Positions 1-64,000 of a stretch of 64,000 nucleotides of DNA are shown piece after piece. The position numbers were made by a program, and so were the translations under genes. The DNA is from Rahnella aceris. Its GTDB lineage: Bacteria > Pseudomonadota > Gammaproteobacteria > Enterobacterales > Enterobacteriaceae. Where the stretch lies: NCBI RefSeq assembly GCF_011684115.1, contig NZ_JAADJV010000005.1, forward strand, positions 248,001 through 312,000. The letters are read 5' to 3'. The notes below the pieces were generated by a model that was not told the DNA's origin, did not search any database, and saw only the letters and a list, made by a program, of their open reading frames with translations. The first letter of the stretch is position 1, and each line of letters opens with the position of its first letter.

Positions 1-554
1 TTCGGCAGCGCAATCAGTAATCCGCCGATACGCGTTGGCATCAGCTGAATTGCGCGGCCTTCCCAGTGCGCCCCTGTGCGGAATGACGCCAGCGAAATAG
101 CCCGGTCATCCAGCGTAATATTGATGTTATCCAGCGTCAGCAAACGCAGCGTGATCGGATACGGCGTGCTGAGATTGGTTAGCGGCTCGCTGTTTTCCGG
201 CTCAGGTTGCGCGGCGGCTGGCGTCATTTCTTTGGTATTGACCACCACATTCACGTCTTTCACCCGCAACGCATTGACGCAAAGCGCGCTGTTTTTCAGG
301 CAGGAGAAATCGAGGGAAAGGTGAAACTCCCCGGCTTTAACGTCCACACCCGGCATTTCGTAATGCACGCCTTTCAGTGTCAGGTCGCGCCATCCACCTT
401 CGGTACTGGCTATGTTCAGGCCCGGTACGAACCGGTTGGCACCGTTGATCATCAGGTGCAAACCGGTTTGTGTGCCGACCAGAAAGGCCACCAGGCTGAT
501 TAACAGCACCAGGAAAATCAGGAATCCCAGGCAGATTTTTTTAAATAAACTCAT
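1..554 (-). CDS. tamB: TamB, translocation and assembly module inner-membrane subunit (N-terminal part)
   Basis: This is the first 184 codons of TamB; the rest lies beyond the window start. TamB is a very long AsmA-like protein anchored in the inner membrane that bridges the periplasm to TamA, and helps autotransporter insertion and phospholipid movement to the outer membrane. The ATG at 554 overlaps the TGA of tamA (ATGA), so the two are translationally coupled. Residues 1-7 are MSLFKKI, followed by a hydrophobic stretch to about residue 27 (signal anchor) and then the conserved start of the periplasmic domain ([12 protein letters not shown]). Assignment is secure from the N-terminus and from tamA immediately upstream. 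Confidence 0.93.
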
Positions 555-2287
555 AATTCCGGACCCAAACCGATGTAAAACTGCAATCCATGCTCATCTT
601 TGTCGCCAACCGGAGCGGCAACATCTAATTTCACCGGGCCGATCGGTGAAGCCCAGCGCACACCCACACCCGCGCCGGTTTTAAAATCGTTTTGTGTAAT
701 GTCATTAACCGCTTCACCGGAATCGACAAACACGGCGCCCCACCATTTTCCGGTCACGTTGTACTGGTATTCCACAGAACCGGTGCCCAGATAGGACGCA
801 CCGGTCAGCTTGCCTTCGTCATCACGTGGAGAAATGGATTTGTATTTGTAACCACGGATACTGCGGTCACCACCGGCGAAGAAGCGCAAGGATGGCGGCA
901 CACGTTCGAAGTCATTGGTTTCAATCCACCCCAGATTGCCGCGGAACACAAAACGGTGCTTGTCAGCCAGGGTGCGGATCCAGACGTTTTGCGCCTGAAT
1001 CACAGCGAAATCGACATCAGAACCCCAGCTAGTATCGGACACATCAAGAGAGTAGCGCTGAGAATCGCCCCAGGTTGGCATCAGACCGCCGCGCTGACGC
1101 GTACGGTTGAGACTCACACCCGGATAAATCAGCATGGTGGTGTTGGTCACACTGCCCTGTGTAAAGTGATCAAGGCTCCAGCGCAGATTGACCGCATGTT
1201 GCCAGCCGCTCGAGAGATCCCAATAACGCGCCAGATTGACGGTGGTGGAATCTGAATTGGTATCGTTCAGGTCTTCACGTTTGAAACCGCCCTGCACCAG
1301 GTAATATTGCTCCAGCGGGGATTTCAGCAGCGGAATTTTATAACTGAGATCTAAAGACTGCTCCGGGCCGGAGAGCGTGGTTGAGGTTTCAAAACTCTGG
1401 CCACGATCGTTAACCCATGGTTTCTTCCAGTTGGCCGTCACCCGCGCGCCAATGTCCGTGGAATAACCGATACCGGTTTCGATGGTATTCTCGGTGCGCG
1501 GCGACACCACGGCATTCAGCGGCAGGGTTTTCGTGGCTTTGGCATCCGTGAAATCCGGGGACACGACAACAGAGTTAAACCAGCCGGTAGCAGACAGGCG
1601 GCGGTTAAGCTCAGCCAGTTGCGCCGTGGTGTAGTAATCACCCTGATGAAATGGCACCAGATTTTGCAGATATTCATCACGGATCTGCGATCCCTGATAA
1701 TGCACATCACCGAAGCGGTAACGCTCGCCGCTGTCAAACTGAATGTCCCAGAACGCTTTGTGCTCGTCTTCGATGACGCCCAGTTGGCTTTTACGCATCG
1801 TGGCGTCAAAATAACCTTTGCGCAGGGCAATGCCGGTCAGTGAGCTTTTGAAATTGTCGTACGTCCCGTGGTTTAAAATCGTCCCTACCGCAGGCACATC
1901 ACGCTGTTTGAGCTGTTCGAATTCATTATCTTTGTCTGCCTGCCCTTCAATCACGACACTCGTGCCAGCGATTTTCACCGGTATCCCTGGTGTCACTTTG
2001 GCAATCAACACCGGACGCCCGGGCGGCGGTGTTTCGCGGTAATCAAAATCGATGGTCGGCGAATAATACCCCAGCGGCCTTAAACCCTGTTCAATGGCAG
2101 CACTGACGCGGGCACGGAACCGTCCGTTAGCCCCGACTTCATCGCTTTGAATGGCTGATAAACGGACGCGGACGTTCCTTTCTAAATCGCCATCCAGGCC
2201 TTCCAGTTGCAAACGCACCTTCGCTGCCATGGAAAGTGAGGGGGCCAGCAGTACAAATAACAAACCCAGTTCACGATATCGTGGCAC
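551..2287 (-). CDS. tamA: TamA, Omp85-family outer-membrane subunit of the translocation and assembly module
   Basis: TamA is a BamA-like 16-strand barrel with three POTRA domains that works with TamB in outer-membrane protein and lipid assembly. The product has a signal peptide (cleavage after about SLSMA), POTRA domains over roughly residues 22-265, then the barrel with the Omp85 signature [12 protein letters not shown] and the C-terminal FYIGLGPEL, giving a length of about 578 aa like E. coli TamA (577). Two in-frame GTG codons compete for the start. The one at 2293 abuts the AGGAG ribosome site with no spacing. The one at 2287 has AGGAG five bases upstream, so I chose it (protein starts M-PRYRELG). 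It is cotranscribed with tamB through a 4-base overlap. Confidence 0.93.
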
Positions 2288-2344
2288 ACGCACTCCTGCT
2301 AAATTTTACTGTCCTGTTAAAATATCAGATGCCCGCCGGAGATT

Positions 2345-2370
2345 ATCTGCCCATCTTTGGCAGATTCATC
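2345..2370 (+). other. Terminator-like hairpin in the tamA-msrA divergent interval
   Basis: A perfect 7-bp stem (ATCTGCC / GGCAGAT, 7-base loop) is followed by TCATCTTTTT on the plus strand. No plus-strand gene lies upstream, so it would sit in a long msrA leader or end a short transcript. Nothing else is evident in this 269-bp interval except the ribosome site of msrA at 2547. Confidence 0.35.
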
Positions 2371-2556
2371 TTTTTAAAGTCTGATGAAAGCATTTTAGTG
2401 CTAATCCCCTGAAAATGTTCAACGACGAAGCAACGTCCTTCGTATTGTGTGCAAAGACGCAATCAGATACAACTAACACTGACCTGTTGGTCGTTGTTAT
2501 TCGTACAAACCTTTTGTGACAAACCTCGTTCACTAAAGCAACAACTGGAGTTTTCT

Positions 2557-3195
2557 GTGGTGCAACTTTCCGATAAAACGCAGTCTGTCACGCAGGCAGA
2601 AGCGTTACCTGGCCGTACAACCCCGATGCCGGTGGCAACCCTTCATGCAGTAAGTGGCCACTCAATGACGCATGTTCCTGACAACATGGAAGTCGCGATT
2701 TTTGCGATGGGCTGCTTCTGGGGCGTAGAGCGTTTGTTCTGGCAACAGGAAGGGGTTTACAGTACGGCAGCCGGTTATAGCGGCGGTTTCACTCCCAACC
2801 CGACCTACCGTGAAGTGTGTACCGGCCAGACCGGTCATGCGGAAGTCGTGCGCGTAGTCTTTGACCCGGCGATTATCAGCTACACAAAACTGTTGCAGAT
2901 TTTCTGGGAAAATCACGACCCGGCGCAGGGTATGCGTCAGGGTGGCGATATTGGCACGCAATATCGCTCCGCGCTGTATGTGCTGAGCGCAGAACAACAG
3001 GATCAGGCGCTGGCAAGTCTGGCGAGTTTCCAGCAGGCGATGGACGAAGCGAACGATAAGCGCACTATTACCACGGAAATCACCGAAGCACTGCCGTTCT
3101 ATTATGCGGAAGATGAACATCAGCAATATCTGTTCAAAAACCCGGAAGGTTACTGCGGATTAGGCGGCATAGGCGTCTGTCTGCCGCCGCAATAA
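2557..3195 (+). CDS. msrA: Peptide methionine sulfoxide reductase MsrA
   Basis: MsrA reduces the S-epimer of methionine sulfoxide in proteins and free methionine, repairing oxidative damage in the cytoplasm. The catalytic motif [11 protein letters not shown] is present near residue 51, and the recycling cysteines lie in the C-terminal [10 protein letters not shown] segment. I chose the GTG at 2557, six bases after the ribosome site CTGGAG; it gives 212 aa, the same as E. coli MsrA. The second GTG at 2560 is equally possible. A longer reading from 2449 has no ribosome site and no family counterpart at its N-terminus. It is divergent from tamA and stands alone. Confidence 0.95.
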
Positions 3196-3423
3196 TGCGG
3201 GATTTTTAAGCGCTGGCGGCAGTCTCAGTGCTGCTGCTATACTATGCGGGTCACAAAAGTGGCCCTTGAAAACTATTTCTGGCAATTATCTTTGTTTTTC
3301 ATCCTTAACGCTTTTTTCTTCTGAACAGCTTTTTAATGTTTTTTTAAAAAGGGTGTTCTTTAAGCAACAAAAATAATGAGTGCCTTTCTCTGCCGGTTAA
3401 TTCCGGTGTTAAACGGATAGATT

Positions 3424-4773
3424 ATGTTAAACAGTATTTTACTGATTCTCTTATTAATCGCGATCAGTGCCTTTTTCTCGCTGTCAGAGATATCGCTGGC
3501 CGCTTCCCGCAAAATAAAACTCAAACAGTTGGCAGACGAAGGAAACGTCAATGCCTCCCGTGTCATGAAGTTACAGGAAACCCCTGGCCTGTTCTTTACC
3601 GTGGTGCAGATTGGCCTCAATGCCGTCGCCATCCTCGGTGGTATCGTGGGTGATGCCGCATTTTCCCCGGCTTTCCGGACCTTTTTTATCCGCTTTATGT
3701 CGCCTGAAATGGCGGATCAAATCAGCTTTATCTTTTCGTTCGTGCTGGTCACCAGCCTGTTCATTCTGTTTGCTGACCTGACACCGAAGCGCATCGGTAT
3801 GATTTCACCTGAGTCGGTTGCCGTCCGTATAGTCAACCCGATGCGTTTCTGTCTGATGATTTGCCGCCCGATGGTGTGGTTCTTCAACGGTATGGCGAAC
3901 ATGATTTTCCGTCTGTTCAAGCTGCCCATGGTGCGTAACGACGACATCACTTCCGACGATATTTATGCCGTCTTTGAAGCCGGTGCGCTGGCGGGCGTAC
4001 TGCGTAAGCAGGAACATGAACTGATTGAAAATGTGTTCGAGCTGGAATCCCGTACCGTTCCGTCGTCAATGACCTCGCGTGAAAGCGTGATTTATTTTGA
4101 CCTGCGTGAAAGCGAAGAAAGTATTAAAGAGAAAATCGCCACTCACCCGCATTCCAAATTTCTGGTGTGTGACGGTCATATCGATCAGGTCGTCGGTTAT
4201 GTTGATTCGAAAGATTTACTGAACCGTGTGCTGGGTAATCAGAGCTTAATGTTGAGCAGCGGTGTGCAAATCCGCAATGCGCTGATTGTGCCGGATACGC
4301 TGACGCTTTCCGAAGCACTGGAAAGCTTCAAAGCGGCAGGCGAAGACTTTGCCGTGATCCTCAACGAATATGCGCTGGTGGTGGGTATTATCACGCTTAA
4401 CGACGTGATGACCACGCTGATGGGGGATCTGGTGGGTCAGGGTATGGAAGAACAGATTGTGGCCCGTGATGAGCATTCATGGCTGGTTGAAGGCGGTACG
4501 CCAATCGAAGACGTGATGCGCGTGCTGCATATCGAAGAATTCCCGCAATCCGGTAACTATGAAACCATCGGCGGCTTCATGATGTTCATGCTGCGCAAGA
4601 TCCCTAAGCGTACGGATTTTGTGAAATTCTCCGGCTTCAAATTTGAAGTGGTCGATATCGACAGCTATAAGATTGATCAGTTGCTGGTGACGCGTATTGT
4701 CGACCAGCCTGCTGCACCGCTGCTGCCAAAAACGCCGCAGGAAATTAAAGACGACAAGAAAGCGCAGGGGTAA
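3424..4773 (+). CDS. paeA: Inner-membrane polyamine exporter PaeA (YtfL), CNNM/HlyC-CorC family
   Basis: The 449-aa product matches YtfL, since renamed PaeA, which exports putrescine and cadaverine and protects stationary-phase cells from polyamine stress. Order of domains: a CNNM/DUF21 membrane domain with four hydrophobic segments (residues about 1-190), a CBS pair (about 210-335) and a C-terminal CorC_HlyC domain (about 350-435). The 228-bp upstream stretch (3196-3423) carries no gene. It is T-rich and contains a small imperfect hairpin (GGGTCAC-AAAA-GTGGCCC at 3249-3266). A Rho-independent terminator follows the gene. Transport function is inferred from the E. coli orthologue. Confidence 0.9.
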   Translation: MLNSILLILLLIAISAFFSLSEISLAASRKIKLKQLADEGNVNASRVMKLQETPGLFFTVVQIGLNAVAILGGIVGDAAFSPAFRTFFIRFMSPEMADQISFIFSFVLVTSLFILFADLTPKRIGMISPESVAVRIVNPMRFCLMICRPMVWFFNGMANMIFRLFKLPMVRNDDITSDDIYAVFEAGALAGVLRKQEHELIENVFELESRTVPSSMTSRESVIYFDLRESEESIKEKIATHPHSKFLVCDGHIDQVVGYVDSKDLLNRVLGNQSLMLSSGVQIRNALIVPDTLTLSEALESFKAAGEDFAVILNEYALVVGIITLNDVMTTLMGDLVGQGMEEQIVARDEHSWLVEGGTPIEDVMRVLHIEEFPQSGNYETIGGFMMFMLRKIPKRTDFVKFSGFKFEVVDIDSYKIDQLLVTRIVDQPAAPLLPKTPQEIKDDKKAQG

Positions 4774-4815
4774 GGCGCTTTTTCAAGCGTGGAAAATTCA
4801 AACGCCAGAAACACT

Positions 4816-4845
4816 AACGGCTCCTTCAGGGAGCCGTTTCTTTTT
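4816..4845 (+). terminator. Rho-independent terminator of paeA
   Basis: A 9-bp GC-rich stem AACGGCTCC / GGAGCCGTT with a 5-base loop is followed by TTCTTTTT. It lies 42 bp after the paeA stop and before the convergent ytfK. Confidence 0.85.
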
Positions 4846-4886
4846 GCGCACGCTGCTATAAAGCAGTGACAACACGCAGGGCACAC

Positions 4887-5093
4887 TTAGCCCATTTCTG
4901 CCTGCAAATGCGTAACCTGACGGTTAACTTCAGACATCACGCTAAAGTGGCGCTTATCGCGTACCTTTGGCAACAGGATCTTGCCTTGGTCGAATTCAAA
5001 AGCGCCGACGTCCTTGATATACAAACGTCCACGAAACAGTGTCTTAACGTACTTTGCGACTTTCATCGGATTGTAACGCTGGAATATTCTCAT
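4887..5093 (-). CDS. ytfK: YtfK, modulator of SpoT-dependent stringent response (DUF1107)
   Basis: A 68-aa cytoplasmic protein, nearly identical to E. coli YtfK (68 aa). In E. coli YtfK binds SpoT and tips it towards (p)ppGpp synthesis during phosphate and fatty-acid starvation, and it is a Pho regulon member. The start at 5093 (MRIFQRYNP) is chosen because the family begins there and a GGAGA ribosome site precedes it; an upstream ATG would add 14 non-conserved residues. The core motif [16 protein letters not shown] is intact. It converges on paeA and diverges from ytfJ. Confidence 0.92.
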
Positions 5094-5402
5094 TTTTCTA
5101 TTGTTCTCCGTTAAATCACTGCAGGTACCGGCCACGTCGCAAGGCGACAGATACCGGGACAGAAAAGTGTTTTGCAGTGAAGAGACCTATAACATAGCAG
5201 GGCACTCAGGTATTGCCAGTGGATTTAACTGCTTTTACATTGATTTTCAGTATTGTCTTAAACCCTGACATTCAAACACAGTATAACCCTGCTTTATGTG
5301 GCAATTTTGTAATCAGCAACACAAATTTAACATACCAACAGGACAGACCACTTAGGGCGTCCTATGATTGGCGTGACTGTTCTTTTGCGCCCCGGAGAAT
5401 CT
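5094..5402. other. Divergent ytfK-ytfJ regulatory interval (309 bp)
   Basis: No gene is seen. On the ytfK side there is a short hairpin (GTCGC-AAG-GCGAC at 5137-5149) that would lie in the ytfK leader, and two CTGTC motifs on the minus strand (5143-5162) spaced 12 bp apart. On the ytfJ side only the ribosome site CGGAGAA at 5393 is clear. The interval is otherwise AT-rich and without recognisable operators. Confidence 0.5.
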
Positions 5403-5960
5403 ATGCTTTTAAGAAGTCTTTTTGTGATCACTTTTATGACATTTTCGCTTTTTGCATCTGCCCACAACTTTACCGTCGGCCAGCGTCTGGCACCGGTTGG
5501 GGTGGATGATAAAGGCGAACTGAATGACGTTAAGGATGCATTCAGTTACAGCAAATGGAACAGCGCAAAACTTCCTGGAAAAGTGCGTATTGTGCAGCAC
5601 ATGGCGGGAAGAAGCAGCGCCAAGGCCCTGAACGAACCGCTAATTACGGCGATCAGAGCCGCGAATTTGCCCCATGACCGTTATCAGACCACGACTATCG
5701 TCAATACCGACGACGCTATTATCGGTACCGGCATGTTCGTCCGTAAAAGCATAGAAAGCGGCAAACGTGAATTCCCGTGGTCGCAGGTAATTGTCGACAG
5801 CAACGGTGCGGTGAAAAAGGCATGGGACCTGCAACCGGAAAGTTCAGCGGTGGTGGTTCTGGATAAACACGGGGTAATTAAATTCGCCAAAGACGGGCAG
5901 TTGTCACCGCAGGAAGTCCAGCAGGTGATTACGCTGGTGGATCAGCTGGTAAAAGAATAA
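5403..5960 (+). CDS. ytfJ: YtfJ family periplasmic protein with thioredoxin-like fold
   Basis: A 185-aa product with a signal peptide (MLLRSLFVITFMTFSLFASA, cleaved before HNF) followed by the conserved YtfJ domain, including the motif HDRYQTTTIVNTDDAI near residue 93 and the C-terminal VVLDKHG. The family has a predicted thioredoxin-like fold but here lacks a CxxC pair, so a redox role is not supported. Its biochemical function is not established. The start at 5403 is set by the ribosome site CGGAGAATCT just upstream and gives a length like E. coli YtfJ (184). It converges with cysQ, separated by a hairpin terminator. Confidence 0.88.
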   Translation: MLLRSLFVITFMTFSLFASAHNFTVGQRLAPVGVDDKGELNDVKDAFSYSKWNSAKLPGKVRIVQHMAGRSSAKALNEPLITAIRAANLPHDRYQTTTIVNTDDAIIGTGMFVRKSIESGKREFPWSQVIVDSNGAVKKAWDLQPESSAVVVLDKHGVIKFAKDGQLSPQEVQQVITLVDQLVKE

Positions 5961-5965
5961 AACGT

Positions 5966-5988
5966 AAAAACCCCGGCGTAAACCGGGG
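5966..5988 (-). terminator. Terminator of cysQ (minus strand)
   Basis: Stem CCCCGG / CCGGGG with a 6-base loop; on the minus strand it is followed by TTTTT. The plus strand lacks a T-run, so it serves cysQ better than ytfJ. Confidence 0.75.
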
Positions 5989-5995
5989 TGTCATA

Positions 5996-6742
5996 TCAGA
6001 ATAAAGACACTCTGAAGCCCGGATTCAGGAACGATTCGCGTGGCACGTAGTTCAGCGTCTGCCCTTTCCAGTCATGTACCTGCGCACCGGCAGCCAGCGC
6101 GACAGCATGACCGGCGCCGGTATCCCAGATATTAGTCGGTCCGAAGCGCGGATAAAGTTGTGCCGCACCTTCCGCCACCAGACAGAATTTCAGCGACGAG
6201 CCGATCGCTACCGTCTGATGTTCGCCCAGTTGCGCCAGGTAATCCTGCAATTCAGGGTCATTACTGAAGTGTGAACGACTGACGACCACCAGCGGCGGAT
6301 GCGCTTCTTTCACTGCAATCTGCTGACGTTCGCCCTGCTCTTCTTTCCAGGCTTTGCCTTCTGCGGCGCTGTACATCACCTTGGTCACCGGCACGTACAC
6401 CACGCCTAACACCGGGATACCGTCTTCGATCAGTGCAATATTAACGGTGAATTCACCGTTACGTTTCAGGAATTCTTTGGTACCGTCCAGCGGATCAACC
6501 AGCCAGTAACGCGTCCAGTTCTGACGCTCGCTCCAGCTTTGCGGGTCTTCTTCCGACAGCATCGGCGTTTGCGGATCCAGCGTTTGCAGGCCGGCTTTAA
6601 TCACGTTGTGCGCTGCAATATCTGCTGCGGTGACCGGCGAATCGTCTTTTTTATGGCGCGCATCAAGCGGTTGTTCACCGTCATACACCGCCATGATCGC
6701 GTCACCCGCATCGCGCGCTAACTGACAAATTTGCTCTAACAT
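5996..6742 (-). CDS. cysQ: 3'(2'),5'-bisphosphate nucleotidase CysQ
   Basis: CysQ removes the 3'-phosphate from adenosine 3',5'-bisphosphate (PAP) and PAPS, controlling levels of these sulfur-assimilation metabolites. The 248-aa product belongs to the Li-sensitive inositol-monophosphatase fold. Visible metal-binding motifs are SEED (63-66), DPLDGTKEF (83-91) and WDTGAGHAV near residue 205. The start has a GAGGTAA ribosome site. It is divergent from cpdB, another nucleotide phosphatase gene, across 198 bp that contain a candidate PhoB box. Confidence 0.95.
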
Positions 6743-6819
6743 CGTTTACCTCAGTGCTTTGATTCTCATTTCTCAAGCCTAGTTTTTTTTGCCGCGAATA
6801 GCCATCCCGTAATGTGAAC

Positions 6820-6839
6820 ACGTCATAAAGCTGTTACAT
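6820..6839 (+). promoter_or_regulatory. Candidate PhoB (Pho) box upstream of cpdB
   Basis: The sequence ACGTCATAAAGCTGTTACAT matches the Pho-box consensus (two CTGTCAT-type repeats with an 11-bp period) at about 16 of 20 positions. It lies about 100 bp before cpdB, whose product liberates phosphate from nucleotides in the periplasm. A -10 element in the right place is weak (TTTATC at 6846). Inference from motif only. Confidence 0.45.
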
Positions 6840-6940
6840 CTCACATTTATCCATGACAACTGATTACATTCTCAGCAAATTTTGAGATACATATCCGGTT
6901 TTCTCTTACGGGCATCATCCCTTTCTCTGGAGGCAAGGCA

Positions 6941-8890
6941 ATGAATAAACGTCATCTGACGTTATCCCTGCTGGCGGTACTGACGGCAGCATCCGTTCAG
7001 GCGTCACAGGTGGATCTGCGCATTATGGAAACCACGGACCTGCACAGCAACATGATGGACTTCGATTACTACAAAGATAAACCGACCGATAAATTTGGAC
7101 TGGTGCGCACCGCGAGCCTGATCCATGCGGCACGGAACGAAGTCACCAACTCAGTATTAGTCGATAACGGCGACATCATACAGGGCAGCCCGCTGGGCGA
7201 TTACATGGCGGCGAAAGGCCTGAAACAGGGCGACGTCCATCCTGTTTATCTGGCGATGAATACACTCGATTATGCGGTCGGTAATCTCGGTAATCACGAA
7301 TTTAACTACGGTCTGGATTATCTGAAAAAAGCGCTGGCCGGGGCGAAGTTTCCTTACGTAAATGCCAACGTCATTGATGATAAAACCGGTAAGCCGCTGT
7401 TCACACCATTCCTGATCACCGATAACGCGGTAAAAGACCGGGAAGGTAAAACCCATAATCTCCGCATCGGCTATATCGGTTTCGTGCCGCCGCAAATCAT
7501 GGTCTGGGACAAAGCTAATCTGCAAGGCAAAGTCACTGTGGCGGATATCACCGAAACCGCTAAAAAGTGGATCCCCGAAATGCGTAAGCAAGGTGCCGAC
7601 ATCATTGTCGCCATCCCGCACTCTGGTCTTTCCGGCGACCCATACAAAACCATGGCAGAAAACTCGGTGTATTACCTGAGCCAGGTGAAAGGCATCGACG
7701 CCATTATGTTCGGCCATGCGCACGCGGTTTTCCCGAGTGAGGAATTCGCCAGCATCAAAGGCGCGGACATCAGACAAGGCACGCTGAATGGTGTTCCTGC
7801 CGTGATGCCCGGCATGTGGGGCGACCATCTTGGTGTCGTGGATATGGTGCTGAACAACGACAGTGGCAGCTGGAAAGTCGAAACGGCTAAAGCTGAAGCG
7901 CGCCCGATTTACGATAAAGAGCAGAAGAAATCTCTGGCGGCGGAAGATCAGAGTCTGGTGAAAGTGCTCGCCCCTTCTCATGACGCAACACGTAAATTTG
8001 TCAGTAAGCCAATCGGCAAATCCACCGACAACATGTACAGCTATCTGGCACTGGTTCAGGACGACCCGACGGTACAAATCGTCAATAATGCGCAGAAAGC
8101 CTATACCGAACATTTCATTCAGGGCGACCCGGATTTAGCCGATCTGCCGGTACTTTCTGCTGCTGCACCCTTTAAAGTCGGCGGACGTAAAAACGATCCG
8201 GCCAGTTTCGTGGAAGTGGAAAAAGGCGAGCTGACTTTCCGCAATGCGGCAGATTTGTATCTGTATCCAAATACACTGGTGGTGATGAAAGTCACCGGAC
8301 AGGAAGTCAAAGACTGGCTGGAATGTTCTGCCGGACAGTTTAATCAGATCGATATTCACAGCACCAAACCACAACCGCTGATCAACTGGGATGGCTTCCG
8401 TACTTATAATTTTGACGTTATCGACGGCGTGAAATATGAAGTTGATGTCAGCCAGCCGGCAAAATTCGATGGTGAATGCGCACTGATTAATAAAGATGCA
8501 GAACGCATTAAAAACCTGACCTACAACGGTAAGCCGATAGACCTGAAAGCCACCTTCCTGGTCGCCACGAATAATTACCGGGCTTACGGCGGAAAATTCG
8601 CAGGCACCGGCGATAAACACATTGCTTTCGCGTCACCGGATGAAAACCGTTCCGTGGTTGCGGCGTACATCAGTGCCGAAACCAAAAAAGCAGGCGCGGT
8701 CACGCCAACGGCGGACAACAACTGGAAGCTGGCGAAAATTGCAGCACCGCAACCGCTGGATATCCGTTTCGAAACGTCTCCTGGCGACAAAGCGGCGGCC
8801 TTTATTCAGTCTCACGCGCAATACCCGATGATGGCCAAAGGCACCGATGCCATAGGTTTTGAGATTTATCAGGTCGATTTGCAAAAATAA
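6941..8890 (+). CDS. cpdB: Periplasmic 2',3'-cyclic-nucleotide 2'-phosphodiesterase / 3'-nucleotidase
   Basis: CpdB hydrolyses 2',3'-cyclic nucleotides and 3'-nucleotides in the periplasm, salvaging nucleosides and phosphate. The 649-aa product has a signal peptide ([21 protein letters not shown]), an N-terminal calcineurin-type metallophosphatase domain with TTDLHSN (31-37), GNHEFNYG (about 116-123) and GHAHAVF (about 257), and a C-terminal 5'-nucleotidase substrate-binding domain. The ribosome site TGGAGG precedes the ATG. It has its own terminator and stands as a single gene divergent from cysQ. Length is the usual one (E. coli 647). Confidence 0.96.
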
Positions 8891-8900
8891 TGCCCTGTCA

Positions 8901-8924
8901 AACGCCCCGCCCGGGGCGTTTTTT
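8901..8924 (+). terminator. Rho-independent terminator of cpdB
   Basis: Stem AACGCCCC / GGGGCGTT with a 4-base loop, followed by TTTT then CTTTCT, 10 bp after the cpdB stop. Confidence 0.88.
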
Positions 8925-8960
8925 CTTTCTGTACTTCCTTTGAGCTATAGCCGCGCCTTA

Positions 8961-8983
8961 AACATGTATTTATAATACATGTT
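8961..8983 (+). promoter_or_regulatory. NsrR operator upstream of ytfE
   Basis: Two 11-base half-sites, AACATGTATTT and TAATACATGTT, are separated by one base and form a near-perfect inverted repeat. This matches the NsrR consensus of the AANATGYATTT type. It ends 30 bp before the ytfE start codon. NsrR itself is encoded in this window at 21.5-22.0 kb, and ytfE is a classic NsrR-repressed, nitric-oxide-inducible gene in E. coli. Confidence 0.85.
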
Positions 8984-9013
8984 ATAAATTCTTTCATTTA
9001 ACGAGGCTTCATC

Positions 9014-9679
9014 ATGGACTATCGCGACCAACCCCTTGGCGCTCTGGCTGTTGCCATTCCGCGCGCTACCCGTCTGTTCCGTCAGTACGATCTCGATTTC
9101 TGCTGTGGCGGTAAACAAACCCTGCTGCGCGCCGTCACCAAAAAAGAGCTGGATATTGATCTCATCGAACAGCAGATTGCTGAAATTGCCCGGCTGCCGG
9201 ATACCTCCACTGACTGGAAAACCGCACCGCTGGCGCAAATCATCGATTTTATTATTCCTCGCTACCATGACCGCCACCGTCAGGAGTTGCCTGAACTGGT
9301 TCTGATGGCAGAGAAAGTGGAACGGGTACACGGTGACAAATTGCCTTGCCCCCATGGTCTGGCGGTTCAGCTGCAACTGATTCTGGAAGAACTGACCAGC
9401 CACATGATGAAAGAAGAACAGATCCTGTTCCCGATGATCCGCGGCGGAATGGGCCGTCAGGCTGCCGGTCCGATTTCAGTCATGGAACGTGAGCACGATG
9501 ATGCGGGGCAGATTCTTGAAGAGATTAAACGTCTGACCAATAACGTGACGCCGCCGGAAGGGGCGTGTGTGACCTGGCGGGCGCTGTACGCCGGGATCAA
9601 CGAATTCATCACCGACCTGATGGAGCATATCCATCTGGAAAACAACCTGTTGTTCCCGCGCGCGCTGCGTGGCGAATAA
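9014..9679 (+). CDS. ytfE: Di-iron protein YtfE (RIC), repair of iron-sulfur clusters after nitrosative stress
   Basis: YtfE is a cytoplasmic hemerythrin-like di-iron protein that helps restore Fe-S clusters damaged by nitric oxide or peroxide. The 221-aa product has the N-terminal ScdA_N segment with the cysteine pair DFCCGGK (28-34), then a hemerythrin HHE domain with the histidine/glutamate ligands in [31 protein letters not shown] and [11 protein letters not shown]. An NsrR operator lies just upstream, so induction by NO is expected. E. coli cycA, normally between ytfE and fklB, is absent here. Confidence 0.95.
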
Positions 9680-9695
9680 TTCAGGTTTCAGAGGT

Positions 9696-9720
9696 AAAAA
9701 AGGGCGCATATGCGCCCTTT
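9696..9720. terminator. Bidirectional terminator between ytfE and fklB
   Basis: A perfect palindrome with arms AAAGGGCGCAT / ATGCGCCCTTT is flanked by an A-run on the left and TTTCTTGTTT on the right. It can end both the ytfE and the convergent fklB transcripts. Confidence 0.82.
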
Positions 9721-9744
9721 CTTGTTTCTGCTATCCGGAAGGAA

Positions 9745-10365
9745 TTACAGAATTTCCAACAGCTCAACTTCGAAGATCAGCGCGCTGTATGGAGGGATGG
9801 AAGCCCCCGCGCCACGTTCGCCGTAAGCCAGGTTATGCGGGATATACAGCTCCCACTTAGAACCGACAGGCATCAGGGTCAGTGCTTCGATCCAGCCCGC
9901 GATCACGCCATTGACCGGGAATTCAGCCGGCTCGCCACGCTGTACGGAGCTGTCAAACACGGTACCGTCGATCAGTTTACCGGTGTAATGAACACGTACG
10001 CGATCCTGACGGCCCGGAATGGTGCCTTCGCCCTGGGTGATGACAGAGAATTGCAGACCAGACTCGGTGCTGCTCACGCCTTCGCGCTGTGCATTTGCAG
10101 CCAGGAATTCCTGACCCTGAACAGCCAGAGCTTCCTGGCGTTCACGACGAACAGCATCAGCACGTTCGTGGACTTCACGCAGTGCGCGGTGAACCACATC
10201 AACAGGAACGGCTGGCGTATTCCCTTCCAGCGCGTCGCGTAAGCCTGCCAGCAGTGCGTCAGGCTCTAAACCCTGCAAACCTGATTCCTGCAACTGTTGA
10301 CCGACCTGCAGGCCGATACCGTAACTTGCCTGCGCTTCTACGCTGTCAAATGAAGGGGTAGTCAT
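9745..10365 (-). CDS. fklB: FKBP-type 22-kDa peptidyl-prolyl cis-trans isomerase FklB
   Basis: FklB accelerates cis-trans isomerisation of prolyl bonds; it is a dimeric FKBP22 with an N-terminal dimerisation domain and a long helix. The 206-aa product shows the N-terminal domain (residues 1-85, [12 protein letters not shown]), the linker helix rich in E and R, and the FKBP domain with [18 protein letters not shown] and [15 protein letters not shown]. Length equals that of the E. coli protein (206). No signal peptide is present, so it is probably cytoplasmic. The gene is monocistronic and converges on ytfE. Confidence 0.95.
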
Positions 10366-10620
10366 GAAATTTCCTTAGCTCTTAAAAATGTCGAACGCGC
10401 AGCATAGCAGCGCAAGGCTTTTGGGTAAAATTCTCTGTGAGGCAACATGACGGCAGGCGCAGTTCCTTTCCCTTTTCGGTAAATTTTTCGCATTTGACGC
10501 CATTCACGACATCGTTCGGGTGATATTTGTGCTTTGTCCCTTTCCGCATCAAGCAGTTAAACGGCTATACTAGGCAGCAACAGGCAGTCGACATTACGAC
10601 AGTTAACAAGAGAGGTCGTC

Positions 10621-11331
10621 ATGGGCAGAATCCCGCCCAGGAGAAGGAAAGCCATCCGTATTTATCAACCCATGTTGAGATCCTGGATTGCCATTATGAA
10701 AAGGCCGATGCGAGACACCACAGCACCGCAGAGTGAAAGCGAGAGTGAAATCACTTCTGCAGAAACGGAAACCGGTACTTCCGCCGCCGCCCGGGGCAAA
10801 ACGCTGCTGAGCAAAATCTGGCACATGAGCGACGATTTCCACTGGTTGTCGCCCCTGCCGTATGCGCACCGCCGCGGCATTATTCTGGCTGTGCTGGTCA
10901 TCCTGCTGGCATTACTGTGGCCCTATACGCCAGAAAACACCTATGCGCCGTCGCAACCGCAACAACCGGCAAGTATCCCGATGCAGGCCGATTTGCGTAA
11001 CGATCAGGGCCGCACAACGCAAATGGCGCAGCCTGAGCCTGTTCAGCCGCAGAGTAATGACAACAGCGGCACGTGGCGCAGTTATCAGGTGCAGTCGGGT
11101 CAGACGCTGGCGCAGTTGTTCCGCGATAATAATATGGCAGTAAATGACGTATTTTCGATGGCACGGGTAGAAGGGGCGGACAAACCGCTGAGTACCCTGA
11201 AAACCGGGCAGGAAGTGAAGATACAGCGTGATGCGCAGGGGATGGTCATGGCCCTGCAAGTGACAACGGATCAAAATGTTACCGTGACGTTTACCCGTCA
11301 GCCGGACGGCAGTTTCCAGCGCGGTAACTGA
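10621..11331 (+). CDS. ytfB: OapA/YtfB-family cell-division-associated membrane protein with LysM-like domain
   Basis: A 236-aa bitopic protein. It has a basic cytoplasmic N-terminus (to about residue 84), one membrane segment (GIILAVLVILLALLWPY, about 85-102), a proline/glutamine-rich linker, and a C-terminal OapA domain (about 150-236) with SYQVQSGQTLAQLFRDNN and a LysM-like fold. E. coli YtfB localises to the division site and binds glycans; Haemophilus OapA affects colony opacity and adherence. The start at 10621 follows AGAGAGG; an internal ATG at 10672 would remove part of the tail, which is the least conserved region. Confidence 0.85.
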   Translation: MGRIPPRRRKAIRIYQPMLRSWIAIMKRPMRDTTAPQSESESEITSAETETGTSAAARGKTLLSKIWHMSDDFHWLSPLPYAHRRGIILAVLVILLALLWPYTPENTYAPSQPQQPASIPMQADLRNDQGRTTQMAQPEPVQPQSNDNSGTWRSYQVQSGQTLAQLFRDNNMAVNDVFSMARVEGADKPLSTLKTGQEVKIQRDAQGMVMALQVTTDQNVTVTFTRQPDGSFQRGN

Positions 11332-11371
11332 TCGGCTTCTTATCTTTGCATTGTTCATCATGCAGAAAAGC

Positions 11372-11397
11372 AAAACGCCGGCACATGGCCGGCGTTT
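11372..11397 (-). terminator. Terminator after rplI (also faces ytfB)
   Basis: Stem AAACGCCGGC / GCCGGCGTTT with a 5-base loop. On the minus strand it continues TTTTGCTTTT, fitting the end of the rpsF-priB-rpsR-rplI operon; the plus-strand T-run is short. Confidence 0.78.
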
Positions 11398-11418
11398 CAC
11401 AGGTTAACTTCAGCGCTA

Positions 11419-11883
<465 letters not shown>

Positions 11884-11910
11884 TCAAAGTCGTTAATAGA
11901 CAGTGGCCGA

Positions 11911-12460
<550 letters not shown>

Positions 12461-12465
12461 GGCAA

Positions 12466-12876
<411 letters not shown>

Positions 12877-12894
12877 TTATTCAGCCTCCTGTCA

Positions 12895-12910
12895 GGGTCA
12901 ACCGCGGCCC
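12895..12910 (-). promoter_or_regulatory. Possible bS6:bS18 autoregulatory hairpin in the rpsF leader
   Basis: On the minus strand the leader contains GGGCCGCGGTTGACCC, about 40 bases before the rpsF start. It can close a GGG/CCC stem around a CCG-containing loop. A CCG-bearing leader hairpin is the known binding element of the bS6:bS18 complex in many bacteria. The match is by eye only. Confidence 0.4.
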
Positions 12911-12957
12911 ATGGAAGCAAGGAACGTGTTTGTGTGCGGTCGAAAAAATGACGCGCA

Positions 12958-12986
12958 ATTATATGTACAGCCTGTGGGAAACTCAA
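12958..12986 (-). promoter_or_regulatory. Sigma-70 promoter of the rpsF-priB-rpsR-rplI operon
   Basis: On the minus strand TTGAGT (12986-12981) and TATAAT (12963-12958) are separated by exactly 17 bp. The predicted start is near 12950, giving a leader of about 90 bases before rpsF. Confidence 0.8.
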
Positions 12987-13008
12987 GGAGAAAGGCAGAT
13001 TAATTTCT

Positions 13009-13758
13009 CTACAGCTTTGCAGCGAAGAATGCCGTGACTTCTGCCAGCGCATGAACCGAGACTTTATGCTTCGCGCCAGCTTCAGAAATAAAGGTCAGAT
13101 TATCATCTGCACCGCTTTCAGCCAGTTCCTGCCGCAAGCGCTGGCTTTCAGCAAAAGGCACCACATCATCTTCTTCACCGTGCCAGACAAACAACGGAAT
13201 ATCTGCGATTAACGCCGCTTTCCCGGTGAAATCCAGACTCAGCAAAGGCGCGATTTCGCGTTCAAATACGTCACGCTGCACAATGCCACCGGCGTTGTAA
13301 GCTGGAAAAAGGTGGTGAGATAAACGCGCGAAATAACCAGAGCCCATCAGGTTAGCCGCCGCTTTAATCCATGGGAATTTGATCAGCGCCGCCATGGTGG
13401 TCATGCCCCCCATCGAAACGCCAGCGACGCCTAAACGCTGCGGATCCGCCAGACCGCGTCCGACAAACTCGTCTTTCAGACACGCCAGTTCATCAATGTT
13501 GTTCTGCAAAATGCTCCAGAAATTCGCCAGACATCGCGCTTCGTCGTTTTCTGCGCGCGCACCGTGCATTAATGCATCAGGCAATATCACGCGAAAACCC
13601 GCCTTTGCCAGCGTGTAGCCGAAATATGAGTAAATCTCTTTGGAAGACAGAAAACCATGATAGAAAAAAATCGTCGGAAGTTGTTGCTGATACTGTCCGG
13701 CTGGCACGGCATGAATGATCTGGATCCCTTCAATATTTTCTTCGTACATCTCAACCAT
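13009..13758 (-). CDS. yjfP: Alpha/beta-hydrolase YjfP, carboxylesterase-like
   Basis: A 249-aa alpha/beta hydrolase related to E. coli YjfP (249 aa), which has carboxylesterase activity on short acyl esters. Visible elements: the oxyanion motif FFYHGFLSS (near residue 31), the nucleophile elbow GVSMGG (near residue 114), an acidic residue in HGEEDDVVP and a C-terminal histidine in AKHKVSVHA. The start at 13758 is chosen because AGGGGAAA precedes it and the length then matches the family; a longer reading to 13839 lacks a ribosome site. Natural substrate unknown. Confidence 0.88.
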   Translation of the reverse strand: MVEMYEENIEGIQIIHAVPAGQYQQQLPTIFFYHGFLSSKEIYSYFGYTLAKAGFRVILPDALMHGARAENDEARCLANFWSILQNNIDELACLKDEFVGRGLADPQRLGVAGVSMGGMTTMAALIKFPWIKAAANLMGSGYFARLSHHLFPAYNAGGIVQRDVFEREIAPLLSLDFTGKAALIADIPLFVWHGEEDDVVPFAESQRLRQELAESGADDNLTFISEAGAKHKVSVHALAEVTAFFAAKL

Positions 13759-13933
13759 CGTGCTTTCCCCTGTGCATTTAGAAAAAATATCGGCCTCTGT
13801 GAGTTTTGACATTCTACGGGTCTGCAAAACGGCGACCACAACCTTTTTCGTATGATTTATAACCCGTTATTCAAAATCCGCATTTTTCAGTTGGCTGACC
13901 TTAATTCAAATTCACATGTTTATATTTATTTCA

Positions 13934-13947
13934 TTGATTCAGATCAA
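13934..13947. promoter_or_regulatory. Consensus FNR-type box upstream of the chemoreceptor gene
   Basis: TTGATTCAGATCAA fits TTGAT-N4-ATCAA at all ten defined positions. It is centred at 13940.5. A -10-like TACATT at 13968-13973 would put a start near 13981, so the box would sit close to -41.5, the class II FNR activation position. An outer inverted repeat (TATTTCAT ... ATGAAATA) surrounds it. Regulation of the divergent yjfP cannot be excluded. Confidence 0.6.
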
Positions 13948-13980
13948 TTTTACATGAAATAAATAGTTACATTTGATCGT

Positions 13981-14007
13981 TAATCCTTTCCCGTTCTCCG
14001 CCGTTAG
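13981..14007 (+). promoter_or_regulatory. Weak candidate sigma-28 (FliA) promoter of the chemoreceptor gene
   Basis: TAATCCTT, 11 bp, then GCCGTTAG. This compares with the FliA consensus TAAAGTTT-N11-GCCGATAA (5/8 and 6/8). Chemoreceptors are often FliA-dependent, but the match is modest. The bases CCGTTAG (14001) also form an inverted repeat with CTAACGG (14022) just before the start codon. Confidence 0.3.
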
Positions 14008-14037
14008 TGCGCTATCAGAAGCTAACGGGAAAAACCC

Positions 14038-15987
14038 ATGAAAACGGCATCAAAACGCTCATTTCGACGGTGGAGCATTGGCGCAAAACTGGCCAGCATC
14101 GCCTCCCTGCTGGTCGGTTCCTTATTTATTATTTTCACTTTGTCACTGACTCACTCCGCCGGAAAGCAGGTCAATGAACTGGCCGTTAACGCCATTTCCG
14201 AGCAGGTGACCGGGGTGGTAGACATGATCGAAATGTACAATGCCAGCCTGAATGCGGAAGTGGACAGCTATACGCGTCTGTTCAGCCATTTTCTGCCATC
14301 GGATTTCGAACTTGATACTACCAGCCCGATAATGGTGGGCGATCAGTCAGCACCTGTCATAAAAGCAGGCGGTACGCCACTGAATCTGGATAGCAAAATC
14401 CCCGATGATTTTCTGGCGCGCACCAGCGCAATTTCCACAGTGTTTGCACGCCGCGGCGATGACTTTATCCGCGTAACCACGTCCCTGAAAAAACAGGACG
14501 GCACCCGCGCCATCGGCACCTTACTCGACAGTAGCAGCCCGGCTTACGCACAGATTATGGCCGGACAATCCTTCAACGGGCTGGCGACACTGTTCGGCAA
14601 GAAATACATCACCAAATATCAGCCGGTGCGCGATACGCAGGGCAGCGTGATTGGGATTTTATTTGTGGGTGTCGATATCACCCAGGAATATGCTGATATG
14701 CGCCAGAAGATCCTGTCCAAACGCATTGGCGAGAAAGGCTATTTCTTTGTGCTGAACAGCGCACCCGGTAAAGATCTCGGTAAATATCTGGTGCATTTCA
14801 CTGATGAAGGAAAAACGCCAGCGTGGCCTGAAGGCGAACTGCAGCAGGTCATGTCACAGCCAAAAGGCCAGCGTGAATACACTGACGCAACCAGCCAGCA
14901 TCAGCAATTCATGGTATATGCGAATGTGCCGGCCTGGCATTGGGTGGTGGTCGGCAGTACCGATAAAAACAGCCTGGTGGAACAGGTCAACAGCACGCGT
15001 AATCACTTCCTGATGGTGAGCCTGCTGGCGCTGGCATGTTTCGCTGCACTGTTTATCTGGCTGACGCGCAAGCTGGTCAGCCGCCCGCTGAGCGACGTCG
15101 TGAGTATTGCACAACAATATGCCAGCGGTGACCTGCGCGCGCGGGCTGAAACCCAGCGTGTTGATGAAATTGGTGCCCTGATGCATGCGATCGACGGCAT
15201 CGGCCACGGGCTGGAAAAAATTGTCGGTGAAGTCCGGCAGGTTTCCTCTGAAATTATGATGAATACGCAAGGACTTGCGCACGACAGCGAGCAGATTAAT
15301 CATCAGATCGGCACGCAAGCCAGCAGTCTGGAAGAAACCTCAGCCAGCATGGAGCAGATCACCGCTACCGTACAGAACACGGCGGACAATGCCACACAGG
15401 CCACTCAACTGGTGCAACAGACCGACAAAGCGGCCACTGTCGGTGCTGATGCAGTAAATCAGTCGGTTGAGAGCATGGAGGCCATTAAGCACGCCTCAAC
15501 GCGTATCGCGGATATCACGACCGTCATCGAGGGCATCGCCTTCCAGACCAATATTCTGGCCCTTAACGCCGCCGTAGAAGCCGCCAGAGCCGGTGAGCAC
15601 GGGCGCGGATTCGCGGTTGTCGCTGCAGAAGTCCGGGCGCTGGCACAGCGCAGTTCAAATGCGGTGAAGGAGATTGAAAATCTGGTCGCGGATTCCCTGA
15701 GCAAAGTCGAGGACGGCCACCAGAGTGCAGCCAAAACGCAGATAAACATGAACGATATTTTGCAGGGTATTCGCCAGGTCAAAGTGCTGATGAGCGATAT
15801 CGATCTGGCCTCGCACGAGCAGTCGTCCGGTATTTCACAGGTAAACATTGCCATTATGCAGATTGGTAAAGCGACGCAGGAGAACGCCACGCTGGTGGAG
15901 AATTCACAGCAAACTGCGGCGGCGCTCAGCGAACAAGGCCGCCATCTCTCACAACTGGTCAGCGTCTTTAAAATTTCCGAACGGTAA
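14038..15987 (+). CDS. Methyl-accepting chemotaxis protein with Cache sensor domain
   Basis: A 649-aa transmembrane chemoreceptor. Order: TM1 (about 16-38), a periplasmic Cache_3-Cache_2-type sensor (about 40-320, with the terminal motif [11 protein letters not shown]), TM2 (about 325-346), HAMP (about 347-400) and a cytoplasmic signalling domain. The hairpin tip near residue 500 reads [20 protein letters not shown]. The C-terminus (VFKISER) lacks the NWETF-type CheR/CheB docking pentapeptide. It would signal through CheW/CheA; the ligand is unknown. It sits between yjfP and bsmA, where E. coli has no receptor, so it is an accessory insertion. A consensus FNR-type box lies about 100 bp upstream. 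Confidence 0.92.
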
Positions 15988-16039
15988 GACGTGAATTGCG
16001 CGGCAATATACACCGCGCGGACTCGCCAGCACACCGGTG

Positions 16040-16070
16040 AAAGGGCTACACTTCAGGGTATCGCCCTTTT
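16040..16070 (+). terminator. Probable terminator of the chemoreceptor gene
   Basis: Stem AAAGGGC / GCCCTTT with a 16-base loop and TTTT at the 3' side. It ends only 13 bp before bsmA, so if it works bsmA would need read-through or a promoter within the loop region. Confidence 0.45.
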
Positions 16071-16083
16071 ACCGGATATCACG

Positions 16084-16395
16084 ATGAAATCCCTCCGAAT
16101 CTCCGCTGCGCTGTTGTTACTGGTTGCGCTAAGCGGTTGCAGTAATCTGATGCAAATCACGCCGGTTCCGCCGCCTGCCGTGACAACCAAAGCGCAGGAA
16201 ATTACCCGTGCGCAGACTTCCACTCTCACCAAAATTGGCAGCATCACGGTCGATGTGATTGGCAGTCCGATGGATGCAGAAGCAGAAGTGCAGCGCCGCG
16301 CCGATGCGGCGGGTGCGCATTACTACGTGATCATGTTTAACAGCGAAACTATTATTCCCGGCCGCTGGTATTCACAGGCCACACTCTACCGCTGA
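16084..16395 (+). CDS. bsmA: BsmA (YjfO) family lipoprotein with YhcN domain
   Basis: A 103-aa lipoprotein with lipobox LSGC (Cys at residue 19) and a DUF1471/YhcN-type domain (GSITVDVIGSPMDAEAEVQRRADAAGAHYY). E. coli BsmA is linked to biofilm response and peroxide stress. The start at 16084 gives a proper lipoprotein signal; an earlier reading from 15991 would put untypical residues before it. The stop codon abuts the stop codon of convergent aidB with no base between them. Confidence 0.82.
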   Translation: MKSLRISAALLLLVALSGCSNLMQITPVPPPAVTTKAQEITRAQTSTLTKIGSITVDVIGSPMDAEAEVQRRADAAGAHYYVIMFNSETIIPGRWYSQATLYR

Positions 16396-18027
16396 TTATT
16401 CAGCGCCGATCGCCCGGTTAAGCAACAACTGGCACAAACGTTCCGGCAACAGCGTTTCTCCACGCGGATCAAGCACCATACGGCACCACGCGTCTGCTAG
16501 CGGTGGCGACGCAAACTCCAGCATTTGCGTCGCGGTCAGCAGGTTAAATAGCTGACCGGTAAGCCAGCGCCCCTGCGCTTCTTCCGGCCTGCGCAACCGT
16601 TGTAAAAACTGGCGCGACGCCCGGTCAAAGACGCGGTTTTGTCCGCGCGCCTGATGCAAAATCTGCTGAACCATTTCCGCGCTGGCAGGCAGTTTTTTCA
16701 GCGTGCGCAGCACATCAAGACACATAACGTTTCCCGATCCTTCCCAGATACTGTTGACCGGCATTTCGCGGTACAAACGCGGCAATTCGCTGTCTTCGCA
16801 ATAGCCAATCCCTCCCAACACTTCCATCGCCTCTGCCACAAACGGCATCCCCTGGCGGCACACTTCGAACTTTGCAGCGGGCGTCAGCAGGCGGCATAAC
16901 AATTGTTCCGCCGGATTATCCTGCGCATCGGACGCCGTGGCCAGACGCATCAGCAACATCGTCTGCCCTTCCAGCAACAGCGCCATGCGGCTCAGCGTCT
17001 GGCGCATCAGCGGTTGTTCGATAAGCGGTTTACCAAAAACCTGCCGCTGGAAGGCGTGGTACAGCGCAACCGACAACGCCCGGCGCATCATAGCGTGGCT
17101 TCCCAGCGCGCAGTCAAAGCGCGTATGACCGCCCATTTTCAGGATATGGCGGACGCCCTCGCCTTCTTCGCCCAGCAGCCAGCCGGTGGCATTCTGAAAC
17201 TCCACTTCGCTGCTGGCGTTCGAACGGTTACCCAATTTGTCTTTCAGGCGTTCGATGCGGATCGCATTGCGCGTTCCGTCGGGCAATACGCGCGGCAGAA
17301 AGAAGCAGGACAGTCCGCCATCAGTCTGCGCCAGCACCAGATGCGCATCGCTTTGCGGCACGGAGAAGAACCATTTGTGGCCCACCAGATGATAAGGTTT
17401 TCCGCTGCCGCGTCCTTCCAGCGCCGTCGCCCGCGTGGTGTTGCTGAGCACGTCCGAGCCGCCCTGTTTTTCCGTCATGCCCATGCCGATCAGCACGCCT
17501 TTCTTCTGATCGCCGGATTGCAGATGCGGATCATAACGGTCAGATAACAGCGGTTTCATCCAGCCACTGAACTCCGGCGGCAGATATTTTTGCAGCAACG
17601 GGATCGCGCCAAATGTCATCGTCACCGGGCATAACGTCCCCGCTTCAACCTGACCGTGAAGAATAAAACGCGCCGCACGCGCCACCACCGAGCCGATACG
17701 CGCATCTTCCTGCCAGGGTAAATTGTGCACGCGGTTGGCGATCAACCCTTGCATCAGCAGATGCCACGCAGGATGGAAACGCACGTCATCAAGACGTTCA
17801 CCGGTGGTGTCATAACGCAAAAGATCGGGCGGATTGGTATTCGCCAGCCTTCCCAGCTCCAGCGATTCTGCAGAGCCTAACTGCTGCCCGAGGGACGCCA
17901 GGACATCGGCATCCCAGCCCGCCTGCTGGCGGGAAACCGCTTCGCGCAACGGGGTGTCGGAAAGGAATAAATTGCTGTTACTCAGTGGTTTGGGTTGATT
18001 GAAAACCCGGTGTGTTTCCCAGTCCAT
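16396..18027 (-). CDS. aidB: AidB, acyl-CoA-dehydrogenase-like adaptive response protein
   Basis: AidB is a flavoprotein of the acyl-CoA dehydrogenase superfamily that binds DNA and is induced by alkylation damage through Ada in E. coli. The 543-aa product begins MDWETHRVFNQPKPLSNSNL and contains GMGMTEKQGGSDV (near residue 187), HKWFFSVPQSDAHLVLAQT, and the C-terminal DNA-binding part. The start at 18027 has AGGGAG upstream and matches the E. coli start (541 aa). A clear Ada operator was not recognised. It follows rlmB on the same strand but is separated by a terminator. Confidence 0.94.
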   Translation of the reverse strand: MDWETHRVFNQPKPLSNSNLFLSDTPLREAVSRQQAGWDADVLASLGQQLGSAESLELGRLANTNPPDLLRYDTTGERLDDVRFHPAWHLLMQGLIANRVHNLPWQEDARIGSVVARAARFILHGQVEAGTLCPVTMTFGAIPLLQKYLPPEFSGWMKPLLSDRYDPHLQSGDQKKGVLIGMGMTEKQGGSDVLSNTTRATALEGRGSGKPYHLVGHKWFFSVPQSDAHLVLAQTDGGLSCFFLPRVLPDGTRNAIRIERLKDKLGNRSNASSEVEFQNATGWLLGEEGEGVRHILKMGGHTRFDCALGSHAMMRRALSVALYHAFQRQVFGKPLIEQPLMRQTLSRMALLLEGQTMLLMRLATASDAQDNPAEQLLCRLLTPAAKFEVCRQGMPFVAEAMEVLGGIGYCEDSELPRLYREMPVNSIWEGSGNVMCLDVLRTLKKLPASAEMVQQILHQARGQNRVFDRASRQFLQRLRRPEEAQGRWLTGQLFNLLTATQMLEFASPPLADAWCRMVLDPRGETLLPERLCQLLLNRAIGAE

Positions 18028-18113
18028 CGCCTGCTCCCTGTTAAAAGGATATGGCGTAAGTATGGTAAAAATCGGGAAATTAACAGGCGGACAGATCACA
18101 AAGGCAGAAATGC

Positions 18114-18139
18114 AAACGGGAGCCCTGAGGCTCCCGTTT
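18114..18139 (-). terminator. Hairpin terminator after rlmB
   Basis: Perfect 11-bp stem AAACGGGAGCC / GGCTCCCGTTT with a 4-base loop, 25 bp beyond the rlmB stop on the minus strand. The T-run is short (GTTTGCATTT). Confidence 0.72.
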
Positions 18140-18163
18140 AATCAGCGGATCAATAAACGACAA

Positions 18164-18907
18164 TCAGCTTTTCTTCAGGCCGCGCTGACGTACCGCTTCG
18201 AACAGGCAAACACCGGTGGCTACGGAAACATTCAGGGAAGAGACGCTCCCCGCCATCGGGATGCTGATCAGTTCGTCGCAATGTTCGCGGGTCAGACGGC
18301 GCATACCTTCGCCTTCTGCGCCCATCACCAGCGCCATCGGGCCGGTCATTTTACTCTGGAACAGGTCATGATCCGCTTCACCGGCCGTGCCGACGATCCA
18401 GACATTATGTTCCTGCAATACGCGCAACGTACGCGCCAGATTGGTCACGTTGATCAACGGCACGTTTTCAGCGGCGCCGCTGGCAACTTTTTTGGCGGTG
18501 GCGTTCAGTTTCGCGGAACGGTCGCGCGGAACAATCACCGCGTGAACACCCGCCGCATCCGCGGTACGCAGACAGGCACCCAGGTTATGTGGATCCGTTA
18601 CGCCATCCAGCACCAGCAGGAACGGACAATCGAGGCTTTCCAGCAACGCAGGCAGGTCATTTTCCTGATACTGGCGGCCTTCGCGCACACGCGCAATAAT
18701 CCCCTGATGCACAGCACCTTCGGATTTCTCATCCAGCCACTGGCGGCTCGCCACCTGGATCACGATACCGCTGGCTTCCAGCTCGTCGATCAGCGGTTTC
18801 AGGCGTTTATCGTCACGGCCTTTCAGGATAAAGACTTCCAGAAAGCGTTGCGGATCGTTGTCGAGTAAGGCTTTAACGGAGTGAATACCGTAGATAATTT
18901 CGCTCAT
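18164..18907 (-). CDS. rlmB: 23S rRNA (guanosine-2251-2'-O)-methyltransferase RlmB
   Basis: RlmB methylates the ribose of G2251 in the peptidyl-transferase P-loop of 23S rRNA. The 247-aa product is a SPOUT methyltransferase with an N-terminal L30e-like substrate-binding domain (1-75). The knotted catalytic domain has [20 protein letters not shown] (about 115-134), [12 protein letters not shown] (about 193) and [15 protein letters not shown] (about 222). The start at 18907 ([10 protein letters not shown]) matches the family; a longer reading adds 24 non-family residues. It is the last gene of the purA-nsrR-rnr-rlmB cluster, 92 bp after rnr. Confidence 0.96.
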
Positions 18908-18999
18908 GATGCTCTTTAAAATAGACTTGCGGACAGCAAGCTGTCCGCAATTTAGTAAGGTTACAGACGATTCTATCATAGAAGAATCGTCAGAAAGGA

Positions 19000-21498
19000 C
19001 TAGCTGTCAGACTGCTTTTTCTTCGCGCGTTTGGCTCTGGTGGCCGCCGCAATTTTTGCAGTTTTGTCAGAAGGCTTTTTGGCTTTCTTCGGTTTACCGT
19101 CTTTACCCACAGCACTGACCGCTTTCTCTTTCTTCGGTTTGGCTGGTTTTGCGTCATCTTTGCGGAACGCGCTGTCCGGCTCAAAATTCACGTTTTTCTT
19201 AGCAGTACGGCGACGGCCAGCATTAGCTGGCGCGGCAGAACGCATGGTACGTTCGCCACCTTTTTTCGCGCGGTCACGCGCGGTTTTGCCTTCACCCCGT
19301 GCTTTGCGGGTGCTGGAAACCAGCGCGAAATCGATTTTACGTTCGTCCATATGCACGGCTTCAACACGAATTTCTACCGTATCGCCCAGGCGATAAACCG
19401 CACCGGAGGATTCACCCACCAGACGCTGACCGATGTTATCGTAACGGTAATAATCATTGTCGAGCGATGACACGTGCACCAGGCCGTCGATGAACAGATC
19501 GTTGAGGCGGACGAAGAAGCCGAAGCCGGTGACACTGGCGATAATGCCGGTGAAGACTTCACCCACATGATCTTGCATGAAGTCGCACTTCAGCCAGTCC
19601 GCCACGTTGCGGGTGGCTTCGTCCGCGCGGCGTTCTGCCATCGAACAATGCTCGCCGAGCTGCAACATATCTTCGTAATCACTGTGCCAGCCGCCGGTTG
19701 GCGTCCAGCGATCTTTCAACGTGCCGTGCTCTTTCGCCAGCAGATACTTGATCGCGCGGTGCAATGCCAGATCCGGATAACGACGGATTGGCGACGTAAA
19801 ATGCCCGTAAGAAGGCAATGCCAGACCAAAGTGGCCACGGTTTTCCGGATCGTAAATCGCCTGTTTCATTGAACGCAGCAACATAGTTTGCAGCATTTCG
19901 CGGTCAGGACGATCGGCCAGTTCATCCATGATCTGAGCATAATCTTTCGGCTCAGGCTTCATGCCGCCGCCCATCACCAGACCCAATTCACCCAGCACGC
20001 TTTTCAGCGCGGAGATATGGTCATCGCTTGGACGGTCATGCACGCGGAACAGCGCCGGTTCGTTATGTTTTTCAACAAAACGCGCCGCAGCAATGTTCGC
20101 CATGATCATGCACTCTTCGATCAGTTTGTGGGCATCGTTACGTACGGTCGGTTCGACACGTTCGATACGACGCTCAGCATTGAAGATAAATTTCGCTTCT
20201 TCGGTTTCGAACGCGATACCGCCACGTTCTGCACGCGCCTGATCCAGCACTTTGTACATGGTGTGCAGTTCAAGCAGATGCTTAACCAGCGGCGAATATT
20301 GCTCGCGCAGTTCCGGATCGCCTTCGATGATGCGCCAGACTTTGTTGTATGTCAGACGCGCGTGAGAGCTCATCACGGCTTCGTAGAATTTAGAGCTGGT
20401 CAGTTTGCCCTGCGCGGAGATAGTCATCTCACAGACCATACACAGGCGGTCTACCTGCGGGTTCAGCGAACACAGGCCATTAGACAGCACTTCCGGCAGC
20501 ATCGGCACAACCTGTGACGGGAAATACACCGACGTAGCGCGGCTGCGGGCTTCATCGTCCAGCGCGGTGCCGTGACGGACGTAATAGCTCACGTCGGCGA
20601 TTGCCACCCACAGGCGCCAGCCACCACCACGTTTTTTCTCACAGTACACGGCGTCATCGAAGTCACGGGCATCTTCACCATCAATGGTGACCAGCGGCAG
20701 ATTGCGTAAATCCACGCGACCTTTTTTCGCTTCTTCCGGCACCTGTTCGCTCAGGTCTTCGACCTGTTTGAGAACCTGTGGCGGCCAGACGTGCGGGATT
20801 TCATGGGTACGCAGGGCGATATCTACCGCCATACTGGTGCCCATTTTATCGCCGAGGACTTCAACGATTTTACCGACCGCTTTGGTACGGCGGGTCGGAC
20901 GCTGTGTCAGCTCGACCACCACCATATATCCCATGCGTGCGCCGTTAATGGCATCGGCCGGGATCAGAATATCAAAGCTCAGACGACTGTCGTCGGGTAC
21001 CACAAAACCGGCACCCGCATCGGTAAAGTAACGGCCCACAATCTGGCTCATTTTAGGCACCAGAACACGCACGATGCGCGCTTCACGGCGGCCTTTACGG
21101 TCGGTTCCAACTGGTTGTGCCAGGACCACGTCACCGTGGATGCACATTTTCATTTGTTCAGCAGACAAATACACATCGTCTTTCTTCACGCCTTCCAGGC
21201 GCAGGAAACCGTAACCATCACGATGGCCGATAACCGTGCCTTTCAGCAAGTCCAGACGCTCCGGCAGCGCGTAGCACTGGCGGCGGGTAAAGACTAACTG
21301 GCCGTCACGCTCCATTGCGCGCAAACGGCGACGCAGGGCTTCCAGCGCTTCTTCTCCGGAAAGATTCAGTTCGTTACCAATTTCTTCCCGGCTGGCTGGG
21401 GTTTCACGTTTCGCGAGATGTTCCAGAATAAATTCACGGCTGGGAATAGGTGATTCGTATTTTTCTGCTTCTCGTTCCAGGAATGGATCTTGTGACAT
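19000..21498 (-). CDS. rnr: Ribonuclease R, 3'-5' exoribonuclease
   Basis: RNase R degrades structured RNA processively, matures tmRNA-targeted messages and is important in cold shock and stationary phase. The 832-aa product has an N-terminal winged-helix region, cold-shock domains (about 85-215), the RNB catalytic domain with [15 protein letters not shown] (near 273, metal-binding aspartates), an S1 domain (near 645) and a long Lys/Arg/Ala tail. The start at 21498 has GGAGGAACC upstream and matches E. coli. An in-frame ATG at 21543 overlaps the nsrR stop (ATGA) and would add 15 residues. Confidence 0.96.
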
Positions 21499-21539
21499 AG
21501 CGGTTCCTCCGTTGTCATCAGCAGTTTGTTGAAAGTCTT

Positions 21540-21965
21540 TCATTCAACAAGCAATAATTTATAGAGCGTTGAGTTGTCTTTGACCATATCGGCCAGAGTG
21601 TACTGATTCAGCTCATCAAGAAAATGTTCTACAGCAGTGTGCAGGACTTGTTTTAGTCGGCATGCAGGCGTGATGTGACAAAAGTCGCTGGCGCAATTGA
21701 CCAGCGAAAGAGGTTCCAGTTCGCGCACCACGTCGCCAATGCGAATGGTCTCTGCGGGCTTGCCCAGTTTGATACCTCCGTTCTTTCCGCGAACGGCAGT
21801 GACCAGACCAGCACGGCTCAACTGATTAATGATTTTCACCATGTGGTTGCGCGATACACCGTAAACCTCGGTGACCTGCGAAATGTTGGTCATCTGATCG
21901 TCAGGCAACGAAGCCATATAAATCAACGCTCTCAAACCATAATCAGTAAAACTCGTTAACTGCAC
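21540..21965 (-). CDS. nsrR: Nitric-oxide-sensing transcriptional repressor NsrR
   Basis: NsrR is an Rrf2-family Fe-S repressor; nitric oxide destroys its cluster and derepresses hmp, ytfE and others. The 141-aa product starts with GTG at 21965 (AGAGG ribosome site, length equal to E. coli), has the winged helix ([13 protein letters not shown] at 6-18; [16 protein letters not shown]) and the three cluster cysteines in [15 protein letters not shown]. Its likely target, ytfE, lies in this window with a matching operator. It is cotranscribed with rnr. Confidence 0.96.
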
Positions 21966-22133
21966 ACATACCTCTGGGTAGCTATTACCCGGTCTTTCCA
22001 CGCCAGCAATGACAACAGGGTGAAGATGATTGTTTATTATGACACTTTGATGATAAACCAGCCGCGAACTTTGCAGCTAATCATTTAGATAGTGGATGGT
22101 TTATGGAAAGTAAACAAGTGAAGGGATTCAGAA

Positions 22134-22162
22134 AAAAATAAACCGGGCAATTTTGCCCGGTT
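22134..22162 (-). terminator. Rho-independent terminator of purA
   Basis: 10-bp stem AACCGGGCAA / TTGCCCGGTT, followed on the minus strand by TATTTTTTT. It lies 31 bp after the purA stop and isolates purA from nsrR. Confidence 0.88.
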
Positions 22163-22192
22163 ATGACGTTTTTACACAATCAGCTCTGACTG

Positions 22193-23524
<1,332 letters not shown>

Positions 23525-23556
23525 CTAACATCTCATTCTGTGCTTTCCAGCACTTT

Positions 23557-23572
23557 TAGCACACGTTTGCGG
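23557..23572 (-). promoter_or_regulatory. Candidate PurR operator upstream of purA
   Basis: On the minus strand CCGCAAACGTGTGCTA agrees with the PurR consensus (ACGCAAACGTTTGCGT type) at 12 of 16 positions, including the central CGCAAACGT. A TAGAAT -10-like element lies at 23527-23522. Confidence 0.5.
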
Positions 23573-23635
23573 GAAAAATTTTAATTGCGTGCTACCGGTC
23601 TCAGCGAGACGTGACAAGCCCGGCGTAACAAACCC

Positions 23636-23836
23636 TCATCCACCCAGACGACTACGCAACATGTAGTAAATTACGAAGCCTGCGACCACAAGACCCCCGC
23701 CAAAACGGCGTAAAACCGTGTCCGGAAGATTCGCCAGCGAGAGGATCATTTTTCGCCATGTTTTTGGATAAAGCATCGGCCCCAGGCCTTCAAGAACCAA
23801 AACTAAGGCCAGCGCCAGCCAGATTGTCGCATTCAT
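23636..23836 (-). CDS. yjeT: DUF2065 small membrane protein YjeT
   Basis: A 66-aa protein with two hydrophobic segments (about 3-20 and 44-62) separated by a basic loop. It is similar to E. coli YjeT, which also lies between hflC and purA. Its function is unknown; the position suggests a link to the HflKC membrane complex but nothing in the sequence proves it. The hflC terminator precedes it, so it may rely on read-through or its own promoter. Confidence 0.85.
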   Translation of the reverse strand: MNATIWLALALVLVLEGLGPMLYPKTWRKMILSLANLPDTVLRRFGGGLVVAGFVIYYMLRSRLGG

Positions 23837-23893
23837 GATGAATCGTTCTCATTGCACCCCTTCCTTAAAAGAAAGAAGGATTTCAGAAAAGAC

Positions 23894-23916
23894 AAAAGGC
23901 CCCTGAAGGGCCTTTT
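23894..23916 (-). terminator. Terminator after hflC
   Basis: Stem AAAAGGCCC / GGGCCTTTT with a 5-base loop, followed on the minus strand by TGTCTTTTC. It lies 17 bp beyond hflC. Confidence 0.78.
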
Positions 23917-23933
23917 GGAAATTGCAGAAGCAA

Positions 23934-24932
23934 TTATTTATTTTTTTCAGGTGACTTCATAAAGCGGAAGAAATCGCTGTCAGGGCTTAACACCATGACG
24001 TCGTTGCCGCTCTTAAAGCTGGCCTCGTAAGCACGCAGGCTACGGATGAATGCGTAGAAGTCAGGATCCTGGCTGAACGCATCAGCAAACAGTTTCGCCG
24101 CTTCGGCATCTCCTTCACCGCGGGTGATACGGGCAGTACGCTCTGCTTCAGCAACAGTACGGGTTCTTTCGTAATCCGCAGCAGCCTGAATTTTGGTCGC
24201 CTCTTCTTTACCCTGAGAGATGTGACGCAATGCCACCGCATTACGCTCAGCACGCATACGATCGTAAATCGCGCTGGACACTTCTTCCGGCAAGTTGATT
24301 TGTTTCAGACGTACATCCACCACTTCGATCCCCAATGCCGCCATGCTGTTCGGGTTCACCGCAGGTTGTTTACCTTTGGTTTCCTGCTCAACACGTTTTG
24401 CTGCAGAGGCAATCGCATCATCGGCTTCGGTGGTCGCTTCAGGCTCATCGCCTACGCTACCGGTGTTCAGGGCATCACGCACATCCAGCGTCAGACGGCC
24501 ACGGGAATCGGTCACGATATCTTTCACATCAAGACGACCAATTTCAGAACGCAGACGGTCACTGAATTTACGTTTCAGCAGAATTTCTGCCTGAGATACA
24601 TCACCACCGCCTGTTGCCAGGTAGTAGCGGCTGAAATCACTGATACGCCATTTCAGGTAAGAATCGACGATTAAGTCTTTCTTCTCGCTGGTGACGAAGC
24701 GGTCAGCCTGGTTATCCATGGTCTGGATACGCGCGTCGAGCATTTTAATGGATTCCACGAATGGAACTTTAAAATGCAGGCCCGGCGCATACACCAGCGG
24801 TTTATTATCGCTGTCACGCAGGACTTTACCAAAGCGCAGCACAATACCGCGCTGACCTTCCTGAACAACAAACAGTGAAGCATAAAGCGCCACCAGCACC
24901 ACAACGACGATAAGTAAAAATGACTTACGCAT
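23934..24932 (-). CDS. hflC: HflC, SPFH-family subunit of the HflKC-FtsH regulatory complex
   Basis: HflC forms, with HflK, a large membrane cage around the FtsH protease and tunes degradation of membrane proteins and the lambda CII protein. The 332-aa product has one N-terminal membrane anchor (about 4-22), an SPFH/band-7 domain (about 22-220) and an alanine- and glutamate-rich coiled coil (about 225-290). It starts 2 bp after the hflK stop. Length is typical (E. coli 334). Confidence 0.96.
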   Translation of the reverse strand: MRKSFLLIVVVVLVALYASLFVVQEGQRGIVLRFGKVLRDSDNKPLVYAPGLHFKVPFVESIKMLDARIQTMDNQADRFVTSEKKDLIVDSYLKWRISDFSRYYLATGGGDVSQAEILLKRKFSDRLRSEIGRLDVKDIVTDSRGRLTLDVRDALNTGSVGDEPEATTEADDAIASAAKRVEQETKGKQPAVNPNSMAALGIEVVDVRLKQINLPEEVSSAIYDRMRAERNAVALRHISQGKEEATKIQAAADYERTRTVAEAERTARITRGEGDAEAAKLFADAFSQDPDFYAFIRSLRAYEASFKSGNDVMVLSPDSDFFRFMKSPEKNK

Positions 24933-24934
24933 TG

Positions 24935-26233
24935 TTATTCTCTCCCTACGCGAAGTGTATCGTCACGCTGTGCATTTGCACGGCGCTGGTCCATGACACT
25001 GCCAGACGAACGGGAACTGCTGTTATCGGCACTGCTTTTACTGTTACTGCTGGTTAAACCTGGAACGGAAGGCAACAAACCTGTTTCATCATTTTTGCTG
25101 GTGTCGTTGGCTGCTGCGTTATTTCCACGCAGCATTTGATCCAGCGGCAAGACCATCAGGTTATTCCCTTTATCACTCACCAGCACTTTACGGGTGTGGC
25201 TGAGGACTTTTTCCATGGTTTCGATATACAGACGCTCGCGGGTAATTTCCGGCGCGGCTTTATATTCAGGTAACAGTTTGGAGAAACGGGCCACTTCACC
25301 CTGCGCTTCCAGAACCGTACGATCTTTATAGGCTTTAGCATCTTCCAGTAAGCGCTGTGCTTCACCGTTTGCCAGAGGCTGAATCTGGTTCGCGTAAGCT
25401 TCTGCTTCACGAATAGACTGTTGTTCTCTTTCACGGGCGGCGATCGCGTTATCGAAGGAAGCTTTCACTTCTTCCGGCGGACGCGCGGTCTGGAAGTTGA
25501 CGTCCTGAATGGTAATACCCATTTTGTACGGACGAATAGTTTCTTCCAGTACACGCTGGGTATCGCTACGCACGGTAGTACGGCCTTCCGTCAGGATTTT
25601 ATCCATCGTGTATTTGCCGATAACGCCACGTAATGCGCTGTCAGTCGCCTGGCTCAGGCTGTCGTCAGGGTTGGCGACGCTGAACAGATAAGCTTCAGGA
25701 TCCGTCACGCGATACTGCACGTTCATTTCAACGCGCACAACGTTCTCATCAGACGTCAGCATTACACCAGACGCAGCAAGTTCACGTACCGATTCTACGT
25801 TTACTGCACGAACTTGATCGATGAAGGTCGGTTTCCAGTTCAGGCCAGGCTCAACCAGATGGCTGAACTTACCAAAACGGGTCACAACGCCACGCTCGGC
25901 TTCTTTAATGGTATAGAAACCCGTTGCTGCCCAGATCACCACCACCGCTGCGACCGCGATGCCAACAATCCGGCCACCACTCATCCCATGACCGGAACCC
26001 GTTGGTGCGCCATTGTTGCTGTTATTGTTGTTGCCTGAACCTTTTCCACCGAAGCCCCCCAGCTTTTTGCTGAGCTTACGGAAGATATCATCCAGATCAG
26101 GTGGCCCCTGATTGCGGCCACCTTTGTTGTCGTTATTTCCACCAGAATTTCCACCAGAGTTGCCGCTATTATTATTGCTGCTGCCCCAGGGGTCGCGGTC
26201 CTGTCCGTTATTACCGGGCTGATTCCACGCCAT
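24935..26233 (-). CDS. hflK: HflK, SPFH-family subunit of the HflKC-FtsH regulatory complex
   Basis: HflK partners HflC in the FtsH-modulating complex. The 432-aa product begins MAWNQPGNNGQDRDPWG, has a long Gly/Asn-rich cytoplasmic stretch (to about residue 85), a membrane segment (IVGIAVAAVVVIWAATGFY, near 90-108), the SPFH domain, a coiled coil and a Ser-rich tail. It lies 33 bp after hflX, with a GGAG ribosome site. Confidence 0.96.
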   Translation of the reverse strand: MAWNQPGNNGQDRDPWGSSNNNSGNSGGNSGGNNDNKGGRNQGPPDLDDIFRKLSKKLGGFGGKGSGNNNNSNNGAPTGSGHGMSGGRIVGIAVAAVVVIWAATGFYTIKEAERGVVTRFGKFSHLVEPGLNWKPTFIDQVRAVNVESVRELAASGVMLTSDENVVRVEMNVQYRVTDPEAYLFSVANPDDSLSQATDSALRGVIGKYTMDKILTEGRTTVRSDTQRVLEETIRPYKMGITIQDVNFQTARPPEEVKASFDNAIAAREREQQSIREAEAYANQIQPLANGEAQRLLEDAKAYKDRTVLEAQGEVARFSKLLPEYKAAPEITRERLYIETMEKVLSHTRKVLVSDKGNNLMVLPLDQMLRGNNAAANDTSKNDETGLLPSVPGLTSSNSKSSADNSSSRSSGSVMDQRRANAQRDDTLRVGRE

Positions 26234-26266
26234 GTTATAGCTCCATTATTCTATGATTGGTGTTCT

Positions 26267-27571
26267 TCAGGCCAAATCAGACAGACTCTGGTTGCGGACA
26301 TAGCTTTCCAGTTCCTGCTCTTGTTTGCAGAGGCGACGCCAGTCAACGATGGGCATTCGCACCATCAGACCAATACTGCCATCCTCTTCAATCCATTCTT
26401 TTTCAATGGCCTGAAGCTGGTAAAAACGGCTACGAAGTCGGCCTGCTTCCGGCGGTAAGCACAATTCATGCTGCGCAATCTCGCCAGAGAGTCGCTCCGT
26501 TAATGCCTGGAAAAGCAACGGAATACCTTCACCTGTCACGGCTGAGAGCCAGACCCTGACCGGCAAATTCTCCTCGTTGCGGTCGATACGCGGAACAAAG
26601 TCATCCAGCATATCTATTTTGTTCATCACTAACAGCGCAGGAATTTCATCTGCTTCGATCTCTGCCAGCACCGTATTCACCGCGTCAATATTTTCCTGAA
26701 CACGGATGTCCGCTGCATCAATCACATGGAGTAACAGAGATGCCTGTCGGGTTTCCTGCAACGTTGCTTTAAAAGCCGCAACCAAATCATGGGGCAGGTG
26801 ACGAATAAACCCTACGGTGTCCGCCAAAACCGTCTCCCCGACATCTGCCACTATAATACGGCGCAGCGTAGGATCCAGCGTAGCAAACAACTGATTGGCC
26901 ACGTAGACATCGGCCTGAGTAATACGGTTAAAGAGTGTGGATTTCCCGGCGTTGGTATACCCAACCAAAGACACCGTCGGAATATCCGCACGAACGCGTG
27001 AACGACGACCCTGTTCACGCTGCTTAGCCACTTTTTCAAGACGGCTGAGGATCAAAGTGATTCTGTCCCGCAGCAAGCGGCGGTCAGTTTCGAGCTGGGT
27101 TTCACCTGGGCCACGCGCGCCAATGCCGCCGCCCTGCCGCTCAAGGTGCGTCCAGCCGCGAACCAGTCGGGTAGCAATGTGGCGTAATTGCGCCAGTTCT
27201 ACTTGTAACTTACCTTCATGTGTTCGGGCCCGCTGGGCAAAAATATCTAATATCAATCCGGTGCGGTCGACAACTCGACATTCGCATAAGGCTTCCAGGT
27301 TTCTTTCCTGGCCGGGAGACAAGGCGTGATCAAACAGGATGACAGAGGCGCCCGTTGCTTTGACGGCATCTGCGATTTCTTGGGCCTTTCCTTCACCGAC
27401 AAAGTATTTTGGGTGCGGTGCCTTGCGGCTCCCGGTGACGACTTGCAACGCCTCTACACCTGCAGAAGATACCAGCGATTCAAATTCGCTCAGGTCTTCC
27501 GTGTCTTTGTCCTGCGAGAAATAGATATGAACCAGTACGGCCTGCTCACCGGCTTCATAACGGTCAAACAA
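26267..27571 (-). CDS. hflX: Ribosome-splitting GTPase HflX
   Basis: HflX is a GTPase that binds the 50S subunit and splits stalled or heat-damaged 70S ribosomes. The 434-aa product has the HflX N-terminal domain (with GRGPGETQLETDRR-like GARGPGETQLETDRR near 150), and the G domain with GYTNAGKSTLFN (about 206), the conserved DTVGFIRHLP (about 252) and NKIDM (about 320). The start is TTG at 27571 (MFDRYEAGEQ), supported by GAGAGG eight bases upstream and by the matching start of the family; no ATG or GTG fits better. Confidence 0.95.
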   Translation of the reverse strand: MFDRYEAGEQAVLVHIYFSQDKDTEDLSEFESLVSSAGVEALQVVTGSRKAPHPKYFVGEGKAQEIADAVKATGASVILFDHALSPGQERNLEALCECRVVDRTGLILDIFAQRARTHEGKLQVELAQLRHIATRLVRGWTHLERQGGGIGARGPGETQLETDRRLLRDRITLILSRLEKVAKQREQGRRSRVRADIPTVSLVGYTNAGKSTLFNRITQADVYVANQLFATLDPTLRRIIVADVGETVLADTVGFIRHLPHDLVAAFKATLQETRQASLLLHVIDAADIRVQENIDAVNTVLAEIEADEIPALLVMNKIDMLDDFVPRIDRNEENLPVRVWLSAVTGEGIPLLFQALTERLSGEIAQHELCLPPEAGRLRSRFYQLQAIEKEWIEEDGSIGLMVRMPIVDWRRLCKQEQELESYVRNQSLSDLA

Positions 27572-27669
27572 GCTTGCGACCTCTCATTTGGGAAAAATTC
27601 GCCAGCCGGGGGTGCATAAGCATAATCGGAATACTTATGAACCCCTTCGTGGTTGACCAACGTTGCGCT

Positions 27670-27978
27670 TTATTCAGCGTCATCGTTTTCCTGCTGCGGC
27701 TGTTGCGCAGACGGAGTGCTACCTTGGTGATAATTGTTGGTGCTGCCCGAACCTGGATTATTGCTATGGTGTGACACCGGGCGGGAAGGCACTACGGTGG
27801 AGATAGCGTGTTTATACACCATCTGGCTAACCGTATTTTTTAACAGAATGACAAACTGGTCAAAAGACTCAATCTGGCCTTGCAGCTTAATACCATTCAC
27901 CAAGTAAATAGAAACCGGAACACGTTCACGACGCAATGCGTTCAGGAACGGATCTTGCAAAGATTGCCCCTTAGCCAT
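27670..27978 (-). CDS. hfq: RNA chaperone Hfq
   Basis: Hfq is a hexameric Sm-like protein that pairs small RNAs with messenger RNAs. The 102-aa product has the Sm1 motif ([16 protein letters not shown]), Sm2 ([10 protein letters not shown]) and the unstructured His/Gln-rich tail ending in acidic DDAE. It lies between miaA and hflX in the conserved superoperon. Confidence 0.98.
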
Positions 27979-28092
27979 TCTATCTTTTCCTTATTAGTTT
28001 GTTGTTTGTAACTTTGAGCCTATCGGCTCGAAAATAAATCACATAAAAAATTTGCGCGCTGAGTACTGATCAATTGTACACAATCACCCAAC

Positions 28093-29034
28093 CTATGCAC
28101 TAACAACCTGAATTACACGGTTTAAGGCCTCTTCTGGCTTCTCAGAATCGAGCCATTCGACACTCTCCCAACCTCGCAACCAGGTCATCTGACGTTTGGC
28201 CAGCTGTCGTGTCGCGCAAACACCACGATAAACCATTTCATCGTAATCGAATTCACCAGACAAATATGACCACATCTGGCGATAACCCACACAACGAATG
28301 GAAGGCAAATCTGTATGCAAATCGCCCCGGGCTATCAGCGTTCTGACTTCGTCTTCAAAACCATTGGACAACATCTGACTAAAACGTTCCTCGATCCGCA
28401 CATGTAATAATTCCCGGCGGGTCGGCGCAATCGCAAACTGATGTACGCGATAGGGTAATGTTTCACCCGAAATTTTAGTCAGTTCCGTTAAAGTTTTACC
28501 CGAAATAAAAAAAACTTCCAGTGCTCTGGACAGTCTCTGCGGATCATTCGGATGAATTCGCATAGCCGCAACGGGATCTATTTTGCGCAACTGGTCATGT
28601 AACGCCTCCCAACCCTGTTCTGCAGCCTGCTTTTCGATACGCTCGCGCACGACAGGATCAGCAGGTGGCAAAGGGGAAAGACCTTCAAGCAATGCCTTGA
28701 AATAAAGCATAGTCCCACCTACCAATAACGGGATCTTATTGCGCGAGGTTATTTCTGCCATTTCGCGTAATGCGTCTCGACGAAAGTCAGCCGCCGAATA
28801 AGCCACCGTCGGGTCAAGAATATTAATCAACCGGTGCGGTGCTTCAGCCAGCTCTTCTGCCGTGGGTTTCGCCGTGCCAATATCCATCCCGCGATAAATC
28901 AGGGCGGAATCGACACTGATAAGCTCGACAGGCAGGTGTTTCAGCAGCGACATCGCCAATGCTGTTTTACCTGAGGCGGTCGGCCCCATAATAAAGATTG
29001 CCGGGGGAAGTGCGTTGTTTTCAGAATCAGTCAT
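28093..29034 (-). CDS. miaA: tRNA dimethylallyltransferase MiaA
   Basis: MiaA adds a dimethylallyl group to A37 of tRNAs that read UNN codons. The 313-aa product has the P-loop GPTASGKT (residues 17-24), [16 protein letters not shown], and the insertion domain with [17 protein letters not shown]. The start at 29034 overlaps the mutL stop by 8 bp, as in E. coli; an earlier in-frame codon at 29067 would extend into mutL. Confidence 0.96.
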
Positions 29035-30946
29035 GCTTAAAAGCCGCCAGCGCGGACTGTAAATCAAGAGGTTGCAGGAGGCCGGACGGGGGCGATTTCA
29101 CCAATTGCGGGCAAAGACGCTCAACATCCGTGAGTAATTGTATGGCTTGCGAAATCGTCCAGACCTCATGCTCGCAGCCGCAGTGGCGGGCAAACCACAT
29201 AGCTACCGCATCAGAAGTCACCTCCTGCTGAACAGCAAGGTAACCTAACAGATCAGGTATCAACTTTTGTAAATTTTGTTGGCGTAATGGTAAAGGTACC
29301 GCGCGAACCGTCACACGCTGTGACTCACTGAGCATTTCTAAACCAAAATGCTGTAATAACGCCTGATGGCGCGCCAGCACGGCGGTCTCTTCTTTCTGCA
29401 TTGTCAGCTTCAGCGGAATTAATAACGGCTGCGGCCGCAATCCTTCTTCGGGTGGTGTCAGCTGCGCCCATTTCAGCCAGCGATCGGCCACCGGTAACGC
29501 CAGCAACACCAGTTGTTTGCCGCGCTCAAGTAACGCATATTCCGCGGAACATACCGTCAGAACGCGCCCGAAACTCTGGCTGTGCGATTCCAGCGCCGGT
29601 TCCGTCAGTGTACGGGCCACTGAAACGGCGGGCTTAGCGGGCTGTGCCACAGCAGGTGCCGGTTCCTGTAAGGAAAACGACTCCGGCGCGGGCTGCAACA
29701 AACGTCCGTAAGCTTTGCTTTCTGAAGGATTGTAAGCAGGTTCCGTGCTGCGATAAGCAGATTCACGTGGCTGGCTGGCGCGGGCAGTTTGAGGAAACAC
29801 ATTTTCGCGCGGGGAATTGTTTTCCCGCGATGCCGGCACTTTGCGTTCTGCCGGCTGCGAGAAATGATTGCCACCCGCCGCCTGACGATTTTCCTGCTGC
29901 CAGCGCGGCGTATCTTCCTGAAGCTGTGGCTCGTCAAGAACGGGTGCCCCGGCCTGCTGCAATACGGACATCACCGCCTGATAAATAAAATCATGTACCA
30001 GCCGCGACTGATGGAAACGCACCTCGTGTTTTGCCGGATGCACATTCACATCCACCTGATGCGGATCGACATCCAGATAAAGCACATACGCGGGCTGCTG
30101 ATCATCTTTGAGCTGATCCTGATACGCCTGGCGGATCGCGTGATTAATCAGGCGATCTTTCATCATGCGGTTGTTCACATAGCAATACTGCATATCTGTC
30201 AGACTGCGCGAACCCGCCGGATCGGCGACCCAGCCACGGATCGCCAGATCACCGTGGCTCCATTCCACTTCCAGTGCGTGCTCGACAAACGCCGGGCTAC
30301 AAATACTGGCCAGACGGCGGGAGAACTGTGAACGGTCTTTCACCGCGCGATACTGACGGATGAGTTTGCCGTTGTGGCTGAGATTGACGGAAACGTCAAA
30401 GCGCGCCAGCGCAATTCGCCGGACAACTTCATCGATATGGGTGAATTCGGTTTTCTCAGTACGCATGAATTTACGGCGGGCGGGCGTATTGTAAAACAGA
30501 TCCAGCACTTCAACCGTCGAGCCTTGCGGATGCGCCGCCGGTTTGATCGTCACCGCCATATCCCGTCCTTCGGCATAGGCCTGCCAGGCTTCATTCTGCT
30601 CTGCGGTGCGCGATGTCAGAATCAGGCGCGATACCGAGCTGATACTGGCCAGCGCTTCGCCACGAAATCCGAGGCTCAGGATTGCTTCCAGATCATCAAG
30701 ACAGGTGATTTTACTGGTGGCATGACGTGCCAGCGCCAGCGCCAGATCGTCTTTGCCAATCCCGCAGCCGTTGTCGCGAATGCGGATAAGCTTGGCGCCA
30801 CCGCGATCGATATCAATATCAATACGCGTCGCGCCCGCATCAAGGCTGTTTTCCACCAGTTCCTTCACCACGGAAGCCGGTCTTTCGACAACTTCGCCCG
30901 CTGCTATCTGGTTAGCAAGTTGCGGCGGCAGTACCTTGATCGGCAT
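29027..30946 (-). CDS. mutL: DNA mismatch repair protein MutL
   Basis: MutL couples mismatch recognition by MutS to strand incision by MutH. The 639-aa product has the GHKL ATPase motifs [15 protein letters not shown] (about 32), DNGCGI (about 58) and [13 protein letters not shown] (about 93), a variable Pro/Gln/Ser linker (about 340-450) and a C-terminal dimerisation domain. The endonuclease DQHA motif is absent, as expected in species that use MutH. It lies 31 bp after amiB. Confidence 0.97.
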
Positions 30947-30977
30947 AGCGGCTCCTGTGGCAGACGGTTATTCCCGC

Positions 30978-32744
30978 CTATGACTGTGGAATAGTTAAGG
31001 TTTGGCCGAGCTGTACCTCGCCAGACTTCATATGATTTGCGGTTCTGATGTCGTTCATGCTGACACCATATTTACTGGCGATCGCCGACAGCGTATCGCC
31101 GCGTTTCACTTTATGTTTCGCGGGTTTCTTCGCCGTTTTTGCTGTCGAATCCGGTGCTGCGGCTATTGAAGATGTGCGGGTTCCCGCAGGGACTTTCAAT
31201 CGCTGGCCGACCCAGACGCCGTCTTTTTTCAACTTATTGAGGTCGCGCAGTGCCGCATTTGTCGTGCCATAGCTGTTCGCGATCCCGGTCAGGGTTTCAC
31301 CCCGTGTCACTTTATGGATCTGCGTGGCACCGGCTGCCCCGGCAGTCACTTCAATCGGACCTGGCTGACTCACGGCAGAGCGGGTTGTCGCACTACTGTC
31401 TGCCGCCGCTGCTGATGAGGCCAGCAGCGGACGGTTTTCGACCTTTGGGCCGTTTTGTATCGGATGCGACTGGAAATAATTACGCAGGCCGATGTGGATA
31501 GCCCTCGCAATTTTATCCTGGTACGCGCTGCTGCCCAGCAGCCGCTCCTCAGTTGAATTACTGATAAAGCCGGTTTCCACCAGCAGGGAAGGAATATCCG
31601 GCGAACGCAACACGCCTAAACTGGCGTGCTCAGGCTTCGCTTTATGCAAAGAGCCAACGGATCGCAGTTCGCGCAGAACACGGGTCGCGACGTCATAACC
31701 CACACGTTGTGAATGACCGAACTGTAAATCCAGCACTGCCTGACTGAGATACGGGTCTGAAGCGGTATTCGCCAGCACATCCCCGGCGCCGCCGAGCAGT
31801 TCTGATTGTTTCTCGTGCTGCTCCAGCCAGTTACCCATTTCGCTGTTAGCACGACGGTTCGACAGCACCCAGACTGATGCACCACGCGCGCTGCGGCTTG
31901 GCGCGGCATCTGCGTGAATGGAAACCAGCACATTAGCGTTTTTCTTACGCGCCACATCGGAACGTCCCATGACGGAAATAAAGTAATCACCGTCGCGGGT
32001 CAAGACCGGCTGGAACATCGGGTCGGCATTCAGAATCGCCTGTAATTTACGGGCGATAGAGATGGTGACATTTTTTTCTTTCAGCCCGCCCGCGCCAATT
32101 GCGCCAGGATCCTGCCCGCCATGACCGGCGTCAATCGCGACAATTATCCTGCTGTCACTGGTCGACACGGTAGAAGAGCGTGAGTTATCCGGCGCCACCG
32201 TAGTAGCTACGACTTTAGTCTGATCATTGGTAAACGGGTTTGATTTTTCGGAAGGCGTAATCATTTTGCCCGCATTTGGCGATGGCGTGTTGGTCGCCAC
32301 GGCAACCGGTGCACGCTGACGTGCCGGAGCAGAGGCGTTCATGGTCAGCACCACGGTGTACTGGCCGCCGTCTTTTTGTTTAGTGGCGTTGGTTCTGACT
32401 TTCTGATTCAGTTCAAATACCAGACGCTGACTCTGCGCATTGGGCGGCGTACTGGCACGCACACGCGTCACCAGATTCTGACCGTTGAAATTCAACGGCA
32501 AGCCTTTCATCACGCCGTCCTGACGGATATCCATCACTACGCGTTCAGGGTTGTGCAGAGGGAAAAAAGAGTAATCCGGTGAGCCATCAAATGTAATCGT
32601 AACGGTAGATTGCGTGGCACCGTTGGAAACATTGATGTTTTTCATGCCTGCTGCAAGAACCGGTGAGGCGAGCACAGCAAACAATATCAGCGTCGATAAC
32701 AACATCGCGGCTGAAATATAAAGAGAGGTAAAACGTGAGTTCAT
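30978..32744 (-). CDS. amiB: N-acetylmuramoyl-L-alanine amidase AmiB with two LysM domains
   Basis: AmiB cleaves the amide bond between muramic acid and peptide to split septal peptidoglycan and is activated by EnvC. The product (588 aa) has a signal peptide (MNSRFTS...VLAAG), an AMIN domain (about 35-140), a zinc amidase_3 domain with [12 protein letters not shown] (about 207) and two C-terminal LysM domains (about 476-520 and 544-588). E. coli AmiB (445 aa) lacks LysM. The ATG at 32744 follows AAGGA; an earlier in-frame ATG at 32771 overlaps tsaE and gives a worse signal peptide. Confidence 0.94.
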
Positions 32745-32751
32745 CGCGTGA

Positions 32752-33219
32752 TCATCCTTGCTGTTGAACACGATGCAGCAATTTTATGCCAGATTCAGAA
32801 ACCGCCACCAGCTTCGCGGTGCGACCGGTCAGGGAATAATCCAGCGTCAGTTCAATATCCGGTTCTGGCAACACACCTGCCCCCTGCTGTGGCCATTCCA
32901 CCAGACAAATAGCGTCCTGTGCGAAATAATCGCGGATCCCCATAAACTCCAGTTCTTCCGGATCAGCAAGGCGATATAAATCAAAATGATACACGGCAAT
33001 CTTTTCCAGCTGATAAGGCTCGACCAGTGTGTAGGTCGGGCTTTTCACATTGCCCTGATGCCCTAATGCCTGAAGAAATCCCCGGCTAAAGGTTGTTTTA
33101 CCGGCTCCCAGATCGCCATAAAGATGGATAACCGTTGAACCTTCACAGGCTTTCGCCAGGGAAGCACCTAGTTGCAACGTTGCCGCTTCGTCGGGTAAAG
33201 AGATATTAAGTTGATTCAT
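32752..33219 (-). CDS. tsaE: tRNA threonylcarbamoyladenosine biosynthesis ATPase TsaE
   Basis: TsaE is the ATPase that recycles the TsaB-TsaD complex making t6A37 in ANN-decoding tRNAs. The 155-aa product has the P-loop [13 protein letters not shown] (near residue 36), [10 protein letters not shown] and YHFDLYRL. It sits 10 bp after nnr and 7 bp before amiB. Confidence 0.96.
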
Positions 33220-33229
33220 TCAGTGATAT

Positions 33230-34744
33230 CTATTTCTTCAGGTCTGGATTAACTAACGGGGCAATCACCGCTAAAAGATCAGTTGCCAGCATACCGCGCG
33301 TTCCCTGCCGGTGGGCAATTTCGTCTGCGGCAGCACCATGCACTACTGAGCCCGCGCAGGCCGCATCATAACTATTTAGTTTCTGAGCCAGCAGGCCGCC
33401 GATAATACCAGAAAGTACGTCGCCCATGCCGCCGGATGCCATACCGGCATTGCCGACATCCGCGACCGCCATCTCGCCACGCTCACTGGCAATCAGAGTG
33501 CCGGCACCTTTGAGCACCACCACGCCGCCATATCGCTCCGTGAGTTTCTTCGCTGAAAGTAAGCGGTCACTTTCAATTTCGTTCACGCTGCAACCTAGCA
33601 AACGTGCCGCTTCGCCCGGATGGGGCGTCAGCACACGATTTTGCCGTTTCCGCGGATTGATTGCCAGCAGGTTAAGCGCATCAGCGTCCCATAAGGCCGG
33701 TTTATCCCAATTTTCTGCGCGTTCTACCGCCTGTTTGCCCCATTCTTTCTGACCCAGACCGGGGCCGATAACTAACACATCCGCCCATTCAAGCCCTTCA
33801 TCGAGCGACTCTGCGGTGAGTTCTTCCACCATCAGCTCAGGTCTCGCGGTCAGTAACGGTCCGGTATTTTCTTTGTGAGTGAGTACTCGCACCAGTCCGG
33901 CCCCGCTTCGCAACGCGGCTTCCGAAGCCATGCGGATCGCCCCCGCAAAACCGGTATCGCCGCCCACTACCAGCAAACGCCCGTGTTCGCCCTTGTGAGA
34001 ACAAGGGCGACGCGGGTGCAGCCATGCGCCTAATTGTGACGCATCCAGCCGTTGTAAGGGAGCAAGATGCCCGCCCAGCCAGCTTTCCAGCCCCAGCGCA
34101 TCGCAGTGTAATTTGCCGGTGTAGTCGCGCGCCTGCCCGGTCAGTAAACCGGGTTTCAGGGCGATGAAACTGATCGTATGCGAGGCGTGAACCACCTTCC
34201 CCGCAGTCTGACCTGTTTGCGCATCAAGACCGGAAGGGATATCTAAAGAGATGACAGGCAAAGACGCCGAGTTAATGGCTTCAATCAGCCCGTCATAAGG
34301 TGCTCGCGGCGCGGAAGATAAACCGGTGCCAAGCAAACCATCGATAATCAGATCAGCGTCCTGCGGCCATGCAAAGTCCGCAGGGTTAACCGTGCCGCCG
34401 CTTTTCAGCCAATCCTGCCGCGCTGTTTCTGCCTCTTCTGGCAGCGGCTTGCTGCCTGCCACGGCCAGCAGCGTCACGCTTATGCCTGCAGTTTTCGCCA
34501 GACGCGCAACTTCAAAACCGTCGCCACCGTTATTACCGTGGCCACACAAAATCAGCCAGTGGCGGGTTTGCGGAAACTCACGCTGCGCCAGTAAAAAAGC
34601 GGCTTTTGCCGCACGTTGCATCAGTGTAAACAGAGAAATCCCCGTTTCCTGCGCCGCCTGGCGTTCAGCCTGTCGCAGCCAGTCAGCAGAAAACACAGAA
34701 TGTGGTAAACTCGCCTCGTTTCGTTTTTCACGTTGGTTCGTCAT
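33230..34744 (-). CDS. nnr: Bifunctional NAD(P)H-hydrate repair enzyme Nnr
   Basis: Nnr repairs hydrated NAD(P)H: the N-terminal half (about 15-215) epimerises the R form and the C-terminal half (about 225-500) dehydrates the S form with ADP. Visible motifs are CGHGNNGGDGFEVAR (near 68), LDIPSGLDA (near 162) and NAGMASGGMGDVLSG (near 433). The ATG at 34744 has a GAGGGAG ribosome site and overlaps the start codon of divergent queG. It heads the superoperon that continues through hflC. Confidence 0.95.
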   Translation of the reverse strand: MTNQREKRNEASLPHSVFSADWLRQAERQAAQETGISLFTLMQRAAKAAFLLAQREFPQTRHWLILCGHGNNGGDGFEVARLAKTAGISVTLLAVAGSKPLPEEAETARQDWLKSGGTVNPADFAWPQDADLIIDGLLGTGLSSAPRAPYDGLIEAINSASLPVISLDIPSGLDAQTGQTAGKVVHASHTISFIALKPGLLTGQARDYTGKLHCDALGLESWLGGHLAPLQRLDASQLGAWLHPRRPCSHKGEHGRLLVVGGDTGFAGAIRMASEAALRSGAGLVRVLTHKENTGPLLTARPELMVEELTAESLDEGLEWADVLVIGPGLGQKEWGKQAVERAENWDKPALWDADALNLLAINPRKRQNRVLTPHPGEAARLLGCSVNEIESDRLLSAKKLTERYGGVVVLKGAGTLIASERGEMAVADVGNAGMASGGMGDVLSGIIGGLLAQKLNSYDAACAGSVVHGAAADEIAHRQGTRGMLATDLLAVIAPLVNPDLKK

Positions 34745-35897
34745 GACACTCCCTCTCGATCTCGTTCAACTGGCTCAACATATCAAGCAATGGGGCCAAT
34801 CGCTAGGCTTCCAGCAGGTTGGCATCTGCGATACAGACTTATCTGCCGAAGAGCCTAAACTGCAAGACTGGCTTGATAAACAATATCATGGCGAGATGGA
34901 ATGGATGGCGCGCCACGGCATGTTACGCGCACGGCCGCATGAACTTCTGCCCGGCACATTGCGGGTGATCAGCGTGCGCATGAATTATTTACCCGCCAAA
35001 GCAGCCTTTGCCAAAATCCTGAATAATCCTCAACTCGGCTACGTCAGCCGCTATGCCCTTGGACGTGACTATCACAAAGTCTTGCGCCAGCGCCTGAAAA
35101 AACTTGGCGATATGATTCAGGCGCATTGTACTGAACACGCTGATCAGACCGTCACCTTTCGCCCTTTTGTCGATTCCGCCCCCGTGATGGAACGCCCGCT
35201 GGCGGCGAAAGCCGGTCTTGGCTGGGTTGGTAAACACTCACTCATTCTTAACCGTGAATCCGGTTCATGGTTCTTTCTCGGCGAACTACTGATTGATTTG
35301 CCCCTGCCTGTCGATCAGCCGCAGGAAGAGAAATGCGGAAAGTGCGTGGCCTGCATCACCACTTGCCCGACCGGTGCCATTGTTGCGCCTTATACCGTCG
35401 ATGCCCGCCGCTGTATTTCCTATCTAACCATTGAGCTGGAAGGCGCAATACCGGAAGAATTCCGCGCGCTGATGGGTAACCGTATCTACGGCTGCGATGA
35501 TTGCCAGCTGATTTGCCCCTGGAATCGCTATTCGCAACTGACGGATGAAGAAGATTTCAGCCCGCGCGCCGCGCTGCATGCACCAGAGCTGATTGAATTG
35601 TTTAGCTGGGCGGAAGAAAAATTTTTGCGTATCACGGAAGGTTCGCCGATCCGGCGTATCGGACATCTGCGCTGGCTGCGCAATATTGCAGTGGCGCTGG
35701 GCAATGCGCCCTATTCGGAAGACGTGCTTAATGCCTTACAGTCGCGGGAAGGGAAAAATGCGTTGCTGGATGAACATATCAGTTGGGCAATCGCACAGCA
35801 GACAGAAAGAAGGAATGAACATCGGATAGAAGTGCAAACTTCACAGCAAAAACGCCTGATCCGCGCAGTGGAAAAGGGTTTGCCAAGGGATGCATAA
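34743..35897 (+). CDS. queG: Epoxyqueuosine reductase QueG
   Basis: QueG performs the last step of queuosine synthesis, reducing epoxyqueuosine in tRNA with a cobalamin cofactor and two 4Fe-4S clusters. The 384-aa product has CGKCVACITTCPTGAI (near 199) and CDDCQLICPWN (near 251), plus the C-terminal HEAT-like repeat (RRIGHLRWLRNIAVALGNAP). The ATG at 34743 matches the E. coli N-terminus (MSEPLDL versus MTLPLDL) and shares two bases with the nnr ATG on the other strand. The ribosome site is weak. Confidence 0.95.
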   Translation: MTLPLDLVQLAQHIKQWGQSLGFQQVGICDTDLSAEEPKLQDWLDKQYHGEMEWMARHGMLRARPHELLPGTLRVISVRMNYLPAKAAFAKILNNPQLGYVSRYALGRDYHKVLRQRLKKLGDMIQAHCTEHADQTVTFRPFVDSAPVMERPLAAKAGLGWVGKHSLILNRESGSWFFLGELLIDLPLPVDQPQEEKCGKCVACITTCPTGAIVAPYTVDARRCISYLTIELEGAIPEEFRALMGNRIYGCDDCQLICPWNRYSQLTDEEDFSPRAALHAPELIELFSWAEEKFLRITEGSPIRRIGHLRWLRNIAVALGNAPYSEDVLNALQSREGKNALLDEHISWAIAQQTERRNEHRIEVQTSQQKRLIRAVEKGLPRDA

Positions 35898-35936
35898 CCA
35901 TTCCCCAAAGCAATGCATGAGAAAAGCGATATTTTC

Positions 35937-35945
35937 TGTGCATAA
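35937..35945 (-). promoter_or_regulatory. DnaA box A of the datA-like locus
   Basis: TGTGCATAA on the plus strand, that is TTATGCACA on the minus strand, an exact DnaA box. A weaker 7/9 match (GATGCATAA) lies at 35889-35897, at the queG stop. Confidence 0.8.
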
Positions 35946-36028
35946 AAATAAAAATGCTTTGCCAATCAAGTGCAAAAAAAAGAGCAAGTGATCGTCATAA
36001 CGTTTCTTTATAAATTTATATTGATTTA

Positions 36029-36041
36029 AATCAACAAGTTA
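36029..36041 (+). promoter_or_regulatory. IHF binding site of the datA-like locus
   Basis: AATCAACAAGTTA matches WATCAA-N4-TTR completely and lies in an AT-rich segment between DnaA boxes A and B. It overlaps TTGATTTAAATCAA (36021-36034), which also resembles an FNR box. Confidence 0.75.
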
Positions 36042-36097
36042 TATTTTGGCAATATGGCGAGCGCAAAAAACAGACAGTGTAAAAAAACAACTAAACC

Positions 36098-36106
36098 TGT
36101 GGATAA
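36098..36106 (-). promoter_or_regulatory. DnaA box B of the datA-like locus
   Basis: TGTGGATAA on the plus strand, that is TTATCCACA on the minus strand, the highest-affinity form of the DnaA box. It is 57 bp beyond the IHF site. Confidence 0.85.
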
Positions 36107-36150
36107 GTCTGTTTAAAACATTACTACAAATCGTGTAATGATCACGTCAT

Positions 36151-36159
36151 TTATGCACA
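36151..36159 (+). promoter_or_regulatory. DnaA box C of the datA-like locus
   Basis: TTATGCACA, an exact DnaA box in the opposite orientation to boxes A and B, 53 bp from the start of the tRNA-Gly gene on its right. Confidence 0.8.
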
Positions 36160-36211
36160 GAAAATGCAGGAAGAAAGCGTTAAGAAATGATTTTGAACTG
36201 AAGAAGAAAAC

Positions 36212-36287
<76 letters not shown>

Positions 36288-36348
36288 ATTGAGATGTCTG
36301 ACATCTGCTGTACTGGCATTTGCTATAAATGTACAGCCTTTGAAACTT

Positions 36349-36424
<76 letters not shown>

Positions 36425-36481
36425 GTCGCATGGCACTGCTTTTTACGGCTTAAATCTTTGAATCTACGTAACTTAAAAATT

Positions 36482-36557
<76 letters not shown>

Positions 36558-36598
36558 TCTGCGCACTCAACGAAATTCTTCATCGGTACGGGGTGCGC

Positions 36599-36626
36599 AT
36601 TATACGAGAAATCCTTTTAGCCGCAA
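36599..36626 (-). promoter_or_regulatory. Promoter of the tRNA-Gly operon
   Basis: On the minus strand TTGCGG (36626-36621), 16-bp spacer, TATAAT (36604-36599), followed by the GC-rich discriminator GCGCACCCC typical of stringently controlled stable-RNA promoters. It lies between orn and the tRNA genes. Confidence 0.82.
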
Positions 36627-36741
36627 GCCCCTGAAAGCAAAAAAATGAATTTTTCGTTCAAGTGTCGATTAAAACATCAAAGAGATGAATTAATCAGCGA
36701 AACACGGTGATTTCGTGCTCCGCAGCGCAATAAAAAAGATT

Positions 36742-37296
36742 TCAGTTATTCTGGAGATTAATAAAATGTTCGCGGTAGTAGGCTAATTCAGCGACGGATT
36801 CACGGATATCATCCAGGGCCTGATGGGTATTTTGCTTTTTAAAACCGGCCAGCACTTCCGGCTTCCAGCGACGCGCCAGTTCTTTCAGCGTGCTGACATC
36901 CAGGTAACGGTAATGGAAATACTCTTCCAGCTCCGGCATATACTTAAACAGGAAACGTCGGTCCTGCCCGACGCTGTTGCCGCAAATCGGCGATTTCCCC
37001 GCCGGAACCCACTCGCGCAGGAACTCGATAGTTTTTTGCTGGGCTGCATTGTCATCAAACGGGCTGGCTTTGACGCGATCCACCAGACCGCTGCCGGTGT
37101 GCGTACGCACATTCCAGTCATCCATCAGCGCCAGCTGAGCATCAGACTGATGCACCGCCATCACCGGCCCTTCGGCCAGAATGTTCAGATGCGCGTCCGT
37201 CACCAGCGTGGCAATCTCAATAATGCGGTCACGTTCAGGATCCAGACCGGTCATTTCCAGGTCGATCCAAATTAAGTTCGAGTCATTTGAAGCCAT
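36742..37296 (-). CDS. orn: Oligoribonuclease Orn
   Basis: Orn degrades the last short RNA fragments, mainly dinucleotides including pGpG, to mononucleotides and is usually essential. The 184-aa DEDDh exonuclease shows [20 protein letters not shown] (near residue 10), a central NWNV-type segment, and [10 protein letters not shown] (near 160). It is divergent from rsgA across 126 bp that include a 16-bp palindrome. Confidence 0.97.
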
Positions 37297-37324
37297 GATG
37301 TGTCCTGTTACAAAGTAGAGAGTT

Positions 37325-37340
37325 GACGGAGATCTCCGTC
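37325..37340. repeat. Perfect 16-bp palindrome between orn and rsgA
   Basis: GACGGAGATCTCCGTC is a perfect palindrome. It lies 29 bp upstream of orn and 83 bp upstream of rsgA, and overlaps a TTGACG -35-like element on the plus strand. It could be an operator or a leader hairpin of orn; no known regulator site was recognised. Confidence 0.6.
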
Positions 37341-37422
37341 ATTCGGGCAATTACTATAAAATAGCTGGTATCATAGTCGTTTTGGTCGCACCGAGCGATT
37401 AAAGCCAGTCAAGTGAGGCGCA

Positions 37423-38460
37423 GTGACTAAGTCAAAACTGTCTAAAGGGCAACAACGTCGCGTTCAGACTAACCATCAGCGTCGTCTGACACAGACCGAC
37501 AAACGAAAAGAGCTGGACGATTCTCTGCATGGCGAACCGCAGGACGGCGTTGTCATCAGCCGTTTCGGGATGCATGCGGACGTTGAAGCGGCCGACGGCA
37601 GCCAGCACCGTTGCAATATCCGCCGTACCATCCGTTCTCTGGTCACCGGTGACCGCGTTGTATGGCGCGCCGGGGAAAATACCAGTGTGAAAGGTATCGT
37701 CGAGGCGGTCCACGAACGAACTTCCGTTCTGACACGCCCTGATTTCTATGATGGCGTCAAACCCATTGCCGCAAACATTGACCAGATCGTCATTGTCTCC
37801 GCCATTCTGCCGGAGCTGTCGCTCAATATTATTGACCGTTATCTGGTAGCGTGCGAAACCGTTGAAGTTGAGCCGCTGATTGTGCTCAATAAAATCGATC
37901 TGCTCGACGACGAAGGCCGTAAATTCGTTCAGGGCATGATGGATATCTACCGCAATATCAATTATCGCGTACTCGAAGTGTCGAGCCAGACCGGCGAAGG
38001 CATGCCTGCGTTTGAAAAGGCGCTGACTGACCGCATCAGTATTTTTGCCGGCCAGTCAGGCGTAGGCAAATCCAGCCTGCTGAACGCCCTGCTGCCACCG
38101 GATGAAAAACAAATTCTGGTGAATGAAGTCTCTGATAACTCAGGCCTGGGTCAGCACACCACCACCGCAGCGCGTCTGTATCACTTCCAGCATGGCGGCG
38201 ACGTCATCGACTCCCCGGGCGTGCGTGAATTCGGCTTATGGCACCTTGCGCCAGAGCAAATCACCCAGGGCTTTGTCGAATTCCGTCCTTTCCTTGGCTA
38301 CTGCAAATTCCGTGACTGCAAACACGGCAGTGATCCGGGCTGTGCAATCCGTGACGCCGTAGACCGGGGTGAAATAGCCGAAGAACGTTTCGACAACTAC
38401 CACCGCATTCTGGAAAGCATGGAAGACGTAAAAACACGTAAAAACTTCGACACGCTGTAA
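37423..38460 (+). CDS. rsgA: Ribosome small-subunit-dependent GTPase RsgA
   Basis: RsgA is a circularly permuted GTPase that checks late 30S maturation and releases RbfA. The 345-aa product has an OB-fold (about 35-105), NKIDLLDD (G4, near 161), [12 protein letters not shown] (G1, near 210), DSPGVREF (G3, near 263) and a zinc finger with [14 protein letters not shown]. The start is GTG at 37423 after a GAGG ribosome site, matching the family N-terminus ([10 protein letters not shown]). Confidence 0.96.
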
Positions 38461-38474
38461 TGCTAATTAATTGA

Positions 38475-38618
38475 ATTAACATGTTAATGGCAAACGGGTG
38501 AGGTTAACGGAAGTTGAACCGTTGATTTCACCCCGTTACAATCCTCCGCCATACAACACTGCGTGACCCTGAACTGATTTCAGGGTCTCCTGCAAAATGA
38601 CCGGTAACGCCGGTCATT
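38475..38618 (+). promoter_or_regulatory. Structured rsgA-psd interval with a palindrome and three hairpins
   Basis: In order: a 14-bp palindrome ATTAACATGTTAAT (38475-38488); a nested hairpin with outer arms AACGGGTGA / TCACCCCGTT and inner arms AACGG / CCGTT (38493-38537); ACCCTGAA / TTCAGGGT (38566-38586); and a perfect 9-bp stem AATGACCGG / CCGGTCATT (38596-38618) ending 24 bp before psd. None has a clear T-run, so they look like leader structure or protein sites rather than terminators. Confidence 0.5.
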
Positions 38619-38642
38619 CATACCATCCAAGAGGTTTTCCCC

Positions 38643-39620
38643 GTGCTGGACAGTATCAAAATCAAACTGCAATACTTACTTCCTAAACAAGGACTGACCC
38701 GTCTTGCTGGCTGGGGCGCGGACAAACGTGCGGCCACGCTGACCCATTGGGTGATCAAAGCGTTTGCGCGTTTTTATAACGTCGACATGAAAGAAGCGCA
38801 AAACCCGGATCTCAAATCTTACGCCACATTTAACGAATTCTTCGTGCGTCCGCTGCGCGATGGCGCACGTCCGGTCGTCAGCGGTCTGGATATGCTTTGC
38901 CTGCCAGCCGACGGCGCAGTTAGCCAGTTAGGGGCAATTACCGATGGCAAGCTGTTCCAGGCTAAAGGTCATTTCTACAGTTTAGAAGCGCTGCTGGCGG
39001 GTAACTATCTGCTGGCTGAGCAGTTCAAAGACGGCCAGTTCGCCACCATTTATCTGGCACCACGGGATTATCACCGCGTGCATATGCCGTGTGACGGCGT
39101 GCTGCGCGAAATGATTTATGTGCCGGGTGATTTGTTCTCCGTCAACCCGCTGACCGCCGCGAATGTGCCAAATCTGTTCGCCCGTAACGAACGCGTCATC
39201 TGCGTCTTTGATACTGAATTCGGGCCGATGGTGCAGATTCTGGTCGGCGCAACGATTGTCGGCAGCATTGAAACCGTCTGGGCCGGCGGTGTCACACCAC
39301 CACGCGAAGGCATTATCAAACGCTGGACCTATCCGGCGGCGGGCGAAGAAGGTGCCATCGCGCTGGAAAAAGGTCAGGAAATGGGCCGTTTCAAACTGGG
39401 TTCTACGGTGATCAACCTGTTTGCCGCTAAACAAATTCGCTTCATGCCGAATCTGAGCAATGGCACCGTGACCCGCATGGGCGAACCGTTCGCTGAAGCG
39501 CTGCGTGCAGCGGCACCCGCAACAACTGACGCGCAAGCACCAGCAACAGAAGTACCTGTAGCAACAGAAACACCTGCTGGTGTGGCAACGGCTGAACCAC
39601 AAGTCCCGAAAGATTATTAA
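38643..39620 (+). CDS. psd: Phosphatidylserine decarboxylase proenzyme
   Basis: Psd makes phosphatidylethanolamine, the main membrane lipid, by decarboxylating phosphatidylserine. The 325-aa proenzyme cleaves itself at the LGST motif (in [11 protein letters not shown] near residue 254) to create the pyruvoyl group on the serine. The catalytic His motif [13 protein letters not shown] lies near 138. The C-terminal tail (from about 295) is Ala/Pro/Thr-rich and variable. It starts with GTG at 38643 after AAGAGG, and is followed by mscM, as in E. coli. Confidence 0.95.
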
Positions 39621-39667
39621 GTTCGCCCTGAACAGACGAAAAGAACTGAGAAAAAGGATGTGACCGA

Positions 39668-42600
39668 GTGCGCCTGATCCCCGCCCTGCTGATGAGTTTA
39701 CTGCTGTCCCTGCCATTGATGGCGGGTGCAGCCCCGACTGAAGATCAGCTCAAACAGGAGCTGAAACAGGCGGAAGCCAACAAAGAAATGGCCAATCAGA
39801 CGCAGGTGGTTGAGGCGCTGCAAAGCGCACTCAACTGGCTGAATGAAGCCAGTGTTTCAGCCGGGCGCACGGCGGAATATCAAAAGGTCATTGATGACTT
39901 TCCAAAACTGACGCAGGCCCTGCGCCAGGAATTGCGAAATCAGCCTGACAAGCCACCCGCGCTGGATAACAGCATCTCAGCCGCTCAGCTCGAGCAGCAA
40001 ATTCTGCAAGTCAGCAGCCAGCAACTGGAAGAAACCCGCCAGTTACGTCAGGAGCAGGATCGTTCCCGTGACATCAGCGACTCACTAAGTCTGATCCCGC
40101 AACAGCAATCCGAAGCCCGCAACGCGCTGAGCGACATCGATCAGCGCATACAGGCGGCGACAGCGGCGGCCACCTCCTCACCCCTGGCGCAGGCGCAACT
40201 CAGCGCGCTTCAGGCCGAATCCGCAGCGCGCAAAGCGAAGGTGGATGAACTGGAACTGGCTCAGCTTTCTGCCAATAACCGGCAGGAATTGTCGCGGATG
40301 CGCACCGATCTCTACAAAAAGCGCGCCGATTTTCTTGATCAGCAATTACAGGTTTTACGCAACACGCTGAATAATCAACGTCAGCAGGAAGCCGAACAGG
40401 CGCTGGAAAAAACCGAGCTGCTGGCCGAACAGAGTGGCGAGTTGCCACACTCGATCAGTCAGCAGTTACAGGCAAACCGCGAGTTGTCGCTGGCGCTGAA
40501 TCAGCAGGCGCAGCGGATGGACCTGATTTCCTCTCAACAACGTCAGGCCGCTGCACAGACTCAGCAGGTACGTCAGGCGATTAATACCATTCGCGAACAG
40601 GCGCAGTGGCTTGGCGCGTCTAATTTACTTGGCGAAACCCTGAGGGCGCAGGTTGCGCGTCTGCCGGATATGCCAAAACCGCAACAGCTTGACCGCGATA
40701 TGGGCCAGTTGCGCGTTCAGCGTCTGCACTATGAAGATTTGCTGGATAAGCAGGCTATTTACCGTCAGGCGCGGCAGGACGATGGCAAACCGCTCACCAC
40801 AGATCAGCAAAAAATTCTGGATGCGCAGTTGCGGACGCAACGTGATTTGCTCAATTCCCTGCTCTCGGGTTGCGATACCCAAATTCTTGAACTGACCAAG
40901 CTGAAAGTGGCAAACAGCCAACTGGTGGAGGCGCTGAATGACGTACATGACGCCGCCCACCGTTATCTGTTCTGGGTGGCAGACGTCAGCGCCATCGGCA
41001 TTTCTTACCCGGTGCAGGTCGCGCATGACCTGAAACGGCTGGTCTCGCTGGATTCGCTCAGCCAGCTTGGCGGCGCGTCGATGATGATGGTCACCAGCAA
41101 AGAAACACTGTTGCCGCTGTTTGGCGCACTGATTCTGGTGATTATCAGCATCAGTTCCCGCAAGCACTATTATGCATTTCTGGAACGTGCCAGCAGTAAA
41201 GTCGGCAAAGTCACGCAGGATCATTTCTCGCTGACCCTGCGTACCGTGTTCTGGTCAATTCTGGTGGCGATGCCGTTACCTGTGCTGTGGGCCGCGCTGG
41301 GATTCGGGCTGCAAAGTGCCTGGCCGTATCCGATTGCGGTGGCGATCGGCGATGGCGTCACCGCGACGTTGCCAATCCTGTGGGCGTTTATGGTCAGTGC
41401 CGCGCTGGCACATCCTCAGGGATTGTTTGTGGCACACTTCGGCTGGCCGCAGCGTGCGGTGTCAAGGGCACTGCGCTATTACGCGCTGTCGATCTGGGTG
41501 CTGGTGCCGCTCATTATGGCGCTGATTACCTTCGATAATCTCAACGATCGCGAGTTCTCTAATACGCTGGGACGTCTGTGCTTCGTGATTCTGTGTCTGG
41601 TGGTCGCACTGGTCACCAATAGCCTGAAACGCGCGGGCATTCCGCTGTATCACGATAAAAAAGGCAACAGCGAAAACATCATTAACAAGACGCTGTGGTG
41701 GATGCTGCTGGGCGCACCGATTGTCGCTGCGCTGGCTTCACTGATGGGCTACCTCGCGACCTCACAGGCGCTGCTGGCCCGCCTGGAAACCTCGGTCGCC
41801 ATCTGGTTCGTGTTGCTGGTGATTTATCACATTATCCGCCGCTGGATGCTGATTCAGCGACGTCGTATCGCCTTCGAACGCGCCAAGCAGCGCCGTGCGG
41901 AAATGCTGAATCAACGCGCCCGCGGTGAGGAAGATGGCCATCAGATCAGCACCAGCAATGAAGGCACGGTCGAGATTGAGGAACCGGTGGTGGATCTGGA
42001 TGCCATCTCTGCCCAGTCGCTGCGGCTGGTGCGTTCTCTGCTGACGTTGATCGCGCTGATCTCGGTGATCTTCCTGTGGTCTGAAATCCACTCGGCCTTC
42101 TCTTTCCTGGAAAATATTCATCTCTGGCAGGTTGCGTCTACGGTTCAGGGGGTGGAAAGCATGCAGCCGATCACCCTCGGATCGGTGCTGATCGCCATTC
42201 TGGTGCTGATTATCACCACGCAACTGGTGCGTAATCTGCCCGCATTGCTGGAACTGGCGCTGCTGCAACACCTGGATCTGACGCCGGGTACCGGCTATGC
42301 CGTACTGACCGTCACCAAATACGTATTGCTGCTGATTGGCGGCCTGACCGGTTTCTCGCTGATCGGGATCGAGTGGGCAAAACTGCAATGGCTGGTGGCG
42401 GCACTCGGTGTCGGTCTCGGCTTCGGTTTGCAGGAGATCTTCGCTAACTTTATTTCCGGCCTGATTATCCTGTTTGAAAAACCGATCCGTATCGGCGATA
42501 CCGTAACGATCCGCAACCTGACCGGCAGTATCACCAGGATCAACACCCGTGCCACGACGATCGCTGACTGGGACCGCAAGGAGATTATCGTGCCGAACAA

Positions 42601-43036
42601 GGCCTTTATCACCGAGCAGTTCATCAACTGGTCGCTGTCGGATTCCGTCACGCGTGTGGTGCTAACCGTGCCTGCACCGTCGGAGGCCAACAGTGAAGAA
42701 GTGACAGAAATTCTGCTCAACGCTGCGCATCGCTGTTCGCTGGTGCTGGATATGCCTGCGCCGGAAGCCTATCTGGTGGATCTCCAGCAGGGGATTCAGA
42801 TTTTCGAGCTGCGTATGCATGCCGCTGAAATGGCGCACCGTATGCCGCTTCGCCATGAAATTCACCAACTGATCCTGGCTGGATTCCGCGAGCACGGCAT
42901 TACACTGCCATTCCCGCCATTCCAGGTGCGTATGGAAACACTGCACCGCGCGCAAAATGGCAATAACGCGACCTTTACCAGCAGCAGCGGAAGTGGCCGC
43001 AGCGGAAACAGTTCGCGCTCACCGGGCGATTTGTAA
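39668..43036 (+). CDS. mscM: Miniconductance mechanosensitive channel MscM (YjeP)
   Basis: A very large MscS-family channel of the inner membrane that opens under hypo-osmotic stress. The 1122-aa product has a signal peptide (MRLIPALLMSLLLSLPLMAGA), a long periplasmic coiled coil (about 25-460), eleven or so membrane segments (about 480-930), the pore helix region ALGVGLGFGLQEIFANFISG, and the cytoplasmic vestibule. A Ser/Gly-rich tail closes it. It starts at GTG 39668 after AAGGA, 47 bp after psd, in a likely psd-mscM operon. Confidence 0.94.
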   Translation: MRLIPALLMSLLLSLPLMAGAAPTEDQLKQELKQAEANKEMANQTQVVEALQSALNWLNEASVSAGRTAEYQKVIDDFPKLTQALRQELRNQPDKPPALDNSISAAQLEQQILQVSSQQLEETRQLRQEQDRSRDISDSLSLIPQQQSEARNALSDIDQRIQAATAAATSSPLAQAQLSALQAESAARKAKVDELELAQLSANNRQELSRMRTDLYKKRADFLDQQLQVLRNTLNNQRQQEAEQALEKTELLAEQSGELPHSISQQLQANRELSLALNQQAQRMDLISSQQRQAAAQTQQVRQAINTIREQAQWLGASNLLGETLRAQVARLPDMPKPQQLDRDMGQLRVQRLHYEDLLDKQAIYRQARQDDGKPLTTDQQKILDAQLRTQRDLLNSLLSGCDTQILELTKLKVANSQLVEALNDVHDAAHRYLFWVADVSAIGISYPVQVAHDLKRLVSLDSLSQLGGASMMMVTSKETLLPLFGALILVIISISSRKHYYAFLERASSKVGKVTQDHFSLTLRTVFWSILVAMPLPVLWAALGFGLQSAWPYPIAVAIGDGVTATLPILWAFMVSAALAHPQGLFVAHFGWPQRAVSRALRYYALSIWVLVPLIMALITFDNLNDREFSNTLGRLCFVILCLVVALVTNSLKRAGIPLYHDKKGNSENIINKTLWWMLLGAPIVAALASLMGYLATSQALLARLETSVAIWFVLLVIYHIIRRWMLIQRRRIAFERAKQRRAEMLNQRARGEEDGHQISTSNEGTVEIEEPVVDLDAISAQSLRLVRSLLTLIALISVIFLWSEIHSAFSFLENIHLWQVASTVQGVESMQPITLGSVLIAILVLIITTQLVRNLPALLELALLQHLDLTPGTGYAVLTVTKYVLLLIGGLTGFSLIGIEWAKLQWLVAALGVGLGFGLQEIFANFISGLIILFEKPIRIGDTVTIRNLTGSITRINTRATTIADWDRKEIIVPNKAFITEQFINWSLSDSVTRVVLTVPAPSEANSEEVTEILLNAAHRCSLVLDMPAPEAYLVDLQQGIQIFELRMHAAEMAHRMPLRHEIHQLILAGFREHGITLPFPPFQVRMETLHRAQNGNNATFTSSSGSGRSGNSSRSPGDL

Positions 43037-43052
43037 GAGAAAAGAGAACAGC

Positions 43053-43080
43053 AAAAGGGCAGATTCTTCTGCCCTTTTTT
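43053..43080 (+). terminator. Rho-independent terminator of mscM
   Basis: 11-bp stem AAAAGGGCAGA / TCTGCCCTTTT with a 4-base loop and a run of six T residues; it can act in both directions, toward the convergent deaminase gene as well. Confidence 0.9.
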
Positions 43081-43101
43081 AAGCACATTGGCTGATGGAG
43101 T

Positions 43102-44460
43102 TTACAGATCCGCGATTAGCGCTGCAGCAGCGTTGCGGTGCAAAGAGATCAGCGATTTGATATCCATGCCGACAATTTCACCGTCAGTCACCCGCCATTT
43201 CCCGCCGATCATCACCCGATCGGCTTTTTCCGCACCACACAATAGCAGCGCGGCAATCGGATCATGACTGCCGCTGAAACGTAATTCATCGAGTTTAAAC
43301 AGCGCCAGATCAGCCTGTTTGCCCACGGCAATCTGCCCGATATCATCGCGACCGATAAGCTTCGCCGAACCGCACGTCGCCCAGCCCAGCACTCGCTCCG
43401 GCGTGACATATTCCGCCCCGTATTTCAGACGTTGCAGATACAGCGCCTGCCGCGCTTCATACATCAGGTTTGATGCATCATTCGACGCCGAACCGTCAAC
43501 GCCCAGACCAATCGGTACGCCAGCGGCCTCCAGATCCCGCGTCGGGCACATACCGGAAGCCAGCCGCATATTCGACACCGGACAATGACAGATACCGGTG
43601 CCCGCCGCGCCCAGACGGCGGATTTCGTCGTCGTTAAAGTGAATACCGTGTGCCAGCCATGTCCGGTCACTCAGCCAGCCAACGCTTTCCAGATAATCGA
43701 CTGTACGCAGACCAAACATTTTCAGGCAAAACTGTTCTTCATCCAGCGTTTCCGCCAGATGCGTATGCAGCCGGACATCTTCCCGCTGCGCCAGTCTGGC
43801 GCTCTCACGCATAATTTCGGTGGTGACCGAAAACGGCGAGCAAGGTGCCAGTGCAATCTGCATCCACGCGCCCTCGCCGCGCTGATGATAGCGGTCAATC
43901 AGGCGCTGGCTGTCCTGCAAAATCACCTCGCCCGACTGGACCGTCTGTTCCGGCGGCAAACCGCCCTGCTCCTCGCCGAGACTCATCGAGCCGCGCGTCA
44001 GTAACGCACGCATGCCCAGCTCACGCACGACGCCCACCTGCACATCGATCGCCTCCTCCATGCCCTGCGGGAAAAGATAATGGTGGTCAGTGGTGGTAGT
44101 GCAACCGGAGAGCAACAGTTCAGCCATTGCGACGCGGCTTGCCAGGCCCAGCGCCTCCGGCCCTAAACGCGCCCAGACGGGATAAAGTTTTTTCAGCCAC
44201 GGGAATAACGGCACGTTGACCACGGGCGCCCAGGCCCGGGTCAGCGTCTGATAAAAATGATGATGAGTGTTAATCAGCCCCGGCAGCAGTACAGACTCGG
44301 AGGCATCATAAATATGATCTACCGGCTGCGAAGGTGGCTGACCCGCGGTCAGCAACTCAGCAATTTTCTGCCCTTCAGTGACGATGCCGCCACGGGCATC
44401 CAGTGAGTTGGCGGTAAAAACCGCCAGCGGATTTTTGATCCACGTGCGTTGCTCTGACAT
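43102..44460 (-). CDS. 8-oxoguanine deaminase-like amidohydrolase (AtzB/cog0402 family)
   Basis: A 452-aa zinc amidohydrolase. Metal and catalytic motifs are visible: LINTHHHFYQTLTRA (near 64), HTHLAE (near 230), LAHGIHF (near 267) and GVDGSASND (near 317). The THHHFYQTLTRA segment and the overall sequence are those of 8-oxoguanine deaminases, which turn 8-oxoguanine into urate and ammonia. Such proteins are often annotated as hydroxydechloroatrazine ethylaminohydrolase. Other purine or pyrimidine substrates (isocytosine, guanine) are possible. The start at 44460 follows AAGGA. It lies 94 bp downstream of an NCS2 permease on the same strand; E. coli has yjeM in this place. Confidence 0.82.
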   Translation of the reverse strand: MSEQRTWIKNPLAVFTANSLDARGGIVTEGQKIAELLTAGQPPSQPVDHIYDASESVLLPGLINTHHHFYQTLTRAWAPVVNVPLFPWLKKLYPVWARLGPEALGLASRVAMAELLLSGCTTTTDHHYLFPQGMEEAIDVQVGVVRELGMRALLTRGSMSLGEEQGGLPPEQTVQSGEVILQDSQRLIDRYHQRGEGAWMQIALAPCSPFSVTTEIMRESARLAQREDVRLHTHLAETLDEEQFCLKMFGLRTVDYLESVGWLSDRTWLAHGIHFNDDEIRRLGAAGTGICHCPVSNMRLASGMCPTRDLEAAGVPIGLGVDGSASNDASNLMYEARQALYLQRLKYGAEYVTPERVLGWATCGSAKLIGRDDIGQIAVGKQADLALFKLDELRFSGSHDPIAALLLCGAEKADRVMIGGKWRVTDGEIVGMDIKSLISLHRNAAAALIADL

Positions 44461-44554
44461 GTCTGACTTCCTTTTTAAGGTCACATTAAATTCAAAAAGT
44501 GAGTCAGCTCAGTTATGCCCTGTCTGCTGATCCAGGGGCGCAACGCGCAGAATT

Positions 44555-45919
44555 TCAGTGAACCTTGATCTCCTCCGCGACCACGCTGGTGCGTTCTGCA
44601 GGCATCAGTAAATTGAGCAGAATAGCGATAACGCCACCGCTGGTCACGGCATGCCCGAAGATATTGCCAACGATGGGTGGGAACTGACCAAGCACATCTG
44701 GCACGGCTTCAATGCCCAGACCGATGCCAAAGGCGATGGCAATTATCAGCATTTCACGACGTCCGACCGGCGACTGCGTCATGATTCGGATACCCGCCGC
44801 GACCACGCTGCCAAACATCACCAGCGTTGCGCCACCCAGCACCGGCGCAGGAATTTGCTGCAACACTTCGCCGATAAACGGAAACAGGCCTAGCACCAGT
44901 AATACCGCGCCAATATACATGCCGACAAAACGGCTGGCGACGCCGGTCATCTGGATCACGCCATTGTTCTGTGCAAATGTTGTGTTAGGAAATGACGAGA
45001 AGGCTGCGGCGATAAGGCAACTGATACCGTCAGCCAGAATCCCGCCCTGCAGACGTTTACGGAAGCTTTCTCCTTCAATCGGTTGCTGCGACAACATGCA
45101 GTTAGCGGTCAGATCACCCACCGCTTCCAGGATGCTGATAAACGATACCAGCGCGATCGGCACAAAAATAATCCAGTCAAACTTAAAACCAAAACGGAAC
45201 AGTTGCGGCAATGCAAACCAGTCGCCCTGCAAAGGTTTCACCGTCAGATGGCCGGTCAGCGCAGCGGCGATACAGCCGACAACAATGCCTAAAACTATTG
45301 ATGAAAGGCGCAGCCAGCGCACGTCGATGCGGTTGCAGGCGACAATCACCAGCAGCGTCAGTGCCCCCAGCCCGAGGTTAGCCGGTGCGCCGAAATTCGC
45401 GGCACCATGGCCGCCCGCCCAGTCGGTAATGCTGACTTTAATCAGGCTGATGCCAATCAGCGCGATTACGGTGCCGCTGACCAGCGGTGTAAACACGCGG
45501 CGCATCTGCCCGATAAACCGGCTAACCAGCAGCGGGATAAACGCCGCCACAAAGTTCACCCCAAAAATCATCGCCATGATGTCTTCAGGAGAGCCACCGC
45601 GGCTTTTCACCAACATACCGCCGGAGAGGATCACCCCCAGAAACGCAAAACTGGTACCTTGCAAACAAATCATCCCCGCGCCCACCGACATAAACCGGCG
45701 CGCCTGAATAAATGTCCCGATGCCGGAAGCCAGCAAAGACATGCTGATCAGATAAGGCAAGTAGGCATTCAGCCCGAGAACCGAGCCGATAATCAGCGGC
45801 GGCGTGATAATTCCGACCACGCTTGCCAGCACGTGCTGGATGGCGGTGAAAAATGCCGGTGCCGGTGCAATGCGCTCTTCCAGTCCATAAAGAAGTTCTT
45901 TGTCGTTGGATTCTGACAT
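44555..45919 (-). CDS. NCS2-family purine (xanthine-type) permease
   Basis: A 454-aa inner-membrane transporter with about 14 hydrophobic segments, related to E. coli XanP and UacT, which import xanthine or urate with protons. The NCS2 signature QNNGVIQMTGVASR (near 316) and the upstream ISILEAVGDLTAN (near 262) are present. The substrate cannot be read, but the deaminase gene 94 bp downstream points to a purine such as 8-oxoguanine, xanthine or urate. The leader (45920-46184) contains a small inverted repeat ACTTTT / AAAAGT at 46077-46096, possibly an operator. Confidence 0.86.
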   Translation of the reverse strand: MSESNDKELLYGLEERIAPAPAFFTAIQHVLASVVGIITPPLIIGSVLGLNAYLPYLISMSLLASGIGTFIQARRFMSVGAGMICLQGTSFAFLGVILSGGMLVKSRGGSPEDIMAMIFGVNFVAAFIPLLVSRFIGQMRRVFTPLVSGTVIALIGISLIKVSITDWAGGHGAANFGAPANLGLGALTLLVIVACNRIDVRWLRLSSIVLGIVVGCIAAALTGHLTVKPLQGDWFALPQLFRFGFKFDWIIFVPIALVSFISILEAVGDLTANCMLSQQPIEGESFRKRLQGGILADGISCLIAAAFSSFPNTTFAQNNGVIQMTGVASRFVGMYIGAVLLVLGLFPFIGEVLQQIPAPVLGGATLVMFGSVVAAGIRIMTQSPVGRREMLIIAIAFGIGLGIEAVPDVLGQFPPIVGNIFGHAVTSGGVIAILLNLLMPAERTSVVAEEIKVH

Positions 45920-46149
45920 AACGAGTTTTCCGGATAATAAGTGATGATCCGGTAATGCATAAATCAGGCCAGCAGCAAAAAATTTAGCTTAACTCAGGCA
46001 GAAGACCCTGTTTATGGCGCTTGGCGAGAAAGGGCCAGCACTGAAACTTTAAAATCAGCGCTGCGTCATTTAGGTACTTTTGTTTCAGTAAAAGTGCAGT
46101 TTTGGGTTTATTGCACAATGAAGGGGCAAAAAAGGGAAATCGTGGAAGG

Positions 46150-46175
46150 AAGCCCTGACCTTGGGAACAGGGCTT
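46150..46175 (-). terminator. Weak terminator after epmA
   Basis: 8-bp stem AAGCCCTG / CAGGGCTT with a 10-base loop, 10 bp beyond the epmA stop. The 3' flank is only pyrimidine-rich (CCTTCC), so Rho independence is doubtful. Confidence 0.45.
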
Positions 46176-46184
46176 AAGCACTCA

Positions 46185-47162
46185 TCAGGCGCGTGTCACC
46201 GGGAAGGCCAGGACATCACTCAGGCTGGCAGCACCCAGCGCAATCATAATCAGGCGGTCAACACCCAGCGCCACACCTGAACACTCCGGCATACCGTGTT
46301 CTAACGCATCCAGCAGATTGTTATCGACAGGATGCTGCGGCAGGCCGCGTGCCGCGCGTTTGCGGTTATCCTGCTCGAAACGCTGACGCTGCTCACGGCT
46401 GTCCGTCAGTTCACGGAAACCATTCGCCAGCTCAATGCCTTTGTAATACACCTCGAAACGCTCGGCGACGCGGTGATCTTCCGTACTGATTTCTGCCAGA
46501 GCGGCCTGCGTGGCCGGGAAATGATAGACGAATGTCGGTTTGTCGCGACCAATGTGCGGTTCTACACCCATCGTAAACAACAACTGTAACAGGGTGTCAC
46601 GGTCTTCTTCGGTATCAGCAATGTTGGATAAATCCAGTTTTGCCGCCGCTTCACGCAGTTCCGTTTTGTCGGCGGATAACGGATCCACACCGAGATGGCG
46701 GGTAAACGCCTGCTGATAAGACAGGGTTTCAGCGCTATCGCAATCGAGAACCTGCTGGAGTAAATCATCCACTTCATTCATCAGACGGTACATGTCATAA
46801 CGCGGACGGTACCATTCGAGCATGGTGAATTCCGGATTATGATGACGCCCGGCTTCTTCATTACGGAAACTGCGGCCCATCTGATAAATCGGCCCGCTGC
46901 CCGCAGCCAGCAAACGTTTCATGTGATATTCCGGGCTGGTCATCAGATACAACGTCATGCCGTCAGCCGCACCCGGCCCGACAAAACGCGTCTCAAACGG
47001 CACCAGATGAATGTCGGTCACCGTGGCCTGGCTCATTGCTGGCGTTTCAACTTCCAGTACGCCGCGATCGGCAAAGAAACGTCGAATCTCAGCGAGGATA
47101 GCCGCACGCTTCAACAAATTGGCGACGGGAGCACTGGGTTGCCAGCTTGCTGTTTCGCTCAT
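46185..47162 (-). CDS. epmA: EF-P beta-lysylation ligase EpmA (PoxA/GenX)
   Basis: EpmA is a truncated class II lysyl-tRNA-synthetase paralogue that attaches (R)-beta-lysine, made by EpmB, to lysine 34 of EF-P. The 325-aa product has only the catalytic core: motif 2 ([19 protein letters not shown], near residue 100) and motif 3 ([16 protein letters not shown], near 293); no tRNA anticodon-binding domain is present. Both partners, efp and epmB, are encoded 5-6 kb away. It is divergent from frdA. Confidence 0.96.
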
Positions 47163-47265
47163 GGTGATTTACTCCGAATTCAGAAAAGTCATGCAGTCTA
47201 CCTGCATCCCCGCAGGCAAACAAATATCTCATTTTACGAAGCGCAATGCAGAGAAAGCCTAAACC

Positions 47266-47307
47266 TGCATTCACATCAAATTACCATGACTACCCCTTTG
47301 GTATAAT
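47266..47307 (+). promoter_or_regulatory. frdA promoter with FNR-like site
   Basis: A TATAAT -10 lies at 47302-47307. TGCAT-TCAC-ATCAA at 47266-47279 keeps 8 of 10 bases of the FNR consensus and is centred about 41 bp before the predicted start (near 47314), the class II activation distance. frdABCD is FNR-activated in E. coli. Confidence 0.55.
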
Positions 47308-47375
47308 AATTCTCTTACAAACAATAAGAATATCAGCCACCGGGACAGCGCCTGTATGTCATCGGGGTTCACTAA

Positions 47376-47417
47376 CTCTTCGATTATGAAGAGCTTTTCG
47401 CGGGTGTTTCAAACCCG
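47376..47417 (+). promoter_or_regulatory. Two hairpins in the frdA leader
   Basis: CTCTTC-GATTAT-GAAGAG (47376-47393) is followed by CTTTTCG, resembling a weak intrinsic terminator. CGGGT-GTTTCAA-ACCCG (47401-47417) lies 29 bp before the GTG. The leader is about 130 bases long if transcription starts near 47314. Confidence 0.45.
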
Positions 47418-47445
47418 ATCTCATTGATGATAGTGGAGGAATGCA

Positions 47446-49245
47446 GTGCAAACCTTTAACGCCGACATTGCAATTATAGGTGCAGGTGGGGCGGGTTTAC
47501 GCGCAGCAATAGCCGCAGCGGAAGCCAATCCCAACCTGAATATCGCGTTGATTTCGAAAGTGTACCCAATGCGCAGCCACACCGTGGCGGCCGAAGGCGG
47601 TTCTGCCGCTGTGACGCAAGATCACGACAGCTTTGATTTTCACTTCCAGGATACCGTTTCCGGAGGCGACTGGCTGTGTGAGCAAGACGTAGTGGATCAT
47701 TTCGTTCATCAATGCCCGACTGAAATGGCCCAGCTTGAACTGTGGGGCTGTCCGTGGAGCCGTAAGGATGACGGTTCCGTCAATGTTCGCCGCTTCGGCG
47801 GAATGAAGATCGAACGCACCTGGTTTGCCGCGGATAAAACCGGCTTCCATATGCTGCACACCCTGTTCCAGACCTCGCTGAAATACCCACAAATCAAACG
47901 ATTCGATGAGCATTTCGTCCTCGATATTCTGGTCGATGAAGGCCAGGTACGCGGCGTTGTCGCCATCAATATGATGGAAGGCACACGCGTGCAAATTCGG
48001 GCTAACGCCGTGGTCATGGCGACCGGCGGCGCAGGCCGTGTTTACCGTTACAACACCAACGGCGGTATCGTCACCGGCGATGGCATGGGCATGGCGTTCC
48101 GCCATGGCATTCCGTTGCGCGACATGGAGTTCGTGCAATATCACCCGACCGGCCTGCCGGGTTCCGGCATCCTGATGACAGAAGGCTGCCGCGGTGAAGG
48201 CGGCATTCTGGTCAACAAAGACGGTTACCGTTATCTGCAGGATTACGGCATGGGGCCGGAAACCCCTCTGGGCGAGCCGAAAAACAAATACATGGAACTC
48301 GGCCCGCGTGACAAAGTATCACAAGCGTTCTGGCACGAATGGCGCGCCGGACGCACCATCGAAACGCCGCGTGGCGACGTGGTATATCTGGATTTACGCC
48401 ATCTCGGCGAGAAAAAACTGCGTGAACGTCTGCCGTTCATCTGCGAACTGGCCAAAGCGTATGTCGGCGTCGATCCGATTACGGACCCGATCCCTGTTCG
48501 CCCTACCGCGCACTACACCATGGGCGGCATTGAAACCGATGCACAGTGTGAAACCCGTATCAAAGGTCTGTTCGCAGTCGGTGAATGTTCGTCTGTCGGT
48601 CTGCATGGCGCCAACCGTCTCGGCTCAAACTCACTGGCAGAACTGGTGGTGTTCGGGCGTATGGCCGGTGAAAAAGCGGCAGAACGCGCAGTTGAAGCCA
48701 AAGACACCGGCAACAGCGTCGCGCTCGAAGCGCAGGTGCGTGATATCGAAAACCGTGTTGCCGCGCTGATGGCACAGGAAGGCGACGAAAGCTGGGCCGC
48801 CATCCGTGACGAAATGGGTCTGGCGATGGAAGAAGGTTGCGGGATTTATCGCACTACCGAGCTGATGCAAAAAACCATCGATAAACTGGCCGAACTGAAA
48901 GAACGCTTCAAACGGGTGAAAATTCAGGATACCTCCAGTGTCTTTAATACCGACCTGCTGTATACCATCGAACTGGGTCATGGCCTGGAAGTAGCAGAAT
49001 GTATGGCGCATTCCGCCATCAATCGTCGCGAATCACGCGGCGCCCATCAGCGTCTCGATGAAGGCTGTACCGAACGCGATGACGTGAATTTCCTCAAACA
49101 TACTCTGGCCTTTTATCAGCCAGATTCCGCCCCGCGCCTCGAATATGGCGACGTGAAAATTACCACGCTGCCACCGGCAAAACGCGTGTACGGCGGGGAA
49201 TCTGAGACTCACGATAAAAAAGATAAGGAGCAATCACGTGGCTAA
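47446..49245 (+). CDS. frdA: Fumarate reductase flavoprotein subunit
   Basis: FrdA carries covalent FAD and reduces fumarate to succinate in anaerobic respiration. The 599-aa product shows the dinucleotide motif [14 protein letters not shown] (8-21), the FAD-histidine region [14 protein letters not shown] (42-55) and [21 protein letters not shown] (near 232). GTG start at 47446 after TGGAGG, as in E. coli. The last 8 bp overlap frdB. First gene of the frdABCD operon. Confidence 0.97.
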
Positions 49246-49972
49246 AATGCGCAGCCTGAAGGTTGAGATCATGCGCTACAACCCGGAAACGGACAGCGCG
49301 CCGCATCCGGTGGTGTATGACGTGCCTTTCGATGAAACAACGTCACTGCTCGATGCTCTGGGCTACATCAAAGATCATCTGGCCGCTGACCTTTCCTATC
49401 GCTGGTCGTGCCGTATGGCAATCTGCGGCTCGTGCGGCATGATGGTGAATAGGGTGCCGAAGCTGGCGTGCAAAACCTTCCTGCGGGAATATCCGGACGG
49501 TATGCAGATTGAGGCGCTGGGGAACTTCCCGGTGGAACGTGATCTGGTGGTCGATATGACCCACTTTATCGAAAGCCTCGAAGCCATCAAACCTTACATT
49601 ATCGGCAATACCCGCACGATCGGCGAAGGCCCGGGCAAGCAAACTCCGGCGCAAATGGAGAAATATCACCAGTTCTCCGGCTGTATCAACTGTGGTTTAT
49701 GTTATGCCGCCTGCCCGCAGTTTGGACTGAATCCTGAATTCATCGGCCCGGCAGCTATCACGCTGGCGCATCGCTACAACCTCGATAACCGTGACCACGG
49801 CAAAGCACAACGTATGCCACAGCTCAACAGTCAGAATGGTGTCTGGAGTTGTACGTTCGTCGGTTATTGCTCCGAAGTCTGTCCGAAGCACGTCGACCCT
49901 GCCGCCGCCATTCAGCAAGGCAAAGTCGAAAGTTCGAAAGACTTCATGATCGCAAGGCTGAGACCGCAATGA
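49238..49972 (+). CDS. frdB: Fumarate reductase iron-sulfur subunit
   Basis: FrdB passes electrons from menaquinol at FrdCD to FrdA through three clusters. The 244-aa product has the 2Fe-2S motif [14 protein letters not shown] (58-71, with a later Cys at 78), the [12 protein letters not shown] cluster motif (near 149) and the C-terminal [11 protein letters not shown]. It starts with GTG inside the end of frdA (8-bp overlap). Confidence 0.97.
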
Positions 49973-49983
49973 GGGAGGAAAAT

Positions 49984-50394
49984 ATGACGACTCAAAGTAC
50001 GGGCAGCAAACGTAAACCCTACGTGCGTGAGATGAAAGCCAGCTGGTGGAAAAATTTACCGTTCTACCGTTTTTATATGCTGCGTGAGGGCACGGCGGTT
50101 CCGGCAGTATGGTTCAGTCTCTTACTGCTGGCAGGGGTTTGCTCGTTACGTAACGGGCCTGAAAGCTGGGCGGGTTTTGTGAATTTTCTGCAAAATCCGG
50201 TGGTCTTGCTGATTAACCTGATCGCCCTGCTTGCGGCCCTGTTGCATACCAAAACCTGGTTCGAACTGGCACCGAAAGCCTCCATCCTGGTGGTGAAAGG
50301 TAAAAAGATGGGACCTGAACCGGTGATTGCCGGTTTCTGGGGCGTGACGATCGTTGTGACGCTGGTTGTTCTCGTCATCGCACTGTTTCTTTAA
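49984..50394 (+). CDS. frdC: Fumarate reductase membrane anchor subunit C
   Basis: FrdC anchors the enzyme and shares the quinone site with FrdD. The 136-aa product has three membrane segments (about 35-55, 67-90, 112-135) and the conserved [16 protein letters not shown]. The ATG at 49984 follows GGGAGGAAAAT; the N-terminus is five residues longer than in E. coli (QSTGS insertion). 11 bp after frdB. Confidence 0.95.
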
Positions 50395-50403
50395 GGAGGC
50401 GAC

Positions 50404-50763
50404 ATGAAAAATACTCTTCCTAAACGTTCAGACGAGCCGGTGTTCTGGGGATTGTTTGGTGCGGGCGGTATGTGGAGCGCAATTTTTGCGCCGGTGATGA
50501 TTCTGCTGGTGTGCTTCCTGCTGCCGCTGGGCTTTTTCCCCGGCGACGCACTGAGCTATCCACGCGTGCTGGCATTTGCGCAAAGCGGGATCGGGCGTCT
50601 GTTCCTGCTGCTGATGATCGTGCTGCCTCTGTGGTGCGGTCTGCACCGGATCCATCACTGCATGCACGACCTGAAGATCCACGTTCCGGCCGGAAAATGG
50701 GTGTTCTACGGGCTGGCGACGATCTTAAGTATCGTCACCCTTATCGTGCTGATCCGCCTCTGA
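50404..50763 (+). CDS. frdD: Fumarate reductase membrane anchor subunit D
   Basis: FrdD is the second membrane anchor. The 119-aa product has three hydrophobic segments and retains [18 protein letters not shown] and [21 protein letters not shown] ribosome site lies 4 bp upstream and the gene follows frdC by 9 bp. A strong terminator follows. E. coli ampC, whose promoter lies within frdD there, is absent. Confidence 0.95.
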
Positions 50764-50783
50764 TCCGCAAAGATCTGACTTTC

Positions 50784-50811
50784 CAGCGGCCATCTCTCTG
50801 GCCGCTGTTTT
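50784..50811 (+). terminator. Rho-independent terminator of frdABCD
   Basis: 9-bp stem CAGCGGCCA / TGGCCGCTG with a 6-base loop, followed by TTTTCATTCTTT. Confidence 0.9.
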
Positions 50812-50862
50812 CATTCTTTATCCGCAGGTTTTCCCTTTTTCTTTTTTGTTACCTACACTTAG

Positions 50863-50869
50863 AGAACAT
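50863..50869 (+). promoter_or_regulatory. Sigma-S-type -10 element of blc
   Basis: CTACACT in the context ACCTACACTTAGAG, close to the RpoS -10 consensus CTATACTTAA, about 12 bp before the expected start of a short blc leader. blc is RpoS-dependent in E. coli. Confidence 0.55.
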
Positions 50870-50887
50870 ACTAAGGAAGGAAACTCC

Positions 50888-51412
50888 ATGCGTATCTGGT
50901 CAAAACTCAGCGTTATCATCACAGCACTTATGTCAGTCGCGTGCAGCGTAACGCCGCCTGCTGACGTCAAAGTCGTCAATAATTTCGAACTCACCCGCTA
51001 TCTCGGTACCTGGTATGAAGTCGCCAGACTGGACCATAGTTTTGAAAGCGGACTGGAACGCGTCACCGCCAATTACAGCCTGCGCGATGATGGCGGCGTA
51101 AAAGTGATTAATCGCGGGTTTAATCCGCAGAAGAATAAATGGCAGGAAAGTGAGGGCAAAGGTTACTTCACCGGATCACCTGCGCGCGCGGCGCTGAAAG
51201 TGTCATTCTTCGGTCCGTTCTATGGCGGTTATAACGTCATAGAACTGGATAAAGATTATCGTTACGCGCTGGTCTGCGGACCGGATAAAAGCTATCTGTG
51301 GATCCTGTCCCGTACGCCAACGCTGGATGACAGCGTGAAGCAGCAACTTCTGCAAACGGCGCAGCAGTACGGATTTGATACCAGCAAACTGGTGTGGGTG
51401 AAACAGCCTTGA
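50888..51412 (+). CDS. blc: Outer-membrane lipoprotein Blc (bacterial lipocalin)
   Basis: Blc is a lipocalin that binds lysophospholipids at the outer membrane. The 174-aa product has a lipoprotein signal ending MSVAC (Cys about residue 19; the -3 residue is Ser, slightly atypical), then the lipocalin GTWYEVAR motif (near 41) and FFGPFYGGYNVIELD. Upstream are AAGGAAGG and a sigma-S-like promoter. It lies directly after frdD; ampC and gdx, which flank it in E. coli, are missing. Confidence 0.93.
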   Translation: MRIWSKLSVIITALMSVACSVTPPADVKVVNNFELTRYLGTWYEVARLDHSFESGLERVTANYSLRDDGGVKVINRGFNPQKNKWQESEGKGYFTGSPARAALKVSFFGPFYGGYNVIELDKDYRYALVCGPDKSYLWILSRTPTLDDSVKQQLLQTAQQYGFDTSKLVWVKQP

Positions 51413-51439
51413 TGCTTACACCATAAAACTCGCGCCATA

Positions 51440-51472
51440 AAAACAACACTGCCTGCATCAACGTGCAGGCAG
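51440..51472 (-). terminator. Terminator of ecnB (convergent with blc)
   Basis: 9-bp stem CTGCCTGCA / TGCAGGCAG with a 6-base loop; on the minus strand it is followed by TGTTGTTTTTA. Confidence 0.78.
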
Positions 51473-51501
51473 ACATCAGTTTACTTAACGTTATTCGCTC
51501 G

Positions 51502-51636
51502 CTATTGCGCGCTTTTCTGAATGGCTTCCCCACCGGCAGACACATCTTCACCTACGCCACGCGTGGTGTTGCAGGCTGTTAAGGCAGAAGACAAGATAAG
51601 AACAGACAAGATAGCGAGGATACTTTTCTTCAGCAT
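51502..51636 (-). CDS. ecnB: Entericidin B-like lipoprotein (toxin member)
   Basis: A 44-aa lipoprotein with a lipobox ending LTAC (Cys 22) and the entericidin motif [18 protein letters not shown]. In E. coli, EcnB promotes lysis in stationary phase and EcnA counters it. The start at 51636 has a strong AGGAAGGAG site. A sigma-S-type -10 lies 44 bp upstream, and ecnA lies upstream on the same strand behind its own terminator, the same arrangement as in E. coli. Confidence 0.93.
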
Positions 51637-51679
51637 ATAAATCTCCTTCCTATAAGAGAATGTAAAGTACGACACTTTT

Positions 51680-51686
51680 AGTGTAG
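51680..51686 (-). promoter_or_regulatory. Sigma-S-type -10 element of ecnB
   Basis: On the minus strand GCTACACTAAAA, an RpoS-like -10. The predicted start is near 51673, giving a leader of about 36 bases. E. coli ecnB is RpoS-dependent. Confidence 0.6.
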
Positions 51687-51736
51687 CTAATTTTCTGGAT
51701 ATAGAAGGGAACAGGCAGGATTTTAAGACATTTGGT

Positions 51737-51761
51737 AAAACGAGGCTGAAGGGATCAGCCT
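51737..51761 (-). terminator. Terminator of ecnA overlapping its stop codon
   Basis: On the minus strand AGGCTGA / TCAGCCT with a 5-base loop, followed by CGTTTTACC. The ecnA stop codon (51757-51755) is inside the left arm. Confidence 0.72.
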
Positions 51762-51883
51762 GCTTTGGAAATTGCGCCACCCAGATGCTGGATGTCTTCA
51801 CCGAAACCATGAACCGTGTTGCAGCCGGATAACGAAGCCAGCAGCATCACTGAAACCACGATAAACATCATCTTCTTCAACAT
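51755..51883 (-). CDS. ecnA: Entericidin A-like lipoprotein (antidote member)
   Basis: A 42-aa lipoprotein with lipobox LSGC (Cys 21) and the motif [21 protein letters not shown], which resembles E. coli EcnA (GFGEDIKHLG). EcnA is thought to antagonise EcnB. I chose the ATG at 51883 with a GGGA element 11 bases upstream; an ATG at 51892 would add MFT. It lies between efp and ecnB on the same strand, with a long hairpin in front. Confidence 0.9.
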
Positions 51884-51917
51884 GGTAAACATAATCCCAT
51901 TCAACAAGTTGGGGCTG

Positions 51918-51953
51918 GAAAGCTGCGACAGGCATTCACCTGTGGCAGCTTTC
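51918..51953 (-). other. Long perfect hairpin between efp and ecnA
   Basis: Outer arms GAAAGCTGC / GCAGCTTTC and inner arms ACAGG / CCTGT form a 36-base structure with about 14 paired bases and a 6-base loop. It has no T-run on either strand. It lies 25 bp after the efp stop and 34 bp before ecnA, so it may end efp or structure the ecnA leader. Confidence 0.6.
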
Positions 51954-51978
51954 ATCCGGCGTAATAAGTATTGAGAAC

Positions 51979-52545
51979 TTATTTAACGCGGGAAACGTAT
52001 TCGCCAGAGCGGGTGTCACAACGGACGATTTCGCCGATCTGCACGAATAATGGCACTTTAACCACAGCGCCGGTGCTCAGGGTCGCTGGCTTACCGCCGG
52101 TACCTGCGGTATCACCTTTCAGGCCAGGATCAGTGTCCACAACTTCAGCTTCGATGAAGTTTGGTGGCTGAACAGCGATAGGACGGCCATCCCACAGCGT
52201 CACGATACATTCTGCGTTGTCCTGCAGCCATTTAGAGGCGTCAGAAACAGTTTTCTCTTCAACCTGATGCTGTTCGAAAGTCTCAGGGTGCATGAAGTGG
52301 TAGAACTCACCGTCGTTGTAGAGGTAGTTCATGTTGGTATCTACAACATCAGCGCCTTCGCATGAGTCAGTAGATTTGAAGGTTTTTTCTACACGGGAAC
52401 CGGTCAGCAGACGACGCATTTTAACGCGTGCGAAAGCCTGGCCTTTGCCTGGTTTTACGAATTCACTGGATTCGATAGCGTAAGGCTCGCCCTCGAACAT
52501 GATTTTAAGACCCGGACGGAAATCGTTGCTAGAATAAGTCGCCAT
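51979..52545 (-). CDS. efp: Translation elongation factor P
   Basis: EF-P relieves ribosome stalling at consecutive prolines. The 188-aa product has three beta domains; the modified lysine is K34 in VKPGKGQA (residues 30-37). EpmA and EpmB, which install and make the beta-lysine, are both in the window. The gene is divergent from epmB across only 38 bp. Confidence 0.97.
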
Positions 52546-52583
52546 GATGGCCCTCTAATTTTAAACTGGTATTAGCCAAAAAA

Positions 52584-53612
52584 ATGGCAAACATTGTAAC
52601 CCTAAACACGCCATTTAGAGAAGATTGGTTGTATCAACTCGGCGATGTTATCACTGACCCGGATGAACTGCTTACTCTTCTGGCACTTAACGACAATGCA
52701 GAACTGCAAAGTGGGCGTGAAGCCCGTCGTTTGTTCCCGCTTCGCGTGCCCCGCGCCTTTGTGGCACGTATGCAGCCGGGCGATCCACAGGATCCTTTAT
52801 TGCTTCAGGTATTGACCGCACGCGAGGAATTTATTGCCGCGCCGGGCTTTACCACTGACCCGCTTGATGAACAACGCAGCGTTGTTCCGGGTCTGTTGCA
52901 CAAGTATAGCAATCGCGCCCTGTTACTGGTGAAAGGCGGATGTGCGGTAAATTGCCGCTACTGTTTCCGTCGTCATTTCCCGTATCAGGACAACCAGGGA
53001 AATAAGGCTAACTGGGTTCAGGCGCTGGATTATATCCGCACTCGCCCGGAACTCGATGAAATTATTTTCTCCGGTGGTGATCCGCTGATGGCCAAGGATC
53101 ATGAACTCGACTGGTTGATCGGTGAACTCGAAGAGATCGCGCACATTAAGCGGCTGCGTATTCATACCCGTTTGCCGGTGGTTATCCCTGCACGTATCAC
53201 GGATTCCTTCTGCCAGCGCCTTGAAAAATCACGTCTTCAGGTGCTGATGGTGACGCATATCAATCACGCCAATGAGATTGATAATGCATTGCGCGCCAGC
53301 ATGGCGAAGCTGAAAAGCCATGGCGTGACGCTGCTCAATCAGAGCGTGCTGCTGCGGGGCGTTAATGATTCTGCTGATGTGCTGGCGACACTGAGCAACG
53401 CGCTGTTTGACGCGGGTATTTTGCCTTACTACATCCACGTGCTGGATAAAGTACAGGGTGCGGCGCATTTCATGGTGAACGACGACGAAGCGCGCGTCAT
53501 TATGAAAGGGCTGATGAGTAAAGTGTCAGGTTATATGGTACCGAAACTGACCCGTGAAATTGGCGGCGAGCCGAGCAAAACCATTCTGGATCTGCGGCTG
53601 AAGCAGTCTTAA
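52584..53612 (+). CDS. epmB: EF-P (R)-beta-lysine synthesis enzyme EpmB (lysine 2,3-aminomutase)
   Basis: EpmB is a radical-SAM, PLP-dependent aminomutase that converts lysine to (R)-beta-lysine for EF-P modification. The 342-aa product has the radical-SAM motif CAVNCRYCFRRHFPY (near 120) and the PLP-lysine region toward the C-terminus (KLTREIGGEPSKTILDL). No ribosome site better than the AT-rich stretch before 52584 is visible; the N-terminus agrees with the family. An ERIC repeat follows the stop codon. Confidence 0.95.
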   Translation: MANIVTLNTPFREDWLYQLGDVITDPDELLTLLALNDNAELQSGREARRLFPLRVPRAFVARMQPGDPQDPLLLQVLTAREEFIAAPGFTTDPLDEQRSVVPGLLHKYSNRALLLVKGGCAVNCRYCFRRHFPYQDNQGNKANWVQALDYIRTRPELDEIIFSGGDPLMAKDHELDWLIGELEEIAHIKRLRIHTRLPVVIPARITDSFCQRLEKSRLQVLMVTHINHANEIDNALRASMAKLKSHGVTLLNQSVLLRGVNDSADVLATLSNALFDAGILPYYIHVLDKVQGAAHFMVNDDEARVIMKGLMSKVSGYMVPKLTREIGGEPSKTILDLRLKQS

Positions 53613-53625
53613 CACGTTCTTCCAA

Positions 53626-53745
53626 CCCCAAATAATTCAAGTTGCAGGAAGGCGGCAAGTGATGGAGTCCCGATGAGCTTACTCAGGTAAGTGATTCGGG
53701 TGACTGAACGTAGCCAACGCACCTGCGGCTTGAAGTATGAAGGGG
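53626..53745. repeat. ERIC (enterobacterial repetitive intergenic consensus) element
   Basis: About 120 bp with inverted ends (CCCCAAATAATTCAAG ... CTTGAAGTATGAAGGGG) and an internal core (GAGCTTACTCAGGTAAGTG, then ATTCGGGTGA) that matches the classic ERIC consensus (AAGTAAGTGACTGGGGTGA). It is a non-autonomous miniature repeat that folds into a long hairpin when transcribed. It lies 14 bp after epmB. Confidence 0.88.
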
Positions 53746-53751
53746 GAACGC

Positions 53752-53778
53752 AAAAAGGGATGCCATTGGCATCCCTTT
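53752..53778 (-). terminator. Terminator of yjeI
   Basis: 11-bp stem AAAGGGATGCC / GGCATCCCTTT with a 3-base loop; on the minus strand it is followed by TTGCG after the T-run. Confidence 0.85.
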
Positions 53779-53800
53779 AGTATTTATAGCCTTCACGCGA

Positions 53801-54145
53801 CTATGGGCACTTATAAACCTGACCGACCATTTTGCTGTCAACCGGTGCAAAGCTGGACAGGAAGTTCTGGGACGGGCTGTTGGCACCATAAATGGTGTTG
53901 CCGCCCATCGCTGCCGCTTTGTTACGCAGGTCATTGGCTGCGCCACGCATGGAGCTGCCGTCACCGCCGGTACCGGAGAACCAGTTGCTTTGGGCACCGG
54001 TGACTTCGCCAAGCAACTGACAATTTGCGCCTGGTTTGTCGTCCGTGAATTTCACCTGCTGGCCCGCTGCATCCAGTTGATGAGTGGTACTGCACCCGGC
54101 AAGCAGCGCGATAGCTGACAGGCCCAGTAACATTTTAATCCGCAT
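53801..54145 (-). CDS. yjeI: YjeI family lipoprotein (DUF4156)
   Basis: A 114-aa lipoprotein with lipobox LLAGC and the family motifs GANCQLLGEVTG, SMRGAANDLRNKAAAMGGNTIYG and the C-terminal GQVYKCP. It is conserved beside efp/epmB and groESL in E. coli. Function is unknown. The start at 54145 is set by ATGGGGAAAGTG upstream, which supplies the ribosome site; a start four codons earlier would have none. Confidence 0.87.
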   Translation of the reverse strand: MRIKMLLGLSAIALLAGCSTTHQLDAAGQQVKFTDDKPGANCQLLGEVTGAQSNWFSGTGGDGSSMRGAANDLRNKAAAMGGNTIYGANSPSQNFLSSFAPVDSKMVGQVYKCP

Positions 54146-54445
54146 CACTTTCCCCATTTGTTTTTGTAATCACATAAAGCCTATCAGAAAACACCTGGCT
54201 CTCTTAGGCATCCGTTGCCACGCATACCCAAGTTTGTGCTATCGGTAAAAATCCGAAATCCACGCAGAAACAAGTCTACACGTTAAAGGCCGGAGACAAT
54301 GAGAGTTATCTTACTGAACCTGATAAAAAAGGGTCAAATAAAAAAACCCGGCCTTTACAGACCGGGTTTCTTCAGTACGTTGCCTCAGTGAGCAAAAAAG
54401 CCCGCTGATTTTACGTACCTGCGGATGAACGCAGGGGGATGATGA
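54146..54445. other. Intergenic stretch between groL and yjeI
   Basis: This 300-bp stretch holds the groL terminator and no gene. The remainder is AT-rich and presumably contains the yjeI promoter, but no convincing -35/-10 pair was recognised. Confidence 0.5.
54338..54369 (-). terminator. Rho-independent terminator of groES-groEL
   Basis: Stem AAACCCGG / CCGGGTTT, with a 10-base loop, followed on the minus strand by a run of T residues. It lies 77 bp after the groL stop. Confidence 0.87.
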
Positions 54446-56104
<1,659 letters not shown>

Positions 56105-56145
56105 TTAAATTCGTTCTGTTCAGAAAAAAGTGGATCGGGGGACAA

Positions 56146-56520
<375 letters not shown>

Positions 56521-56521
56521 T

Positions 56522-56549
56522 TAATGGGGGCGATACGCAGCCCTTCAAG
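56522..56549 (-). promoter_or_regulatory. Sigma-32 heat-shock promoter of groES-groEL
   Basis: On the minus strand CCCCTTGAAG (CTTGAA at 56549-56544) then 13 bp, then CCCCCATTA (56530-56522). It matches the sigma-32 consensus CTTGAA-N13-CCCCAT and the E. coli groE promoter. The leader before groS is about 75 bases. Confidence 0.88.
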
Positions 56550-56653
56550 GGGAAGAACAGAAAAATTTTCTCTTTTTCTTTCGCTGCTCTGTTGACGAAA
56601 ATCGACCTTCGCAGTGCTTCCCAACAATCTTTTAACAATTGAGGCCACAGAGA

Positions 56654-57145
56654 TTAGCGATCGCGGTGCTCTGTGTCGTCATCTTTTTTAGGTGTAACCA
56701 GACGTTCCTGCGTTTCATCCGTCCGCTGGAACTCGCCATCAAAGGTATTCCCCGTTGGCGCGCTGCTCCCCCAGTTACCGCCGGAACGCACAATGTTCAA
56801 ATGCGGCATCAGTTTTAGCGTCAGTCGTTTCTGGATGGGTGGCAGCAAAAGCAGCAAACCGAGGAAATCAGTAAAGAAGCCCGGTACCAGCAGCAGGAAT
56901 CCGGCGATCACCAGCGAAACACTTTTAACCATCTCGGCTGCCGGGCTTTCCCCAACCGCCAGTTTTTGCTGCAACTGCATAAACGTCTTCATGCCCTGAT
57001 TCTTCACCAGAGAGACACCTACGCAAGAGGTGAAAACAACCAGCAATAACGTTGTTGCCACGCCAACCACCGCAGCCACCTTGATAAATAAGGTGATTTC
57101 AATGTAAGCCAGCAGGAATAACAGTAATAACGGTAACCAGCGCAC
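56654..57145 (-). CDS. fxsA: FxsA family membrane protein
   Basis: FxsA is a cytoplasmic-membrane protein; overproduction in E. coli relieves exclusion of phage T7 by the F plasmid PifA. The 163-aa product has several hydrophobic segments (about 4-25, 28-45, 75-105) and the conserved GFFTDFLGLLLLLPP, with a polar C-terminal tail (GNTFDGEFQR). It starts with GTG at 57145 after AAGGAG, matching E. coli FxsA; a reading to 57235 is longer than the family. Normal function is unknown. Confidence 0.9.
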   Translation of the reverse strand: MRWLPLLLLFLLAYIEITLFIKVAAVVGVATTLLLVVFTSCVGVSLVKNQGMKTFMQLQQKLAVGESPAAEMVKSVSLVIAGFLLLVPGFFTDFLGLLLLLPPIQKRLTLKLMPHLNIVRSGGNWGSSAPTGNTFDGEFQRTDETQERLVTPKKDDDTEHRDR

Positions 57146-57322
57146 CGCATTCTCCTTGTAATTTGGCTCCGGAAGCGCTGTCGCAGCGGCATTCCAAACC
57201 CTGAATAAGTGCCTGCTTGAGATCTTCGCTATCAAAGAAATGCAGGCTGACTACACTGAGATGGTGATCACTCATCATGATTTCAACCACCAGACCTGAT
57301 TTAATTGAGCAGGTAAATGAAT

Positions 57323-57362
57323 TGTGAGAATTCTCACAGATACTAAAAACATGCACGATAAT
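57323..57362 (+). promoter_or_regulatory. CRP site and promoter upstream of aspA
   Basis: TGTGAGAATTCTCACA (57323-57338) is a perfect CRP palindrome. A GATAAT -10 at 57357-57362 puts a start near 57370, so the site is close to the class II position (-40). It lies in the 373-bp fxsA-aspA divergent interval. A weaker FNR-like TTGATCGTTTTAAA (8/10) lies at 57438-57451. No other element was recognised there. aspA is CRP- and FNR-regulated in E. coli. Confidence 0.75.
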
Positions 57363-57518
57363 AGGGCAGGATAGTGATCTTAGTACGTGCAATTCGTCTG
57401 AAGCAGCATATGATCGCCTCCGTTGCTCAAACAACGGTTGATCGTTTTAAATTTACTACGGCCAGTAACATAATTTTAAACATCGCATAACGCATTCAGT
57501 ACCGAAGAGAAGGTTCTC

Positions 57519-58955
57519 ATGTCAAACACCATTCGTATCGAGGAAGACCTGCTGGGCACGCGCGAAGTACCGGCAGAAGCTTATTACGGCATTCACACCC
57601 TGCGGGCGATTGAAAACTTCTATATCAGCAACACCAAGATCAGTGATGTTCCTGAGTTTGTTCGCGGCATGGTGATGGTGAAAAAGGCGGCAGCTCTTGC
57701 TAACAAAGAGCTGCGCACCATTCCACGTCACATTGCGGATATCATTATTCAGGCGTGCGACGAAGTGCTTGATAAAGGCAAATGCATGGACCAGTTCCCT
57801 ATCGACGTCTATCAGGGCGGTGCGGGAACCTCGGTAAATATGAACACGAATGAAGTGCTGGCGAACATCGGTCTGGAACTGATGGGACACCAGAAAGGCG
57901 ATTACCAGTTCCTCAATCCAAATGATCATCTGAACAAATGCCAGTCCACCAATGATGCCTACCCTACTGGTTTTCGTATCGCCGTGTACGCGTCCTTGCT
58001 GAAACTGGTTGATGCTATTTCCCAGCTGGGCGACGGTTTTGAGCGTAAAGCGAAGGAATTCGAAAACATCATCAAGATGGGCCGTACACAGTTGCAGGAC
58101 GCCGTTCCGATGACGCTCGGTCAGGAATTCCACGCGTTCAACGTGTTGCTCAAAGAGGAAACCCGCAATCTGTTGCGTACCGGCGAATTACTGCTGGAAG
58201 TGAACCTCGGGGCGACAGCAATCGGTACCCGCCTGAATACGCCGGAAGGTTATCAGCAACTGGCGGTAGAAAAACTTGCAGAAGTCAGCAATCTGGCCTG
58301 TGTACCCGCTGAAGACCTGATTGAAGCAACGTCCGACTGTGGCGCATACGTGATGGTTCACAGCTCGCTGAAACGTCTGGCCGTGAAGCTTTCTAAAATC
58401 TGTAACGACCTGCGTCTGCTCTCTTCCGGTCCTCGCGCTGGCCTGAATGAAATCAACCTGCCGGAATTACAGGCGGGTTCTTCTATCATGCCAGCCAAAG
58501 TGAACCCGGTTATCCCGGAAGTCGTGAACCAGGTGTGCTTCAAAGTCATCGGTAACGACGTCTGCGTGACGATGGCGGCAGAAGCGGGCCAGCTTCAACT
58601 GAACGTCATGGAACCGGTAATTGGTCAGGCGATGTTTGAGTCAGTGCATATCCTGACTAACGCCTGCTACAATCTGCTCGAAAAATGCATCAACGGCATT
58701 ACAGCGAACAAAGAAGTATGTGAGTTCTACGTTTTCAACTCTATCGGCATCGTCACCTACCTTAACCCGTTCATCGGCCACCACAATGGCGATATCGTCG
58801 GCAAGATTTGTGCTGAAACCGGTAAGAGTGTCAGGGAAGTGGTGCTCGAGCGCGGCCTGCTGACTGAGGCGGAGCTGGACGACATTTTCTCCATCGAAAA
58901 CCTGAAACATCCGGCTTACAAAGCAAAACGCTATACCGATGAAAATGAACAGTAA
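57519..58955 (+). CDS. aspA: Aspartate ammonia-lyase
   Basis: AspA splits aspartate into fumarate and ammonia, feeding fumarate respiration and nitrogen supply. The 478-aa product has the fumarase/aspartase signature [15 protein letters not shown] (near 320), the catalytic loop serine inside it, and the N-terminal motif [21 protein letters not shown]. The ribosome site is AGAGAAGG. It is followed by a terminator and dcuA; frdABCD, which reduces the fumarate, lies 8 kb away. Confidence 0.97.
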
Positions 58956-58977
58956 CAGACTCAAATACTGACCTTTT

Positions 58978-59013
58978 AAAGGCTCGTTGTTCTGCAGAAC
59001 AGCGGGCCTTTTT
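58978..59013 (+). terminator. Rho-independent terminator of aspA
   Basis: A long stem AAAGGCTCG / CGGGCCTTT continues into TGTTCT / AGAACA, and is followed by TTTTT. It may be only partial, because aspA and dcuA are often read together. Confidence 0.82.
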
Positions 59014-59090
59014 ACTTTGTACAACACAACAATTACACAACAATTAATTATCAATTCCTTAAGGAGTGCTGGGAATATGGACGGACAACC

Positions 59091-60392
59091 ATGTTAATTA
59101 TCGAATTTATTATTGTACTGGCGGCGATTTTCCTCGGCGCGCGCTTAGGCGGCATCGGCATTGGTTTCGCGGGCGGGCTTGGCGTTCTGGTGCTCGCCCT
59201 GATAGGCGTTAAACCGGGAACCATCCCTTTTGACGTAATCTCTATCATCATGGCGGTGATCGCCGCGATTTCGACCATGCAGGTAGCAGGCGGGATGGAT
59301 TATCTGGTGCAACAAACTGAAAAGCTGCTGCGCCGTAATCCCAAACACATCACCCTCCTCGCACCCATCGTCACCTATTTCCTGACGATTATGGCGGGCA
59401 CTGGCAACATTTCACTGTCGGCATTACCGGTTATTTCTGAAGTCGCCAAAGAGCAAGGGATTAAACCCTGCCGCCCGCTTTCCACCGCCGTGGTTGCTGC
59501 GCAGATAGCCATTACCGCCTCACCGATTTCTGCCGCAGTGGTGTACATGGCATCCACCATGGAAGGCCACGGCGTCAGTTATCTTCATCTGCTGATGGTG
59601 ATGATCCCGTCCACACTGGCTGCAGTGATCCTGATGTCGCTGATTGTCAGCTGGTGCTTTGACGCAAAGCTTTCCAATGACCCGGTTTATCTCAAACGGT
59701 ATGAAGAAGGTTTGATCCAACTGCGTGGCGATAAAGTGCTGGAAATCAAACGCGGCGCCAAACTCTCGGTGTTGCTGTTCCTGCTCGGCGTACTGACGGT
59801 GGTCGCTTATGCGGTTATTAACAGCCCGAGCCTGGGTTGGGTCGCACAACCGGTGATGACCACCAACAGCGCCATCCTGATTATCATGCTCAGTGTCGCC
59901 ACGTTAATCACCTTGCTGTGCAGCATTGATACCGACGCCATTCTGACCTCCAGCACGTTCAAATCCGGCATGAGCGCCTGTATTTGTATCCTCGGCGTGG
60001 CCTGGCTGGGTGACACTTTTGTGCAGGCCAATCTCGGCTGGATCAAAGAAACCGCGGGTGGCCTGATCCAGGCGCATCCGTGGCTGCTGGCAGTGATTTT
60101 CTTCTTCAGCTCTGCGCTGTTGTATTCGCAGGCCGCCACGACCAAAGCCCTGCTGCCAATGGCGCTGGCACTGAGCGTATCGCCGCTGACCGCCGTGGGT
60201 TCTTTTGCCGCTGTTTCCGGTTTATTCATTCTGCCGACGTATCCGACGCTGGTTGCCGCTGTGCAGATGGATGACACCGGCACTACCCGCATCGGGCGCT
60301 TCGTCTTCAACCATCCATTCTTTATTCCCGGCACGATTGGCGTGTTCCTGTCTGTAGTTTTTGGATTTGGTTTCGGCAGTATTATTCTCTGA
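59091..60392 (+). CDS. dcuA: Anaerobic C4-dicarboxylate transporter DcuA
   Basis: DcuA is an inner-membrane antiporter for aspartate, fumarate and succinate used in anaerobic growth and in aspartate uptake. The 433-aa product has about 11 hydrophobic segments, beginning [21 protein letters not shown], and the C-terminal [22 protein letters not shown]. It lies downstream of aspA, giving the aspartate-in, fumarate-made logic. No clear ribosome site precedes 59091, but the N-terminus fits the family. E. coli cutA, normally next, is absent. Confidence 0.95.
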
Positions 60393-60400
60393 CAGTTTTC

Positions 60401-60418
60401 CGGGGGCTGCGGCCCCCG
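60401..60418 (+). terminator. Hairpin terminator after dcuA
   Basis: Stem GGGGGC / GCCCCC with a TGCG loop, 9 bp after the stop, with only a short T-tail (GTTAAG). Confidence 0.55.
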
Positions 60419-60562
60419 TTAAGCACTCGGGGCTTTCTGCTCAGGGATTGCTCAGGGTATACTCACAATTCATTAACGCGCTATGGCATGACGCCGTGCG
60501 CATCTTCTGTCGATTCGCTCAGTGGCTGTTCATCTGCCGCGACAAAGAGAACTTTACTCCGC

Positions 60563-62299
60563 ATGGATCACCGCATTCTTCGAATTTTCTTCCTGCTGTG
60601 CAGCCTGAGTCTTTTGCCGTTTCAGGCGAATGCCTCTTTATTTGGCAAACCCGCCGCGCCACAGTTTGTCCCCGTCGATCAGGCATTCAGTTTTGATTTC
60701 CAGCAGCAAGGTCACGACCTCAAACTGAACTGGCAAATCCGTGACGGCTATTATTTATATCGCAGCAAGATTGAGCTGGAACCGAAGAATGCTCAGCTCG
60801 CGGCGTTTTTGATGCCCAAAGGCCGTGATCATCATGATGAGTTTTTCGGTGACAGCGAAGTTTATGAGAATGCCCTGCATCTGACGATCCCTCTCCGCCA
60901 GGCCAGCGCGGATGCAACCGTTCGTGTGACCTATCAGGGATGTGCCGCCGCAGGATTCTGCTATCCGCCGGAAACTCGTGACGTACCGCTGAGTGCCGTC
61001 ACGGAACCGACGCGTGTCAGCACGCCCGCTACTGATACAGCATCCGCACCGGTTATCGCGACGCCTGAAAAGCTATCCACACCACTACCATTTTCTCCGC
61101 TGTGGGCCTTGCTGATCGGCATCGGTATTGCCTTTACGCCTTGCGTACTGCCGATGTATCCGCTGATTTCCGGCATTATTCTCGGGTGCCAGCGCCCTCA
61201 CAGCATGAAGCGAATTTTCCTGCTGGCGCTGGTTTACGTGCAGGGCATGGCGCTGACTTACACACTGCTTGGTATGGTGGTCGCTGCGGCAGGTTTGCAG
61301 TTCCAGGCGGCGTTGCAAAGTCCGTGGGTACTGATTGTGCTTTCGGTGATGTTCATTGTTCTGGCGCTGTCGATGTTTGGCACGTTCAGCCTGCAACTGC
61401 CTTCTGCCGTCCAGACCCGGCTGGCTTTATGGAGTAACGAGCAAAAAGGCGGCTCGCTGCCCGGCGTCTTTATTATGGGCGCACTGGCCGGGTTGATTTG
61501 TTCGCCCTGCACCACCGCGCCGCTCAGCGCGATCCTGCTGTATATCGCCCAGAGCGGGAATCTGCTGGCGGGGGCTGGCACGCTGTATCTGTATGCGCTG
61601 GGGATGGGCATTCCGCTGATTATTGTGACGATGTTCGGCAACAAATTACTGCCCCGCAGCGGGCCGTGGATGCAATACGTCAAAGAAGGATTTGGCTTTG
61701 TCATTCTGGCACTGCCGGTATTGTTACTCGAACGTGTGATTGGCGATATCTGGGGGCTGCGTTTATGGAGCCTGCTCGGCATGGCGTTCTTCGGCTGGGC
61801 ATTCCTGCTCAGCCTGAAAAGCCAGCGCGGCATGGTGCGGACGCTGCAATTACTTTTCCTGGCCGCGGCGCTGATCGTCAGCCGTCCTTTGCAGGACTGG
61901 GCATTTGCGCCAGCCGCTAACACGACAACACAGGTACACGCACTTAATTTCCAGAAAATCCATAATGTCGGTGAACTGAACGCTGCCCTGCAGGGCGCGC
62001 AGGGCAAACGCGTTATGCTGGATTTGTACGCTGACTGGTGCGTGGCGTGTAAAGAGTTCGAAAAATATACCTTCTCAGCGCCAGACGTGCAGAATGAACT
62101 GACGGATACCTTATTGCTGCAGGCAGATGTCACCCAGAATTCCCCTGAGCAGAAAGCGTTATTAGAACGTCTGAATGTTCTGGGCCTGCCGACAATTTTG
62201 TTCTTCGGGCCTGATGGTCATGAGTTGCCACAGTCACGGGTGACGGGTTTTATGGATGCAGCGGAGTTCAGCGCGCATTTGCAGAAAACTCACCCTTAA
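60563..62299 (+). CDS. dsbD: Thiol:disulfide interchange protein DsbD
   Basis: DsbD carries electrons from cytoplasmic thioredoxin to periplasmic DsbC, DsbG and CcmG. The 578-aa product has a signal peptide (to about QANA), an N-terminal alpha domain with the redox pair in [13 protein letters not shown], a membrane domain of eight segments with [11 protein letters not shown] and [10 protein letters not shown], and a C-terminal thioredoxin-like domain with [11 protein letters not shown] (CVAC). The start at 60563 agrees with the family; a ribosome site is not obvious. It overlaps nothing upstream because cutA is missing. Confidence 0.95.
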
Positions 62300-62342
62300 A
62301 CGACACTACACTTTGAAGTACGCGAATTGTGAGGAGGCAAAC

Positions 62343-62918
62343 GTGCTACGTGAACAAGTTCTCGATAAAACCCTTAATTTCCTGGAACAACGTGGCCTTG
62401 CAACATTGTCACTGGAAACGGTCGCCGAACTGGTCGATGTCCCGCTCAGTGAATTACGCCGTTTCTGGCCGGATGCCGAAGCCCTGCTGTATGACAGTCT
62501 GCGTTATCACGGCGAACAGATTGATATCTGGCGTCGTCAGCTGATGCTGGATGAGTCTCTTTCGGCGCCACAGAAATTGCTGGCGCGCTATAAAGTGCTG
62601 GATGAGCAGGTGCGGCAGCAGCGCTATCCTGGATGTCTGTTTATCGCAGCTTGCACGTTTTTCCCTGACAGCGAGGCGCCCATTCATCAGCTAGCTCAAC
62701 AGCAGAAACGGGCCTCCTACGACTACACCTTGTCGCTTTTGCAGGAAATGGGCTCGGATGACCCGGAAATGGTCGCTCAGCAGATGGAACTGATCCTCGA
62801 AGGCTGCCTGAGTAAACTGCTCGTTAAACGCCAACTGAACGATGTGGAAGTCGCACGCCGTCTGGCAGAGGATGTGCTGAACATCGCCCGCTGCCGTGAA
62901 CATGGTGCACTTTCCTGA
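62343..62918 (+). CDS. yjdC: TetR-family transcriptional regulator YjdC
   Basis: A 191-aa regulator with an N-terminal TetR helix-turn-helix ([36 protein letters not shown], positions about 18-53) and the YjdC C-terminal ligand domain. GTG start at 62343 after GAGGAGG gives exactly the E. coli YjdC length. It is 43 bp after dsbD and may be cotranscribed. Its targets are not known from the sequence. Confidence 0.92.
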
Positions 62919-63008
62919 CTTCCCCCCATTGCTGCCCGGCGATTTCATCCTTTTTGAATGAAAAGGCAGCAAACAAACGGCTTTTATGTATTTTAGATAA
63001 CAAACCCG

Positions 63009-63037
63009 TTGACGGCTCAGGCCCAATACGGTTTAAT
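63009..63037 (+). promoter_or_regulatory. Promoter of tRNA-Phe
   Basis: TTGACG (63009-63014), exactly 17 bp, TTTAAT (63032-63037), followed by the GC-rich discriminator GCGCCCC. Transcription would begin within the few bases before the mature tRNA. Confidence 0.82.
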
Positions 63038-63047
63038 GCGCCCCGTT

Positions 63048-63123
63048 GCCCGGATAGCTCAGTCGGTAGAGCAAGGGATTGAAAATCCCTGTGTCCTTGG
63101 TTCGATTCCGAGTCCGGGCACCA
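63048..63123 (+). tRNA. pheU: tRNA-Phe (anticodon GAA)
   Basis: A 76-nt cloverleaf with acceptor GCCCGGA / TCCGGGC, D-loop, anticodon loop TTGAAAA with anticodon GAA, T-arm GGTTCGATTCC and encoded CCA. It lies after yjdC, the place of pheU in E. coli. It is often an integration site, but no integrase is seen in the following 0.9 kb. Confidence 0.97.
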
Positions 63124-63132
63124 TATTTAAAG

Positions 63133-63157
63133 AAACCCGCCTATGGCGGGTTTTTTG
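63133..63157 (+). terminator. Rho-independent terminator of tRNA-Phe
   Basis: 8-bp stem AACCCGCC / GGCGGGTT with a 3-base loop and a T-run, then GCTTTTT. Confidence 0.9.
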
Positions 63158-63260
63158 CTTTTTAAATCTTACGTATTTACCCTTTCGTGATTCACTTCTC
63201 ATCCCTTCATTCATTTGCACAAAACTCCCGTTCAATTCTGCTTAAAAGTTAGGCCAACGT

Positions 63261-63270
63261 CCGTTAACGG
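63261..63270. promoter_or_regulatory. Possible operator upstream of the enolase-superfamily gene
   Basis: CCGTTAACGG, a perfect 10-bp palindrome 74 bp before the start codon. It might bind a LacI- or GntR-type regulator of sugar-acid genes; no regulator is in view. Confidence 0.3.
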
Positions 63271-63344
63271 TCATATCCCTGCGTTTTAGACTGATTCCTT
63301 AGCCTGATAAGTTTCCTCAAGGCCCTATAAAACAGGAATGTCTC

Positions 63345-64000
63345 ATGAAAATAACCAAAATTGAGGTATTGCGCGTTGCGATTCCATTCAGCAGCGACAG
63401 GGATAAAACACCAGAGATACAGGCGGATGCCTATAACGCGGCATCTCCCGAACTCACCAGAATGGAAACATTACTGATCAAAATCACGACCGACAGCGGC
63501 TTACACGGCTGGGGGGAAGGTTTCGGTCATCTTTGTAATCCGCTCACCGAAACCGCGATGAACGGCTTAGTCGGGCGATTTTTTCTCGGCCAAACCTGCC
63601 CGGAAAGTCCTGAGGAAATTGCTGCACTGATGCAGCAGGCCGAGGTGAACTTTCATGCTTTCGGGCGCACCGGTCCCGTGATGTTTGCCCTTTCAGCTGT
63701 GGATATTGCGCTATGGGATTTGCTGGCGAAAGCATGGAAGCAGCCGCTTTGGCAATTGCTGGGGGCGAAACGTCAGAAAATCGGGGTTTACGCCAGCCTG
63801 GTCAGTTATGGCAATCATCCGGAACGTGTGGCAGCAAAAGTGCTGAGTACCTGGCAGGCGGGATTCCGCGCCATAAAATTGCATGAAACGGCTTATCCGG
63901 CCATTGCCGCCGCCAGAGAAATACTGCCTGCCGATGCTGAACTGATGGTTGATGTGAACTGTCCGTGGAACGTGGCAGAAGCCTCGCAACAGGCGCAGGC
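63345..64000 (+). CDS. Mandelate racemase/muconate-lactonizing enzyme family protein (5' part)
   Basis: An open frame runs from ATG 63345 (ribosome site AGGA) to the window edge, giving the first 218 residues. The N-terminal capping domain (residues 1-125, with MKITKIEVLR and GLHGWGEGFG) and the first half of the barrel are visible. The catalytic-position motif reads K178-L-H180 in AIKLHE rather than the common KxK. The first metal ligand lies in VDVNCPW (D203, with N205). Probably an acid-sugar dehydratase or racemase; the substrate cannot be read. It is accessory relative to E. coli here and follows tRNA-Phe. Confidence 0.8.
   Translation, partial: MKITKIEVLRVAIPFSSDRDKTPEIQADAYNAASPELTRMETLLIKITTDSGLHGWGEGFGHLCNPLTETAMNGLVGRFFLGQTCPESPEEIAALMQQAEVNFHAFGRTGPVMFALSAVDIALWDLLAKAWKQPLWQLLGAKRQKIGVYASLVSYGNHPERVAAKVLSTWQAGFRAIKLHETAYPAIAAAREILPADAELMVDVNCPWNVAEASQQAQ

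Follow-up and report, generated by a model that had tools for sequence, protein, structure and literature searches.

A probable datA orthologue between queG and the tRNA-Gly genes of a Rahnella-like bacterium

Results

Organization of the queG–tRNA-Gly gap

The window analysed here is a stretch of 64,000 nucleotides from Rahnella aceris. It contains a gap of 314 bp (35898-36211) that reaches from the stop codon of queG to the nearest of three tRNA-Gly(GCC) genes. The flanking gene queG (34743..35897, + strand, ATG start at 34743), placed by the list of open reading frames and by QueG protein matches, encodes epoxyqueuosine reductase; its product shares 95% identity with the Rahnella bonaserana protein and 93% with the one from Rahnella sp. 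AA. The tRNA-Gly(GCC) genes, called by ARAGORN, are located at 36212..36287 (nearest), 36349..36424 (middle) and 36482..36557 (farthest), all on the - strand, and all three are read towards the gap. Apart from tRNAs, a search of Rfam with positions 35500-37000 returned nothing above threshold. A match to YrlA spanning two of the tRNAs (38.3 bits, gathering threshold 69) was below threshold and was taken as noise.

The gap holds three exact TTATNCACA DnaA boxes, at 35937 (-), 36098 (-) and 36151 (+). The first, TTATGCACA (35937..35945, - strand), lies 39 bp from the queG stop, is an exact match, aligns with TTATTCACA of E. coli and is designated the equivalent of box 3. A predicted IHF-binding site (IBS), AATCAACAAGTTA (36029..36041, + strand), matches the consensus WATCAANNNNTTR exactly and is separated from box 3 by 83 bp and from the second exact box, TTATCCACA (36098..36106, - strand; box 2 equivalent), by 56 bp. 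After a 3-bp spacer, box 2 is followed in the same direction by a putative low-affinity site, TTTTAAACA (36110..36118, - strand; box 7 equivalent), with one mismatch to TTWTNCACA. The third exact box, again TTATGCACA (36151..36159, + strand), begins 44 bp beyond box 2. The box numbers are those that we infer from the sequence. The initial annotation had reported three exact boxes together with a full IHF consensus, all of which we recovered at the same positions; the essential low-affinity box 7 was absent from its plan.

By count alone, three exact boxes per 64 kb are ordinary (24 of 100 shuffles), a figure near expectation that would suit a chance cluster in an AT-rich gap. Their grouping is another matter: in order-1 resamples, a triplet within 223 bp appeared in none of 300 whole windows, and none of 20000 resampled gaps contained three boxes. 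The genome carries 173 exact boxes in 5,233,450 bp, and 0.0043 triplets would be expected genome-wide if these were scattered at random. The box density in the gap is not due to chance, and the earlier assertion that the clustering lies far above it holds. Together with the family-wide conservation of boxes 2, 3 and 7 described below, the resampling refutes a chance origin for these three boxes, to which we assign a negligible probability; the third box at 36151 is excepted.

Correspondence with E. coli datA

In E. coli MG1655 the corresponding region is likewise flanked by queG and three tRNA-Gly(GCC) genes in an identical arrangement, which bears out the position beside three tRNA-Gly genes that the initial annotation had likened to E. 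coli. By our placement, E. coli datA, the DDAH locus that contributes to inactivating the replication initiator DnaA, occupies MG1655 4,392,732-4,392,914 (boxes 7 to 3) and reads, on the queG strand, TGTGAATAA, an IHF consensus and TGTGGATAA. Both loci share the order box 3–IBS–box 2–box 7, with boxes 3, 2 and 7 in one direction. Boxes 3 and 2 are spaced by 161 bp here and by 162 bp in E. coli, and in both loci 69 bp separate the start of the IHF site from box 2. Box 7 to box 3 covers 182 bp here compared with 183 bp in E. coli. The published minimal E. coli datA comprises 183 bp with boxes 2, 3 and 7 and the IBS (PMC5742627); lengths of 187 bp and 262 bp have also been published for differently drawn regions. 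The E. coli box 7, TTGTAAACA, lies three bases from box 2, and we infer its placement because it is the only same-direction site with two or fewer mismatches within 60 bp and because it reproduces the published 183-bp length.

Some elements of the E. coli locus are not shared. The stimulatory box 4, which is not essential in vivo, is absent here, no box with zero or one mismatch being present on the queG side of box 3 within the gap, and box 1 is absent as well. Conversely, the inverted exact box at 36151 has no place in the E. coli plan. The E. coli-like plan of boxes and IHF site put forward by the initial annotation is thus retained for box 3, the IHF site and box 2, but not for the third, inverted box. 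E. coli DARS2 likewise combines DnaA boxes with IHF sites in controlling the nucleotide state of DnaA (PMC5742627). Compared by description, DARS2 differs: it reactivates DnaA, and its core combines Fis sites with boxes I-III in opposite orientations (PMC13036160, PMC5742627), whereas the conserved boxes 3, 2 and 7 here run in one direction. A Rahnella aquatilis DARS2 is already in print (PMC8682772).

The proteins that would act on the locus are encoded in the genome. DnaA and its E. coli counterpart are identical at 434 of 460 aligned positions and throughout domain IV (94/94), and R281, R285, L290 and R334 are all kept; IhfA and IhfB were both found above the cut-off. Four sister genomes were searched for the distance between datA and dnaA, start to start, which amounts to 438 kb (G300), 449 kb (G302) and 456 kb (G295), compared with about 510 kb in MG1655; in the fourth (G298) the two lie on different contigs, as they do in the genome of the window (datA on contig C5, dnaA on C4). 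In these three sister genomes datA is fairly close to oriC, with the distance taken to dnaA rather than to oriC itself.

As a whole, positions 35937-36118 very probably constitute the datA locus of this Rahnella-like bacterium and would work as E. coli datA does. Orthology, boxes, spacing, conservation and the presence of DnaA and both IHF subunits are read from sequence, while binding, bending, hydrolysis and timing would carry over from the E. coli work.

Conservation within the genus and the third box

A match to the gap is present in all 14 genomes of the genus set; with L095, which is truncated where its contig ends, set aside, 13 loci remain, that of the window's own genome included. In 13/13, boxes 3 and 2 are exact at a distance of 161 bp and box 7 is kept; the IHF site is exact in nine and carries one mismatch in the other four. 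An exact third box is confined to two of the 13 loci, those of the window's own genome and its nearest relative (L083). The initial annotation had proposed a datA-like locus and had named beforehand, as an observation that would speak against it, the lack of box conservation in sister genomes. Boxes 2, 3 and 7 are conserved there and the third box is not; the proposal itself is upheld by the matching synteny, box orientation, spacing and IHF position in the MG1655 alignment and by the 13/13 occurrence of boxes 3, 2 and 7.

A repeat search placed box 3 and the third box in the arms of a 16-bp perfect inverted repeat, box 3 in the left arm (35931..35946) and the third box in the right arm (36150..36165). 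Genome-wide, exact copies of this 16-mer occur at these two places only, and one-mismatch copies occur twice. We read the third box as a recent, lineage-specific extra that would be no part of the conserved machine. Whether it stands in for the tRNA attenuator discussed below is speculation.

Conservation across the family and order

A pattern consisting of box 3, 140 to 166 arbitrary bases, box 2 and the start of box 7 is present in 180 of 295 family genomes, and its reversed control in none of the 295; the pattern was chosen after seeing the alignment and is therefore fitted to the family. Divided by size (counted by hand), genomes of 3.0 Mb or more have it in 176 of 192 cases and smaller ones in 4 of 103. 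When the full IHF consensus is included, the strict pattern matches 45/295 genomes, at least two of which (G057, G184) match away from datA, and it misses all three other same-genus genomes in the sample. The low count indicates that the IHF sequence is more variable than the boxes. Among the 16 large genomes without the pattern, seven match if box 3 is allowed one more change and the start of box 7 is dropped, which leaves 9 of 192 large genomes without even this relaxed signature. Three of these nine (G075, G196 and G270, of genus g75) have box 2 near a contig end and a decayed box 3, TGTGAGTGC, 159-160 bp away, so that a weakening of datA is possible in this genus.

A set of 33 loci, made up of the window, MG1655 and 31 named family loci, has boxes 3 and 2 spaced by 161 bp in 22 cases and by 159-164 bp in all. 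Their IHF sites contain no mismatch in 12 loci, one in 14, two in five and three in two; zero or one mismatch is therefore seen in 26/33, compared with 1.8% of shuffles. A wider collection of 82 family loci was reduced to 57 representatives of less than 85% identity, and in 53 of these a same-direction box 7 site with two or fewer mismatches is present at the offset seen in the window. In a sample of the order, the pattern occurs in 30 of 34 own-family genomes and in 3 of 360 others; the three matches from other families (G308, G314 and G338) show spacings of 161 and 165 bp.

These figures bear on an explanation in which the boxes act as a passive sink that titrates DnaA and do not promote hydrolysis. 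datA was indeed first described as a titration locus, and it also titrates DnaA directly (PMC5835720), but a sink would need neither a fixed IHF site nor a single orientation, neither a spacing held within 159-164 bp over 33 loci nor a weak box 7 conserved at a fixed 12-bp offset (53/57). We consider passive titration improbable and retain the interpretation as a working datA locus.

A conserved block between box 3 and the IHF site

From the 57 representatives, the 38 with the 161-bp spacing and enough flanking sequence were stacked without gaps. Since the stacked species are related, the resulting bits are not independent counts. Three conserved elements emerge between box 3 and the IHF site, all given on the + strand: element A, TTGCCAATCAA (35959..35969; TTG..TCAA), with a mean of 0.89 bit (0.86 when corrected for base composition); element B, CAAGTGATC (35985..35993; CAAGYGATC), which includes the sole GATC of the core, with 1.18 bit (1.24 corrected); and element C, TAACGTTT (35998..36005; TAACRTTT), with 1.33 bit (1.11 corrected). 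For orientation, the IHF site itself reaches 1.12 bit (0.86 corrected), the AT-rich tail of box 3 1.54 bit (0.97 corrected), the stretch just before the IHF site 0.74 bit, the queG-side flank 0.42 bit and the interval from the IHF site to box 2 0.31 bit (0.24 corrected). Box 2 is invariant in the stack, having been part of the selection pattern. Box 3 lies anywhere from 13 to 84 bp beyond the queG stop, yet the block stays in register with box 3, and this assigns the block to datA and not to queG.

GATC is enriched in this interval. It occurs between box 3 and the IBS in 41 of the 57 representatives against 10.3 expected, and exactly at offset 53 from box 3, where both the window and E. coli datA have it, in 32/57; between the IBS and box 2 it is found in 8/57 against 8.9 expected. 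The sequence CAAGNGATC is kept in 38/57 representatives and has been lost in several genera. Fork passage soon after initiation hemimethylates GATC, which would fit a timing element and is offered as a lead only. A single GATC is not known to be a typical target of SeqA. Review drawings, the datA panel included, mark GATC sites (PMC10380432).

Reading the block as further DnaA boxes found no support, the best mean mismatch inside it being 3.67 (offset 34, 57 representatives). Resemblances to other binding sites are weak. An IHF-like match at offset 12 (+), which overlaps both the AT tail and the first three bases, TTG, of element A, has two mismatches in 33/57 representatives and fewer in none, and another at offset 61 (-), in element C, has one mismatch in 11/57 and two in 13/57. 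Fis-like matches are located at offset 42 in element B (no mismatch in 2/57, one in 12, two in 16), at offset 20 in element A (one in seven of the 57, two in 25) and at offset 3 across box 3 and its AT tail (one or two in 49/57). The window itself shows two Fis mismatches at each of offsets 3, 20 and 42, and two and three IHF mismatches at offsets 12 and 61, respectively. Such a weak resemblance may hint at a Fis contact or a second IHF contact within the block. It left our assessment of a functional block unchanged, as a bound protein had already been allowed for.

Kasho et al. 2024 propose that an unknown factor times the release of IHF (PMC10950094). We tentatively suggest, while holding it to be rather unlikely, that the block 35959-36005 also has a function within datA, where its hemimethylated GATC or a bound protein would be the factor that times IHF binding.

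The tRNA side and the attenuator

Control of E. coli datA by read-through from the tRNA-Gly genes has already been published, as has the overlap of a DnaA box with the tRNA attenuator in that species (PMC10950094). Between the tRNA and box 2, E. coli and many of its relatives carry a hairpin accompanied by a run of T. In several relatives (e.g. L016, L019 and L023) the DnaA box at the position of box 1 contributes its TCCACA to the 5' arm of the hairpin, and one sequence could there serve both DnaA binding and attenuation; in E. coli the hairpin found overlaps this box by no more than its final two bases. With a cut-off of -6 kcal/mol or better, set by this analysis, the hairpin is present in 32 of the 66 loci (among 82) that have a tRNA-Gly close by, E. 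coli included.

No counterpart of the E. coli tRNA-side hairpin was found here: none of the 13 genus loci passes the cut-off (best -5.0 kcal/mol), and box 1 is also absent from them. The RNA of the tRNA–datA spacer in the window folds no more stably than its shuffles (z 0.74 and 0.79), compared with z -2.28 for the E. coli spacer, and a scan of positions 35850-36800 for promoters and terminators found none. If tRNA read-through controls IHF here as it does in E. coli, it would act without that attenuator.

The direction of the tRNA genes, which point at the locus, also raises an explanation in which the site is mainly transcriptional, with DnaA and IHF serving as roadblocks to transcription that runs on from the tRNA-Gly genes towards queG, and with replication affected secondarily if at all. 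Such read-through is indeed attenuated in E. coli by DnaA at box 2 and by IHF at the IBS (PMC10950094), and a protein block would be useful where no intrinsic terminator was found. A roadblock, however, does not need the fixed geometry of boxes and IBS, and E. coli datA mutants affect initiation (PMC5742627). We therefore judge a mainly transcriptional role highly improbable, less credible still than titration, and continue with datA as a site of DnaA inactivation.

datA-like clusters in Vibrionaceae

Of 80 queG loci collected, 31 belong to the family itself and 48 others were examined here; one more (L078), in which the sequence extends 26 bp downstream, was set aside. A box 2–box 7 signature follows queG in 20/20 loci of Vibrio, Photobacterium and Enterovibrio (L031-L033, L036-L042, L045, L046, L049, L053, L055, L057, L061, L072, L079, L080) and in 0/28 of the others. 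As in the window, queG lies upstream of the cluster; tRNA-Gly is encountered further on in 15/20, some with tRNA-Met nearer, and in the other five no tRNA was called on the short stretch covered. The partner box, TTTTCCACA (with one change in 1/20), is positioned at 262-281 bp, compared with 161 bp here. An IHF-like site with two or fewer mismatches lies 124-129 bp before box 2 in 20/20 loci (no mismatch in eight, one in six and two in six); shuffles give zero to two mismatches in 13%. Differing further from the window, these loci have an inverted box with at most one mismatch 18-19 bp before box 2 in 20/20, and an additional TTAAACACA-like box. GATC occurs 42 times in total between the partner box and box 2, against 14.2 expected, and between the partner box and the IHF-like site in 16/20 loci. 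Owing to their relatedness, counts over these 20 loci are not independent of one another.

By its arrangement, the Vibrionaceae cluster looks like a long-loop datA. Going by titles and abstract openings, we found no paper announcing it. Among the other queG loci, Oceanimonas smirnovii and Oceanisphaera pacifica (L047 and L076) have tRNA-Gly next after queG, and their queG–tRNA gaps (107 and 623 bp) contain no exact TTWTNCACA box; the queG–tRNA-Gly neighbourhood thus occurs without the boxes.

Discussion

Following the mechanism worked out in E. coli, IHF would bind the single site at 36029-36041 and bend the DNA sharply, and the bend would join ATP-DnaA on box 3 (35937) to ATP-DnaA on boxes 2 and 7 (36098 and 36110), with all three boxes pointing one way. 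The activities that characterize E. coli datA are a stimulation of DnaA-ATP hydrolysis that depends on IHF, IHF binding confined to the time after initiation, and untimely initiation upon deletion. The departure of IHF would require transcription entering from the tRNA-Gly genes, and the third box would stay outside the machine. One genome-wide IHF map in E. coli did not substantially detect datA (PMC8407004). Dependence on IHF may not be universal, as the IHF site carries two or three mismatches in 7/33 named loci.

Annotating the locus as a datA orthologue is in our view sound; what makes it interesting is the comparative map and the conserved block rather than the existence of the locus. 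Going by titles and abstract openings, we found no paper announcing datA outside E. coli, and prior publication is possible. The comparison extends datA from E. coli to most of the sampled free-living genomes of the family. Box 3, the IHF site, box 2, box 7 and the spacing are its constant parts, and boxes 1 and 4 and the tRNA attenuator its variable ones, a map that sets the core of the mechanism apart from details of the E. coli locus. In the Vibrionaceae loci, nature supplies a loop with a different spacing, and the conserved block provides a concrete place in which to seek the timing factor that has been proposed (PMC10950094).
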